This document shows, one piece after another, positions 1 through 64,000 of a stretch of 64,000 nucleotides of DNA. Position 1 is the first letter of the stretch, and each line of letters opens with the position of its first letter. The translations under genes and the position numbers were made by a program. The DNA is from Thermosipho sp. (in: thermotogales) (lineage in GTDB: Bacteria; Thermotogota; Thermotogae; Thermotogales; Fervidobacteriaceae). The DNA lies in assembly GCA_017656335.1 (NCBI GenBank), contig JACDOA010000004.1:43901-107900 (forward strand), in the 5' to 3' direction. The notes under the pieces were generated by a model that made no database searches, was not told the DNA's origin, and was given only the letters and a program-made list of their open reading frames with translations.

Positions 1-2
1 GA

Positions 3-962
3 TTACCTCCTTTCAAAATTTTTAAATAAATTATTAGCAGCTTCAAAATTGGCTTCTTTGTTGTATCCTCCTTCTTGTACAAACAAAATAGGAATATTGA
101 TAGCAATCAATTTTTCACCTATTTTTTTAAAGGCATTTCCATCGAGATTAAAATAACCCATATGATCATCAGAATGAATGTCATATCCTAATGAAACAAT
201 TAAAACTGATGGCAAGAATTTGGAAATGATTTCTAAGGCTTTATCCAGTGTAGGTTCATATTCTTTCCATGTTATATTTCCTTTTAAGGGAAAATTAAAA
301 TTAGTTCCAGAAGCTTTTCCAGTCCCTATTTCATCTTCAAAACCACTAATCCATGGAAAATATAACTCAGGACTTCCATGAATTGAAACATATATTATAT
401 TTGGATCTTCATAAAAAATACTTTGAGTTCCGTTTCCATGATGAAAGTCTAAGTCCAAAATGCATATTCTTTCTTTTATAATTGAAAAAATATATTTTGC
501 AGCAATTGCAGCATTATTGAAGTAACAATAACCACCAGCCAAATTACTTGTTGCGTGATGTCCAGGCGGTCTGGTTAAAACATAAACATGTTCTTTGTTT
601 TTAAGAAGTTCATCTGCACCTGTAAGGGTGGCATAGAATGCATTAATTGCCGCGTCGAAAGTGGAGAATGTGATTGGGGTGCCTGAATCGAGAATTCTAT
701 CTTTGAGAAAAACCTCAGGCAAGTATTCTCCATCTTTTGCCTTTTCAGAAAGTTTTTTTAAATGTTCTACATACCATTTAGGATGAACAAAATATATATA
801 ATTGAGAGGGTAATCTTTTATTGAAATCTTTTCGTGATTAGTTTCCATGTATTCAATAACTTTTTCAAATCTCGAAGGAATTTCAGGGTTTTTAACAATT
901 TTTCCGTGATCAATTTCTAAAGTAGGAACATAAAATTCATTAAGTTGGGAAACGAATTTCAT
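3..962 (-). CDS. Histone deacetylase-like / acetylpolyamine amidohydrolase family protein
   Basis: Translation has RPPGHHA, DLDFHHGNGTQ and SLGYDIHSDD motifs typical of the HDAC/AcuC fold. Confidence 0.88.
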   Translation of the reverse strand: MKFVSQLNEFYVPTLEIDHGKIVKNPEIPSRFEKVIEYMETNHEKISIKDYPLNYIYFVHPKWYVEHLKKLSEKAKDGEYLPEVFLKDRILDSGTPITFSTFDAAINAFYATLTGADELLKNKEHVYVLTRPPGHHATSNLAGGYCYFNNAAIAAKYIFSIIKERICILDLDFHHGNGTQSIFYEDPNIIYVSIHGSPELYFPWISGFEDEIGTGKASGTNFNFPLKGNITWKEYEPTLDKALEIISKFLPSVLIVSLGYDIHSDDHMGYFNLDGNAFKKIGEKLIAINIPILFVQEGGYNKEANFEAANNLFKNFERR

Positions 963-963
963 A

Positions 964-1401
964 TTATTCCTCCAAAGTTTTTATTTTGTTGACTCTTCTT
1001 TCGTGTCGGCCACCTTCAAAAGTTGAGTTTAGAAATGCATCCAGAATCCATGTTGCTAATTCAAAACCAATTAATCGACCAGGTAAAACCAAAACGTTGG
1101 CATTATTGTGTTTTCTTGCTAATCCGGCCATTTCTGGCATTAAGCAAAGAGCTGCTCTAATTCCCTTTATTTTATTTGCCGCAATTGACATTCCAATTCC
1201 AGTTCCGCAAATTAATATTCCAAAGTCAACTTTATTTTCATTAATTAATTTTCCAACTTCAATAGCAAAATCTGGATAATCAACACTTTCTGAGCTATTA
1301 GTTCCAACATCTATTAAATCGATTTTTTTAGAAATAATATGTTTTTTTAAAGATTCTTTAAGTTCAAATCCTGCATGATCAGAACCGATTGCAAGTCTCA
1401 T
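964..1401 (-). CDS. rpiB: Ribose 5-phosphate isomerase B
   Basis: MRLAIGSDHAGFELKE start, CGTGIGMSIAANK motif, about 145 aa. Confidence 0.95.
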   Translation of the reverse strand: MRLAIGSDHAGFELKESLKKHIISKKIDLIDVGTNSSESVDYPDFAIEVGKLINENKVDFGILICGTGIGMSIAANKIKGIRAALCLMPEMAGLARKHNNANVLVLPGRLIGFELATWILDAFLNSTFEGGRHERRVNKIKTLEE

Positions 1402-1424
1402 TTTTCAACACCTCCATGAATTAA

Positions 1425-2027
1425 TTATTCGTAAATTCTTATAATGCCAACCAACTTTCCAATAACTCGTACTTCCTTAGCTGAACAAATTATTGGTTCC
1501 ATACTTTTATTTTCTGGAACTAATATAACCTTATCATCTTTTAAATAAAATTTTTTTAAGGTAATCTTATCTTGATAAACAACCGCAGCTATTTGGCCAT
1601 TTGAAACTTTATATTGTCTTTTTAATATTACAAAATCACCATCTAAAATATGGGCATCTATCATACTATCTCCTTCGGCCTTCAAAGCAAAGTAATCTCC
1701 AAACCCCTTAATCATTCTTATGGGAATTTCTATTTCTTCATCAATTTCCTCAAACATTTCAATTCCTTGACCTGCAGCAATTTTTCCTTTTACAGGAACA
1801 CTTATACTTTCAGGTCTTTTAGTTAAAGTTATAGAGCGCGATCTATTTGGGTTCCGAGTTATATATCCTTTTTTCTCTAAAGCCAGCACATGAATATGAG
1901 CTCCTCTTGGTGTAAGTTTAAAATGTCTTGCGATATCTCTAATGGAAGGAGAATAACCATTTTGTTGAATAAAAGATGTAATAAAATCCAATACTTTTTT
2001 TTGTTTTTTAGTAAGATGTTGCGTCAT
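1425..2027 (-). CDS. lexA: LexA repressor
   Basis: N-terminal wHTH, KIAAGQG cleavage region, GDSMIDAHI and catalytic Lys region. Confidence 0.95.
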   Translation of the reverse strand: MTQHLTKKQKKVLDFITSFIQQNGYSPSIRDIARHFKLTPRGAHIHVLALEKKGYITRNPNRSRSITLTKRPESISVPVKGKIAAGQGIEMFEEIDEEIEIPIRMIKGFGDYFALKAEGDSMIDAHILDGDFVILKRQYKVSNGQIAAVVYQDKITLKKFYLKDDKVILVPENKSMEPIICSAKEVRVIGKLVGIIRIYE

Positions 2028-2404
2028 ACATCAAACACCACCTTTGTGTATAAATAATCATTAATTTTCTCAATTTTTAATTTATGATATGTTAGAGCCT
2101 TAAATTTTTCGCCTTCTAGTTCTTTGTAAGAGCAAAATTCAGTTATGTAAAAATTATCATCTTTCCAAATTTTCACAGGGAAATATCCTAAATCAATCGC
2201 AGCAATCCAATCATTTACTATATCAAAAACACCATCCTCGTCCTCATTTATTAAATAATTTTGCGCCGATTTATTGTCGCAATTAATGTTTTTTGGCTTA
2301 TAATTTTTCTTGAGTATTTGTAAAATATCTTTTAAAAGTTCCTCGAAACTTTTTGCTTTAATCTCAAAAGCTACATCAGCCGTATGATTTATTTCTTTGA
2401 ACAT
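2024..2404 (-). CDS. Archease family protein
   Basis: [23 protein letters not shown] start and C-terminal FKALTYHKLKIE..VVFDV match the archease (MTH1598/TM1083-like) family. Confidence 0.85.
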   Translation of the reverse strand: MFKEINHTADVAFEIKAKSFEELLKDILQILKKNYKPKNINCDNKSAQNYLINEDEDGVFDIVNDWIAAIDLGYFPVKIWKDDNFYITEFCSYKELEGEKFKALTYHKLKIEKINDYLYTKVVFDV

Positions 2405-4818
2405 TATTCTCCATCCTTTATTATTGCGAAATCTGCTATTTCGTCTCCTTCAGCAAGGTTAACCAATTTTACCCCTTTTGTAACTCTTCCCAAAACATTG
2501 ATTCCAGAAACATTTATTTTCAATGTCATTCCATTTTTAGTAAAAATCATCATATCTTCATCACCATTTACATATGAAACACCGACTACCATTCCGGCTT
2601 TTTTAATATCTGAGATATTTTTAATCCCGGTACCAGCTCTTTTTTGAATTCTATATTGAGAAATTTCTGTTCTTTTTCCATATCCCAGGTTTGTAACAGT
2701 AAGAATATATCCATCTTCGCCAGTAAGTAAGGCTGAACTAACGACAATATCATCTTTATGTAATTTAAGCCCTGTCACTCCTCTAGCGGTTCTTCCCATC
2801 GTTCTTACATCTGAAATAGGAAATCTAATACTCATACCATTTTTAGTTGCAATAAATACTGTTTGATTGTCATTTTGAATTTTTAAAACAGAAACTAACA
2901 AATCATTTTCTTCAAAAGTTATTGCTCTCATTCCTCTGGAGTTAATATTTTTAAATTCTGAAAGCCTTGTTCTTTTTACTTTTCCGCATTTTGTAACAAA
3001 AAATAGTTCACCATCAAAATTATCGACTGAAAGAAGAGTTAATATCTTTTCATTTTCGTCAATGTTTATGTATCTTGCAATTTGTTTACCTTTGCTTGTT
3101 CTAGAATTTTTTTCAATTTCATAATTATTTAAAACGTAAACTTTCCCAAATGAAGTAAAGAATAAGGTTTTTCCATGTAAGTGTGTATAAATAACTTCCA
3201 TAATAGCGTCATCATTCATCAAAGAACCGCCAGTAACTCCCTTTCCACCTCTTTTTTGAGTTCTAAATTCTTTTAAATCCATCATTTTAAGATAACCTTT
3301 TTTTGTTAGAGTGATTACAACATCTTTATCTGGTATCAATTCTAATTGGTCAAAATCCGTTGTTGCTTCTTCTTTTGAAAGAATTATTGTTTTTCTTTCA
3401 TCACCGTATTTAGATTTAATATCGAGTAATTCTTCTATGATTTTTTCATAAACCTTGTTATCATTTTCTATAAGTTCTTTTTCTATTTTCATCTTCTGGA
3501 TCATGTCTTCGTATTCCTTGATTAAATTGGATAATTCCAATTTAGTTAATTTTCCAAGTCTTAAATCAACTATTGCTTTGGCTTGTTCATTAGTAAAACC
3601 AAACATTTCAATTAATTCTTGGATAGCTCTGTTTTGATCTTCACTGCTTCTAATTACCGATATTACAGTGTCAATTGATCTTGAAGCTTTAATTAGCCCT
3701 TCTAAAATATGCGCTCTTTTTGAATACTGCTTATAGTAAAATTGTGCTCTTCTTCTTACGACTTCAAATCTATGTTGAACAAAAGCCCACATTAAATCTT
3801 TTAAATTCATTAAAACAGGTCTTTTATCTTTATCAATGACTAATAATTGAGAATGAAAAGAGGTTTGAAGTTGAGTGTGTTTATATAAGTTGTTTATAAT
3901 TATTTCTTCATTTACATCTAAAGGTATTTCAATAACAATTCTCAACCCCTCTTTATCAGATTCATCGCGTATATCTTTTATTGGAAGATTTGATCTTTCA
4001 GCATATTCAACAATTTTTTTAATTAAATCTGCTTTGCTTATAGAAAAAGGTATTTCAGTAATTACAATGTTTTTCTTTTTCTTTTTTTCTTCTACATCAA
4101 CTTTTCCTCGGATAATAAAACTTCCCTTACCAGTGGTATACATTTCCCTAATACCAGCTTTACCAATGATTTCACCACCAGTAGGAAAATCAGGTCCTGG
4201 AATATATTCCATAAGTTCTTCAATTGAAATTTCGGGATTTTTAATTAGGGCAACAAATCCATCAATCAGTTCATTTAAATTATGTGGTGGTATGTTGGTT
4301 GTCATTCCAACAGCAATTCCAGAAGAACCATTAGCAAGTAAATTAGGAAATTTTGCTGGTAAAACTTCTGGTTCTTTTAAACTGCCATCAAAGTTGTCCA
4401 TCATATTTACTGTATCTTTATCTATATCTTCAAGTAATTCTTCGGCAATTCTTTGCAATCTTGCTTCTGTATACCTCATTGCTGCAGGTGGATCTCTATC
4501 AATCGAACCAAAATTTCCTTGCCCCTCTACAAGTTTATATCTCATTGACCAATCTTGTGCCATCCTTACTAAGGTATCATAAATTGCTGCATCTCCATGA
4601 GGATGGTACTTACCCATTACCTCACCAACAATACGTGCGGATTTCTTAAAAGGTTTTGTGTGGGTAACGCCCAATTCATACATGCTATATAAAATTCTTC
4701 TTTGCACGGGTTTGAGGCCATCCCTTACGTCGGGGATAGCTCTACCTATAATAACACTCATTGAATAACTTAAATAAGATTCTTTTAATTCCTCTTCAAT
4801 AGGTCTATAAATCTCCAT
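2404..4818 (-). CDS. gyrA: DNA gyrase subunit A
   Basis: [31 protein letters not shown] and GyrA-box [11 protein letters not shown]. Confidence 0.97.
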
Positions 4819-4833
4819 TTAATTCCCTCCAAA

Positions 4834-6771
4834 TTATGAAATCTTAGCACCGGGTTCTATATCATTATCAACGGTTAATAAAGTGAGTTTGTCATTAATT
4901 TTTGCTGCTAGCAACATACCTTGAGATTCTACGCCCATTAATTTAGCAGGTTTGAGGTTCGCTACAATAACAATTTTTTTGCCAATTAATTCATTTGGAT
5001 TGTAATATTTAGCAATCCCTGCAACAATTTGTCTTTTTCCAAGTTCTCCTAAATCTATTAACAATTTTATAAGTTTTTCAGATTTTTTAATTTTTTCAGC
5101 TTCAAGTATTTCTGCAACTCTTAAGTCAATTTTCTTAAATTCATCAAACGAAATTAGAACAACACCTTCTTCGGTATTTTGTTTTTGTAAATCTTGTTTT
5201 TCCTTTTTAACAGCAATTTTTTCAAATTTACTTAAATCAATTTTATTAAATAAGGGTTTCCCATGTGTTACTTTTTGACCAGACTTCAGAACATTCCATT
5301 TTTTTTCAAATACTTCTGAAGGTTTCACATTTTGTGAAAGTCTTTTATATACCTCGTTTGATGAATCCGGCATAAATGGCATAAGTAAGGTGGCAACTCT
5401 CAGTATAGCTTCAAGGGTATTATATAATACTGTAGCTAATCTTTTTTTATTCCCTTCTTTTGCAAGAATCCATGGCTTATTTTCATCAAAGTATTTGTTT
5501 ATGTTGCCTATATAGCTCCATATCTCTTCCAAAGCATAAGTTAATTTAAATGAATCCATATATGCATAATATTTGTTTAAAAGATTTTCAAAGTGTTCGA
5601 TTAAGATTTTGTCTGTTTCTAAAATTTCTTCTGGTTTTGGGATGATTGAATCAAAATTTTTAACAACCATTGCAACAGTTCTATGTAAAAGATTCCCATA
5701 ATCGTTTGCAAGATCAGAATTTAATCTTTGAACAAGATTTTCTTCAGAGAAATCTCCATCTTTTCCAAAAACAATGTCTCGTGTTAAGTAATATCTAATA
5801 ACATCATTGCCATATTTTTTAACAAATTCTCTAGGATCGATAGCGTTTCCAAGAGATTTGCTAATTTTTTGACCATTCACTGTTAGCCAGCCATGAGCAA
5901 AAATTTTCTTTGGAAGTGGTAATCCAACAGACATTAACATTGCTGGCCATATTATACTGTGAAATCTGTTTATTTCTTTTCCAATTAAGTGAACGTCTGC
6001 AGGCCACCATTTATTGAAAGTTTCTTCATCTCTTTCATAGCCAATAGCAGAAATATAATTTATCAAAGCATCAACCCAAACATAAATAACATGTTTTGGA
6101 TCGTTTGGCATTAGAATTCCCCAATTAAATGTTGTTCTTGTTATTGAAAGATCTTTTAAACCACTTTCCAATATTTTTAACATTTCATTTTTTCTGAACT
6201 CGGGTTCTACAAAATCTGGATTATTTTTAAAATGGTTCAATAATGGTTCAGTGTATTTAGAAAGTCTAAAAAAGTAGTTTTCTTCTTCAACAAAATTTAA
6301 AGGTCTTCCACAAGAAGGACATACTTGTTTTTCATTTTCATCAATTTCTATTTCTTCTTCGTTCCAATAAGTTTCACAGGGTACACAGTACCAACCTTTG
6401 TAAATTCCTTTATAGATATCTCCATTTTCAAGCATTTTTGAAACAAAGAGTTGGACTGTTTTCATATGGTTAGGATCAGTAGTTCTGATGAAATAATCGT
6501 TTGTTATATTTAAATCTTCCCATAATTTTTTAAATTTTTCAGAAAGTTCGTCGCATAATAATTGAGGATCTTTTCCTTTTTCTTTTGCTGCTTGTAAAAT
6601 TTTCTGCCCATGTTCATCTGTTCCTGTTAAATAAAATACATCATATCCTGTTAATCTTTTATATCTAGCAATAATATCTCCTATAATTGTTGTATATGCA
6701 CTTCCAATATGGGGTTCTGAATTAACATAATAAATAGGAGTTGTGATATAAAATTTTTTCACATTTTCCAC
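4834..6771 (-). CDS. metG: Methionyl-tRNA synthetase with C-terminal tRNA-binding (Arc1p/EMAP-like) domain
   Basis: FYITTPIYYVNSEPHIGSAYT, KISKSLGN, C-terminal FDEFKKIDLRVAEI..GKKIVIVANLKPAKLMGVESQGM. Confidence 0.97.
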   Translation of the reverse strand: MENVKKFYITTPIYYVNSEPHIGSAYTTIIGDIIARYKRLTGYDVFYLTGTDEHGQKILQAAKEKGKDPQLLCDELSEKFKKLWEDLNITNDYFIRTTDPNHMKTVQLFVSKMLENGDIYKGIYKGWYCVPCETYWNEEEIEIDENEKQVCPSCGRPLNFVEEENYFFRLSKYTEPLLNHFKNNPDFVEPEFRKNEMLKILESGLKDLSITRTTFNWGILMPNDPKHVIYVWVDALINYISAIGYERDEETFNKWWPADVHLIGKEINRFHSIIWPAMLMSVGLPLPKKIFAHGWLTVNGQKISKSLGNAIDPREFVKKYGNDVIRYYLTRDIVFGKDGDFSEENLVQRLNSDLANDYGNLLHRTVAMVVKNFDSIIPKPEEILETDKILIEHFENLLNKYYAYMDSFKLTYALEEIWSYIGNINKYFDENKPWILAKEGNKKRLATVLYNTLEAILRVATLLMPFMPDSSNEVYKRLSQNVKPSEVFEKKWNVLKSGQKVTHGKPLFNKIDLSKFEKIAVKKEKQDLQKQNTEEGVVLISFDEFKKIDLRVAEILEAEKIKKSEKLIKLLIDLGELGKRQIVAGIAKYYNPNELIGKKIVIVANLKPAKLMGVESQGMLLAAKINDKLTLLTVDNDIEPGAKIS

Positions 6772-7005
6772 CTCCGAATATATTTTTATTCCTTATAAAA
6801 ATTATATCATATAATTGGTATTTTTAATTTGAATGAAACATTTGTATAGTATAAATTTTTTGTTAATTTTGAAAGGAGATAGTTCAATTTGATTAAAAAA
6901 TGAAAGATTATTGAAAAAAATTAAACTTATTTAATGATATTTTTATTTAATGGCTAATTACAGTATTAAAATAAGATAAAGAAAATTGATATAATTAAAT
7001 CAATT

Positions 7006-7021
7006 CCGGTATCAATACCGG
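7006..7021. promoter_or_regulatory. Candidate operator CCGGTAT-CA-ATACCGG downstream of a TATAAT (6990-6995)
   Basis: Perfect 7-bp inverted repeat with 2-nt spacer, between putative -10 and the RBS of the sugar ABC operon; followed by GGAACGTTTT at 7021-7030. Confidence 0.55.
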
Positions 7022-7055
7022 GAACGTTTTAAAAAACTTTTTAAGGAGGGAAAGT

Positions 7056-8318
7056 ATGAAAAAAGTTATTTTAATGTTACTTATTATCAGTATGTTGATT
7101 GGTTTATTTGGAGTAGTAAACGCAGCAAAAAAGGTTACTATATGGTGTTGGGATCCTAACTTTAATGTGGCAATTATGGAGGAAGCAGCAAGTAGATATC
7201 AAAAATTACATCCCGATGTTGAATTTGAAGTTGTAAGCATGGCTAAAGCAGATGTTGAGCAAAAACTTAACACAATATTAGCTTCAGGTGTTAAGAGAGG
7301 GCTTCCAGAAATAGTATTAATAGAAGATTACAACGCACAAAAATATTTACAATCTTATCCTGGTTCATTTGCCGATTTAACTAGGGAATTTAATTACAAG
7401 GAATTTGCTCCTTACAAAGTTAAGCTTATGACATTAAACGGAAAAGTTTATGGAGTTCCATTTGATTCAGGTGTTGCAGGTTGGTTTTATAGAAGAGATT
7501 ACTTTGAACAAGCAGGTATAAATCCAGAAGATCTTAAAAATATTACCTGGGATGAATTTATTGAAATAGGAAAGATTGTCAAAGAAAAGACAGGAAAGTA
7601 CATGATTTCAGGAGATCCATACGATGGTGGATTGATGAGAATTCTTTTACATTCGGCCGGAACTTGGTATTTTGATGAAAAAGGAAATCCAAATATTGCA
7701 AATAATGAAGTTTTAAAAGATGCTTTGAAGATTTATAAAGAACTATTTGCTTCAGGAATAATGAAAGAAACTTCTGGTTGGAATGAATGGGTTGCCTCTT
7801 TTAATAATGGCGAAGTTGCATCAGTTGTTACTGGAGTTTGGATTATAGGTTCTATTAAAGCTGAAAAATCTCAAACTGGAAAATGGGGAGTTTTACCAGT
7901 TCCAAGGTTAGATTTGCCTGGTGCAGTTAATGCTTCTAATTTAGGAGGTTCTAGTTGGTATGTGTTAAATAATTCGGAAAATAAAGATATTGCTATTGAT
8001 TTCTTAAGGGAAATTTATGCCAAGGATATTGATTTCTATCAAAAAATCTTAATTGAAAGAGGAGCATTTGGAACTTGGTTACCAGCACAAAATGGCTATG
8101 CATACAGGGCTGAAGATCCATTCTTTGGTAATCAAAGAATTTTCTTAGACTTCTCTGAGTGGTTGAAAAAAATTCCATCAGTAGATTTTGGATTGTTTAC
8201 TTATGAAGCTGACGGTGCAATTATGGGTGTAATGCCTGATGTTTACAATGGAAATTTAACAATTGATGAAGCTTTAAAGCTTGCAGAAGAACAATTTAAA
8301 AATACTCTAGGCTTTTAA
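7056..8318 (+). CDS. Sugar ABC transporter substrate-binding protein
   Basis: Signal peptide followed by extracellular solute-binding protein family 1 sequence (KKVTIWCWDPNFNVAIMEEAASRYQKLHPDVEF). Confidence 0.92.
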   Translation: MKKVILMLLIISMLIGLFGVVNAAKKVTIWCWDPNFNVAIMEEAASRYQKLHPDVEFEVVSMAKADVEQKLNTILASGVKRGLPEIVLIEDYNAQKYLQSYPGSFADLTREFNYKEFAPYKVKLMTLNGKVYGVPFDSGVAGWFYRRDYFEQAGINPEDLKNITWDEFIEIGKIVKEKTGKYMISGDPYDGGLMRILLHSAGTWYFDEKGNPNIANNEVLKDALKIYKELFASGIMKETSGWNEWVASFNNGEVASVVTGVWIIGSIKAEKSQTGKWGVLPVPRLDLPGAVNASNLGGSSWYVLNNSENKDIAIDFLREIYAKDIDFYQKILIERGAFGTWLPAQNGYAYRAEDPFFGNQRIFLDFSEWLKKIPSVDFGLFTYEADGAIMGVMPDVYNGNLTIDEALKLAEEQFKNTLGF

Positions 8319-8325
8319 TTGAATA

Positions 8326-8362
8326 CAAAAATAGAGGGTTATAAAAAGGCCCTCTATTTTTA
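8326..8362 (+). terminator. Intrinsic terminator/attenuator-like hairpin inside transporter operon
   Basis: AAAATAGAGGG..CCCTCTATTTTT stem with T-run, between the binding protein and permease genes. Confidence 0.7.
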
Positions 8363-8387
8363 TGCTTTGAGGAGGTTGAGCTAAAAG

Positions 8388-9277
8388 ATGAAGATTGGAA
8401 AAAGTTATAACTTGTGGGGATGGGTATTCATAAGTTTAGCTTTAATTGCCTTAACTTTATTTATACTCTATCCTATAATATATTCCTTATATTTATCAAC
8501 ATTTTCTACGAGAGGTTTTTTAAAAACCTTTGTTGGTTTTGGGAACTATAAAAGATTGTTCCAAGATAGAAATTTTCTTCTTTCATTAAAAAATATCTCT
8601 ATTATTTTTGTTGTGCAAATTCCAATAATGCTATTTCTAGCTCTAATATATGCTTTTTTACTTAATGATCCGAAATTAAAATTTAAAGGTTTTTTTAGAA
8701 CTGCATTGTTTTTGCCAGCAGTAACTTCCTTAGTTGCTTACACGATATTATTTAAAATGATGTTTTCAACAGATGGTTTGGTAAATAATATATTATTAGC
8801 TATTGGCATAATAAAACAACCTATTAGATGGCTTTTAGATCCATTTTGGGCAAAGGTAACTTTAATTATTGCGATGACATGGAGATGGACTGGATACAAT
8901 ATGATGTTTTATTTAGCAGGTCTTCAAAATATTCCTAATGAAATTTATGAAGCTGCTGAAATAGATGGAGCTAATAGAAGAGTTCAATTTTTTAAAATAA
9001 CAATACCACTATTAAAACCCATAATTTTATTTACTACCATAATGTCTACAATTGGTACACTTCAATTGTTTGATGAACCCATGAATTTGGCTGCTGGTGT
9101 TGTGACTGGTTCAAGTGTAGGGCCTGGGAATTCTTTGTTAACTCCTTCTGTATATATTTATAACGTCTGTTTCAAATATGTTCCTAATTTTGGTTATGCT
9201 TCTGCAATTTCATATGTTATAGTTTTAATAGCAGCTATTTTATCCCTTATACAGTTTAAAGTGGTAGGTGAAAGAAG

Positions 9278-9281
<4 letters not shown>
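8388..9281 (+). CDS. Sugar ABC transporter permease (MalF-like)
   Basis: Six TM-type helices and EIYEAAEIDGANRRVQFFKITIPLLKP EAA loop. Confidence 0.92.
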
Positions 9282-14135
<4,854 letters not shown>

Positions 14136-14149
14136 CAAGGAGTGATGAT

Positions 14150-15106
14150 ATGAAGTTGTTTGGTAGAGAATTTGTTGAAGGGGCATTTATTGAAAAAAAA
14201 GACGGCTATGAAATCTTATGGAAGGTTATGAAGATTGACTTCGGTTGGAAAATTTATTGGAAAATAAAAGGATTCTTTTCTGGTTTGGAAATTCTAAAAA
14301 TTAATACAGGAACTTTTGAAATTTTTCCTTTTTTTGTTCTGTCTAAAGACATGTTAATTGGATTACTGAGCCCAACTTCAGAAAAAGTAGAGATTGTTAA
14401 AGAAAATAATGAAATTTCTTTTATTTTACGTTCAGAAGATGATTCAAATAACTGTTTAGAAAGTTCGTTGATAATCATTAACATTGAAAATAAAAAATTA
14501 TTACTTGAAAGATATAAAGAATGGATTATAAAAGAAAATAAAATAGACTCTGTTAAAGAAATCAGAATTTCAGCAGAAGATTACGAATTGTTTCTAAATA
14601 AAGATGAAATAAATACCAAACTTGAAAATAAAGTTATAATTATAAATGATTACATAGAAGAAATTGAAAAAAAATCAATAAATAAATTGAAAGAAAGAAA
14701 AAATAAAATTTTTGCCAAAACAAAAAATTATTTGGAAAGTTTGGAAGTTTTAGATGGATATATAATCGAAGGGACAATAGAAGAAAATTACATATTCCAT
14801 AATTTGAAATACTTACTATTACTTAATTGTGAAGATACTTTCGAATATTATTGGAAACACCTATTTAAAAATGTTGTATTTGAGAATGATCCTAATTTTG
14901 TCGAAAGAATTATAAATGTAAATGCTTTTGAAAAATTTTGGAAATTTGAATATATTAACAATAGCAAAGAAAGAATATTGCTGGAAATCAGTTGGAATGA
15001 AAAACAAATAAAAATGGAAAAAATTCCTTTTATAAACATTGAAAAGAATAGTGTTTTAAAAGATGATGGAAGAATTTTTAATTTTTATGGAGGCGAGACA
15101 AAATGA
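14150..15106 (+). CDS. GalA-like (GH36 alpha-galactosidase-related) protein apparently lacking the catalytic barrel
   Basis: N-terminus MKLFGREFVEGAFIEKKDGYEI..IDFGWKIYWKIKGFFSGLEILK, KKLLLERYKEWIIKENK and C-terminus DGRIFNFYGGETK resemble Thermotoga GalA as recalled. Only 318 aa; no GH36 catalytic motifs seen. Confidence 0.6.
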   Translation: MKLFGREFVEGAFIEKKDGYEILWKVMKIDFGWKIYWKIKGFFSGLEILKINTGTFEIFPFFVLSKDMLIGLLSPTSEKVEIVKENNEISFILRSEDDSNNCLESSLIIINIENKKLLLERYKEWIIKENKIDSVKEIRISAEDYELFLNKDEINTKLENKVIIINDYIEEIEKKSINKLKERKNKIFAKTKNYLESLEVLDGYIIEGTIEENYIFHNLKYLLLLNCEDTFEYYWKHLFKNVVFENDPNFVERIINVNAFEKFWKFEYINNSKERILLEISWNEKQIKMEKIPFINIEKNSVLKDDGRIFNFYGGETK

Positions 15107-16062
15107 TGGAGTTAAGATACAATCCATTAACTGACGAATGGGTCATTGTATCAGCTGCGACTCAGAAAAGGCCTGTTCAACCAGCCAAAACTCAATGTCC
15201 AATTTGTCCTGGAGGAATAGAATTTCCTGACACTACATATGATTTAGTTGCTTTTGAAAATAGATTTCCTTCGTTGATGAAGAATCCTCCAAAGATAGAA
15301 GGGAAAAATAATAGAATATTTAGAAAAAGAGAGTCTTTTGGTGTGTGTGAAGTAGTTGTTTATACTTCACAACATGATTCTTCGTTCCCTCAAATGCCTT
15401 TGAAACAAATAGAAAAACTGGTTGATATGTGGGTGGACAGAACATATGAGCTTTCAAAATATGATTTTGTAAAAAATGTTTTTATTTTTGAAAATAGAGG
15501 AAAAGAAGTAGGAGCATCTCTTCCACATCCACATGGGCAGATTTATGCTTTTCCCTTTATTCCTAAAAGAATTGAAGCGAAGATAAATTCGATGGAAAAG
15601 TGGTACGCTGAAAATGGAAAATGTGTCGTTTGCGATGTAATTGAAAATGAAACTAAAGAGAGAATTGTAAGAGAAACAGATTACTTCATAGCTTTTGTAC
15701 CATTTTACGCGCGATTCCCATTTGAAGTACATGTCTATCCAAAAAGACACTTATCTACTATGTTGGAATTTAGTTATGAAGAAAGAAAGGATTTCGCGAA
15801 AATTTTAAAGATAATAACGATGAAATATGATAAGTTATTTGATCAAGAGTTTCCATATATGATGATGTTTTTTCAAGCTCCTTTTAATACAAAAAATTAT
15901 TCTGAAATTTTTCATTTTCATGTCGAATTTAATCCACCTAAGAGAGATAAAGATAAAATCAAATGGATGGCAAGCGTTGAAACGGGGACATGGGCTTTTA
16001 TAAATCCTGTAATTCCAGAAGAAGCAGCAAGAATGCTCAGAGAAGTGGAGGTAGAAATATGA
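15103..16062 (+). CDS. galT: Galactose-1-phosphate uridylyltransferase
   Basis: CPICPGG, SLPHPHGQIYAFPF active site and FHFHVEF. Confidence 0.96.
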   Translation: MMELRYNPLTDEWVIVSAATQKRPVQPAKTQCPICPGGIEFPDTTYDLVAFENRFPSLMKNPPKIEGKNNRIFRKRESFGVCEVVVYTSQHDSSFPQMPLKQIEKLVDMWVDRTYELSKYDFVKNVFIFENRGKEVGASLPHPHGQIYAFPFIPKRIEAKINSMEKWYAENGKCVVCDVIENETKERIVRETDYFIAFVPFYARFPFEVHVYPKRHLSTMLEFSYEERKDFAKILKIITMKYDKLFDQEFPYMMMFFQAPFNTKNYSEIFHFHVEFNPPKRDKDKIKWMASVETGTWAFINPVIPEEAARMLREVEVEI

Positions 16063-17114
16063 AAGTAAAGACACCTGGAAGAATAAATATTATAGGAGAA
16101 CATACTGATTATAATGATGGATATGTTTTGCCTTTTGCTGTAAGTAAATTTGTAGAATTGAAATTGGAATATTCAGATAAATTTTTAATTTACTCAAAAA
16201 ACTTAAATGAAATAATTGAGATAAATGAAATTAAGAAAACAAATTCGTGGGCGGATTATATAATAGGTGTTATTTATGTGATGACAAAGAAAGGATACGA
16301 CATTCCACCTTTAAGGATAGATTTAGATTCGACTATTCCTATTGGAGCAGGTCTTTCGAGTTCAGCGGCTTTAGAAGTTGCTGCTTCATATGGTATATCT
16401 GAATTCTTGAATTTGAATATTCCTAAGATAGAAATAGTGAAAATTTCAAGAGAGGCAGAAGTAGATTTTGTCGGGGTCAGATGCGGAATAATGGATCAAT
16501 TTGCATCAACATTTGGTAAAAAGGATCATGCTATATTTTTAGATACTTTGACGTTGAAATATGAATATATTCCTTTGAAATTGAGGGAATATGAAATTTT
16601 CGTTATAGATTCTAATGTTAAACATGAATTATCATCGTCTGAATATAATAAACGAAGAGAAGAATGTGAAGCAGTATTAAAAACTCTACATAAAAAAAGT
16701 TTTAGGCAGGTTAGTTTTGACGATTTAAGAAAATTGGATGGTATTCTTTTAAAGAGAGCAAAGCACGTACTAGAAGAAAACGAACGTGTTTTGAAAGTAA
16801 AAAAATCATTGGAAATTAATGATTTTAAAATGGTGGGAAAATTACTTTATGAATCTCATCAAAGTTTACGAGATTTATATGAAGTTTCGTGTGAAGAAAC
16901 GGACTATATAGTAGATTATTTACGCGAAAATGAAGGTGTGTTAGGTGCTAGAATGGTTGGTGGTGGATTTGGAGGAGGTGTAATTGTTCTTGGAAATAGA
17001 GGAAGTTTAGAAAAAATAAAAGAAGATCTTAAAGAAAAATATTATGAAAAGTTTTCAAAAATTCCTGAATTTTACTCTTTAGAAACTTCTGACGGAGTGT
17101 CTATAATACTGTAA
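16059..17114 (+). CDS. galK: Galactokinase
   Basis: Start chosen at MKVKTPGRINIIGEHTDYNDG (ATGA overlap with galT); PIGAGLSSSAALEVA and GGGFGGGVIVL. Confidence 0.96.
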   Translation: MKVKTPGRINIIGEHTDYNDGYVLPFAVSKFVELKLEYSDKFLIYSKNLNEIIEINEIKKTNSWADYIIGVIYVMTKKGYDIPPLRIDLDSTIPIGAGLSSSAALEVAASYGISEFLNLNIPKIEIVKISREAEVDFVGVRCGIMDQFASTFGKKDHAIFLDTLTLKYEYIPLKLREYEIFVIDSNVKHELSSSEYNKRREECEAVLKTLHKKSFRQVSFDDLRKLDGILLKRAKHVLEENERVLKVKKSLEINDFKMVGKLLYESHQSLRDLYEVSCEETDYIVDYLRENEGVLGARMVGGGFGGGVIVLGNRGSLEKIKEDLKEKYYEKFSKIPEFYSLETSDGVSIIL

Positions 17115-17137
17115 TTTTTATTTAGAATGAAAAACAA

Positions 17138-17187
17138 AAAAGAGACACAGCATAAATTTTTTATCATTGCTGTGTCTCTTTTTTTAT
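17138..17187 (+). terminator. Intrinsic terminator of the gal operon
   Basis: AAGAGACACAGCA..TGCTGTGTCTCTT stem followed by T-run. Confidence 0.9.
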
Positions 17188-17283
17188 ATAGAGATTTGGA
17201 AGTGAAAATTTTTTATCTTTTAATCTTAAGAATTATCACGTGATTTTAAAAAAATATTACATAGAGTATTTTAATGTTAACAC

Positions 17284-17313
17284 TTGATTTTGAAGGTTAA
17301 AATATGGTAAAAT
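17284..17313 (+). promoter_or_regulatory. Candidate sigma-A promoter for oligopeptide ABC operon
   Basis: TTGATT (17284-17289), 18-nt spacer, TAAAAT (17308-17313). Confidence 0.45.
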
Positions 17314-17344
17314 ACGGTAACCATTTTGAAAGGGAGGGGATTAT

Positions 17345-18847
17345 ATGAGAAAATTCATGGTTATTGTAGGTCTGCTGCTTATTATTCTTTCTTTTGCTGC
17401 AAAAGACGTTATTGTAGTAGGTACTACTGATAAGATTAGAACATTAGATCCGGCAAATTGTTATGATTATTTTTCAAGTAACATTCTGCAAAATGTTTTG
17501 GCTGGTCCTGTTGACTATGAAATAGGAACAGCAAATATTAAGCCTTGGTTATTTGAAAGTTGGGATGTTTCTGATGATGGACTTGTTTACACTTTCCACA
17601 TCAGAAAGGATGCATTTTTTGAGGATGGAACTCAGATTGATGCTGAAGCATTTAAATTTTCCTGGGATAGAGTTATGAGATTAAATGGAGATCCAGCATT
17701 TTTATTAACAGATGTTGTTGAAAAAGTTGAAGTTGCTGACAAATTTACATTAAAGGTTACTTTGAAGAATAAGTTCTCTGCATTTGTTTCAGTGTTAGGT
17801 TATACTGTTGCATTTCCAGTAAATCCAAAAGTTTATCCGGAAGATTCCTTTTATGAATTTGAGCCTTCTGCTTCTGGGCCATACAAAGTAGCAGAATGGA
17901 TTAGAGATGTAAGAATTGTATTGGAAGAAAATCCCAATTATTTTGGCCCAAAGCCAAAAACTTCAAAGATTATAATTCAATTTTATGAAAATTCTCAGCA
18001 GTTAAGATTAGCTTTGGAAACTGGAGAAATAGATGTTGCATATAGACATTTAGATCCAAGAGATGTTTTGGACTTACAAAACGCTCCAGGTATTAAAGTT
18101 TATTTAGGTGCAAGTCCTCAAATAAGATATTTAGTTGTAAACGTAAAACAAAAACCATTTAATAATCCTCTTGTGAGACAAGCAATTGCTCTCGCAGTTG
18201 ATAGAGGGACAATTACTGAAGATATATTTGTTGGATTAGCAAATCCGTTGTATTCGATGGTTCCAGCTGGAATGTGGAGTCATGAAGAAGTTTTTCCAAA
18301 GAGAGATTTAGCTGCAGCAAAAGAAATATTAAAAGTTGCAGGTTATAGCGAAGAAAATCCATTAGAAATTGATTTGTGGTATACTCCTTCGCACTATGGT
18401 ACAACTGAAGCCGACGTTGCTCAAGTGCTGAAAGAATCTTTAGAACAAACTGGAATGATTAAAGTTAATATTAAATACGCTGAATGGTCAACATACGTTG
18501 AATATTTCCTTAATGGAACAATGGGATTATTCTTACTTGGATGGTATCCAGACTATCTTGATCCAGATGATTATCTGTGGCCATTTTTAAGTGTAAATGG
18601 TGCAAAATCTCTTGGAAGCTTTTATGAAAATAAGAATGTAGAAGACTTAATGATTGCCGCAAGAGCTGCAACAGATCAAGTTTCTCGTGAAATGCTTTAT
18701 AAACTTGTTCAAAACTTCCATGCGGCTGAGATTCCATACATACCTTTATGGCAGGGATCCGCAGACTGCGAAGCTCATGATTACATTAAAGGAATTGTTT
18801 TAGAACCAACACAGATTTTCAGATATTACATTCTTGAAACAAAATAA
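17345..18847 (+). CDS. Peptide/oligosaccharide ABC transporter substrate-binding protein (family 5)
   Basis: Signal peptide; WDVSDDGLVYTFHIRKDAFFEDG; LVRQAIALAVDR. Confidence 0.93.
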   Translation: MRKFMVIVGLLLIILSFAAKDVIVVGTTDKIRTLDPANCYDYFSSNILQNVLAGPVDYEIGTANIKPWLFESWDVSDDGLVYTFHIRKDAFFEDGTQIDAEAFKFSWDRVMRLNGDPAFLLTDVVEKVEVADKFTLKVTLKNKFSAFVSVLGYTVAFPVNPKVYPEDSFYEFEPSASGPYKVAEWIRDVRIVLEENPNYFGPKPKTSKIIIQFYENSQQLRLALETGEIDVAYRHLDPRDVLDLQNAPGIKVYLGASPQIRYLVVNVKQKPFNNPLVRQAIALAVDRGTITEDIFVGLANPLYSMVPAGMWSHEEVFPKRDLAAAKEILKVAGYSEENPLEIDLWYTPSHYGTTEADVAQVLKESLEQTGMIKVNIKYAEWSTYVEYFLNGTMGLFLLGWYPDYLDPDDYLWPFLSVNGAKSLGSFYENKNVEDLMIAARAATDQVSREMLYKLVQNFHAAEIPYIPLWQGSADCEAHDYIKGIVLEPTQIFRYYILETK

Positions 18848-18863
18848 TTGTTTTCATGAATAA

Positions 18864-18893
18864 AGTCCCGCCCCTTTGCGGGCGGGATTTTTT
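18864..18893 (+). terminator. GC-rich terminator/attenuator hairpin between binding protein and permease genes
   Basis: GTCCCGCCC-CTTTG-CGGGCGGGA followed by TTTTTT. Confidence 0.85.
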
Positions 18894-18908
18894 AAAGGAG
18901 GAGATATT

Positions 18909-19916
18909 GTGTCCTTGAAGAGCTATATAATAACAAGAATTATTTTAGCACTTCCAATGATTTTAATTCTTTTAATAATGATATTTTTTATTTTGAGAAT
19001 AATCCCAGGAGATCCTGTGTTGGCAATTTTAGGAGGTAAAGCTCCTGTTGAAGTGATCGAAGCTAAAAGACACGAACTTGGTTTAGATAAACCAATAATA
19101 ATACAATTTTTTGATTATTTAGGAGATGTTGCCAAAGGTGATTTTGGAGTTTCGACTTTAACCAGTAGACCTGTATGGAGTGAAATAAAAGATAGATTTC
19201 CTGCTACTTTGGAACTAACGATTTTTTCTTTTATTTTAGCTCTTATTATAGGAATCTTTTGGGGAGCTGAAGCAGCGTGGAGAAAAGATAAAGCAATAGA
19301 TATTTCAGCGAGGGTTTATTCGATTTTTATTTATGCTGTTCCTGTTTTTTGGCTTGGATTAATGCTTCAACTACTGTTTGGAATTTATTTGAGATGGCTT
19401 CCAGTTGGTGGAAGACTATCTCCAAGAGTAAGTTTAGATATAAAAACTGGTCTTTTCTTATTAGACAGTTTAATTAGTTGGAATTGGGAAGCGTTTTGGG
19501 ATGTTTTAAAACACTTATTATTGCCTGGAGTCACTTTGGGATTAGTTATTTCAAGTATTTTCCTAAGAATGGTTCGTAATAATACTGTTTTAATGCTTTC
19601 AAAAGACTTTGTCAAAGCCGCAAAAGCCAGAGGATTAAAACCTAAAGTGGTTTTATATGGTCATGCTCTTAGAAATGCATTTGTACCAATTTTTACAATA
19701 ATGGGTATGCAGTTTGCTTTGTTATTAGCGGGAGCGATTTTAACGGAAACTACATTTTCGTGGCCAGGCATTGGTAGTTATCTAGTTTTAAAAATTAAAT
19801 ACAGAGATTTTCCTGCTATACAAGGAACAATAATTTTCTTTGCAATCTTTGTTGTAATAATTAGTATAGTTATTGACATTGTTAATGCATTAGTTGATCC
19901 TAGAGTAAGATATTAA
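18909..19916 (+). CDS. Peptide ABC transporter permease (DppB-like)
   Basis: GTG start after AAAGGAGGAG; FFILRIIPGDPVLAILGGKAP; upstream in-frame codons of the given ORF fall in the terminator. Confidence 0.93.
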   Translation: MSLKSYIITRIILALPMILILLIMIFFILRIIPGDPVLAILGGKAPVEVIEAKRHELGLDKPIIIQFFDYLGDVAKGDFGVSTLTSRPVWSEIKDRFPATLELTIFSFILALIIGIFWGAEAAWRKDKAIDISARVYSIFIYAVPVFWLGLMLQLLFGIYLRWLPVGGRLSPRVSLDIKTGLFLLDSLISWNWEAFWDVLKHLLLPGVTLGLVISSIFLRMVRNNTVLMLSKDFVKAAKARGLKPKVVLYGHALRNAFVPIFTIMGMQFALLLAGAILTETTFSWPGIGSYLVLKIKYRDFPAIQGTIIFFAIFVVIISIVIDIVNALVDPRVRY

Positions 19917-19927
19917 GAGGTGATATT

Positions 19928-20800
19928 GTGAGGAAAAAATTTATTAGTGAAAGACTTGGAGAATTTATTAGCGATTTGTTTGGAACGGGTACAGGTTGGT
20001 TAACGTTCATTGGTGCAATGATTTTGATCTTTTATATTGTTTTAGCGATTTTTTCTCCGCAAATTGCACCATATAATCCTACAGAAAGAGTTGGAAGATC
20101 ACTTACTGCTCCAAACGATCAATTTATTTTTGGTACGGATAATTTGGGCAGAGATGTATTAAGTAGAGTAATTTATGGTGCAAGAATTGCACTTATGATT
20201 GCATTTATAGCAGTTGCAATTGCTGCAGGTGTTGGTGTTCCTTTAGGTTTGATATCCGGTTTTTTGGGAGGGCCGTTAGATAGAGTTTTAACATTAATAA
20301 TGGATGCTATTTATTCTTTTCCTGGTTTGATTCTTGCAATAGCGATAGCTGCAGTTTTAGGACCAGGAGTTATAAATATTGCAATTTCAATAGCTGTGGT
20401 TTACACCCCAACTTATTTCAAGGTTATCAGAAATCAGGTATCATCGGTTAAGAGCGAATTATATGTTGAAGCTGCAAAAGCTTTAGGTGCAAAAAATAGA
20501 GAAATTCTTATGAAATATATTTTTCCTAATGTGTTACCTTCCATAGTTGTTGTGTTATCAATGAATTTAGCAGATGCAATAATGACTGAAGCAGGACTTT
20601 CGTTTTTGGGTCTTGGAATTGCTCCTCCCACTCCTGATTGGGGATTTGATTTGAGTAATGGGCAGAGATTTGTTTTAAGTAAAGCATGGTGGGGACTTCT
20701 TTTCCCAGGTATAGCAATTATTACCGTTGTTTTGGGCTTTTCCATGTTTAGTGAAGGATTGAATGAACTGATTAATCCTACTATCAGGGAAAGAAGGTGA
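19928..20800 (+). CDS. Peptide ABC transporter permease (DppC-like)
   Basis: FGTDNLGRDVLSRVIYGARIAL, AAKALGAKNREILMKYIFPN. Confidence 0.93.
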   Translation: MRKKFISERLGEFISDLFGTGTGWLTFIGAMILIFYIVLAIFSPQIAPYNPTERVGRSLTAPNDQFIFGTDNLGRDVLSRVIYGARIALMIAFIAVAIAAGVGVPLGLISGFLGGPLDRVLTLIMDAIYSFPGLILAIAIAAVLGPGVINIAISIAVVYTPTYFKVIRNQVSSVKSELYVEAAKALGAKNREILMKYIFPNVLPSIVVVLSMNLADAIMTEAGLSFLGLGIAPPTPDWGFDLSNGQRFVLSKAWWGLLFPGIAIITVVLGFSMFSEGLNELINPTIRERR

Positions 20801-20804
20801 TTTT

Positions 20805-21764
20805 GTGATTTTCGAAGCTAAAGATTTAAAAATTTATTATAAAACGAAAAAAGGTTTTGTTAAAGCAGTGGATAATATTAGTTTAAGTGTAGAAAAAGGT
20901 CAAACTGTCGGATTGGTTGGGGAATCTGGTTGTGGAAAATCTACTTTTGGTCAAGGTATTTTAAGAATTTTACCTCCATCGACTTTTTATAGTGGTAGTT
21001 TAAAAATAGAAAATCAAGAGCTTTTAGGTATTCCAGAAAGTAGTATGAGAAAAATAAGAGGTAAAAAAATAGGTATGATTTTTCAAGATCCAATGACTTC
21101 TCTTAATCCAGTAATGAGAATTGAGAAGCTATTTTATGAAACTTTAAGAACTCATGAACCTGAAATAACCGAAGAAGAAGCAAGGAAAAGAACAGCTAAA
21201 GTACTAGAAAAGGTAGGGATAGAACCAGAAAGGATGAGAGAATATTCTTTTCAATTTAGTGGTGGAATGAGACAAAGAGTAATGATTGCTCTTACTTTGG
21301 TTCTAAATCCACTTTTGGTAATAGCTGATGAACCTACTACATCACTTGATGTAATTGTTCAAGCCCAAATTATGAATTTGTTGAATGAACTAAGGAAAGA
21401 ATATGATATGTCAATGATTCTTATTACACATGATTTAGGTGTAGTTGCGGAAATGGCTGATAAAATTTGTGTTATGTATGCAGGACATATTGTTGAAGAA
21501 GCATTAAGCGAAGATTTATATTATAGACCAAAACATCCATATACTGAATTATTATTAAAAAGTATTCCAAATACAAATATAAATGATTTAGAACTTAAAT
21601 ACATACCAGGTTCTCCTCCAGATCTTTTAAATCCACCAATTGGTTGTAGATTTGCTCCAAGATGTCCGTATAAAAAAGAGATTTGCGAAAAAAAGGTACC
21701 ACCAACTGTAAAAGTTGATAAAACTAAAGTTAAGTGTTGGCTATATAGTGAGGTGGAACAATGA
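20805..21764 (+). CDS. Peptide ABC transporter ATP-binding protein (DppD-like)
   Basis: GESGCGKS Walker A, FSGGMRQRVMIALTL, ADEPTTSLD, C-terminal GCRFAPRCPY. Confidence 0.95.
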   Translation: MIFEAKDLKIYYKTKKGFVKAVDNISLSVEKGQTVGLVGESGCGKSTFGQGILRILPPSTFYSGSLKIENQELLGIPESSMRKIRGKKIGMIFQDPMTSLNPVMRIEKLFYETLRTHEPEITEEEARKRTAKVLEKVGIEPERMREYSFQFSGGMRQRVMIALTLVLNPLLVIADEPTTSLDVIVQAQIMNLLNELRKEYDMSMILITHDLGVVAEMADKICVMYAGHIVEEALSEDLYYRPKHPYTELLLKSIPNTNINDLELKYIPGSPPDLLNPPIGCRFAPRCPYKKEICEKKVPPTVKVDKTKVKCWLYSEVEQ

Positions 21765-22732
21765 TTAGAGTGAATAATTTAAAAAAATATTTTCCAGTTA
21801 AAAGAACTGTTGGTGAAGTCCTTTTAAGGGTTCCCCAGCGTTTTGTAAAGGCTGTTGATGGAATAGATTTTACTATTTCAAAAGGTGAAACTTTTGGACT
21901 TGTTGGAGAATCTGGTAGTGGAAAAACTACTACAGGAAGGTTAATATTAAGATTAGTTGAACCCACTTCTGGAAAAATATTTTTTGAAGATATTGAAATC
22001 ACAAAATTGTCTAAGGAAGAGTTAAGAAAATTTAGAAAGAACATGCAAATAATTTTTCAAGATCCTATGGCTGCTTTAAATCCATATATGAAGGTAGGAG
22101 AAGCAATTAAACATGGTCTTGAGATTCATAACATTGGAGATATTAACAAAGAAAGAAAAAATATGGTAATGAAAATGCTTGAAAGAGTTAATTTATCTCC
22201 ACCTGAAGATTTTTATTACAGGTATCCTCATGAATTATCCGGAGGTCAAAAGCAAAGAATAGTAATTGCTCGGGCGTTAATTTTGAAACCAAAATTTGTA
22301 GTAGCTGACGAGGCAATTGCCATGCTAGATGTTTCTGTAAGATCTCAGCTTTTGAAATTATTAATAGATTTAAAAAATGAATTTGATTTAACTTTTCTTT
22401 TTATTACACATGATTTAGCTACCACAAAATATATTTGTAATAAAATTGGTGTTATGTATTTAGGAAAGATTGTAGAAATTGGGAATTTTAAAGAAATTTA
22501 CAATGAACCATTGCATCCTTATACTAAAGCTTTGATTTCTGCAGTTCCTGAACCTGATCCAAAGAAAAAGAAAGAAAAATTAATCCCTGAGGGAGAAGTT
22601 CCAAATCCTATAAATCCTCCTTCAGGTTGTAAATTTCACCCAAGATGTCCATATGCAATGGATGTTTGTAAAGTAGAGGAGCCCTCTTTAAAAGAATTTA
22701 AAAACCGTAAGATTGCGTGCCATCTATACTAA
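21761..22732 (+). CDS. Peptide ABC transporter ATP-binding protein (DppF/OppF-like)
   Basis: GESGSGKTT, LSGGQKQRIVIARAL, GCKFHPRCPYA. Confidence 0.95.
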   Translation: MIRVNNLKKYFPVKRTVGEVLLRVPQRFVKAVDGIDFTISKGETFGLVGESGSGKTTTGRLILRLVEPTSGKIFFEDIEITKLSKEELRKFRKNMQIIFQDPMAALNPYMKVGEAIKHGLEIHNIGDINKERKNMVMKMLERVNLSPPEDFYYRYPHELSGGQKQRIVIARALILKPKFVVADEAIAMLDVSVRSQLLKLLIDLKNEFDLTFLFITHDLATTKYICNKIGVMYLGKIVEIGNFKEIYNEPLHPYTKALISAVPEPDPKKKKEKLIPEGEVPNPINPPSGCKFHPRCPYAMDVCKVEEPSLKEFKNRKIACHLY

Positions 22733-22760
22733 GCCAGCTTTAAAGCTGGCTTTTTTTATT
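22731..22760 (+). terminator. Intrinsic terminator
   Basis: AAGCCAGCTT-TA-AAGCTGGCTTTTTTT. Confidence 0.9.
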
Positions 22761-22770
22761 TTTTTAACTC

Positions 22771-22799
22771 TTGACAAAGTTTATTTTTAGATATATAAT
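22771..22799 (+). promoter_or_regulatory. Consensus sigma-A promoter upstream of Fur-family gene
   Basis: TTGACA (22771-22776), 17-nt spacer, TATAAT (22794-22799). Confidence 0.8.
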
Positions 22800-22831
22800 A
22801 AATTTAGATAATGTATAAAAGAGGTGTAAAT

Positions 22832-23239
22832 ATGAAGAAAACAGTTGAAATTTTGAATAAAGCAAAGATAAGGCCAACTTTACAAAGAGTTCATGTTTTA
22901 AGAGTTTTAATGGAATATAAAAATCATTTATCAGCTGAAGAAGTATATAAAATTCTTCAAAAAGAAGTTCCTACCATTTCAAGAGCAACTGTTTACAATA
23001 CATTGAATTTGCTATCCAAAAAGGGGGTTATATTGGAAGTTATTACCCCAGATTCTGTTAGATATGATTATGTAGAAACACCTCATCATCATTTTTATTG
23101 TGAGAAATGTAAAAAAGTTTACGATATTTATGAAAATCTTCCTGTTCCTGAGATTACTAAAGTTGAAGGACATATAGTTAAAAACATACAGTACTGTATT
23201 GTTGGGATATGTAAAAATTGTTTAAATGGAGGTGATTAA
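22832..23239 (+). CDS. Fur-family regulator (PerR-like)
   Basis: [45 protein letters not shown] preceded by AGAGGTG. Confidence 0.92.
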
Positions 23240-23240
23240 T

Positions 23241-23885
23241 ATGTCTTTACCACTTATTGGCGAAAAAATTCCAGAATTTAAATCTGTTACAACTCAAGGA
23301 ATTTTAAAATTTCCTGACGATTTTAAGGGAAAATGGTTAGTTTTATTTAGCCACCCTGCTGATTTTACTCCAGTTTGTACAACTGAATTCGTTGCCTTTC
23401 AAAAAAGATATGATGAGTTTAAAAAATTAAATGTAGAGTTAGTGGGTTTAAGTATCGACCAGGTATTTTCTCATATTAAATGGATTGAATGGATCAAAGA
23501 AAAACTTGGCATTGAAATCAAGTTTCCAGTTATAGCTGATGATCGAGGTCAAATTGCAGAATTACTTGGAATGATCCATCCTGCTAAAGGTACAAATACT
23601 GTTAGAGCAGTATTTATAATTGATCCAAAAGGTATTTTACGAGCAGTGCTTTATTATCCACAAGAGCTTGGAAGAAACATGAATGAAATTTTGAGAATGG
23701 TAAAAGGTTTGCAAGTTGTTGATGAAAATAATGTGGCATTACCAGCTAATTGGCCAAATAATGAGCTCGTAAATGATGAAGCTATTGTACCTCCTGCTTC
23801 AACTATAGAAGAAGCTGAAAAAAGATTAAAAGAATTTAAATGTTTTGATTGGTGGTTCTGTCACAAAAAAATAAATGATAAATAA
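23241..23885 (+). CDS. Peroxiredoxin (archaeal-type Prx6-like)
   Basis: [15 protein letters not shown] peroxidatic Cys; C-terminal CFDWWFC pair. Confidence 0.94.
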
Positions 23886-24082
23886 TTTTGTTCGATGATG
23901 AAAATAAAAATTGAAATGATTTAATGTATCATGCAATTTTGTAAATAAGCTTATTTTGGAAATCTCTTGGGAAATTATTATGATATAAAATGAATAGAAA
24001 ATAGAATACTTTTTATGAATCAGCAATGGTAATAAATGCAGTTTGAGAATTAAGAGAAAATTAATTTAAGGAGGTATTAAAA

Positions 24083-25249
24083 ATGATAAGAAAATTAGCA
24101 AATAACGTATATTTTGTTGGTGCAATTGACTGGGATAGGAAATTATTTGACGAATTAATTCCACTTCCTAATGGAACAACTTACAATTCATATTTAGTAA
24201 AAGGTCAAGAAAAGATAGCTTTGATTGATACTGTTGATCCTAAAAAAGAAGAAGAATTTTTTAACAATTTGGATAAATTAAACATTGGAAAAATTGATTA
24301 TGTTGTTTCAAATCATGCTGAACAAGATCATTCTGGATTGATTGGAAAAGTGGTTGAAAAATATGGAGCAAAAGTTGTTACTAATGAAAAATGTGCAGAA
24401 TTTTTAAAAACACATGTTCATGTTGAAGATGATGATATAAGAATTATTAAAGATGGAGAAGAACTAGATTTAGGTGAAAAAACTTTAAAATTTGTTTTTA
24501 CGCCATGGGTTCATTGGCCAGAAACAATGGTTACATATTTAAAGGAGGATAAAATTTTATTTAGTTGTGACTTATTTGGCTCACATTATGCAACTAGTGA
24601 AATTGAGCAAAACGGTGGAGAAAAATTGCTTGAAATGGCAAAAAGATATTATGCTGAAATAATGATGCCTTTTAGAAATATAATAAAGAAAAATATTGAA
24701 AAAATTGAGAAGCTAGAAATAGAAAAAATTGCTCCTAGTCATGGTCCAGTTTACCCAAATCCAAGATTTATTCTTAATGAGTATAAGAAATGGATTAGTG
24801 ACAATGTCGAAAACGAAGTGGTAATATTATATGTTTCTATGCATGAAAGTACAAAAAAAATGATAGAGTATTTGACAGATAAATTAATGGATGAAGGTTT
24901 AAGTGTAAAGTTACATAATATTGTTAATTCTGACATTGGTGAGATAGCAGTAGATCTTGTTGATGCATCAACAGTAGTAATTGGTACTCCGATGGTTCTC
25001 GCAGGAGTTCACCCTTTGATGGCAGGTGCTATTTATCTTGTCAATGCACTAAGACCAAAAACTAAATATTTAGCTTTAGTTGGTTCATATGGTTGGGGTG
25101 GAAGATTTATAGATGAAATTAAAGAAATGACAAAAAATCTAAAAGCTGAAATTTTCGAACCAGTTGTTGTTAAAGGTTTGATATCAAAAAAAGATTATAA
25201 AAAACTTGATAATTTGGTAAACGAAATCATTAAGAGAAATAAAGATTAA
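24083..25249 (+). CDS. A-type flavoprotein / flavodiiron protein (FprA/ROO-like)
   Basis: MBL diiron domain (SNHAEQDHSG) plus flavodoxin domain. Confidence 0.92.
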   Translation: MIRKLANNVYFVGAIDWDRKLFDELIPLPNGTTYNSYLVKGQEKIALIDTVDPKKEEEFFNNLDKLNIGKIDYVVSNHAEQDHSGLIGKVVEKYGAKVVTNEKCAEFLKTHVHVEDDDIRIIKDGEELDLGEKTLKFVFTPWVHWPETMVTYLKEDKILFSCDLFGSHYATSEIEQNGGEKLLEMAKRYYAEIMMPFRNIIKKNIEKIEKLEIEKIAPSHGPVYPNPRFILNEYKKWISDNVENEVVILYVSMHESTKKMIEYLTDKLMDEGLSVKLHNIVNSDIGEIAVDLVDASTVVIGTPMVLAGVHPLMAGAIYLVNALRPKTKYLALVGSYGWGGRFIDEIKEMTKNLKAEIFEPVVVKGLISKKDYKKLDNLVNEIIKRNKD

Positions 25250-25262
25250 AGAGGTGATATGA

Positions 25263-25781
25263 ATGATTAGTGAAAGAATGGTTGAAGCAATTAACAAGCA
25301 AATTAATGAAGAACTTTATTCTTCTTACTTGTATTTATCAATGGCAGCGTATTTTGAAGATTTGGGATTAAAAGGTTTTGCTAATTGGATGATTGTTCAA
25401 TCTCAAGAAGAAAAGGATCATGCAATGAAATTCTACTATTATCTTGCAAGTCAAGGTGCAAAGATAAAATTGTACGAAATTAAGGAACCACCTTCAGAAT
25501 TTGAAGGTATAAAGAGTGTGTTTAAGCAAGTATTGAAACATGAACAACATATTACTAAAAAAATAAACGAATTGGTAGATATTGCTGAAGAATTAAAAGA
25601 TAGAGCAACATTTAATTTCTTACAGTGGTATATTGATGAACAAGTAGGAGAAGAGGAAAATGCAATGGAAATATTGAATAAACTTGAGTTTATCGGGGAT
25701 AACAAAAATGCTATATTTATGCTTGATAGAGAACTTGGTCAGAGACAATATATCCCTTTAGTACAAGATAAGGAAGGATAA
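25263..25781 (+). CDS. ftn: Ferritin
   Basis: INKQINEELYSSYLYLSMAAYFE, EEKDHAMKFYYYL, EEENAMEIL. Confidence 0.95.
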   Translation: MISERMVEAINKQINEELYSSYLYLSMAAYFEDLGLKGFANWMIVQSQEEKDHAMKFYYYLASQGAKIKLYEIKEPPSEFEGIKSVFKQVLKHEQHITKKINELVDIAEELKDRATFNFLQWYIDEQVGEEENAMEILNKLEFIGDNKNAIFMLDRELGQRQYIPLVQDKEG

Positions 25782-25782
25782 T

Positions 25783-25962
25783 ATGGAAAAAGAGAAGGTA
25801 TTAGAATTATTGAAAAAAGAAGGAAAACCAATGAAAACAGGTGAAATTGCTGAGAAATTGAGTTTTGATTCAAAAACAGTTAGTAAAATAATTAAAGAGT
25901 TAAAGGAAGAAGGTAAAATAGAGTCACCAAAAAGATGTTATTATAAGGCAAAGGGGGTATAA
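25783..25962 (+). CDS. Small (59 aa) winged-helix DNA-binding protein, absent from the supplied ORF track
   Basis: My translation: [62 protein letters not shown] directly after the ferritin stop, stop 2 nt before the SOR start; wHTH-like pattern. Confidence 0.8.
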
Positions 25963-25964
25963 TT

Positions 25965-26339
25965 ATGAAAAAATTATTTAAATGTGAAAAGTGTGGAAAT
26001 ATTGTTGAACTTATTCATGAGGGTGGAGGGGTTCTATATTGTTGTGGTGAACCAATGAAATTACTTGAAGAAAAAACTGCTGATACATCTGAAGAAAAGC
26101 ATGTTCCATATATCGAAGAAGCCGAAAATGGCTATTTAGTTAGAGTTGGAGAAAATGCTTTACATCCAATGGAAGAGAAACATTATATTGAATGGATAGA
26201 GATTGAAGTTGATGGTATATCGCATCGAAAGTATCTTAGACCCGGGGACAAACCAGAAGCAGTATTTGAAATTTCCAAAGGAAAAATAGTAAAAGCAAGA
26301 GAATATTGTAATATTCATGGATTATGGATGAAAAAATAA
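25965..26339 (+). CDS. dfx: Desulfoferrodoxin / superoxide reductase
   Basis: N-terminal CEKCGN..YCCGEPM desulforedoxin site; [29 protein letters not shown]. Confidence 0.95.
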
Positions 26340-26372
26340 TTAATAATTTTTAAATTTTAAAGAATAATATTT

Positions 26373-26402
26373 TAGCTCTGGCATAATCCAGAGCTATTTT
26401 TT
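26373..26402 (+). terminator. Intrinsic terminator
   Basis: TAGCTCTGG-CATAAT-CCAGAGCTA followed by TTTTTTA. Confidence 0.88.
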
Positions 26403-26442
26403 ATATTTTAATTAATGAAATAATAATTATGCTATATTAGTA

Positions 26443-26471
26443 TTGACAAATAGTCATTAGTGATGTAAAAT
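26443..26471 (+). promoter_or_regulatory. Candidate sigma-A promoter for DUF5320-like genes
   Basis: TTGACA (26443-26448), 17-nt spacer, TAAAAT (26466-26471). Confidence 0.7.
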
Positions 26472-26506
26472 ATTTATGGAATGGAAATGTATAGGGAGGT
26501 GTAAAT

Positions 26507-26740
26507 ATGTGGAGGTATAGACGATTTGGACCGGGATTTGGATATGGAAGGGGCCGTGGTTATGGAAGAGGATTTGGATATGGATTTGCACCATATCGCT
26601 ATGAACCGAGAGACGAGAGAATGTTTTTAGAAGATGAAAAACAAATGTTGCTTGAATATAAGGAATATTTGAAAAGTGAACTTTCGTTTTTAGAAGAAAG
26701 ATTGAAGGAAATTGATGAGTTTTTAAAGGGAGGTGAATAA
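26507..26740 (+). CDS. Gly/Arg/Tyr-rich DUF5320-like small protein with C-terminal coiled coil
   Basis: GPGFGYGRGRGYGRGFGYG followed by LLEYKEYLKSELSFLEERLKEIDEFLKGG. Confidence 0.8.
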   Translation: MWRYRRFGPGFGYGRGRGYGRGFGYGFAPYRYEPRDERMFLEDEKQMLLEYKEYLKSELSFLEERLKEIDEFLKGGE

Positions 26741-26741
26741 C

Positions 26742-27002
26742 ATGCCAGGATTTGATGGAACAGGACCATTAGGAACAGGACCCATTGGTTGGAGAAGAGG
26801 ATTTTGTGGTACATCTTATGCAAGAAATATTTGGTTTAATCCTTATGTGCCTTCCAATGTTGGATATGGAAGAAATTATGGTTTAGGATATGGAAGAGGT
26901 CTTGGATGGAGATTTGGAAATAGGGGAGGATTTGGATGGGGCCGTGGATATGGAAGAGGATTAGGATTTATGGGTGGCAGAGGTTTTGGAAGAAGATTTT
27001 AG
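26742..27002 (+). CDS. Gly/Arg-rich DUF5320-like protein
   Basis: Starts MPGFDGTGPLGTGPIGWRRGFC, the characteristic DUF5320 N-terminus, then a G/R/F-rich tail. Confidence 0.85.
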   Translation: MPGFDGTGPLGTGPIGWRRGFCGTSYARNIWFNPYVPSNVGYGRNYGLGYGRGLGWRFGNRGGFGWGRGYGRGLGFMGGRGFGRRF

Positions 27003-27078
27003 TAAAAAATGATTTTTTCACTTATGATTTTTTTGAAAACGTTGCGTAACAAAAATCGTTTTCTCCCTTTGAACAGAA

Positions 27079-27119
27079 TGGCTTCGGTATCATATCATCA
27101 TACCGAAGCCATGTTTTTT
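27079..27119 (+). terminator. Intrinsic terminator
   Basis: ATGGCTTCGGTAT..ATACCGAAGCCAT stem followed by GTTTTTTA. Confidence 0.85.
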
Positions 27120-27325
27120 AATAATTAATGCAAAATATAAAAAATTTGCATTTTATTTCAATAAATTGCTTCTTATCTACAGTTAATTTATGCTAGAGAA
27201 AGTAGTTTTTCCTGGTTAGATATTTTTGTCGTTATAGAAGAGTTTTCACTTTATTAATTTAGGTCTTTTATTGAGAAATATTGAGATAATTTTTTGTTAT
27301 AATATACTTGAAAGAAGGGATAATA

Positions 27326-28240
27326 ATGAGTTTTGTTTATGGAATAGTGCCTTCCAGAAGATTAGGAAGATCTTTGGGTGTATCACCTATACCATTTAAA
27401 CTTTGTAATTATTCATGCATATATTGTCAATTAGGTAGAACTTATAATATGACTAATGAGAGAAAAACTTTTTTCCCTCCAGAGGATATTCTCGAGGAAT
27501 TGAAGAATTTTATTAGGATTTATGATAATAGGAATTTTGACGTTGTTACTATTGTTAGTGAGGGGGAACCCCTCTTATATACTCCTCTTGCCGTTCTTAT
27601 TGAAGGTATTAAGAAAATAACTTCAAAGAATGTAGTCTTAATTACAAATGGCTCCTTATTTTATGAAAAGGGTGTGAGAAAAGCGGTTGAAAAATGTGAT
27701 ATTATAATGCCTACACTTGATGCATGGAATGAGAAAAGCTTTAAAATTATAAATCGTCCTTATGGTAAAATCAGTTATGAAATGATGTATAATGGGTTGC
27801 TCAAGTTAAGGGAGGAATTTAGGGGACAAATTTGGCTTGAAGTTATGTTGATAAAAGGTGTTAATGATTCAGTTGAAAGTATAAAGAAATTAAAAGAAAA
27901 AATTGAGAAAATCCAACCTGAAAAAGTTTATGTGAATGTTCCTATAAGACCACCTGCTGAAGATTGGGTAAAAATTCCAGATAAAGAAAATATAGAATAT
28001 GCTAAGAAAGAATTAAATGCTTATACAATTGAAAAGCAAGCTGTTGGAAGTTTCTTGACTATAAACAATGATTACAATTCAGTTGTTGATATCTTAAAAA
28101 GACATCCTTTGCGAATAAATGAAATAAAAAATAATTTTAAAAAGAGTAATGAAATAATAGCAAAATTGTTCAAAGATCCAAAAATAGAGAAATATGTTTA
28201 TAATGAAACTGTTTATTTTAGATACAAAAACTGGAGGTGA
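27326..28240 (+). CDS. Radical SAM protein
   Basis: CNYSCIYCQLG cluster motif; start at MSFVYGIVPSRRLGRSLGVSPIP. Confidence 0.92.
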   Translation: MSFVYGIVPSRRLGRSLGVSPIPFKLCNYSCIYCQLGRTYNMTNERKTFFPPEDILEELKNFIRIYDNRNFDVVTIVSEGEPLLYTPLAVLIEGIKKITSKNVVLITNGSLFYEKGVRKAVEKCDIIMPTLDAWNEKSFKIINRPYGKISYEMMYNGLLKLREEFRGQIWLEVMLIKGVNDSVESIKKLKEKIEKIQPEKVYVNVPIRPPAEDWVKIPDKENIEYAKKELNAYTIEKQAVGSFLTINNDYNSVVDILKRHPLRINEIKNNFKKSNEIIAKLFKDPKIEKYVYNETVYFRYKNWR

Positions 28241-28244
28241 ATCT

Positions 28245-28619
28245 GTGCCTAGAGGTTTTGGTAAAGGGTATCGTGGAAGAAAAGGTTTTGTAATGGGAGA
28301 TTTTTTAGCTGCTAGTTTGTTATTACTTTTAAAAAAGAAACCTTCACATGGATATGAATTAGTCCAAAGACTTCTGGAAACTAATTTTTATAATTTTGAA
28401 CATGATCCCGCTGTAGTATATAATTTGTTACGAAAGCTGGAATTAAGTGGTTTTATAACATTTGATTTAGAAGCGGGTGGAGGTCCTTTTAGAAAAGTTT
28501 ATAGAATAACATCTGAAGGTGAAAAATATCTAAATATCATATCAAAGGAGATTGAAGATTTGTATAAACAGCTAGATCTTTTTTTGAGGGAATATGGTAA
28601 TTTAAAAAATAAAGATTAG
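28245..28619 (+). CDS. PadR-family regulator with Gly/Arg-rich N-terminus
   Basis: GTG start; PRGFGKGYRGRKGF then LLLLKKKPSHGYELVQRL PadR wHTH. Confidence 0.87.
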   Translation: MPRGFGKGYRGRKGFVMGDFLAASLLLLLKKKPSHGYELVQRLLETNFYNFEHDPAVVYNLLRKLELSGFITFDLEAGGGPFRKVYRITSEGEKYLNIISKEIEDLYKQLDLFLREYGNLKNKD

Positions 28620-28629
28620 GGGGATTTTT

Positions 28630-29196
28630 ATGGTTGGAAAAGTTACAGTTATTACTGGTCCTATGTATTCAGGGAAAACTACAGAACTTTTGTCTTTTGT
28701 GGAAATATATAATATAGGAAAGAAAAAAACAATTGTTTTTAAACCATCCATTGATAACAGATATGGAATCGATACAGTTTCTACTCATACAGGATTTCAA
28801 GTAAAAGCGTTTAGAATTTCTAGTTCTAAGGAAATACTTGATTATATTACTGATGATATTGATGCAGTTTTTGTTGATGAAGTACAATTTTTGGATGTTA
28901 ATTTAGTTGATATAGTAAAAAAATTGGTATTTGATGGTATAGATGTTTATTGTGCTGGATTGGATATTTCATACTTGGAAAATCCTTTTGAAACTACTTC
29001 AAAGCTTTTAGCAATTGCTGATGAAGTTATTAAGAAAAAAGCTGTTTGTGAAAAATGTGGAGAACATCGGGCAACTTATTCTTATAAAACAGTTCCTGAT
29101 GGTGGTGAAATTGATGTAGGTGGAAAAGATAAGTATATAGCAATTTGCAGGGAATGTCTAAGAAAATTGAAAAAAACAAAGGAGGTGTCAAAATGA
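28630..29196 (+). CDS. tdk: Thymidine kinase
   Basis: GPMYSGKTTELL, DEVQFLD, CEKCGEHRATYSYK. Confidence 0.95.
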   Translation: MVGKVTVITGPMYSGKTTELLSFVEIYNIGKKKTIVFKPSIDNRYGIDTVSTHTGFQVKAFRISSSKEILDYITDDIDAVFVDEVQFLDVNLVDIVKKLVFDGIDVYCAGLDISYLENPFETTSKLLAIADEVIKKKAVCEKCGEHRATYSYKTVPDGGEIDVGGKDKYIAICRECLRKLKKTKEVSK

Positions 29197-31001
29197 AAAA
29201 GTTATTCGTTCTGTTTTTTGTTTTAAGTTTTATTTTATTTTTATTTGCTGAAAGTATTAATATTGTTATATTACACACAAGTGATTTACATGGGAATATA
29301 TATCCTATTAACTATGCAACCAATAAACCGTCGGATGTGGGATTGGCAAAAATTGCTACTTTGGTAAAACAAATTAAAAATCAATATCAAAATGTTCTTT
29401 TAATTGATTCAGGAGATTTGATACAAGGTACTCCTTTGGAGTATTATCATGCAAAAGTTGACAACAAACCAGTAGATCCAATGGTTTTAGTTATGAACAA
29501 ACTCGGATATTCATCATGGGTTTTAGGTAATCATGAATTTAATTATGGATTGGAAATTTTAAACAAAGCAATTTCTGAAGCACAATTTCCGGTTCTAAGT
29601 GCGAATATTGTAAAAAAAGATACTGGAGAACCTGCTTTTAAACCATATCATATAGTTATTGTTGATGGAATAAAAATTGGTATCTTAGGGTTAACAACAA
29701 AGTTTATACCTAGTTGGGAAGATCCAAAAAATATTGTGGGACTTGAATTTTTGGATCCAGTAGAAGTTGCAAAAAAGTATGTAGAAATTTTAAGAAATGA
29801 AGAAAATGTAGATGTTTTAATTGTTGCTTATCATGGAGGCTTAGAAAGAGATCCAGAAACTGGTGAACCAACGGAGGAATTAACAGGTGAAGATCAGGCC
29901 TATCAACTTTTGAAGGAAGTTCATGGAATTGATGTTTTGTTATTAGGGCATCAGCATAGGGTTATTGCAACAAAAATAGATGATATACCGGTATCAATGC
30001 CTGGAAATTGGGGGAAATATCTTGGAAAAGTTGTTTTAAAATTAGAAAAAGAAGATAAAGGTTGGAAAATTATTGATAGCACAGTTGAGCAGTTGTCTGT
30101 TAAAGATATTGAACCTGACAATGAAATAATTTCATTAACTAAGGATTATGAAGAGAAAGTTCAAACATGGCTTGATCAACCGATTGGTTATGCTAAAGGT
30201 GATTTTTGGATAGAAGATCCTTTGTTTGCCAGGTTGGAAGATAATAGTTTAATTGAGTTTGTTAATAAAGTTCAAATGCTTTACAGCGGTGCTAAAATAT
30301 CTTCTACAGCTTTATTTAATAACGATATAAAAGGTTGGAAAACTGGCCCAATTACATTAAGAGATGTATATGGAGTATATATTTATCCTAATACTTTAAA
30401 AGTTATAAAGGTTAAAGGCAGAGATATTAAAAATGCTTTGGAAAAAAGTGCTGATTATTTTGTATATAAAAATTACAAAGCTGATGTTAACAAAAGTTGG
30501 ATAGAACCAAAACCAAGACATTATAATTATGATATGTGGGAGGGAATTTCATATAAAATTGTTTTAAATAAACCTTCGGGAGAAAGAATTGTTGACTTGA
30601 TGTTTAATGGAAAACCTTTAGAAATGGATGAGGATTATGAAATAGTGTTAAATAATTATCGGGCTGGTGGTGGTGGCGGTTATGATATGTTTAAAGGAAA
30701 ACCAGTTGTTAGAGAAGTTATGATGGAAGTTGCTGAACTTATAGCAGATTACATTATGGAACATAAGGTAATCAGTTCCAGTCTTGATCATAATTGGGAG
30801 GCCGTTGTTCAGTTTGAATATGTTGTAGAAGACGGAGATAATTTATGGAACCTTTCTAAGATCTTGGGAGTTTCGCTTGCTGACTTAATTAGATGGAATA
30901 AAATAAAAAATCCAGATTTAATATTCCCTGGTATGAAATTAGTTTATTTCAAAAATTATATTGATACATTTCCTCCAATTAAAGAAGTTGTAGGGTATTA
31001 A
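29193..31001 (+). CDS. 5'-nucleotidase / 2',3'-cyclic phosphodiesterase family (UshA-like) with C-terminal LysM domain
   Basis: Signal peptide; ILHTSDLHGNIYP, VLGNHEFNYG, LLLGHQHR; C-terminal YVVEDGDNLWNLSKILGVSLADLIRWNKI LysM. Confidence 0.93.
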   Translation: MKKLFVLFFVLSFILFLFAESINIVILHTSDLHGNIYPINYATNKPSDVGLAKIATLVKQIKNQYQNVLLIDSGDLIQGTPLEYYHAKVDNKPVDPMVLVMNKLGYSSWVLGNHEFNYGLEILNKAISEAQFPVLSANIVKKDTGEPAFKPYHIVIVDGIKIGILGLTTKFIPSWEDPKNIVGLEFLDPVEVAKKYVEILRNEENVDVLIVAYHGGLERDPETGEPTEELTGEDQAYQLLKEVHGIDVLLLGHQHRVIATKIDDIPVSMPGNWGKYLGKVVLKLEKEDKGWKIIDSTVEQLSVKDIEPDNEIISLTKDYEEKVQTWLDQPIGYAKGDFWIEDPLFARLEDNSLIEFVNKVQMLYSGAKISSTALFNNDIKGWKTGPITLRDVYGVYIYPNTLKVIKVKGRDIKNALEKSADYFVYKNYKADVNKSWIEPKPRHYNYDMWEGISYKIVLNKPSGERIVDLMFNGKPLEMDEDYEIVLNNYRAGGGGGYDMFKGKPVVREVMMEVAELIADYIMEHKVISSSLDHNWEAVVQFEYVVEDGDNLWNLSKILGVSLADLIRWNKIKNPDLIFPGMKLVYFKNYIDTFPPIKEVVGY

Positions 31002-31037
31002 TAAATTACGGGGACCATTTGGCCCCCGTAATTTTTA
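31002..31037. terminator. Bidirectional terminator between convergent genes
   Basis: AAATTACGGGG..CCCCCGTAATTTTT stem with A/T runs on both sides. Confidence 0.85.
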
Positions 31038-31676
31038 TAGTCCAAGTTCTTCTAGTACTAAAATTACTTTAATTCTTCCAGGAAAACGATATCCAGATTC
31101 AATAATGACGAAGTAATTACATATTCGTTGATATGAAGAACAATCAACACAGGAACCAACTTGTGTACATGGTGTATTTAAATTTAATCTTCTTGAGTTC
31201 ATTGGAGAAATATATCGGATTCTTTCGCGTGCTTCATTTACATTTTTTACAATCTTATTTACACTAGTTACTAAAATAACATTTTTAGGTCCATAGATAA
31301 CAGCAGCTACTCTATTTCCATTTCCATCTAAAAGTGCAATTTCGCCGTCTTCTGTTATTGCATTTGCACTACAGACATAATAATCAGCATAAAAAGCTTT
31401 TTTTTCTATTTCTTCTTTTTCTGCTCGTGTTTTAGCAATATATCTATCTAAAAAGTTATAATTACCATTTCTAAATAGTTCCAAAGCGCCAATTTGTGTC
31501 AGAGTTAAAGAGCCACCTGTCGCTACTGTAGAGTTTTCAGGAATAAGATTTTTGAGAGTTTCTAAAGCTTCTCTAGAATCTTTTGCTATGTAAACTTCAT
31601 GACCTTTTTTATTCAAAGAATCAGATACTTTATTTGCAATAGAGTGGTATTTCCATTGATATAACTTGCTTCTCAT
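31035..31676 (-). CDS. LUD-domain (LutC/YkgG-like) protein
   Basis: ATGGSLTLTQIGALELF, CSANAITEDGEIALLDGNGNRVAAVIYGPKNVILV. Confidence 0.88.
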   Translation of the reverse strand: MRSKLYQWKYHSIANKVSDSLNKKGHEVYIAKDSREALETLKNLIPENSTVATGGSLTLTQIGALELFRNGNYNFLDRYIAKTRAEKEEIEKKAFYADYYVCSANAITEDGEIALLDGNGNRVAAVIYGPKNVILVTSVNKIVKNVNEARERIRYISPMNSRRLNLNTPCTQVGSCVDCSSYQRICNYFVIIESGYRFPGRIKVILVLEELGL

Positions 31677-31677
31677 A

Positions 31678-32310
31678 CTATCTACTTCCTTCCCTTCCGA
31701 TTTTAAATGCTAAAGTTTTAAATGATAACGTTATATCAACTTCTTCAACAGGTATATTAGTTCTAAGCTTTACAGGTGCAAAATTTACTATACCCTTGAT
31801 TCCAAGTTTTTCCAATTCTTCAGTAACCATTTGGGCAGCATTTTCAGGAACTGCTATAACTGCAATTTCAATAATATTTTTCTTTGCAAATTCATGAAGT
31901 TGAGAAATGTGTTGTATAGTTAATTTGCCTATTTTTTTACCTACTTTTGAGCGATCAGCATCAAAAACGCCAATGATGTTAAATTTTTCTTTTTTAAGCC
32001 CTGGATAATTTACAAGTGCACTTCCAATATTTCCTGCGCCGATAATTATTACATTCCAATTTTTATCTACTCCTATAATTGTTTCAAGCTTTTTGATTAA
32101 ATTTTCAACATTATATCCTACTCCGCGTTTTCCGAATTCACCGAAATAGGATAAGTCCTTTCTAATCTGACTTGATTTAATTCCAAGTCTAGATGCAATA
32201 TCTTTAGAGGCGACATATTCGATACCTTCATCATATAACTTATTTAAACAACGATAATAAAGTCCCAGTCTTCTAACAACAGGATTTGGGATTTTTTGGT
32301 CTTCTTTCAT
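31678..32310 (-). CDS. rex: Redox-sensing transcriptional repressor Rex
   Basis: IKSSQIRKDLSYFGEFGKRGVGY and IIGAGNIGSALVNY Rossmann motif. Confidence 0.96.
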   Translation of the reverse strand: MKEDQKIPNPVVRRLGLYYRCLNKLYDEGIEYVASKDIASRLGIKSSQIRKDLSYFGEFGKRGVGYNVENLIKKLETIIGVDKNWNVIIIGAGNIGSALVNYPGLKKEKFNIIGVFDADRSKVGKKIGKLTIQHISQLHEFAKKNIIEIAVIAVPENAAQMVTEELEKLGIKGIVNFAPVKLRTNIPVEEVDITLSFKTLAFKIGREGSR

Positions 32311-32327
32311 TCTTTGATCCCCCTTTC

Positions 32328-32355
32328 AATAATTGTGAACTTAGTCACAATTATT
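32328..32355. promoter_or_regulatory. Rex operator overlapping the rex -10
   Basis: AATAATTGTGA-ACTTAG-TCACAATTATT, perfect 11-bp arms; core TTGTGA-N6-TCACAA fits the Rex consensus; minus-strand TATAAT at 32358-32353. Confidence 0.88.
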
Positions 32356-32435
32356 ATACAATAAAATTCACAAATAAAAAACAGAAAATTTTTCAAAAAA
32401 TAAAGATTTTAAAGTGAAAATTCCAAAAAATTAAT

Positions 32436-32463
32436 TTGATAAAATTGAAAAATATGATAAAAT
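32436..32463 (+). promoter_or_regulatory. Candidate promoter for Mbx operon
   Basis: TTGATA (32436-32441), 16-nt spacer, TAAAAT (32458-32463). Confidence 0.4.
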
Positions 32464-32526
32464 ATCTACAGTTAATTTCGACAAAAATTATCCAAAAAAG
32501 ATAATTCCTATAAAGGAGGGAGTTAA

Positions 32527-33009
32527 ATGTCTTTTTCAGTTTTTATTGTGACTTTTTTCACTTGGTTACTTTTAACTAGTTTTACTGATGTTAAAGAAAT
32601 TTTAGTTGGTTTTTTTGCATCTTTGGTTGTTTCAGTTGTTATGAAACGTTATTATGGAATTCGTTTTGATTTAAAATTTCCTTTAAGAGTTATCAAGTTT
32701 ATTTTTATTTATTTACCTGTATTTATTTGGAAAATGATTCTTGCAAATTTTGATGTAGCATTTCGTGTATTAAACCCTTCCTTACCCTTAAATCCTGGAT
32801 TTGTCAAAGTTAAAACTGATTTAAAAAAACAATCTTCAAAGCTTATGCTTGCTAATTCAATAACTTTAACCCCTGGAACTTTAACTTTAGATGTTAAAGA
32901 AGATGAACTTTGTATTCACTGGATTGATGTAAAAAGTTTAGATGAACAGATCAAGAAAAGAAAGATTTCAGGAGTCTTTGAAAAAATTTTAAAGGGGGTA
33001 TTTGAATGA
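32527..33009 (+). CDS. MnhE/MbxA-like subunit
   Basis: Multi-TM MnhE-like; LMLANSITLTPGTLTLDVKEDELCIHWID. Confidence 0.92.
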   Translation: MSFSVFIVTFFTWLLLTSFTDVKEILVGFFASLVVSVVMKRYYGIRFDLKFPLRVIKFIFIYLPVFIWKMILANFDVAFRVLNPSLPLNPGFVKVKTDLKKQSSKLMLANSITLTPGTLTLDVKEDELCIHWIDVKSLDEQIKKRKISGVFEKILKGVFE

Positions 33010-33263
33010 ATGTTTTGAATTATATTTATTTTATATTAGTGGGATTTGGTGTTTTATTTTCATTTTTGAGAATGCTATTAGGTCCAACAAGTGCTGATAG
33101 ATTAGCTGCTTTAGATACTTTAAATGTTGTTTTAACTGGTACTATTGTGTTTTTAGCACTTGTTTTTAAAAATGGATTGTATTTAGATATTGCTCTAGTT
33201 TATGGACTTCTTTCCTTTGTTGAGACCGTTTTAATTGCTCGATACTTGGAGGGGAAAAAATGA
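33006..33263 (+). CDS. MnhF/MbxB-like subunit
   Basis: RMLLGPTSADRLAALDTLNV. Confidence 0.9.
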   Translation: MNVLNYIYFILVGFGVLFSFLRMLLGPTSADRLAALDTLNVVLTGTIVFLALVFKNGLYLDIALVYGLLSFVETVLIARYLEGKK

Positions 33264-33580
33264 TAATATTAGGATATATTTTTATAGGAATTGGTGCATT
33301 TTTCTATTTTTTGGGTGGCCTAGGAATATTAAGAATGCCTGATGTTTATAACCGGCTTCAAGCTGGTACAAAAGCTACCACGTTAGGTTCATTTTCAGTT
33401 ATATTGGGTGTTGGTTTTGTAAATATGGATTATTTACCTAAAGCCCTTTTAATTATTGCTTTTATTGCTTTGACAAATCCTGTTGGGAGTTCGGTCCTGG
33501 CAAGAGCTGCTTATTTGATTGGAATAAAACCTACCGCTAAAACAAAAGTTGATGAATGTAAAGGCGGTGATGAAATATGA
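33260..33580 (+). CDS. MnhG/MbxC-like subunit
   Basis: GGLGILRMPDVYNRLQAGTKATTLG. Confidence 0.93.
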   Translation: MIILGYIFIGIGAFFYFLGGLGILRMPDVYNRLQAGTKATTLGSFSVILGVGFVNMDYLPKALLIIAFIALTNPVGSSVLARAAYLIGIKPTAKTKVDECKGGDEI

Positions 33581-33819
33581 TAAATGTAATCATTATATTT
33601 ATAGGAATTTTGATGGCAATTTCTGCAATTTTTGCTGTTGAATCTAAGAAGATTATTGATTCCTTTATTGCGCTTTCTTTAATGAGTTTATTATCAGTGT
33701 TTTTGTTTGTAATTATGAAAGCACCAGATGTAGCAATTACAGAAGCTTCAGTTGGTGCAGGATTAACAACAGCAGTATTAGTTTTGGCTTTAAGAAAAAT
33801 AGGTGGTGATAAAGAATGA
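33577..33819 (+). CDS. MbxD-like (DUF4040) subunit
   Basis: IMKAPDVAITEASVGAGLTTAVLVLAL. Confidence 0.9.
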   Translation: MINVIIIFIGILMAISAIFAVESKKIIDSFIALSLMSLLSVFLFVIMKAPDVAITEASVGAGLTTAVLVLALRKIGGDKE

Positions 33820-34535
33820 GAAGATTTTTATCTGCACTTATTGTATTAGGATTAATAATGTTTTTTATCAGTACTCTTCCATTAATACCTGAATTTGGTA
33901 AAGCATCTTTGTCAAAGGTTTCTCGAGCATTTATTGATAAAGATGTTAATGGAAATGGAGGAAATATTCAATACGGTGTATCTAAGGATTTAGAAAACGG
34001 AGCTGCTAATGTTGTAACTTCAATTGTTGTTGATTACAGGTCTTTTGATACTTTAGGAGAAGTGACAGTTTTGTTTACTTCCGCTTTAGGAGTTGGAATA
34101 ATTTTATCTGGTTATAAAAGAAAAAAATTTGGAAGAGAACCTAATTTTATTTTAAGAGTATCTGTTGGAATACTTTTGCCGTTAATATTATTGTTTGGAG
34201 CATATGTTTTTATACATGGTCATCTTACTCCTGGAGGAGGTTTTCCAGGTGGTACGATAATTGCTGCTGGAATACTCCTTCTTTATTTATCTAACGAAGA
34301 ATTTGATTTGTCAAAAACAGTAAAATTTGTTGAAGGAATTTCAGGTAGTTTATATGTTATTGTAGGACTTTTAGGATTAGCTGTTAGTGGAGTGTTTTTG
34401 ATCAATTTCCTTCCTACAGGAGTGGTTGGAAATCTATTTAGTTCTGGTATTGTACCGATTATTTATATTTTAATTGGTTTTAAAGTTGGTGCCGAACTTT
34501 CAGGTATTGTTGCTGAACTTCATAGGGAGGGATAA
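33816..34535 (+). CDS. Fused MbxE-MbxF (MnhB-like) subunit
   Basis: N-terminal NVVTSIVVDYRSFDTLGEVTVLF (MbhE-like) joined to HGHLTPGGGFPGGTI (MnhB-like) in one 239-aa ORF. Confidence 0.85.
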   Translation: MRRFLSALIVLGLIMFFISTLPLIPEFGKASLSKVSRAFIDKDVNGNGGNIQYGVSKDLENGAANVVTSIVVDYRSFDTLGEVTVLFTSALGVGIILSGYKRKKFGREPNFILRVSVGILLPLILLFGAYVFIHGHLTPGGGFPGGTIIAAGILLLYLSNEEFDLSKTVKFVEGISGSLYVIVGLLGLAVSGVFLINFLPTGVVGNLFSSGIVPIIYILIGFKVGAELSGIVAELHREG

Positions 34536-34537
34536 AA

Positions 34538-34876
34538 ATGGTGTATTATATTTCTTTTATCTTAATTGGTATTGGAATATATGGTTTTTTAACTCAAAAA
34601 AATCTTTTCAAACACTTGATTTCTCTGACAATAATCGATACGGCAATCAATATATTTATCATTTCTCTTGGATATATTTCTGGTGAAGAAGCCCCAATTT
34701 ACTCTAAATACACACCAATTGCAAATTTTGTAGATCCCCTTCCTCAGGCTTTAGTTCTAACAGCAATTGTTATTGGTGTAGGAATATTAGCATTAGGAGT
34801 ATCATTGTTAATAAAAGTGTATGAAAAGTATGGAACTCTAGATGTTGAAGAAATTGTAGCAAAGGAGGGAAAATAA
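34538..34876 (+). CDS. MnhC/MbxG-like subunit
   Basis: DPLPQALVLTAIVIGVGILALGVSL. Confidence 0.93.
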   Translation: MVYYISFILIGIGIYGFLTQKNLFKHLISLTIIDTAINIFIISLGYISGEEAPIYSKYTPIANFVDPLPQALVLTAIVIGVGILALGVSLLIKVYEKYGTLDVEEIVAKEGK

Positions 34877-36246
34877 TGAGTGCTTTATTAATTGCAGTTC
34901 CATTGTTAATTGCATTTCTATTTGTGCCTTTAAAAAACAAAATAAAGTATATCTTACCGTTTGTTGCATTATTTTCATTAATACTAATTTTGAAGCTTCC
35001 AATAGAGCAAGTAAATTTTCTTGGAGGTTGGAAAGCACCTTTTGGAATAACTTTGGTATTGGATAATTCAAGTTATTATAGTTTGATAGTTGTTAATATA
35101 ATTTTCTTTTTATTATCATTAATTCCACAAATTATTGAAAAAGATTTATCACTTATTTTTTTAATTCTTATGGCATCTATTAATGGTTTAATCTTAACAG
35201 GAGATCTTTTCAATTCTTTTGTGTTTTTAGAAATTACTTCAGTAGCTGCTTATATTCTTTCTTCAAGTAAAAGAAATTATTACGGAGCATTTAAATACCT
35301 TATTTTGGGAAGTATTGCAGGAGCTTTTTATTTACTTGGAACATTATATTCATACATAGGAACAGGCTCCTTAAACCTTGCTGATATATCAAAAAATATT
35401 AATAGTGAATTTTTGGCAGTAGTTCCAATTCTTATATTCATCGGATTAGCAGTTGAAACTAAAATTTTTCCTTTAGCAGGATGGGTTCCTGATGTTTATG
35501 CTTCAGGCTCTGCATTGACTCCTGCAATTCTTGCAACAGGTGTGACATTTTCAATGATGTATCTGTTTGGAAGAATTTTTATCACGGTCTTTCATGGTGA
35601 ATTTTTAAACGTGGTTTATATTTTTGGTTTAATAACGGTTGTTGTTGCCGAGCTTTCAGCGTTGAAACAAGATAATCTTTTAAGAGCACTTTCATTTTCT
35701 TCTATTGCACAAGCGGGTTTATTTCTAAGTGTTATCTCAATGAATAGTTATGAATCATTAACTGCCGGATATTTTCATCTTTTAAATGACATTACAGCAA
35801 AATTTGTATTATTTATTATTGCTGCAAGTATTGGTAAAAGTTTTATTAAAAATAAAACAACAGGTATTGCCTTTAGTATCGCTTCATTTTCTTTGATTGG
35901 ATTTCCACTTTTTGCAGGTTTTAGGAGTAAATTGCTTATTTTAAAAACCGCATTTTTAAATCAAAATTATATCCTTCCGATTATTCTATTGTTTGCAACA
36001 ATTATTGAAATTGCTTATGTATTAAGGTGGAATATAAAACTTTGGTATCCGGATAATATATTACCTCAAGAAAAAGAAAAAACACAAAAACTTTCATGGA
36101 ATGTTAATTTGATCTTATTAATTGTGGCATTGGTGATCATTGTAATAGGTTTCTATCCTGATATTTATCTGAAAATAGCACAGAACATTGCAAGTGGTTT
36201 AACTAATTATCGAGCATATGTTACAAATGTTCTGGGAGGGATGTAG
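34876..36246 (+). CDS. MnhD/MbxH-like antiporter subunit
   Basis: Proton-conducting membrane transporter family; FVFLEITSVAAYIL, KIFPLAGWVPDVYASGSALTPAIL. Confidence 0.92.
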   Translation: MSALLIAVPLLIAFLFVPLKNKIKYILPFVALFSLILILKLPIEQVNFLGGWKAPFGITLVLDNSSYYSLIVVNIIFFLLSLIPQIIEKDLSLIFLILMASINGLILTGDLFNSFVFLEITSVAAYILSSSKRNYYGAFKYLILGSIAGAFYLLGTLYSYIGTGSLNLADISKNINSEFLAVVPILIFIGLAVETKIFPLAGWVPDVYASGSALTPAILATGVTFSMMYLFGRIFITVFHGEFLNVVYIFGLITVVVAELSALKQDNLLRALSFSSIAQAGLFLSVISMNSYESLTAGYFHLLNDITAKFVLFIIAASIGKSFIKNKTTGIAFSIASFSLIGFPLFAGFRSKLLILKTAFLNQNYILPIILLFATIIEIAYVLRWNIKLWYPDNILPQEKEKTQKLSWNVNLILLIVALVIIVIGFYPDIYLKIAQNIASGLTNYRAYVTNVLGGM

Positions 36247-38091
36247 ATGATTCCAATTTCTTATTTAGTTTTGGTATTTTTATTTGGTTCGGTAGTAAGT
36301 TATTTAATTACAAAAGCTAATAGAATTGTAGGTGCAATATTTAACTTTTTATTGACATTTTATGCTCTTTTTGTTTTATGGAATCTAGAAATCGGACACA
36401 CTGAAAAGCTATTTTCTATTTTGGAAGGGGTAGAAAATACATTTAAAGTTTCTTCATTAGGTAAATATTTTTCAATAATTAGTTTAATTGTTATTTCATT
36501 AGTTTCATTCTTTATTATAGAGTGGATTCGAAAAAAACCTTCTAGACCAGCAGCTTTTAATGCATTTGTTTTAATAATGTCAGCAGGAATTATTGGAGTG
36601 TTTTTTTCAAATGATCTGTTAACATTATATATATTTTGGGAAATTGCAGTTTTGGGTTCCTTTCTAATTGTGCCTATGGGAAAAGAAGATTCCAAAAAAG
36701 CTGCAGTAATTTATGTGGTTACAAGCGCAATTGGAAGTTATATGTACCTCTTTGCTACATTTTCTATTTACAATAAATATGGAATTCTTGAATTTGATCA
36801 GGTTTCAAGATTTTTGCTAAATGAGCCCTCAAATTTATTTAAATGGTTCATTATTCTATTTATTGCAAGCGCAGGGATTGCAAAAAGTGGTATTTTTCCA
36901 CTTCATACTTGGTTAAGAATAACTCATGGAAATGCACCGGATGCTTTTAGTGCAATTTTATCGGGGCAACTTGTAAAAATGGGTTCATATGTACTTGCAA
37001 TTTCTCTTTCAGTTTTTCCATCGACAAAATTGTTAGCTTCATTTTATAGTGGAGTACCATTGTTAAATTATATCTTGATTTGGTTGGGAAATATTTCAAT
37101 AATTATAGGAACATTTATGGCGATTAGGCAAAATGATATGAAACAACTAATTGCGTACTCTTCAGTTGCTAATGGTGGATATATTCTTGTAGGTTTAGGT
37201 GTTATGAACTCTATTGGCTATGCTGGAGGCCTTTTCCATGTGTTTAATCATGCTATCGCTGCGGCAATGATATTTTTATCTTTTGCAGCCGTGGTATATA
37301 GAACTGGGACAACAAAAATAGATGAAATGGGTGGATTAATTTGGAAAATGCCTTGGACGTTCGTTACTTATCTAGTAGGTATAATTTCGCTAGCGGGTAT
37401 TCCACCTACAAGTGGTTTTATTTCTAAGTGGATGATATTTAATGCTTTACTAACAAAAGGGATGTTTGTAACATTAACAATTACATTTATTGGAAGTGTA
37501 GGATCATTTTTGTATGTTTTTAGGCCTCTTGCTGGTGTTTTTTTGGGGCAATTGAAGAAAAAGCATTATGAAGTTAAAGAGGTTTCACCAGTAATGTTAA
37601 TTCCAATGTTAGTTTTAACTTTATTAACACTTTTTATAGGAGTTTATCCAAAACCAGTTCTTGATTTTATAGTTTCAATTGAGAATAGCCTTGGTATAAA
37701 ACCTATAGAATATAGTGGAACTATTATAAAAACTTCGTTGGGTCAATGGGATACTTTGACAGTTTTTACAATGTTTGCAGTAGGTTTTATTATAGCGTTA
37801 GTTTTGTATATTATTTTTCCAAGAGGCAAAAAAGTAGAATTAACCGATCAATATACTGGAGGAGAATATTTGTTTAATTATGATTTATATCATTATGCAA
37901 CAGGATTTTATAGATTCTTAGAACGTTTATATGACAAACATCCATCTTTTGAAAAATTATATGGTATGTTGGTTTCATTTTTTAAAAGTATGGGTGAAAT
38001 TATTAATGAATTATTTTACAAAGTTAGTCCAAGTGGATATGTGTTTTGGATTTCAATTGTAATCCTCATTTTATTCTGGGTGAGGTGGTAG
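36247..38091 (+). CDS. Second NuoL/MbxH'-like antiporter subunit
   Basis: AKSGIFPLHTWLRITHGNAPDAFSAILSG, VFNHAIAAAMIFLSFA. Confidence 0.92.
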   Translation: MIPISYLVLVFLFGSVVSYLITKANRIVGAIFNFLLTFYALFVLWNLEIGHTEKLFSILEGVENTFKVSSLGKYFSIISLIVISLVSFFIIEWIRKKPSRPAAFNAFVLIMSAGIIGVFFSNDLLTLYIFWEIAVLGSFLIVPMGKEDSKKAAVIYVVTSAIGSYMYLFATFSIYNKYGILEFDQVSRFLLNEPSNLFKWFIILFIASAGIAKSGIFPLHTWLRITHGNAPDAFSAILSGQLVKMGSYVLAISLSVFPSTKLLASFYSGVPLLNYILIWLGNISIIIGTFMAIRQNDMKQLIAYSSVANGGYILVGLGVMNSIGYAGGLFHVFNHAIAAAMIFLSFAAVVYRTGTTKIDEMGGLIWKMPWTFVTYLVGIISLAGIPPTSGFISKWMIFNALLTKGMFVTLTITFIGSVGSFLYVFRPLAGVFLGQLKKKHYEVKEVSPVMLIPMLVLTLLTLFIGVYPKPVLDFIVSIENSLGIKPIEYSGTIIKTSLGQWDTLTVFTMFAVGFIIALVLYIIFPRGKKVELTDQYTGGEYLFNYDLYHYATGFYRFLERLYDKHPSFEKLYGMLVSFFKSMGEIINELFYKVSPSGYVFWISIVILILFWVRW

Positions 38092-38094
38092 AAG

Positions 38095-38979
38095 ATGATG
38101 ACAATAATTAGAGTAGCGGCAGTTTTATTAACAGGTTTTTTTGTTGGTTTAACCTTGGAAGGTGTATCAAGGAAAATAATAGCGAGAATCCAGAGAAGAT
38201 ATGGACCACCTTGGTATCAGAATTTCATAGATGTTTTTAAAGCCCTTTCAAAAAATGGAATTACACACGGATGGATTTTTGATTTTGGAATTTTAATGGC
38301 TTTAGGAGGAGTAATTGCAACTTTGGCATTTGTCCCATTGGGTGATTTGGTAGCTTTTCCAGGATTAGATAATTTATTTATAATAGTTTATTTATTTGCC
38401 GTTGGAGCCCTTGGTATGGCAATGGGAATGGTTGGTTCTGGAAATCCAAATTCAAGTATAGGTGTTGCAAGGGCGTTAACACAGATGCTTGGTTATGAAA
38501 TACCTTATATGATATCTGTATCAGCGGTAATGTATTACTATAAAACAGCATCAGTTTCAGAATTAATGCTTTCTCAACAAGACTCATGGACATTATTGAA
38601 GATGCCCCTTGGTGGAATAGTAGCGTTTATTTCTCTTTTAGGTATGTTAGGTAAAAAACCATTTGATACTCCTATAGCTCCAGCAGAAATAGCATCAGGT
38701 CCAATGGTTGAACTTTCAGCAAAATATATGGGTTTGTTAATGCTTATGCATACTTTCTCAATTTTTGTGGAAATTGGATTATTTGTAGATATTTTCTTAG
38801 GAATAAGCAATTATTGGACTTTTCTCATTAAATTTACAGTTATCTGGATTTTAGCAACTTTAATTTCTTCTGTTTTACCAAGGTTTAGAATTGAACAAGT
38901 GGTTAAATTTTATTGGAAAGTTCCCCTTGGTTTAGCATTTTTACAGGCATTATTTGTATTACTTGGTTGGGTATTTTAG
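38095..38979 (+). CDS. NuoH/MbxM-like subunit
   Basis: EGVSRKIIARIQRRYGPPWYQNFIDVFK, FDTPIAPAEIASGPMVELSAKYMGL. Confidence 0.94.
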   Translation: MMTIIRVAAVLLTGFFVGLTLEGVSRKIIARIQRRYGPPWYQNFIDVFKALSKNGITHGWIFDFGILMALGGVIATLAFVPLGDLVAFPGLDNLFIIVYLFAVGALGMAMGMVGSGNPNSSIGVARALTQMLGYEIPYMISVSAVMYYYKTASVSELMLSQQDSWTLLKMPLGGIVAFISLLGMLGKKPFDTPIAPAEIASGPMVELSAKYMGLLMLMHTFSIFVEIGLFVDIFLGISNYWTFLIKFTVIWILATLISSVLPRFRIEQVVKFYWKVPLGLAFLQALFVLLGWVF

Positions 38980-38991
38980 GAGGTGGCTTGA

Positions 38992-39534
38992 ATGGCAAAC
39001 CATGAAAGAAATATTTGGGAAAAAATTGCTGATCAATTAAGAAGTAAATCTCTTTGGATGCTTCATTATTGTACTGGTTGTGGAGCAATTGAACTTCCAC
39101 CATCAATGACTTCAAGATTTGATATGGAAAGATTTGGAATGGGACCTATGGCAACACCTAGACAGGCTGATATTTTATTCATAACCGGTTATTTAAGTGC
39201 AAAAACATTGAGGAGAGTTATTTATACATATGAGCAAATGCCAGAACCAAAATACGTAATTGGATTTGGTTCATGCACTTTAAATGGAGGAATTTATTAT
39301 GATTCTTATGCGACAATAAATAGGTTAGATTATTATATACCTGTTGATTTATATATTGCTGGTTGTATGCCACGACCAGAAGCTTTATTGGAAGCTTTTA
39401 ATGAACTTATGAAAATGATCAGAAAAGGAGAAGCTAATGGATGGAAACAATACAAGGAGAATTACGATTGGTATAAAAATAATCAAATTCGTTCTCTAGG
39501 GGAGGTGCTCGTACATGATGAGTTCCATGAGTGA
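38992..39534 (+). CDS. NuoB/MbxJ-like [4Fe-4S] subunit
   Basis: LHYCTGCGAIELPPSMTSRFDMERFG, FGSCTLNGG, YIAGCMPRPEAL. Confidence 0.95.
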   Translation: MANHERNIWEKIADQLRSKSLWMLHYCTGCGAIELPPSMTSRFDMERFGMGPMATPRQADILFITGYLSAKTLRRVIYTYEQMPEPKYVIGFGSCTLNGGIYYDSYATINRLDYYIPVDLYIAGCMPRPEALLEAFNELMKMIRKGEANGWKQYKENYDWYKNNQIRSLGEVLVHDEFHE

Positions 39535-40045
39535 AATTGTGAAAAATTTAAAAACTTTGGTAAAGAAATTAGAAATTGTCGAGATAGATGAACGAGAGGT
39601 AAAAATAGAAATTCCCTGCGAAAAGACTTTAAATGTTTTGTCTTTCTTAAAAGGAAATGGATACTCACATTTATCAATTTTAACTGCTGTTGATTGGATA
39701 GAAGAAAATAAATTTGAAATTGTATATGTTTTATTTTCTTGGGAAAATGGTGGAAAATTTGTTGTTTCCACAAAAATTGATAGAAAAAAAGCAAAATTTG
39801 TTTCTGTAATGCATTTATGGCCAATTGCTAGATTTTATGAAAGAGAACTTCACGAATTTTTTGGTATACAGTTTGAAGGAAATGATGATATGAGACCTTT
39901 GTTTCTCGAAAATTGGGATAGTTTACCACCATTAAGAAAAGATTTTGATCCTTTAGAATATTCAAAAGAAAAATTTCCCGATAGAGAATATATTAAGGAT
40001 GTAATTTATGAAGCTAAAGTCATAAGAGGTGATTTAAATGGGTGA
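39515..40045 (+). CDS. NuoC/MbxK-like subunit
   Basis: LWPIARFYERELHEFFGIQFEGNDDMRPLFLENW; start may be a few codons inside the given ORF. Confidence 0.9.
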   Translation: MMSSMSEIVKNLKTLVKKLEIVEIDEREVKIEIPCEKTLNVLSFLKGNGYSHLSILTAVDWIEENKFEIVYVLFSWENGGKFVVSTKIDRKKAKFVSVMHLWPIARFYERELHEFFGIQFEGNDDMRPLFLENWDSLPPLRKDFDPLEYSKEKFPDREYIKDVIYEAKVIRGDLNG

Positions 40046-41141
40046 GGTAAAATTATTTTTTGGCCCTAATCATCCGGGAATGCATGGTAATTTCAGTGTA
40101 CATATGTATGTTGAAGGTGACACAGTAGTGAGAGCAAGACCATTACCTGGCTTTCTCCATAGAGGTTTTGAAAAATTAATGGAAAGAAGATTGTGGTACC
40201 AAAATTTAGCCTTGATTCCAAGAATTTGTGTTCCTGAACCTGATATTAATGAAGTTTGTTATGCAATGGCAATTGAAAAAATAGCTAAAATCGAAGTTCC
40301 AGAAAGAGCTCAATGGATAAGAATGATAGTACTAGAATTAGCAAGAATAGCAAGTCATTTGATGAGTTTTCCTGGAATCGGTGGGTCACTTGGGCTTTAT
40401 ACAGGTCCTTTTTGGGGAACAGCTGATAGAGATAGAGTTTTAGATATTTTTGAAAGTTTAACTGGTGCAAGAGTGTATCATATGTATATTGTTCCTGGAG
40501 GTGTTAGAAAAGATTTAACTCCAAGTATTCAAAAATCAATTAAAGAAACATTAGATTATATTGAATCTAGGTTACCAGATTATGAAAATCTTATTTTTAA
40601 AAATAGAATAGTACATACTAGATTAAAAAAAATTGCATTATTGGATAGAGAGACAGCGTTAGAATTAGGAATTACAGGAGTAGGTTTAAGGGCTACTGGA
40701 GTGCCATATGATATTAGAAAAGTAGATCCTTATTTATTTTATGATAAAGTTGAATTTGAAGTTCCAACAGCTACAGATGGTGATGCATTTTCGAGGGTTT
40801 ATTTAAAATTTTTGGAAATTAGTCAGAGTATAAAAATTATAAGGCAAGCATTAGAAAAGATGCCTGAAGGAAAAGTTAATGTGAGAATTAGCGATGGTAA
40901 TGCTTTAAGATATAGAGTGCCTAAAGGTCAAGCTTATGTACATGTTGAATCCACCAGAGGTGAATACGGTTATTACATGGTTTCAGATGGAGGAGAAAAA
41001 CCGTATAGGGTAGCTGTTAGAGGAGCGTCATATCCTCAAACATTTATTGGCATTGAAAAGTATTTACCAGGTACCAGAATTGAAGATGTTCCAATTTGGC
41101 TTTCAACAATGGATGTATGTGCTCCAGAGGTAGATAGGTGA
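40038..41141 (+). CDS. NuoD/MbxL-like subunit without intact NiFe ligand motifs
   Basis: FGPNHPGMHGNFSVHMYVEGD..PLPGFLHRGFEKLMERR; C-terminal STMDVCAPEVDR in place of DPCxxC. Confidence 0.93.
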   Translation: MGEVKLFFGPNHPGMHGNFSVHMYVEGDTVVRARPLPGFLHRGFEKLMERRLWYQNLALIPRICVPEPDINEVCYAMAIEKIAKIEVPERAQWIRMIVLELARIASHLMSFPGIGGSLGLYTGPFWGTADRDRVLDIFESLTGARVYHMYIVPGGVRKDLTPSIQKSIKETLDYIESRLPDYENLIFKNRIVHTRLKKIALLDRETALELGITGVGLRATGVPYDIRKVDPYLFYDKVEFEVPTATDGDAFSRVYLKFLEISQSIKIIRQALEKMPEGKVNVRISDGNALRYRVPKGQAYVHVESTRGEYGYYMVSDGGEKPYRVAVRGASYPQTFIGIEKYLPGTRIEDVPIWLSTMDVCAPEVDR

Positions 41142-41145
41142 GGAG

Positions 41146-43008
41146 GTGTGTGTAATGAATAAAAAAAGTTCATTGCCAGAAAAAGATTTTTTTGCTCCTA
41201 TAAAGGCTTGGAAATTTCTTTTTAAAAAACCTGTTACAATAAAGGTTCCTTATGTAAAGAGAGAAGCATCTGAAAGATATAGAGGATTTCATATAAACGA
41301 TTGGGATAAATGTATTGGATGTGGAACTTGTGCAAAAATTTGTCCAACGGATGCAATAAAAATGGTTGAAGTGGAGGATTTACCACAAGTATATGGGGAA
41401 AAACCTCAACGGCCAGTTATTGATTATGGAAGATGTTCGTTTTGTGCTATGTGCGTTGATATATGTACTACTGGTTCATTAAAAATGACTAGAGAATACG
41501 TACATATTTCTCCTGATCCAGAAGATTTCATATTTGCTCCAACAGAAAAAGGTATTCATGGTGTAGACAATATACCAGTTGGTTGGACTAGAGATGATGA
41601 TTCAGAACTTTTAGAGCTTGAAAGAGTAGGAATGGAAATGTTAGAAGGAGAAGAAAGAGTAAAATCATTTATGGAGTATGTTAAAGGTTATAGTAAGGAA
41701 CAAGCCATTCATGAAGCAGCTAGATGTGTGGAATGTGCAATATGTACTGATAGATGTCCAGAGCATATGAGAATTCCAGAATATATTAAATCAATTTGGA
41801 AAGATGATTTAAATGAAGGTCTAAATTGGCTTTTAAAAGGTGATGAAAACAATAATATGATTGGTGCAAATCCTTTTTCAGCAGTTTGTGGTCGTGTGTG
41901 TACACATAGATGTGAGGAAGCTTGTTCAATTGGTAATCGTGGAGAAGCAGTTGCAATAAGGTGGTTGAAGAGATATATAGTTGATAACGTTCCAAGTTAC
42001 GAAGAAATTATTAATTTTACTCCACAAAAAAAGGACAAAAAAGTCGCAATAGTAGGATCTGGTCCAGCAGGGCTTTCAGCAGCTTACTTTTTAGCAACAA
42101 TGGGGTATGAGGTTGAAGTTTTTGAAGCATTAAATAAACCTGGAGGAGTAATGCGATATGGTATTCCATCTTACAGGCTTCCTGATGAAGCACTTGATAA
42201 AGATATTTCTTTAATTCAAGCGTTAGGTGTAAAAATACATGTTGGAGTTTCAGTTGGAAAGGACATTTCTTTACAAAAGTTAAAAGAACAATTTGATGCT
42301 GTTTTTGTTTCGACAGGTTTTACTTTGGGAAGAAGCACTAATGTTCCAGGAACAGAACATCAAGATGTAATTCAAGCTTTACCATTATTAAGAGAAATTA
42401 GAGATTTTCTAAGAGGAGGAGGTCCTAAACCAAAAATTCCAAAAAGTTTAGTTGTAATTGGTGGTGGAAATGTAGCGATGGATGTTGCACGTTCAATGGC
42501 TAGACTTCAAAAAATGGAATATGGTACTGTTGATGTAAAAGTCACTTGTTTAGAAAGAAGTTTTGAAGAGATGCCAGCTGATATGGAAGAAATAGAAGAA
42601 GGAACTGAAGAAGGAGTAGAATTTTATCCTGGTTGGGGACCTGTAAGAATAATGATTGATGATGATAAAGTTAAGGGAGTAGAACTCAAAAAGTGCTTGG
42701 AAGTATTTGATGAAAATAACAGATTTAATCCTAAATTTAATGAAAAGGAAAAATTATATCTTGACGCAGATATGGTAGTGGAAGCTATTGGGCAAGCACC
42801 GGATTATAGCTATCTTCCTGAAGAAATTAAAGAACAATTAGAATTTGCTAGAGGGAGGTTAGTAACAAACGAATTTAGGCAAACTTCCATAAAATGGTTA
42901 TTCGCAGGTGGAGATATTGTACATGGTCCAGATATTATTCATGGAGTAGCTGATGGATATTGGGCGGCAAGAGGAATTGATGATTACTTAACAAAGGAGG
43001 AGAAATAA
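41146..43008 (+). CDS. Polyferredoxin (MbxN-like) fused to GltD/NfnB-type NAD(P)H flavoprotein
   Basis: CIGCGTCAKICP, CSFCAMCVDIC, CVECAICTDRCP, CGRVCTHRCEEAC, VAIVGSGPAGLSAAYFLATMGYEVEVFE, VVIGGGNVAMDVARSM. A later in-frame start (MNKKSSLPEKDF, 41155) is also possible. Confidence 0.92.
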   Translation: MCVMNKKSSLPEKDFFAPIKAWKFLFKKPVTIKVPYVKREASERYRGFHINDWDKCIGCGTCAKICPTDAIKMVEVEDLPQVYGEKPQRPVIDYGRCSFCAMCVDICTTGSLKMTREYVHISPDPEDFIFAPTEKGIHGVDNIPVGWTRDDDSELLELERVGMEMLEGEERVKSFMEYVKGYSKEQAIHEAARCVECAICTDRCPEHMRIPEYIKSIWKDDLNEGLNWLLKGDENNNMIGANPFSAVCGRVCTHRCEEACSIGNRGEAVAIRWLKRYIVDNVPSYEEIINFTPQKKDKKVAIVGSGPAGLSAAYFLATMGYEVEVFEALNKPGGVMRYGIPSYRLPDEALDKDISLIQALGVKIHVGVSVGKDISLQKLKEQFDAVFVSTGFTLGRSTNVPGTEHQDVIQALPLLREIRDFLRGGGPKPKIPKSLVVIGGGNVAMDVARSMARLQKMEYGTVDVKVTCLERSFEEMPADMEEIEEGTEEGVEFYPGWGPVRIMIDDDKVKGVELKKCLEVFDENNRFNPKFNEKEKLYLDADMVVEAIGQAPDYSYLPEEIKEQLEFARGRLVTNEFRQTSIKWLFAGGDIVHGPDIIHGVADGYWAARGIDDYLTKEEK

Positions 43009-43514
43009 TGTCAATTGAAGATATATTAAAAGTTGCTGAAAATTTTGAAATAGAGGGGTATAAATTTTACAGAGAGAAAAAAGAAGAAATAAAAAATTCA
43101 ATTGCTAAAGAAGTTTTGGAATTCTTACAGAACATGGAAAAAGAACATACCGAATATATAAGAAAAGTTCGTACAGCAATGGAAAATAGCTCTGAAATTC
43201 CTGTAAACTCTGTTGTTGACTCAACAAAAGAATTTTTTGAGGAAAGATTTAAATCTCAAAAAATTGATAAAACACCTTCTGAAGATGATTTAAAAGATTT
43301 ATCTATTTTGCGAATGGCATTATTAATTGAGAAAGATTTTGTAAATTATTATGATAAAGCAGCTAAAAAAGCTGAAGAGTTAGGAAATGAAAAGTTAAGA
43401 AATATTTTAATAAATTTGAAAAATTGGGAAGAAAGTCATGTAAGATTGGTTGAAGAAATGATTAATGTGGTTTTTGAGAAAAATAGTTTAGATTTAGGCT
43501 TTTATCCATTTTAA
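43008..43514 (+). CDS. Ferritin-like/rubrerythrin-type protein
   Basis: AENFEIEGYKFYREK, MEKEHTEYIRKV, LIEKDFVNYYDKAAKKA, WEESHVRLVEEM. Confidence 0.8.
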   Translation: MSIEDILKVAENFEIEGYKFYREKKEEIKNSIAKEVLEFLQNMEKEHTEYIRKVRTAMENSSEIPVNSVVDSTKEFFEERFKSQKIDKTPSEDDLKDLSILRMALLIEKDFVNYYDKAAKKAEELGNEKLRNILINLKNWEESHVRLVEEMINVVFEKNSLDLGFYPF

Positions 43515-43528
43515 AATTTTGTGTTATA

Positions 43529-43562
43529 AAAAGGGCGCATTTTTACAAAGGCGCCCTTTTTG
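43529..43562 (+). terminator. Intrinsic terminator
   Basis: AAAAAGGGCGC..GCGCCCTTTTT. Confidence 0.88.
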
Positions 43563-43583
43563 TATAAATTTTTTTATTTAAAA

Positions 43584-43844
43584 CTACCAAATTCTGTTTT
43601 TACCAAAACCTCCTCCCATTCTTCCACCACCTCTTCCTCTACCAAAACCGCGAAGTGCAGGATTTTCAAAGTTTGGACGAATAGCATTCCGTGGGCATTT
43701 TTCCATACATAAGCCACATCGTGTACAGATATTATTATTGATATAAGGATAACCATCTTCTTTTAAATAAATAGCATTTTCAACTGGGCAAACATTTACA
43801 CAAATCTTACATTTTATACAATCTTCTTCTTTTACCCATGGCAT
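43584..43844 (-). CDS. 2x[4Fe-4S] ferredoxin with Gly/Arg-rich C-terminal tail
   Basis: CIKCKICVNVCP, CTRCGLCMEKCP, tail FGRGRGGGRMGGGFGKNRIW. Confidence 0.9.
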   Translation of the reverse strand: MPWVKEEDCIKCKICVNVCPVENAIYLKEDGYPYINNNICTRCGLCMEKCPRNAIRPNFENPALRGFGRGRGGGRMGGGFGKNRIW

Positions 43845-43853
43845 TTTATCACC

Positions 43854-44171
43854 TCAAATCTTTTTAGAAAGTTCCTTTAACGTTTCCTCAACTGTTTTAG
43901 CATTAATAAGAATTGGTTTATACCCTAATTCTTGCAACTTTTTCATTGATCCTTTCCCCATGATTTTTCCAATCCAGACCTTGCAATCTCTCAAAAGTTC
44001 AAGAATTTCATCTACTTTTGCATGCAAATGATTTTCTGCATAAGGATTTTTTCTTTCATCAATCTTTTCAAAAGTTTTGTTATTGTAGTTAAATATAACA
44101 AAAACTCTTGATTGGCCAAAATGATCTGGATTAATTTTTTTACCATCAAGCGTACCAATAGCAACTAACAT
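43854..44171 (-). CDS. NifX/dinitrogenase FeMo-cofactor-like domain protein
   Basis: LVAIGTLDGKKINPDHFGQSRVFVIFNYNNKTFEKIDERKNP. Confidence 0.85.
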   Translation of the reverse strand: MLVAIGTLDGKKINPDHFGQSRVFVIFNYNNKTFEKIDERKNPYAENHLHAKVDEILELLRDCKVWIGKIMGKGSMKKLQELGYKPILINAKTVEETLKELSKKI

Positions 44172-44180
44172 ATGTTCACC

Positions 44181-44525
44181 TCAATTTAATGAGTTTTCAA
44201 TTTTTTCTAGTGATCCTTCTTTGAATTTTTGAATAATGTTTTTAATTGAATCTTTCGGAGTTAAATACACATCAACATTAGCAGCTTTAAGAACATCAAG
44301 AGCGTTCTTTCCAACACTTTCAGAAATTAATGCTTCAATACCTTTATCGATTAACATTTGTGAAACTTTTGGCCCTACTCCATGAGCTTCAGAAGGATTG
44401 TTTTCTATGACTTCAACTATTTCCTCTTTTTCAGTATCATAAATTATAAAATATTCTGCTCTGGCATATCGATCGTTACTTTTTGATTCTAAGTTTTTTC
44501 CATCTGATGGAATTGCTATTTTCAT
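44181..44525 (-). CDS. NifX/dinitrogenase FeMo-cofactor-like domain protein
   Basis: MKIAIPSDGKNLESKSNDRYARAEYFIIYD..VSQMLIDKGIEALISESVG. Confidence 0.9.
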   Translation of the reverse strand: MKIAIPSDGKNLESKSNDRYARAEYFIIYDTEKEEIVEVIENNPSEAHGVGPKVSQMLIDKGIEALISESVGKNALDVLKAANVDVYLTPKDSIKNIIQKFKEGSLEKIENSLN

Positions 44526-44537
44526 TTTTACACCTCC

Positions 44538-45407
44538 TTATAATATTTTTTCTTTAAGTTTTTCATAAATTTTAATAATTGCTTTAGCGGCTTTACTATT
44601 TTTATAATTTACAACTGGATTCATTTCAAGAATAGATTTTTCAACAGTTTCATCAAAAGGTATTTTTCCAAGAATTTCGATATTTTCACTTTGGCAAAAC
44701 TTTTCTATTTTACCACTAATTTCTTCATTAATGTCGTATTTATTAATTACCACAGCAAAATCCCTTTTAAAGTGTCTAACAGTTTCAATTATTCTTTTTA
44801 AATCATGTAATCCTGATGAAGTAGGTTCTGTTACAATGATTACAAAATAAGTTGCTGCAATTGAAGATGTAGCAGGACAACCAATTCCAGGTGAACCATC
44901 AATTAAAATTACATCTTTTTTTAATTGTTTGCCTTTTTCGATTGCTAGTTTTCTAACTTCAGCTACAAGACCACCTGATGTTTCCTCACCGGGATTTAGA
45001 TTTGCATGAGCAATTTCCTTATTTTCAGATGTTGAATAGAAATATTCACCTGATAAGGATTCAACTAGTTTTATAGCATTTGTAGGACAAGAAATAACAC
45101 AAGCTTTGCATCCTTCACAAGCGTATGGATCTATTTTGTAAACATTGTTTTCAAAGTTTATAGCCTCAAATCTACAGACATCCTTACAAATTCCACATTT
45201 ATCGCATTTATCTTGATCAATTACAGCTTTTTTACCACCAAAATATTCATATCTTTCATTTATTTGTGTCTTAAACATTAAGTTTAAATTTGAAGCATCC
45301 ACATCGCAATCAGCAAGAATAGTGCTTTTAAGTAAAGAACCCAAAGAAGAAGAAAGAGTAGTTTTTCCTGTTCCACCTTTTCCACTTACTATTGCAATTT
45401 GTTTCAT
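44538..45407 (-). CDS. MinD/Mrp-type ATPase with inserted 2x[4Fe-4S] ferredoxin domain
   Basis: VSGKGGTGKTT deviant Walker A; CDKCGICKDVCR, CEGCKACVISCP. Confidence 0.94.
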   Translation of the reverse strand: MKQIAIVSGKGGTGKTTLSSSLGSLLKSTILADCDVDASNLNLMFKTQINERYEYFGGKKAVIDQDKCDKCGICKDVCRFEAINFENNVYKIDPYACEGCKACVISCPTNAIKLVESLSGEYFYSTSENKEIAHANLNPGEETSGGLVAEVRKLAIEKGKQLKKDVILIDGSPGIGCPATSSIAATYFVIIVTEPTSSGLHDLKRIIETVRHFKRDFAVVINKYDINEEISGKIEKFCQSENIEILGKIPFDETVEKSILEMNPVVNYKNSKAAKAIIKIYEKLKEKIL

Positions 45408-46258
45408 TTTATCAGCTCCTTTATTTTGCGATACACAGATAAAAACTCTTGCTGATATTTTGGAAGAAATTCCGAAAAGATTTTTCCTTCTGAATAAAGT
45501 TTAGCAATTTTTCTGTCAAAAGGAATTTTCATTAATATAGGTATTTTTTCTTTTTGAGCAAAGTTATCGATTATTTTTGTTTTTTGGGAATCTCTATTAA
45601 CAATAATACCTGTAGGAATTCCCATTTCTTTAACCAAATCTGCTGCTAATGAAAGATCATGCAAACCGAATGTTGTCGGTTCTGTAACAAGGATTGCAAA
45701 ATCAATATTTCTAAGAGTTTCAACAACAGGGCAGGAAGTACCTGGTTGAGAATCTATAATAACTATATCTGAATTTTCATCAATATGTTTTTTTAATTGA
45801 CGAATTATTCGAACTCCTGAAGGTTCACCTATGTTTAAAATTCCCATTCCAAACTTAAAATTACTATTATTAGCAACCGTTCCTAACTTTATTTTCCCTA
45901 TACTTTTTGGTCTTTCAGTAATTGCTCCAACGGGACAGACCATTTTACATACTCCACACCCATGACATAAACTTTCAAAAACCATAGCACCTGATGCAAA
46001 AACTGAAATTGCGCCAAATTGACAGTTTCTGGAACATTCACCGCATCTTGTACAAGCATTGTTATCAACAACTGGCAACAAAATATCAACACTTTCCTCT
46101 TGATTAAAAGAAACATCAAAAAATATATGATCGTTTGGTTCTTCAACATCAGCATCTAAAAGTTGTACAGTAGTTTTCTTTGACAATATCCATGACAAAT
46201 TGGTTGATACAGTAGTTTTACCTGTGCCACCTTTTCCGCTTAGAATTGCTATTTTCAT
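45404..46258 (-). CDS. MinD/Mrp-type ATPase with inserted 2x[4Fe-4S] ferredoxin domain
   Basis: LSGKGGTGKTT; CTRCGECSRNCQ, CHGCGVCKMVCP. Confidence 0.94.
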   Translation of the reverse strand: MKIAILSGKGGTGKTTVSTNLSWILSKKTTVQLLDADVEEPNDHIFFDVSFNQEESVDILLPVVDNNACTRCGECSRNCQFGAISVFASGAMVFESLCHGCGVCKMVCPVGAITERPKSIGKIKLGTVANNSNFKFGMGILNIGEPSGVRIIRQLKKHIDENSDIVIIDSQPGTSCPVVETLRNIDFAILVTEPTTFGLHDLSLAADLVKEMGIPTGIIVNRDSQKTKIIDNFAQKEKIPILMKIPFDRKIAKLYSEGKIFSEFLPKYQQEFLSVYRKIKELIK

Positions 46259-46268
46259 ATTTCCCTCC

Positions 46269-46287
46269 TATATGTAATTTACATATA
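46269..46287. promoter_or_regulatory. Palindrome TATATGTAA-T-TTACATATA, candidate PadR operator
   Basis: Perfect 9-bp arms immediately downstream of a minus-strand promoter (TTGACA 46325-46320, 17-nt spacer, TATAAT 46302-46297). Confidence 0.7.
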
Positions 46288-46416
46288 TCTGTTTAAATTA
46301 TATTACATCTAATTCCTATTGTCAATTGATAACAGGAGAGTCTTTTTAAACTAAAGTTTAGGTTAAAAGGTGGGGAGAAAAATAATTTTAATTTCTTTTT
46401 AATCAGCTTTAATACT

Positions 46417-46779
46417 CTAAGGAAGCTTGGAAACCTTGTCAATAAATCTTTGTATATTATCTTTAATTTTCATAAGTTCATTTTTGGTATCTTTTAGGTG
46501 TTTTAATCCTTTTGATGTAATATAATATACCTTCTTTGAAGGGCCTTGAACATCTGTGTCCCATTTAGATTCAATAAATTTTTCTTTTTCTAGCCTCGTT
46601 AAGATTCTGTATAAATTTCCCATTTGTCCAAGTCCTGTAAGCTTTATTCCATATTCAGATAAACGATTAGCTATTTCATAACCATGCAAGGGAGTTTCAG
46701 CAATAATCAATAAAATATAAGGTTCTATAAATGTTTTTCTATATTTTCCCGAACCTTTTTGCAATATTATAACCTCCAT
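46417..46779 (-). CDS. PadR-family regulator
   Basis: FIEPYILLIIAETPLHGYEIANRLSEYGI wHTH; LYRILTRLEKEKFI. Confidence 0.9.
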   Translation of the reverse strand: MEVIILQKGSGKYRKTFIEPYILLIIAETPLHGYEIANRLSEYGIKLTGLGQMGNLYRILTRLEKEKFIESKWDTDVQGPSKKVYYITSKGLKHLKDTKNELMKIKDNIQRFIDKVSKLP

Positions 46780-47507
46780 TCATCACCAGCTTTTAAGATT
46801 ATGCATTTATTTCCAAGCTCTTTTTTCATTAAAGACATTGCTTTTTCACCTGTACAATGAAGAGGCATAACGCAAACATCATAAATTTTAAATAAGTTAA
46901 TAATTTTTTGAATTCGTTCTATTGAAGCATTAATTAAGTGAAAACCTCCAATTACAAATCGAATTTCTTGAAATTCCATAGCTTTTTTTAGAATGTTTTC
47001 AATTCCTCTATGTGCACATCCTGTAAATAATACGTTATTAATAATAAGATTTATTTCATCATTAAATAAATCATGTTTTCCATTTATTAAAAATTTTTCA
47101 TCTATAAGATCTTCACAAGTAGGTACAGAGTTTAAAACATAAATGTTGTCAATATATTTATCATTTTCTAAGAATATAAGTTTTGATTTTAAAGTTTTCC
47201 AATCAAATGGAGCTCCAGCGAATCTTGTTCCACTAAATTTAGGTATAATTGCTTTTTTGTGTATAAAAATCGAGGCACTTGTAATGTCTTTCAAATATTT
47301 TAGTCCACCAACGTGGTCGTAATGCCCATGGGAAATGAATATTTTTTCAATTTCATCAAGATTGATTCCCAGTTTTTTAGCGTTTTTTACAACCACATTT
47401 GTTTGGCCAGTGTCAAATAATATTTTGTTATCAATCAAAATGGAAAAACCGTGTTCACTGAAAAAATTTTCTTTTGCTTCATCATTACATAAAATTTTGA
47501 TATCCAT
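46767..47507 (-). CDS. MBL-fold metallohydrolase (COG1237-like)
   Basis: EHGFSILIDNKILFDTGQT, ISHGHYDHVGGLKYL, FTGCAHRGIENIL. Confidence 0.9.
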   Translation of the reverse strand: MDIKILCNDEAKENFFSEHGFSILIDNKILFDTGQTNVVVKNAKKLGINLDEIEKIFISHGHYDHVGGLKYLKDITSASIFIHKKAIIPKFSGTRFAGAPFDWKTLKSKLIFLENDKYIDNIYVLNSVPTCEDLIDEKFLINGKHDLFNDEINLIINNVLFTGCAHRGIENILKKAMEFQEIRFVIGGFHLINASIERIQKIINLFKIYDVCVMPLHCTGEKAMSLMKKELGNKCIILKAGDEWRL

Positions 47508-47518
47508 ATGATTTCTCC

Positions 47519-48136
47519 TTAATTATGAGCTTTTTTTGATAATGCATGTAGTAAAACAATTATGTCTTTATATCTTTTAAAAATTAAAAGAATTAAGTTG
47601 AAAAACCAAAATTGAAGTAAAAAAGTATTGTACTTAAACATCCAAAGAAGAATTCCTATGATTCCAAATCCAGTTAAATCAAGGGTGGCATCAACTTCAG
47701 GAATAGATGGTTTATCTTTATTAATTTTTCTTTCGAAATACTTTAAAATTCCAAGAATAACGGCATAAATGAAAGAAATTTTAAAGTTTGTTAATGCACT
47801 CCAAACTCCAAAAGTGACAGCTAAAGCTTTACCTCCTTTGAATTTTAAAAATGGTGAAAAAGCATGTCCAAGTATAGGGGATAAAGCTACAATAATAAGA
47901 CCATTGCTTGAGATTTCAAAATTTTTCACAAAAAACATTATTGGAATATATCCTTTTAAAAAATCAAAACTTGCTCCTAAAACACCATAAAAAAGGCCAA
48001 GAGAATATCCAAGATTAAATGCTCCTGGATTTCCTTCTCTAACTTTTTTCAAATTTATTCCTTTTAAATGTGCAATCCAATAAGAAAACATGATAGATCC
48101 TGAAAAGAAACCTATAAGAGATAATAATAAAATCAA
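47519..48136 (-). CDS. plsY: Glycerol-3-phosphate acyltransferase PlsY
   Basis: GSIMFSYWIAHLKGINLKKVREGNPGAFNLGYSLG, ILGHAFSPFLKFKGGKALAVTFG. Confidence 0.85.
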   Translation of the reverse strand: MILLLSLIGFFSGSIMFSYWIAHLKGINLKKVREGNPGAFNLGYSLGLFYGVLGASFDFLKGYIPIMFFVKNFEISSNGLIIVALSPILGHAFSPFLKFKGGKALAVTFGVWSALTNFKISFIYAVILGILKYFERKINKDKPSIPEVDATLDLTGFGIIGILLWMFKYNTFLLQFWFFNLILLIFKRYKDIIVLLHALSKKAHN

Positions 48137-48222
48137 TTCTTTTCATCCTTTCTTATGTTTTTTCAACTATATTATACAATTTTTTTGGAAAAATGTTATA
48201 TAATGATATAGAGGTGATAAAA

Positions 48223-50049
48223 ATGATAATAGTTCCCCAACCAAAAAAATTAAACTTAAAAAAGGGTAATTTTAAACTCAAATCAAATGAGTATATTTAT
48301 GTATCTACGAGAAATTTGTTTGTAAGTGTTGAAAAGGTGAAAAAACTATTAAAAAAGCATGGTATAGAAATGTTTATTTCTTATTACAAAGGTGATAAAA
48401 CATCTATAATTGCCGAAGTTAATAGAAGTAAAGTAAAAGAAAAATCCGGATATAAATTAAATGTTTCTTCGGACAAAATTCAAATTTATGGGAACAACAA
48501 TCAGGGTTTGCATTATGGGATTATGACATTAATTCAACTAATAAAAAATTATGGAATTGAATTACCATCACTTGAAATTCATGATTGGCCTGATGTAGAA
48601 AATAGAGGTCTTTTACTTGATATTAGCAGGGATAAAGTGCCCAAATTAGAAACATTATTTAAAATCGTTGATATGCTTTCTGAATTGAAATATAATCAAT
48701 TGCAACTCTATACAGAGCATACATTTGCATACAGTAACCATGAAAAAGTATGGAAAGACTATTCCCCACTTACAAGTGAAGATATTATTAGACTTGATAA
48801 GTATTGTAGAGAAAGATTTATTGAATTAATTCCCAATCAAGCATCTTTTGGACATATGGAAAAGTGGCTTATTCATGAAGAATATAGTTATATGGCTGAG
48901 ACATTTGAATTTGATACACCTTGGGGAGAACACTTTGATAAGCCTTTTACATTATCTCCTGCTGTTAAAGAAAGCATTGGATTTTTAGATTCTCTGTATC
49001 AAGAGCTTTTACCTAATTTTAGGAGTAAATTTTTTAATGTTAATTGTGATGAAACTTTTGATTTGTGTCTTGGTAAGTCGAAAAAATTATGTGAACAATA
49101 TGGAAAAGGAAAAGTATATTTGGACTTTGTTTTAAAAATTTATAAATTGGTAAAAAAATATGGAAAAAGAATGATGATGTGGGGAGATATCATAAAAAAT
49201 TATCCAGAATTAGTTAGTGAACTTCCTCAAGATATTGTTTTACTTATTTGGGGTTATGAAAAAGATCATCCTTTTGAAAAGGAATGTGCATTATTTAAAG
49301 ATTTTGATTTCTATGTTTGTCCGGGGACTTCCAGCTGGAATTCAATTGTTGGTAGAGTAGAAAATGCGATTTTAAACATTCAAAATGCGGTGAAAAATGG
49401 TTTGAAATTCAAAACTAAAGGTGTGCTATTAACAGATTGGGGAGATAATGGCCATTGGCAACATCTTCCAATATCATTTATTGGATATATATATGGAGCT
49501 GCACTTAGTTGGGGATATGAAAAAAATAAGGAATTAGATGTAGAAAAAGCTTTAGACGTACTTGTCTTTGAGGAAAAATCTTTGGGGAAAATTTTATATG
49601 AAATGGGAAATGCATACAAAGAAGTAGGGATAGAATTTCCAAATTCCACATTTTTTGTTTTGCCTTTACTATATCCCGAAAAAATAAATTCATCAAATCA
49701 AATCATTAATTTACTAAAATTAGAAAATTTGATAAAAACTAAGAGTTTGCTTGAAAAGAACATAAATTCTTTAAGTGAATTGGAAACATTGGAATTTAAT
49801 AAACTAGAAAAAGAGGAAATAAAAAATTCTATTGAATTGGCCCTTTTTGTTACAGATTTAATGATTTCAGTTTTAAAAACAAAGTCGAAAACGCTTTCTG
49901 AATTACCAAATGTAGTAAAACAAGAATATAAATACAGATTCGAAAAAATAATAGATGATTATAAACATATATGGTTAATTAGAAATAGAGTGGGAGGACT
50001 TAATGAAAGTATTAAAAAATTAAAAAAGATTCTAAACTATTTTGATTAG
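48223..50049 (+). CDS. GH20 beta-N-acetylhexosaminidase family protein
   Basis: IHDWPDVENRGLLLDISRDKVPKLETL, FFNVNCDETFDLC Asp-Glu motif, MMMWGDII. Confidence 0.85.
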   Translation: MIIVPQPKKLNLKKGNFKLKSNEYIYVSTRNLFVSVEKVKKLLKKHGIEMFISYYKGDKTSIIAEVNRSKVKEKSGYKLNVSSDKIQIYGNNNQGLHYGIMTLIQLIKNYGIELPSLEIHDWPDVENRGLLLDISRDKVPKLETLFKIVDMLSELKYNQLQLYTEHTFAYSNHEKVWKDYSPLTSEDIIRLDKYCRERFIELIPNQASFGHMEKWLIHEEYSYMAETFEFDTPWGEHFDKPFTLSPAVKESIGFLDSLYQELLPNFRSKFFNVNCDETFDLCLGKSKKLCEQYGKGKVYLDFVLKIYKLVKKYGKRMMMWGDIIKNYPELVSELPQDIVLLIWGYEKDHPFEKECALFKDFDFYVCPGTSSWNSIVGRVENAILNIQNAVKNGLKFKTKGVLLTDWGDNGHWQHLPISFIGYIYGAALSWGYEKNKELDVEKALDVLVFEEKSLGKILYEMGNAYKEVGIEFPNSTFFVLPLLYPEKINSSNQIINLLKLENLIKTKSLLEKNINSLSELETLEFNKLEKEEIKNSIELALFVTDLMISVLKTKSKTLSELPNVVKQEYKYRFEKIIDDYKHIWLIRNRVGGLNESIKKLKKILNYFD

Positions 50050-50062
50050 GGAGGTGAAAAGA

Positions 50063-50371
50063 ATGCCAGATTTTGGTAATCCATTTTCAGGGCTAAAAGC
50101 TGGAAGAAAATTAACTCATGAAGAATTAGTCAGGGCAGTTCGCTTTATGATTTCAGCAGAATACGAAGCAGTACAGCTTTATATGCAATTAGCGGAATCA
50201 ACAGATAATAAGTTAGCTAAAGAAGTTTTGATTGATATTGCTAATGAAGAGAGAGTACACGCGGGTGAATTTTTAAGACTTTTAAAAGAGTTGGCTCCCG
50301 AAGAAGAAAAATTTTATGAAGCTGGGGCTAAGGAAGTGGAGGAAGAAATTGAGAAGTTGAAAGGTAAATGA
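50063..50371 (+). CDS. Encapsulated-ferritin-like (FLP) family protein
   Basis: THEELVRAVRFMISAEYEAVQLYMQLAESTDNKLAKEVLIDIANEERVHAGEFLRLLKELAPEEE resembles the ferritin-like domain of Pyrococcus encapsulin as recalled. Confidence 0.78.
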   Translation: MPDFGNPFSGLKAGRKLTHEELVRAVRFMISAEYEAVQLYMQLAESTDNKLAKEVLIDIANEERVHAGEFLRLLKELAPEEEKFYEAGAKEVEEEIEKLKGK

Positions 50372-50380
50372 AATTAATCT

Positions 50381-50411
50381 AATAAGGGGCTAATTAGCCC
50401 CTTTATTTTTT
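50381..50411 (+). terminator. Intrinsic terminator
   Basis: AAGGGGCT-AATT-AGCCCCTT followed by TATTTTTT. Confidence 0.88.
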
Positions 50412-50416
50412 ATTTA

Positions 50417-50471
50417 TTGAAAATGTAAACAGATTTTGTTATAATTAATTCGTAAAACGAATTAATTATAA
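50417..50471 (+). promoter_or_regulatory. Promoter with 15-bp-arm palindrome overlapping the -10
   Basis: TTGAAA (50417-50422), 17 nt, TATAAT (50440-50445); inverted repeat TTATAATTAATTCGT-AAA-ACGAATTAATTATAA at 50439-50471. Confidence 0.8.
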
Positions 50472-50490
50472 GGAGAGTATAAGAGTATAT

Positions 50491-51645
50491 ATGAGTGCTC
50501 CCGCAAGAATAATTTTATTTACACTAATGAACGGAATTTCGAGAAATATCTATCAAGTTCTATTCAATTTGTATTTAAAATCTCAGGGGTATGGTAACGA
50601 CATTATTGGAACAATAATGTCTTATAACTTATGGGGAGGAGCAATTTTAGCTTTACTAATTGGTTATATTTCAGACAAGATAGGAAGGAAAAAGGTAATT
50701 TTTTTTATTCTGCCTTTAACAGTGTTTTTTGCAATAATTAGATTGCTTCCTATTTCATTGTGTTTCATTTATTTAGCCTCTTTTTTATATGGTGGTTTTA
50801 ACTCGTCAATTAGAATTCTTTCCGATGTTTTTATTGTAGAAAATACCCACAATAGAAATAGGGCAAAATTTTTTGGATTAAATTTTGGAGCTAATATGTT
50901 TACTGGAGTTTTAGGGAATGCAACGGGTGGAATGTTTGGAGATTTATTTGGTTTTAAGAATGTCATGATTTTAGCTATGATTTTTAGATTATTTGCGGTT
51001 TTTCCAATTTTAAAGCTTGAAGAAAAAAGAATTGAAAGAGGAAAATTTGTTTTAACAGAATTTCAGAAGAAAGTATTTAGATTTTTCATTTTTTCAACTG
51101 CAAGTGTTGGTTTTGGTGCGGGTTTGTTTATTCACTTTGGAAATGTAATATTTTATGATTTATTTTCGTTAAGTGCTACTGTGATTGGTTTTATTTTAGC
51201 GTTTGCTCAACTAGGTACAAGCTTAGGTTCTTCTTTTTCACATAAATTAGGCAAAAAATTTGGTGCTGGAAAACTACTTCTTCTTTCATATTTTACAGTA
51301 CCTTTTCTTATTTTTCTTCTAGCTTTTATAAGAGATCCAGTATTATTTACAACTATTTATATTGGAAGATTTACAATAATGAATATGGTAAATCCAATTT
51401 TTAATACTCTTGTTTTGTCATTTTTACCGTCTGGAATATTGGCTTCGAGTGCAGGAATTAGATTATTTGCAAATAATACAATGAGAGCTTTTGCTGCTAT
51501 GCTTTTTTCTAAATTAGCCATTAACAACAATGGATATACAATAATTTTTCTGATAAGTGCAATTTTTTATTTTATTAATGCTATTTTAACCTACATATTT
51601 TATAGAAATTTAGATGGTAGAGATAGAGAATACTATAATCATTGA
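50491..51645 (+). CDS. MFS transporter
   Basis: About 12 hydrophobic segments; LIGYISDKIGRKKVIFF. Confidence 0.9.
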   Translation: MSAPARIILFTLMNGISRNIYQVLFNLYLKSQGYGNDIIGTIMSYNLWGGAILALLIGYISDKIGRKKVIFFILPLTVFFAIIRLLPISLCFIYLASFLYGGFNSSIRILSDVFIVENTHNRNRAKFFGLNFGANMFTGVLGNATGGMFGDLFGFKNVMILAMIFRLFAVFPILKLEEKRIERGKFVLTEFQKKVFRFFIFSTASVGFGAGLFIHFGNVIFYDLFSLSATVIGFILAFAQLGTSLGSSFSHKLGKKFGAGKLLLLSYFTVPFLIFLLAFIRDPVLFTTIYIGRFTIMNMVNPIFNTLVLSFLPSGILASSAGIRLFANNTMRAFAAMLFSKLAINNNGYTIIFLISAIFYFINAILTYIFYRNLDGRDREYYNH

Positions 51646-52232
51646 TCAATGTCCATAGTTACTCTATTTGATTCAAATTTTATTTTTTTAAGAAGGTCAG
51701 GATTTTTCTTGATAATTTGTTTTAATCCTGTATCTCCTTTAATAAATAGAAGTTCTTTAAATAAAGAATAATGAACTAAGGTGGGAAAACCCTTTTTATT
51801 CTTATAAAATGGTGCTATGATTTTGTTTTTGCCATCACAGTAGTTTAAAATTTTTAAGACATCTTCTTTTAGTATAAAAGGCATATCTGCAAGAAATATA
51901 GCAACATATTCTGGAAGGTAATCGTATTTCATTATTTCTTTAATTGCCAGTTTTATTGAGGTTGAAATACCTTTTTTGTATTCATTGTTTTTTAAAACAA
52001 AAAAGTTTTTGGGTATTTTAAAATTATTTTCGATCTTTTCCCATAAAGGATTGACAATAATAAAGTTTCTAGGAAAATTCAGTTGATCTACCAAATCAAT
52101 TACTATTTGAAGCATAGTTTTTTCATTTACAAGATGTAAAAGTTTATACCCGTTTTTATATCTGCTTCCTTCCCCAGCTGATAGAATTATTGAGAATATT
52201 TTCTTTCTAGATTTAATAGAAATTCTTTCCAT
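51639..52232 (-). CDS. MobA-like nucleotidyltransferase
   Basis: FSIILSAGEGSRYKNGYKLL, VAIFLADMPFI, HYSLFKELLFIKGDTGLKQII. Confidence 0.83.
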   Translation of the reverse strand: MERISIKSRKKIFSIILSAGEGSRYKNGYKLLHLVNEKTMLQIVIDLVDQLNFPRNFIIVNPLWEKIENNFKIPKNFFVLKNNEYKKGISTSIKLAIKEIMKYDYLPEYVAIFLADMPFILKEDVLKILNYCDGKNKIIAPFYKNKKGFPTLVHYSLFKELLFIKGDTGLKQIIKKNPDLLKKIKFESNRVTMDIDQ

Positions 52233-52624
52233 TTTAATCCTCCATAAAATCCTCCTAAACCATTTTTGGAAACTACTCTATGACAAGGAATATAAAGTGG
52301 TAAGGAGTTTGAAGCCATAGCAAAACCAACTACTTTTGGAGTAATTTTTAATTTTTTTGCTATTTCTCCGTAAGTTTGGGTAGTACCATATGGAATCTCT
52401 TTAACATATTCCCAAATTTTTTTAAATATTGGACCACCAATTATTTTAACTTTAAAATCGAACTTTTTCCTAGTCCCTTGAAAATATTCCTTAATTTGTG
52501 TTGTGAAAATTCCACATTCTATTTCATCTAACTTTTCATTGGAAAATTCAATTTTAGTTAAAAAACCATCATTGGTATATATAATTACCGAACCAATTTC
52601 TACCTGAACAATTCCGATACACAT
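52187..52624 (-). CDS. ogt: Methylated-DNA-protein cysteine methyltransferase
   Basis: YGEIAKKL, LPLYIPCHRVVSKNGLGGFYGGLKWKEFLL. Confidence 0.93.
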   Translation of the reverse strand: MCIGIVQVEIGSVIIYTNDGFLTKIEFSNEKLDEIECGIFTTQIKEYFQGTRKKFDFKVKIIGGPIFKKIWEYVKEIPYGTTQTYGEIAKKLKITPKVVGFAMASNSLPLYIPCHRVVSKNGLGGFYGGLKWKEFLLNLERKYSQ

Positions 52625-52679
52625 ACTTTTATCTCCTTCATTTTAATTATAACATGGAATTTTTTGATATAATTAGATT

Positions 52680-53606
52680 ATGAAAAACAAAAATTATATT
52701 ATAATTACAAAGTTGATTTTTTCATTGTTTTTATTGATTTTATCATTGTTTAATTTCGGACTTACAATTATAATTCTATTTCTAATAGAATTACCGGTTA
52801 TCCGAAAATCATTACTTGGAAAATTACCACTGGATAACGAAAAAAAACCGTGGAAAGATATAAAAACTTTTCAATATAAAGAAAAACTAAAGCTAGACAT
52901 ATTTTACCCTAAAACCCAAGGTCCTCATCCATTGGTATTTTTTGCTCATGGTGGGGGATGGATTAGCGGCTATCGAAGGCAACCAAATAATCTTTCATGG
53001 TACAGAGTTCTTGTTAAAAATAATTTTGCCGTTGCATCTATTGATTATAGTTATGCATACTTTAATGATATTGAAAAATTGCTCCAAGATTATGATAGTG
53101 CGTTAAGTTTTATTTTTAAAAATTCTAATGATCTAAATATTGATAGAAATAAAATCAGTTTAATGGGATTATCTGCAGGTGGTCATTTGGCTTTATTATA
53201 CTCATTAACTAAAAATATTAAACTTAAAAATATTGTTGTTTATTATACTCCATGTGATTTGATGGATATATGGGAAAGTGAATCATTATTTGCAAGATTT
53301 GCAGTTTCAACAACCTTAAAAAGAATGCCTGATAAGTCAATGGAAATTTATAAAAAATATTCCCCGATCAACTATATTAAAGCTGATTTACCCCCTATTC
53401 TATTAGTTCATGGAATTAAAGATAGGATTGTACCCTATATTTCTTCTTTGAAAATGTATAAAAAGTTGCGAGAATATAACAATACTTCAAAAATATTGTT
53501 ACATCCTAAAGGAGATCATGGTTTTGAATTTGTGTTAAAAGATAGAAAAACTATAGAAATTCTTCAAAAAACTATAGAATTTTTAAGGGGTGATTTAAAT
53601 GATTAG
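52680..53606 (+). CDS. Alpha/beta hydrolase (esterase/lipase-like)
   Basis: FFAHGGGWISGYRRQPNN oxyanion motif, MGLSAGGHLALLYSL nucleophile elbow, HGIKDRIVP, GDHGFEF. Confidence 0.88.
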   Translation: MKNKNYIIITKLIFSLFLLILSLFNFGLTIIILFLIELPVIRKSLLGKLPLDNEKKPWKDIKTFQYKEKLKLDIFYPKTQGPHPLVFFAHGGGWISGYRRQPNNLSWYRVLVKNNFAVASIDYSYAYFNDIEKLLQDYDSALSFIFKNSNDLNIDRNKISLMGLSAGGHLALLYSLTKNIKLKNIVVYYTPCDLMDIWESESLFARFAVSTTLKRMPDKSMEIYKKYSPINYIKADLPPILLVHGIKDRIVPYISSLKMYKKLREYNNTSKILLHPKGDHGFEFVLKDRKTIEILQKTIEFLRGDLND

Positions 53607-54594
53607 CTTTGAATATACATACCAACCCCCTGATTTTTCCTCAGGATACATTTTAAAATCAAGAAGATTTAGAGTCTCATTTGTAAAATACAAATCAATG
53701 TATAAATCCCCTGAAAAAGGCACGGAGATGGTTGAAACATATATATTTGAACCAAAAAATGACGTAGCTGGTACTTTGCTTATTTTGCATGGATTAGGAA
53801 CAAATAATATTCCATTTTTACTATGGATGGGAACACATATAGCTAATGCTGGTATTAGGACTGTTATCCCAATTTTGCCTGGGAACTTCACAAGAGTACC
53901 ACATGGATCTGTAAGTGGAAAAGATTACTTTTCAACAAATGTAAAAAAAGCAACAAAGTTTTGGGAACATGCAATAGTTGATGTATTAAGTTTAGTTGAG
54001 TTTTTAAAGAAAAATAATTTATGGCATGAGAACAATTGTTTGTTTGGTTTTTGTTTAGGTGGTATGTTAAGTGTAATTTTAAATGCTGTTTCTAATGATT
54101 TTAAAAAAACAATTTTAATGGCTACAGGTGGTGACATTGCAACTTTAGTTTGGTATTCTCCCACTTTAGCATTTATGAGAAAGGAATTTAAAATAGGATT
54201 GGGAAAAAATTTTAATATCAATATTGAAAAAGAGTTTTTATCAACTTTTAAGGAACATATAGATAAATTAAATAGCTTTAAAACAGTTGAGGAAATGCAA
54301 AAAAGCGATATTCATCCGTTTTTAAAGGTTGATCCTGTTGCATATGCAAAATTCGTTGATTCCAGGAAAATCATTTTTATTGAAGCAATTTTTGATAAAG
54401 CTTTACCCAAAAGGAGTAGAAAACTACTATGGGAAACCTTAGGAAAGCCAGAGCATCATTATATTTTTTCAGGTCATGTTACATGGCTTCCTTTTCAGTA
54501 TTTTTTGGCAAAATTCATTTTAAAGAAAATGAATGTAAAGGAATTTCGAAGGCAAGTTAGATTACTTGAAAAAGTAAAATATGAAGATAAATAA
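53599..54594 (+). CDS. Alpha/beta hydrolase with Cys nucleophile elbow
   Basis: LLILHGLGTNNIPFL, FGFCLGGMLSVIL (G-x-C-x-G), C-terminal FSGHVTWLPFQYF. Confidence 0.78.
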   Translation: MISFEYTYQPPDFSSGYILKSRRFRVSFVKYKSMYKSPEKGTEMVETYIFEPKNDVAGTLLILHGLGTNNIPFLLWMGTHIANAGIRTVIPILPGNFTRVPHGSVSGKDYFSTNVKKATKFWEHAIVDVLSLVEFLKKNNLWHENNCLFGFCLGGMLSVILNAVSNDFKKTILMATGGDIATLVWYSPTLAFMRKEFKIGLGKNFNINIEKEFLSTFKEHIDKLNSFKTVEEMQKSDIHPFLKVDPVAYAKFVDSRKIIFIEAIFDKALPKRSRKLLWETLGKPEHHYIFSGHVTWLPFQYFLAKFILKKMNVKEFRRQVRLLEKVKYEDK

Positions 54595-54622
54595 AGCTAA
54601 ATAATCTTAAGGAGATGAAAGA

Positions 54623-55315
54623 ATGTATGTGCTGGGTCATAGAGGCTTTCCCAAAAAATTTACAGAAAATACTCTTGAATCATTTAGAGCAGCTATTGAA
54701 CTGGGGGCTGATGGTATAGAACTTGATGTTTGGTTAACAAAAGATGGTGAAATTGCGGTTTCTCATGATGAAAACCTGCAGAGAGTTTTTGGTGTAGATT
54801 TAAATATAAAAGTTTCTTCAATTGAAGAAATAAAAAGATATGCTCCTGTTCCAACGCTTTCGGAAGTTTTTGACATAATTCCACGGGGGAAAATTATAAA
54901 TATTGAAATAAAGGATAAAGAGATTGGTGAGAAAGTCATTAATCTTGTAAAAAAATACAAATTATCTGATTTTGTGTTATTTAGTTCTTTTGACCACGAA
55001 CTAATAAAACAACTTTCAAAAAAATATTATGACGAAAAGTTTGGCTTTTTATTTGATTATTCACATAAATTTTTAACTTTTGAGGATTTGAAAATGATGT
55101 TTGAACCTAAAAATATATATAGTGCTAATCTACCTGTACAGTTGTTGGATTACGATAAAGAATTATTTTATAAATTGACAGAATTATTGAGGTATATGGG
55201 TAAAAAAATAATACTCTGGACAGTGAATGACGAAGAAATTGTCAAAATTACTGCTCCAGATTTTATTATTACAGATGAAGTTGAAAAGATGGTGAAAATT
55301 TTTAAAACAGTGTAA
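54623..55315 (+). CDS. Glycerophosphodiester phosphodiesterase
   Basis: VLGHRGFPKKFTENTLESFRAAIELGADGIELDVWLTKDGEIAVSHDE. Confidence 0.93.
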   Translation: MYVLGHRGFPKKFTENTLESFRAAIELGADGIELDVWLTKDGEIAVSHDENLQRVFGVDLNIKVSSIEEIKRYAPVPTLSEVFDIIPRGKIINIEIKDKEIGEKVINLVKKYKLSDFVLFSSFDHELIKQLSKKYYDEKFGFLFDYSHKFLTFEDLKMMFEPKNIYSANLPVQLLDYDKELFYKLTELLRYMGKKIILWTVNDEEIVKITAPDFIITDEVEKMVKIFKTV

Positions 55316-55319
55316 AATA

Positions 55320-55356
55320 AAAAGAGGAGTCAGAAAAATCTGACTCCTCTGATTTT
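55320..55356. terminator. Bidirectional terminator between convergent genes
   Basis: Perfect 12-bp stem AGAGGAGTCAGA-AAAA-TCTGACTCCTCT. Confidence 0.88.
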
Positions 55357-55361
55357 GATTG

Positions 55362-56543
55362 TTAAACAACTCCTAGTTTCTTACCGACCTTTTCAAATTT
55401 TTCTAAAGCAAAGTCAAGATCTTCTTTTGTGTGAACTGCACTAATCATTACCCTAATTCTAGCCTTTCCTTTTGGTACAGTTGGATATCCAATTGATTGA
55501 GCAAAAATACCTTCTTCAAATAATTCTTTACTAAATTGTGTTGAAAGTTTAGCATCATATAACATTACAGGAGTGATAGGTGTCTCGCTTTCTCCAGTAT
55601 CAAACCCGAGTTTTTTCATTTCTTCTTTAAAGTATTTAGCATTATCCCAGAGCTTTTTAACTCTTTCATCCGATTCCTGTAAAATTTTTGTAGCTTCAAG
55701 AGCAGCCGCAGTATCTGCGGGTGAAAGAGGACTACTAAACAAGAATGGTCTAGCCTTTTGTTTTAAATATTCGATCAATTCTTTTTTCCCAGCAATATAT
55801 CCTCCAAGTACTCCAAATGCCTTTGAAAGAGTTCCAATTTCAATATCCACTCTTCCATGGAGTTCAAAGTGATCTACAATTCCTCTTCCGTGACTTCCAA
55901 GAACTCCCTCACCATGAGCATCATCAACCATAACCATTGCATTATATTTTTCAGCAAGTTCAACAATCTCAGGTAATGGTGCTAAATCTCCATCCATACT
56001 AAATACCCCATCTGTAATAATTAATTTTCTTCTAGCTCCATTTTTATCAGCTTCAATTAATTTTTCTTCTAAATCTTTAATATCACGATGTTTCCAAACA
56101 TATCTTTTTGCCTTTGAAAGCCTCACACCATCAATTATACTAGCATGATTCAATTCATCAGATAAAATTGCATCTTCTTCATTGGTAATAGCAGGAATTA
56201 CTGCTTGGTTTGCAACAAAGCCAGATTGTAAAAATAAGGTAGCTTCAACTTTTTTGAACTTCGCTAAAGTTTCTTCAAGTTCTTCATGGATTGAAAAAGT
56301 TCCTGCAATAGTTCTAACAGCTCCAGGTCCAACACCCCATTTTTCAATAGCATTTATTGCTGCCTTTTTAAGTCTTTCTTCGTTTGCAAAACCCAAATAG
56401 TTATTAGAACAAAGATTTAAAACTTTTTTTTCATTTATAACTAACCACGAACCCTGAGGAGATTCTAATGTTCTAATATATGTGTATAAACCTTGCTCTT
56501 TTAATTTTTCTAATTCTTTTGCGAAAATACTGTAATCAAACAC
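55362..56543 (-). CDS. kbl: Glycine C-acetyltransferase (2-amino-3-ketobutyrate CoA ligase)
   Basis: [55 protein letters not shown]. Confidence 0.93.
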
Positions 56544-56554
56544 AGTTTCACCCC

Positions 56555-57586
56555 CTAATCAAAATTTAAAACGACTTTTCCACATTGTTTGTTAAGCATT
56601 AATTCAAATCCTTTTTCCCATTGTTCAAATGGTAAAACGTGAGTTACAACTTTAGATAGATCAACTTTCTTGCTTTTAAGAAGTTCATCAGCTATTTTCC
56701 ATGTTTCAAACATTTTTCTACCGGTGATTCCGTAGATGGTTATTCCTCTCATAATAACAAGAGAATCTAAATTTAAATCAATATTTCCACCAAAAATTCC
56801 CAAAAGCGACGCAATTCCGCCCATGGTGAGACATTTGAGACCATCTTCTAATGCTTTTTTATTTCCACTCATTTCAAGTAAAACATCAACTCCATCGGGT
56901 GAAATTGTATAAATAGACTTTACAAGATCTTGTTCAATTGGATTTATAACAATATCTGCACCATTATTTTTAGCCATTTCGATTCTTAATGGATCGACTT
57001 CACTTGAAATAACTAAGCTTGCGCCTGAAGCTTTAGCAACTTGGATTGCCATCAATCCAATTGGTCCAGCGCCAGTGATAAGCACTTTTTTACCAGTTAA
57101 GTCTGTAACTAAAGCAGTATGAATTGCATTTCCAAATGGTTCCATTACAGAAGCAAAATCTAAGGGGATTTCCGGAGAAAATTTCCATAAAACTGTTTCG
57201 GGGATAACAGCGTATTCAGTAAATACACCACTTCTATCAACGCCTAATATTTCGAGGTTTTTACATACATGCATTCTGCCAGTTTTGCATTGTACACAAT
57301 GTTCACAGGGGATATGGGTTTCAGCAGAAACAAAATCTCCTACTTTTACCTGTGTAACAGCATCTCCCACTTCCACTACTTCTCCTGCCATTTCATGTCC
57401 AACAATCAATGGTGGATTAATCCTAGATTGAGACCATTCGTCCCATTTGAAAATGTGAACATCGGTACCACAAATTGATGCGCGTCTGATTTTAACTAAA
57501 ACCTCTCTAGGCCCCAATTTTTTGGCTTTATTTACATCTTTTAAAACAAGACCAGGTCCCGGTTTATCTTTGATTATAGCTTTCAT
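56555..57586 (-). CDS. tdh: L-threonine 3-dehydrogenase
   Basis: [41 protein letters not shown]; adjacent to kbl. Confidence 0.92.
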
Positions 57587-57719
57587 TTAAAGCCTCCTTC
57601 CGTTAGAGATAATCAATTTAATTATAAAACTAAGTAGAATTTAAGTAAATCAACATAAACTATGTTTAGATAAAACTACAATGTTTTAAAGCTGATTAAA
57701 GAAAATAAGAACTTGCAAT

Positions 57720-59060
57720 TTAATTTTTCTTACTTTTTTTTAAAAAGATTTTTCCAATAACAAATAAAAGTGAGCCATATAAAAGCATTAAAGCCAAACC
57801 ATAAAGATTGAATATGTTTTTGCCCGTGGAAATAGCTAAAGCTGGTAGATTAAGAATAGCAATTAGAGGAATACCAATTGCCATCGATATCCCACTACCA
57901 AAAACTAGATTTTCTGCTGCTCCCGACTCTAAAGCAGGATCAACTTCTCTTAATAAAGCCATGCCTGTAGAAATAGTTCCTGTTAACATTCCAAAAAAAG
58001 CGACTCTGTTTTCAACTTCATTTTTAATAAATATTTTCTTTGTAAGCATCATTACAAAGAAATAAGTAAGTAATCCAGCTGAAAATGTTAAAATAAAGAT
58101 TCCCCAAAATTCTTGTTTGATTTTTGCTAAAACAACAGCGCTTATTGACGCTGTAACCATAAAATCAAAAACCATTCCTGCTATTCTTTGTAAGAGAAAA
58201 TTATTTAGATAATTTTCTTTTGCAATGTTTTTTTCTTTAAGTTTGTCGTATATATTTTTAAAAATCATAGCAACAATTGCTCCAATTACAAAATGAAAAC
58301 CCCATAAAACCGTAGAAAAAGTATGTCCTAAATTTCCAAGAGGTGATAATATATACTCAATAAATTGTAGAAGACCAAATGTAATAAGATAAACTATTCC
58401 AATTATAACCATTTGAATTGTCATTCCATCCATATCTGCAAACTCATAATCTTTTACTTCAAGAGCTTTCTTTTCAATAATTGTTCTTTGATGAGATTTT
58501 TTCCATTTAATTAGCAACCAATTTAAAACTATTAATCCGCCAATGGTAGCCCATCCAAAACCTGCAGCAGCAATTGCAAGGCCTATAGAACTCCCACTGT
58601 GAAGTCCAAGAATTTCCCATTGATGTCCTATAGAATAGGCTTGTCCAGGCCCTTGACCAAAACCTAAAGGAAGCATAAATCCAATAGCAGGTGAGAAATT
58701 TTTATCAAAAAGGTTTATAATAAATCCTATTGAAACCCCTAAAATACCTTGAAAAAGATATGTTCCAACAATAATTATACCAGCACCTAAATAACTTTTT
58801 TGATTGTTTTTTTCAACATTTCTAAGTGCTAAAGCGATAAATCCGATTGCCATTAGATGATAAATTATTTTTCCTAAAAAATCGACATCGATTTTCATCA
58901 AATTCAACAAATTAGGACCAAACAAAAATCCCAGAAAACCAGCTAGAATTGAATTGGGGATTATGATTTTTCTTAAGAAAGGTATGAATCTTTTCAATAA
59001 AATTGCTAGTGCAAATAAAACAGAAATCATAAAGAAAGTTTCAACTGTTGCTGTAAACAT
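57720..59060 (-). CDS. Sodium/glutamate symporter-like transporter (GltS-like)
   Basis: LPLGFGQGPGQAYSIGHQWEILGLHSGSSIGLAIAAAGF; multi-TM. Confidence 0.8.
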   Translation of the reverse strand: MFTATVETFFMISVLFALAILLKRFIPFLRKIIIPNSILAGFLGFLFGPNLLNLMKIDVDFLGKIIYHLMAIGFIALALRNVEKNNQKSYLGAGIIIVGTYLFQGILGVSIGFIINLFDKNFSPAIGFMLPLGFGQGPGQAYSIGHQWEILGLHSGSSIGLAIAAAGFGWATIGGLIVLNWLLIKWKKSHQRTIIEKKALEVKDYEFADMDGMTIQMVIIGIVYLITFGLLQFIEYILSPLGNLGHTFSTVLWGFHFVIGAIVAMIFKNIYDKLKEKNIAKENYLNNFLLQRIAGMVFDFMVTASISAVVLAKIKQEFWGIFILTFSAGLLTYFFVMMLTKKIFIKNEVENRVAFFGMLTGTISTGMALLREVDPALESGAAENLVFGSGISMAIGIPLIAILNLPALAISTGKNIFNLYGLALMLLYGSLLFVIGKIFLKKSKKN

Positions 59061-60105
59061 GCAAATACCTCCTTAGTAAAAAAAATAATAGTAAGCTGTC
59101 ATTTTCTGTTTTAATACGTATAACATTATCAAGGTTGTAAATAAGTTCGGTAAATCTTTTTAGAAATGTGGTGACACCTTTTATTTTCTTAAACTCAAGG
59201 ATAAAATCATCAATATATATTCCTTTTTCTGAAATGAATAAATCCCCTTTTTTAACTAATTTTAATTTCGTAGTGCTCTTATCTCTAACTATTATTTTTG
59301 CTTTTGGGATTGATTTTATGTTATGAAAATTATTATTAAGAATTAAAATTTGTTCTTTTAAAACATTGTCTATTCTTTTACCATTTAAAAATCCGTATTC
59401 ATCTATTTCATATTTCTCCCCACATTTACTGCACACTGCTTGATCTCCATTACTTTGAACAGTTCTGAAGCTTTTACAATTAAGGCAAAACCACAAAATT
59501 CTCTCAACACCACTTGCTTTGTTTCTACCTTTGAACTTAATTTTTTCTTTCTCTTGCCAATTCCATTCGTTATGATTTATAAAATCAAGTGCTGTTGAAT
59601 TATTAAATTCTTTTACTTCAAGAATTATTTTCCCTCTCCGTCCGTAATTTGCCCATCTTGGATTTGTAAGATATCCTCCTTTAATTTTTACAGCCACTAT
59701 TGGTACTTTAACCATATCAAGGAGTTTGTCTGTTCCTTTTGGAATTTCTTGAAAAGAGCCATCCCACGTAACTGAACCTTCAAGAAAAATTCCCACAATG
59801 TTTCCCTCTTTTAAATTTTTTAATATTCCTCTTATTGTAGATACATCTGGCATTCCTTTTTGTTTGGGAATAAATTTCATTGATTTAAAAATTGATCCTA
59901 TTACAGGCCTATTAAAATTTCCTTTGGCTACAACCCAACTAATAGGATTTTTTAAATATGTGCTTATAAAGAATGGATCAAAAGTGTGGGTGTGATTTGC
60001 TATTAGTAAAAAAGGAGGAGATGGAAAATTTCCTTCAAGTTCAATGTTGTAATATTTTTTAAAAAAAGGTGCTAAAACAGGTCTTAAATACCAGAGAATA
60101 TGCAT
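59041..60105 (-). CDS. PlsC-like acyltransferase with zinc-ribbon region
   Basis: LLIANHTHTFDPFFIS, VGIFLEGSVTWDGSF; CLNCKSFRTVQSNGDQAVCSKCGEKY. Start chosen at MHILWYLRPVLAPFF after GGAGGGG. Confidence 0.82.
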   Translation of the reverse strand: MHILWYLRPVLAPFFKKYYNIELEGNFPSPPFLLIANHTHTFDPFFISTYLKNPISWVVAKGNFNRPVIGSIFKSMKFIPKQKGMPDVSTIRGILKNLKEGNIVGIFLEGSVTWDGSFQEIPKGTDKLLDMVKVPIVAVKIKGGYLTNPRWANYGRRGKIILEVKEFNNSTALDFINHNEWNWQEKEKIKFKGRNKASGVERILWFCLNCKSFRTVQSNGDQAVCSKCGEKYEIDEYGFLNGKRIDNVLKEQILILNNNFHNIKSIPKAKIIVRDKSTTKLKLVKKGDLFISEKGIYIDDFILEFKKIKGVTTFLKRFTELIYNLDNVIRIKTENDSLLLFFLLRRYLHVYSNS

Positions 60106-60136
60106 ATAACCCCTCCGAGAAATAGATTCCTTAGAA

Positions 60137-60162
60137 ATTATAACATATTTAAGTGTTATAAT
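60137..60162. promoter_or_regulatory. Divergent promoter palindrome ATTATAACA-N8-TGTTATAAT
   Basis: Perfect 9-bp arms containing a TATAAT on each strand, between divergent genes. Confidence 0.5.
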
Positions 60163-60197
60163 ATTAAACAAGATAAGAATTTATAGGAGGTGATTGT

Positions 60198-61040
60198 ATG
60201 ATTACTAACAAAGAAAAAGTTGTAAAGTTATCAATTTTAGTAGAAATTGCCCATCCGCTTGCAAGAGTTCCAGCTTTAGATAGAGATGGGAATGCTTTTT
60301 ATTTTCCAGGTGTAGGAGGGATTACTTACAATTTTGGATTAGGTGATAATGCTTTTAAAATGCATGGTGATCACATTGAACCAGATATTTCAGCAAAAAA
60401 TAGTAATGAAAAATTCAACGATTCTTGTATGACTTTGGCTTGTATTGGGAATGAAGCTTTAGTAATTTCTGGAGATGCAAAAGGTTTAAAAGGATTTGTT
60501 ATTGGCAAACATGGTGGAATTAACCACATTCTAATACATTTTCCTGAAAAGGAAAAATTGAATATCGGAGATAAAATTTTAATAAAAGCTTGGGGACAGG
60601 GTCTAGAGTTGTTAGATTATCCAAATATAAAGGTTTACAATATTGATCCTGAATTGTTTGAAAAAATACCAATAGAAGAAAAAAATGGGAATCTGATTGT
60701 TCCAGTTTCTGCAGTAATTCCTGCACATTTAACCGGTTCTGGAATTGGTGCATCAAATCCAACAGGTACTGATTATGATATTAATACTCATGATTTTGAG
60801 GAAATTAAAAAATTTGGAATAGATAAAATAAGGATAGGAGATATTGTAGCTATTCAAGACCATTATAGTGGATTTGGGGTAGGAGGATTTAGAAAAGGAG
60901 CTATTTCAATTGGAGTAGTTGTACATTCAAATTGTGTAAAAACTGGTCATGGACCTGGTATTGTTGTAATAATGACTGCTCCAGAAGAAATAATAAAACC
61001 AAAAAAAGTTAAAAAAATAAATATTAAGGAATTAATTTAA
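60198..61040 (+). CDS. DUF4438 family protein
   Basis: LVEIAHPLARVPALDRDGNAFYFPGVGGITYNFGLGDNAFKMHGDHIEP and GSGIGASNPTGTDYDINTHD match DUF4438 as recalled. Confidence 0.82.
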   Translation: MITNKEKVVKLSILVEIAHPLARVPALDRDGNAFYFPGVGGITYNFGLGDNAFKMHGDHIEPDISAKNSNEKFNDSCMTLACIGNEALVISGDAKGLKGFVIGKHGGINHILIHFPEKEKLNIGDKILIKAWGQGLELLDYPNIKVYNIDPELFEKIPIEEKNGNLIVPVSAVIPAHLTGSGIGASNPTGTDYDINTHDFEEIKKFGIDKIRIGDIVAIQDHYSGFGVGGFRKGAISIGVVVHSNCVKTGHGPGIVVIMTAPEEIIKPKKVKKINIKELI

Positions 61041-61077
61041 ATAAAATAATTTAAAATGATAATTTTTACTTTCATTA

Positions 61078-61114
61078 AATAACCCCTTCTTAATTTGAAA
61101 GAAGGGGTTATTTT
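61078..61114 (+). terminator. Intrinsic terminator
   Basis: AATAACCCCTTCTT..AAGAAGGGGTTATTTT. Confidence 0.88.
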
Positions 61115-61409
61115 CATTTATACCATATTAATAAAAAACTTGAATTCAGTTGATACAGAAAAATCTTTTACAATGATTCATTTGATTATAAAAATTAAAA
61201 AATGAAATTATTATCAATTATAAATATTTTGTCGTATTTATTAGTGATATCAAACTTGGTTAAAAGGTTAATTAAAAAAATAATTATTTAAATTAAATGG
61301 TATTTAATACGCATAAATAAGTTAAAATGAAGGTTTTTAAGATTTTTTTTAGAATGTAAAAATTGATAAAATTTTTATGAAGATAATTTAATAATAAGGG
61401 GGGAGAAAA

Positions 61410-62066
61410 TTGAAAATAGTTAAAGCCGAAGAGGCTATTTCTTCTGTTAACGATGGAGATAGCCTAATGATAGGAGGATTTTTAGGAGTAGGAACACCAG
61501 AAACCTTGATTGATGAATTGATAAAACAGAATAAAAAAAATTTAACAATTATTTGTAATGATACGTCATTTGAAAATAAAGGAATAGGGAAATTAATATA
61601 TAACAAACTGGCTAGAAAAGTAATAACTTCTCATATAGGTACAAATAAAGAAACTCAAAGACAATATATTGAAAAAGAATTAGAAGTCGAATTAGTACCT
61701 CAAGGAACGTTAATTGAAAGAATAAGAGCAGGAGGAGTAGGCTTAGGTGGAGTTTTAACTCCTACAGGTGTAGGTACAATTGTAGAAGAAGGTAAACAAG
61801 TAATAGAAATAGATGGTAAAAAATACTTATTAGAAAAAGCTATAAGAGCAAAAGTAGCATTGATTAAAGCAAAAAGAGCTGATCATGTGGGTAATTTACA
61901 ATTTGCACTTACTGCAATTAATTTCAATCCTATGATGGGTTTAGCAGCAGATCTAGTTATTGCAGAAGTTGAAGAATTAGTGCCAACAGGTGTCATTTCA
62001 CCAGAACATGTACAATTTCCAGGTGCACTTGTGGATTATGTAGTGATAGGGGGGAGAAGCAAATGA
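61410..62066 (+). CDS. CoA-transferase alpha subunit (acetoacetate/butyrate type)
   Basis: TTG start after GGGGGGAG; SLMIGGFLGVGTPETLIDEL, SHIGTNKETQRQ. Confidence 0.92.
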   Translation: MKIVKAEEAISSVNDGDSLMIGGFLGVGTPETLIDELIKQNKKNLTIICNDTSFENKGIGKLIYNKLARKVITSHIGTNKETQRQYIEKELEVELVPQGTLIERIRAGGVGLGGVLTPTGVGTIVEEGKQVIEIDGKKYLLEKAIRAKVALIKAKRADHVGNLQFALTAINFNPMMGLAADLVIAEVEELVPTGVISPEHVQFPGALVDYVVIGGRSK

Positions 62067-62713
62067 ATTCAAAAGAAAGAATAGCAAAAAGAGTAGCAAA
62101 AGAATTTAAACCTGGAAATATTGTAAATTTAGGAATAGGATTACCAACATTAGTTGCAAATTATGTTCCAAAAGATATGAATATATTTTTTCATGGTGAG
62201 AATGGCGTGTTAGGAATTGCTTCTGAAGTTTCTGAAGAAAAAGCAAATCCAGATTTGATTAATGCTGGTGGAAAGTTTATAGACATAATACCTGGTGCAA
62301 TGTTCTTTGATACTTCGTTTTCATTTGGTTTAATAAGGGGAGGACATTTGGATTATACAGTATTAGGTGCTTTGCAAGTTGATGAAGAAGGACACTTAGC
62401 TAATTGGATGATTCCTGGGAAATTGATTCCAGGAATGGGTGGAGCAATGGATTTAGTAACAGGTGCAAAAAAAGTAATTGTTGCTATGACTCATACAACA
62501 AAAGGAAAACCAAAAATAGTAAAGAAATGTAATTTGCCTTTAACTTCTACAAGGAGGGTCGACTTAATAGTAACAGAATACGCAGTCATTGAACCTACAG
62601 ACAAAGGATTAATCTTAAAAGAAATTGCTCCTGATATTACCGTAGAAGAATTAAAGAAAATCACAGATGCAAAATTAATAATTCCAGATGATTTAAAAAT
62701 AATGGAAGTTTAG
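62063..62713 (+). CDS. CoA-transferase beta subunit
   Basis: VNLGIGLPTLVANYVP, FHGENGVLGI, GGHLDYTVLGALQVDEEGHLANWMIPGK. Confidence 0.93.
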   Translation: MNSKERIAKRVAKEFKPGNIVNLGIGLPTLVANYVPKDMNIFFHGENGVLGIASEVSEEKANPDLINAGGKFIDIIPGAMFFDTSFSFGLIRGGHLDYTVLGALQVDEEGHLANWMIPGKLIPGMGGAMDLVTGAKKVIVAMTHTTKGKPKIVKKCNLPLTSTRRVDLIVTEYAVIEPTDKGLILKEIAPDITVEELKKITDAKLIIPDDLKIMEV

Positions 62714-62725
62714 GGGGGGAATATC

Positions 62726-63121
62726 ATGGGAGAAAAGGTTATGATAAGAGTAAGAATGAGTTTACATGATGCTCATTATGGTGGAAATCTTGTGGATGGA
62801 GCAAAGATTCTCCAATTATTTGGCGATGTTGCAACAGAGTTATTAATAAGACATGATGGAGATGAAGGACTATTTAAAGCCTACGATAATATAGAATTTT
62901 TAGCTCCGGTATATGCTGGAGATTACATAGAAGCAGTAGGAGAAATAGTAAAGGTTGGTAATACTTCTAGAAAAATGATCTTTGAAGCAAGAAAGGTAAT
63001 TGCTACAAGACCAGATATTTCTGATTCAGCAGCAGATTATTTAGATGAACCGATTGTTGTGTGTAGAGCAAGTGGAACGTGTGTAGTTCCAAAAGATAAA
63101 CAAAGGAAGGGAAATGAATGA
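62726..63121 (+). CDS. kal: 3-aminobutyryl-CoA ammonia-lyase (hotdog fold)
   Basis: [43 protein letters not shown]; operon context. Confidence 0.88.
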
Positions 63122-63936
63122 TGGAAAAGTTAATTATTACAGTAGCCTTAACCGGTGCAGAAGTAACGCGTGAGCAACAACCAAATTTACCTATAACTCC
63201 TGATGAAATAGCAGAAGCTGCATATGAATGTTATCTTGCAGGAGCTTCTATTGCTCATGTGCATGCAAGGGATGAAAATGGAAAACCAACTCAATCATAT
63301 GAAATATACAAAGAAATAAAAGAAAAAATAGAAGCTAAATGTAATATTATATTTCAACCATCTACTGGTGGAGCGGTATATCACACGTTTGAACAAAGAA
63401 AACAACCATTGAAATTAAATCCAGAAATGGCCACATTATCTGCTGGAACAACAAATTTTGGAAAAGATATATTTGTAAATACAGAAGAGTATATGGAAAA
63501 ATTTGCAAAAGAAATGAAAGAAAGAGGTATAAAACCAGAAATAGAAGTATTTGAAAGAGGTCATATTGCAAATGCACTTAGATTAGTTAAAAAAGGTTTA
63601 TTAGATACACCAATCCACTTTGATTTTGTAATGGGAGTTCCTGGAGCAATTCCAGGTGAAATAGAGGATTTGGTATATTTAGTAAATCACATACCTCAAG
63701 GTAGCACATGGACAGTTGCAGGTATTGGCAAATATGAGTTACCACTAGCCATCCATGCTATCTTAATGGGTGGTCATGTAAGAGTAGGATTTGAAGACAA
63801 TATATATTATAGAAAAGGTGAATTAGCTAAATCAAACGCTCAATTAGTGGAAAGAATAGTAAGATTAGCTAAAGAATTGGGACGTGAAATAGCTACCCCA
63901 GATGAAGCAAGAGAAATATTAAATATAAAAAAATAA
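63118..63936 (+). CDS. kce: 3-keto-5-aminohexanoate cleavage enzyme
   Basis: [51 protein letters not shown]. Confidence 0.94.
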
Positions 63937-63956
63937 TACAACAATGGAGGGAGAAA

Positions 63957-64000
63957 ATGAAAAAAGGATGTCCGTTTGGAACACATAGAGTAATAGAACC
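63957..64000 (+). CDS. kdd: Truncated at window edge: probable L-erythro-3,5-diaminohexanoate dehydrogenase
   Basis: My translation MKKGCPFGTHRVIE after GGAGGGAG; only 14 codons visible, call rests on the recalled N-terminus and on operon order. Confidence 0.65.
   Translation, partial: MKKGCPFGTHRVIE

Follow-up and report, generated by a model that had tools for sequence, protein, structure and literature searches.

A shrunken alpha-galactosidase next to galT in Thermosipho is probably kept as the carrier of a GalT hairpin

In the 64,000-nucleotide stretch of Thermosipho sp. DNA analysed here (the window), the galA slot between lacZ and galT is occupied by a gene of only 318 codons, the frame of which is open throughout and the end of which overlaps the start of galT through the bases ATGA (Table 1). 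What keeps such a gene in the operon? A preliminary description made from the sequence alone considered the ORF to be similar to GalA at its N-terminus, middle and C-terminus and to have lost the GH36 barrel and catalytic motifs, and proposed that it is either a recently dying enzyme or a protein with a sugar-binding or scaffold role. As checks it named a structural comparison with Thermotoga maritima GalA and dN/dS measurements in relatives. The slot, the open frame and the overlap were all confirmed. The GGAGG within the 3’ end of the ORF is, from its sequence, likely to be the ribosome-binding site of galT, and galK probably starts at an ATG near 16059, downstream of the start of the mechanically called ORF.

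Table 1. Coordinates in the window of the GalA remnant, its parts and the neighboring genes.
Feature	Position	Strand	Basis
lacZ (GH2 beta-galactosidase), 5’ neighbor of the GalA remnant	11121..14135	+	Pfam
Shrunken GalA-like gene, GalA remnant and proposed hairpin carrier, 318 aa	14150..15106	+	ORF, phmmer, alignment, relatives, Foldseek
Partial GalA N-terminal beta-sandwich, aa 1-111, NNWQSWGP active-site loop deleted	14150..14482	+	phmmer, alignment, pLDDT mostly 70-95
Collapsed GH36 barrel remnant, aa 112-250, Lys/Glu-rich, low model confidence at aa 210 to 249	14483..14899	+	alignment, AlphaFold
C-terminal beta-hairpin INIEKNSVLKDDGRIFNFYGGETK, resembling the GalT N-terminal hairpin; core DGRIFNFY at 15065-15088	15032..15103	+	alignment, profile, AlphaFold
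GGAGG, putative galT ribosome-binding site inside the carrier gene, near its 3’ terminus	15089..15093	+	sequence
galT, 319 aa, starts MMELRYNPLTDEW, without N-terminal hairpin	15103..16062	+	Pfam and GalT comparison
galK (mechanical ORF call, begins within galT)	15990..17114	+	

Residues 1-51 of the ORF match the GalA of T. maritima (TM1192, PDB 1ZY9) with a phmmer E-value of 9.5e-7, and weak matches, collinear with it, follow in the central part and at the C-terminal end. In the alignment, the middle block KKLLLERYKEWIIKENK lies against LLLEKYAELVGKEN of GalA, and the C-terminal DDGRIFNFY against EDGRNFYFY. A Pfam search with the ORF reached no family, GH36 included; two close relatives, 420 and 435 aa long, pass the Pfam GalA_N cut-off. 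The AlphaFold model, for which the alignment was 12 sequences deep, has a mean pLDDT of 71, rising to about 90 in residues 1-50, and when it was compared with the PDB by Foldseek, the top 8 matches were all T. maritima GalA (E 1e-11 to 3e-10). The N-terminal sequence match and the Foldseek matches show that the ORF is a GalA derivative, and its similarity to GalA at the N-terminus and over the chain places it in GH36 by descent. It does not have what an active GH36 enzyme has, namely a complete (beta/alpha)8 barrel with an Asp nucleophile and an Asp acid/base: aligned against 44 full-length GalAs, the shrunken set has lost or does not conserve the active-site loops NNWQSWGP, WTAPFS, GPDT and NDPDC, and the nucleophile segment is deleted in the ORF. 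The remnant thus shares with T. maritima GalA the operon slot, the N-terminal domain, the order of the elements and a C-terminal DGRxFxFY tail, but it is 318 aa long against about 552 aa, its barrel is collapsed, and most of the barrel and the catalytic motifs are gone. Descent and loss of the barrel were therefore correctly recognized in the preliminary description, and the structural comparison bears out the descent.

A scan of the genome contigs with the single 318-aa protein as the query found no relatives. Shrunken homologues of 307-435 aa are nevertheless present, intact and directly 5’ of galT, in all of the 17 genomes concerned (6/6 of the Thermosipho type and 11/11 of the Pseudothermotoga type). 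All four genomes of the window’s genus have one (318, 323, 420 and 435 aa), two genomes of the sister genus have a 307-aa version, and the Pseudothermotoga-type family has a 344-385-aa version in the same slot in every one of its 11 genomes examined. Most other Thermotogota families have a full-length GalA (534-637 aa where complete) in the galT-adjacent slot. In three close pairs, the dN/dS values of the shrunken gene are 0.29, 0.18 and 0.27 (Nei-Gojobori) with zero gaps, which indicates purifying selection; galT and galK in the same pairs have values of 0.04-0.19. The shrunken protein is constrained, though less strongly than its neighbors, and neither the broken frame nor the relaxed or absent selection of a pseudogene is seen in it. 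In the GalA tree the remnants cluster on long branches, so that a single origin is possible, and long-branch attraction could also explain this grouping. The GalT tree groups most of the remnant-bearing lineages (support 99) and places those with the 420- and 435-aa forms elsewhere with low support.

Thirteen remnant-bearing genomes have a second, full-length GalA elsewhere. In the window’s own genome (G000), this GalA is on contig C2 (L178:9175-10785), has 536 aa from the first start codon, contains the catalytic motifs and lacks the hairpin tail; the gene stands alone amid unrelated genes. In four genomes of one family (f2; G020, G030, G036 and G040), no GH36 enzyme was found genome-wide, and yet the shrunken GalA still adjoins galT. 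In a relative without the GalT type of the window (G078, L208:4262-6040), GalA is split into two ORFs of 148 and 439 aa.

The strongest conservation in the remnants is in the C-terminal hairpin. Eight residues near the C-terminus, D-G-R-x-F-x-[FY]-Y, have a mean identity of 75% among the 17 remnants, compared with 23% for the rest of the protein; in full-length GalAs the same motif has 66% identity, compared with 47% for the rest. The codons of this tail differ synonymously among genomes, and the constraint on it therefore acts on the protein. The distal full-length GalAs of remnant-bearing genomes have the tail in none of 13 cases. In a survey of 104 Thermotogota genomes, the counts of which are not phylogenetically independent, the hairpin tail was found in 72 of the 73 genomes with the hairpin-less GalT type of the window, the remaining one being unreadable at a contig end, and in only 1 of the 31 genomes without it; where a genome has no GalA-like gene, the tail was sought only by a strict DNA pattern. 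Among the 72, the tail lies just 5’ of galT in 64, on a GalA away from galT in six and in a micro-ORF in two. The six belong to one family (f11) and show that adjacency of GalA to galT is not required for the tail to be retained; in this family, members with GalT have the tail, and two separate lineages that lack GalT also lack the tail. The tail-less GalAs occupy several separate positions in the GalA tree.

The one exception among the 31 is G056 (L224:11006-12829), the only genome with a tail-bearing GalA and no GalT of this type; it has possibly lost galT recently. On a contig titled Atribacteria (L046), a tail-bearing GalA-like ORF immediately precedes a galT whose product is 63% identical to the GalT of the window, and this pair represents a transfer or a binning error. 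Other DNA matches that resemble the tail in these genomes were rejected: among eight regions read back, three encoded the motif in an ORF, each time in the interior of an unrelated one, and five had no such ORF.

A counterpart of the tail is found at the other side of the gene boundary in other phyla. In the GalTs of Thermus, Meiothermus, Deinococcus, a cyanobacterium, a methanotroph, actinobacteria and alphaproteobacteria, the common start LRYxPLxxEW is preceded by an N-terminal extension that generally reads KRxxxKxDGRxLxLYG (core DGRxLxxY in Thermus and Deinococcus), and the GalT of the window begins at that common start (MMELRYNPL) without any extension. When a profile built from 63 distinct GalA tails was compared with a profile of the GalT extensions by hhalign, 18 columns were aligned with a probability of 91% and a score of 20.9 (the E-value of such a run refers to one comparison), whereas 100 column-shuffled controls scored at most 11.8. 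In either direction, simple HMM searches put the expected regions at the top, with E-values that are weak because the matched segment is short (about 18-20 residues). AlphaFold models Thermus GalT with a mean pLDDT of 93.9 and its extension as an ordered beta-hairpin (strands at residues 5-10 and 16-21, block pLDDT values of 86-95) that has DGR at the turn; the model of the 318-aa ORF has the same C-terminal strand, DGR turn and strand (295-303 and 309-317). The T. maritima GalA structures matched by Foldseek have 526-539 resolved residues, compared with about 552 in the native protein, and a tail that is disordered in GalA alone would fit this difference if the missing residues are the C-terminal ones. 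Thermus and Deinococcus also have overlapping genes in the order GH36-galT, an overlap already noted for Thermus (PMC5307791). The difference is that in these genera the gene boundary falls before the hairpin, which is on GalT, while in Thermotogota it falls after the hairpin, which the upstream gene encodes at its 3’ end or a micro-ORF supplies.

The micro-ORF, below the usual gene-calling size, is found in two genomes of one family (f7). It is free-standing, overlaps galT and includes MRLIKVKVVKEDGRYVYYYEVEKG in one genome and MRLKKVKVIKKDGRFVYYYYEEEKG in the other (the two positions are L223:1176-1343 in G054; the reverse strand of L221, just upstream of galT, in G048). The hairpin segment therefore has three states, being part of GalT, part of a live or dead GalA, or a separate entity. 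The hairpin is absent from the GalTs of E. coli, human, Firmicutes and Petrotogaceae-type genomes, and no tail was found within 400 bases upstream of the Petrotogaceae-type galT or at the end of the ORF upstream of the Firmicutes galT. Because many GalTs have none, any need of the hairpin would be lineage-specific. Residues common to hairpin-bearing and not to hairpin-less GalTs (E40, F51, R54 and others) occupy 6 columns, compared with 6 and 8 in control contrasts, and are thus not in excess. The cis-type GalTs lie on both sides of the midpoint root of the GalT tree, which would fit the cis hairpin being the older state.

The most economical reading is that GalT has been split. We consider it quite probable that GalA acquired the N-terminal hairpin of GalT as a graft and that the dead GalA is kept as the carrier of this hairpin, which would bind GalT. 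In an operon with the order GH36-galT, a shift of the gene boundary would have turned the N-terminal hairpin of GalT into the C-terminus of GalA; GalT, now beginning at its common start, would need the hairpin from another protein, for its activity or its stability, and GalA would thereafter have two jobs. In the Thermosipho and Pseudothermotoga lineages, hydrolysis would be carried out by a second, tail-less GalA elsewhere or be absent, and the galT-adjacent GalA could lose its barrel and survive by presenting the hairpin to GalT. Co-synthesis and co-assembly of carrier and GalT would be favored by translational coupling at the ATGA overlap. For the Thermotogota at large, a split GalT that made GalA and GalT obligate partners, with decay of the first GalA to a carrier once a second was at hand and a micro-ORF as the carrier in one family, is in our judgment probably the correct account. 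Some observations do not sit easily with a split GalT: if a micro-ORF suffices in f7, it is puzzling that carriers elsewhere retain 300 residues, G056 has the tail but no GalT of this type, the match covers a short segment with weak single-profile HMM scores, and GalTs without any hairpin exist.

The co-occurrence of tail and GalT would be equally compatible with a docking tag outside the GalT fold, by which GalA, active or dead, is tied to GalT in a sugar-processing complex, and the two enzymes do belong to one pathway. We think this unlikely, since in other phyla a segment similar to the tail forms the N-terminus of GalT itself and is predicted with confidence as a hairpin in cis, and since a lone micro-ORF has nothing to tether and a catalytically dead GalA nothing to channel. 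It is less likely still that the ORF is a leader cistron, there for translational coupling and for the ribosome-binding site of galT, with a protein product that has no function. The ATGA overlap, the GGAGG within the ORF and the poor conservation of most of the protein would suit such a cistron, but the dN/dS values, the gap-free alignments, the synonymous variation in the tail and the retention of the tail where GalA does not adjoin galT all speak against it.

The sugar-binding role proposed earlier, in the form of a non-catalytic galactoside sensor or binding protein, is very improbable: the N-terminal beta-sandwich is partly kept, but the loops that contact the sugar are deleted, the N-domain varies widely (identity 0.23), and conservation is strongest in the C-terminal hairpin, which follows GalT, so that neither this role nor that of a scaffold is favored. 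That the remnant is a recently dying gene on its way to loss is hardly credible despite its long branches, lost catalytic residues and AT-rich low-complexity core, given 17 of 17 intact ORFs over two families and purifying selection. A frameshift fusion of GalA and GalT was also considered and rejected, as the junctions, inspected by eye, have no conserved slippery site.

The split-GalT reading has relatives among known systems. As in split enzymes that arose by gene fission, a segment would be supplied in trans by another gene product; here, however, the segment is the tail of an unrelated neighboring enzyme that has since died and is kept as the carrier. As with pseudoenzymes kept as partner subunits, a dead homologue adjoins the gene of its partner, but the retained tail is not native to the family of the dead enzyme. 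Our literature search for a GalA-GalT link in Thermotoga, with subscription papers mostly outside its scope, found none, the Thermus gene overlap cited above being the only related remark.

If the split-GalT reading is true, the long retention of a dead enzyme is explained: selection holds a segment of another enzyme, grafted onto it by a shift of a gene boundary within the operon. Labels such as ‘truncated alpha-galactosidase’ or ‘hypothetical protein’ would then miss the role of such ORFs, and GalT from these organisms, expressed alone, may be incomplete. A GalA-GalT complex would also be predicted in Thermotoga, a well-studied organism for which GalA structures have been solved.
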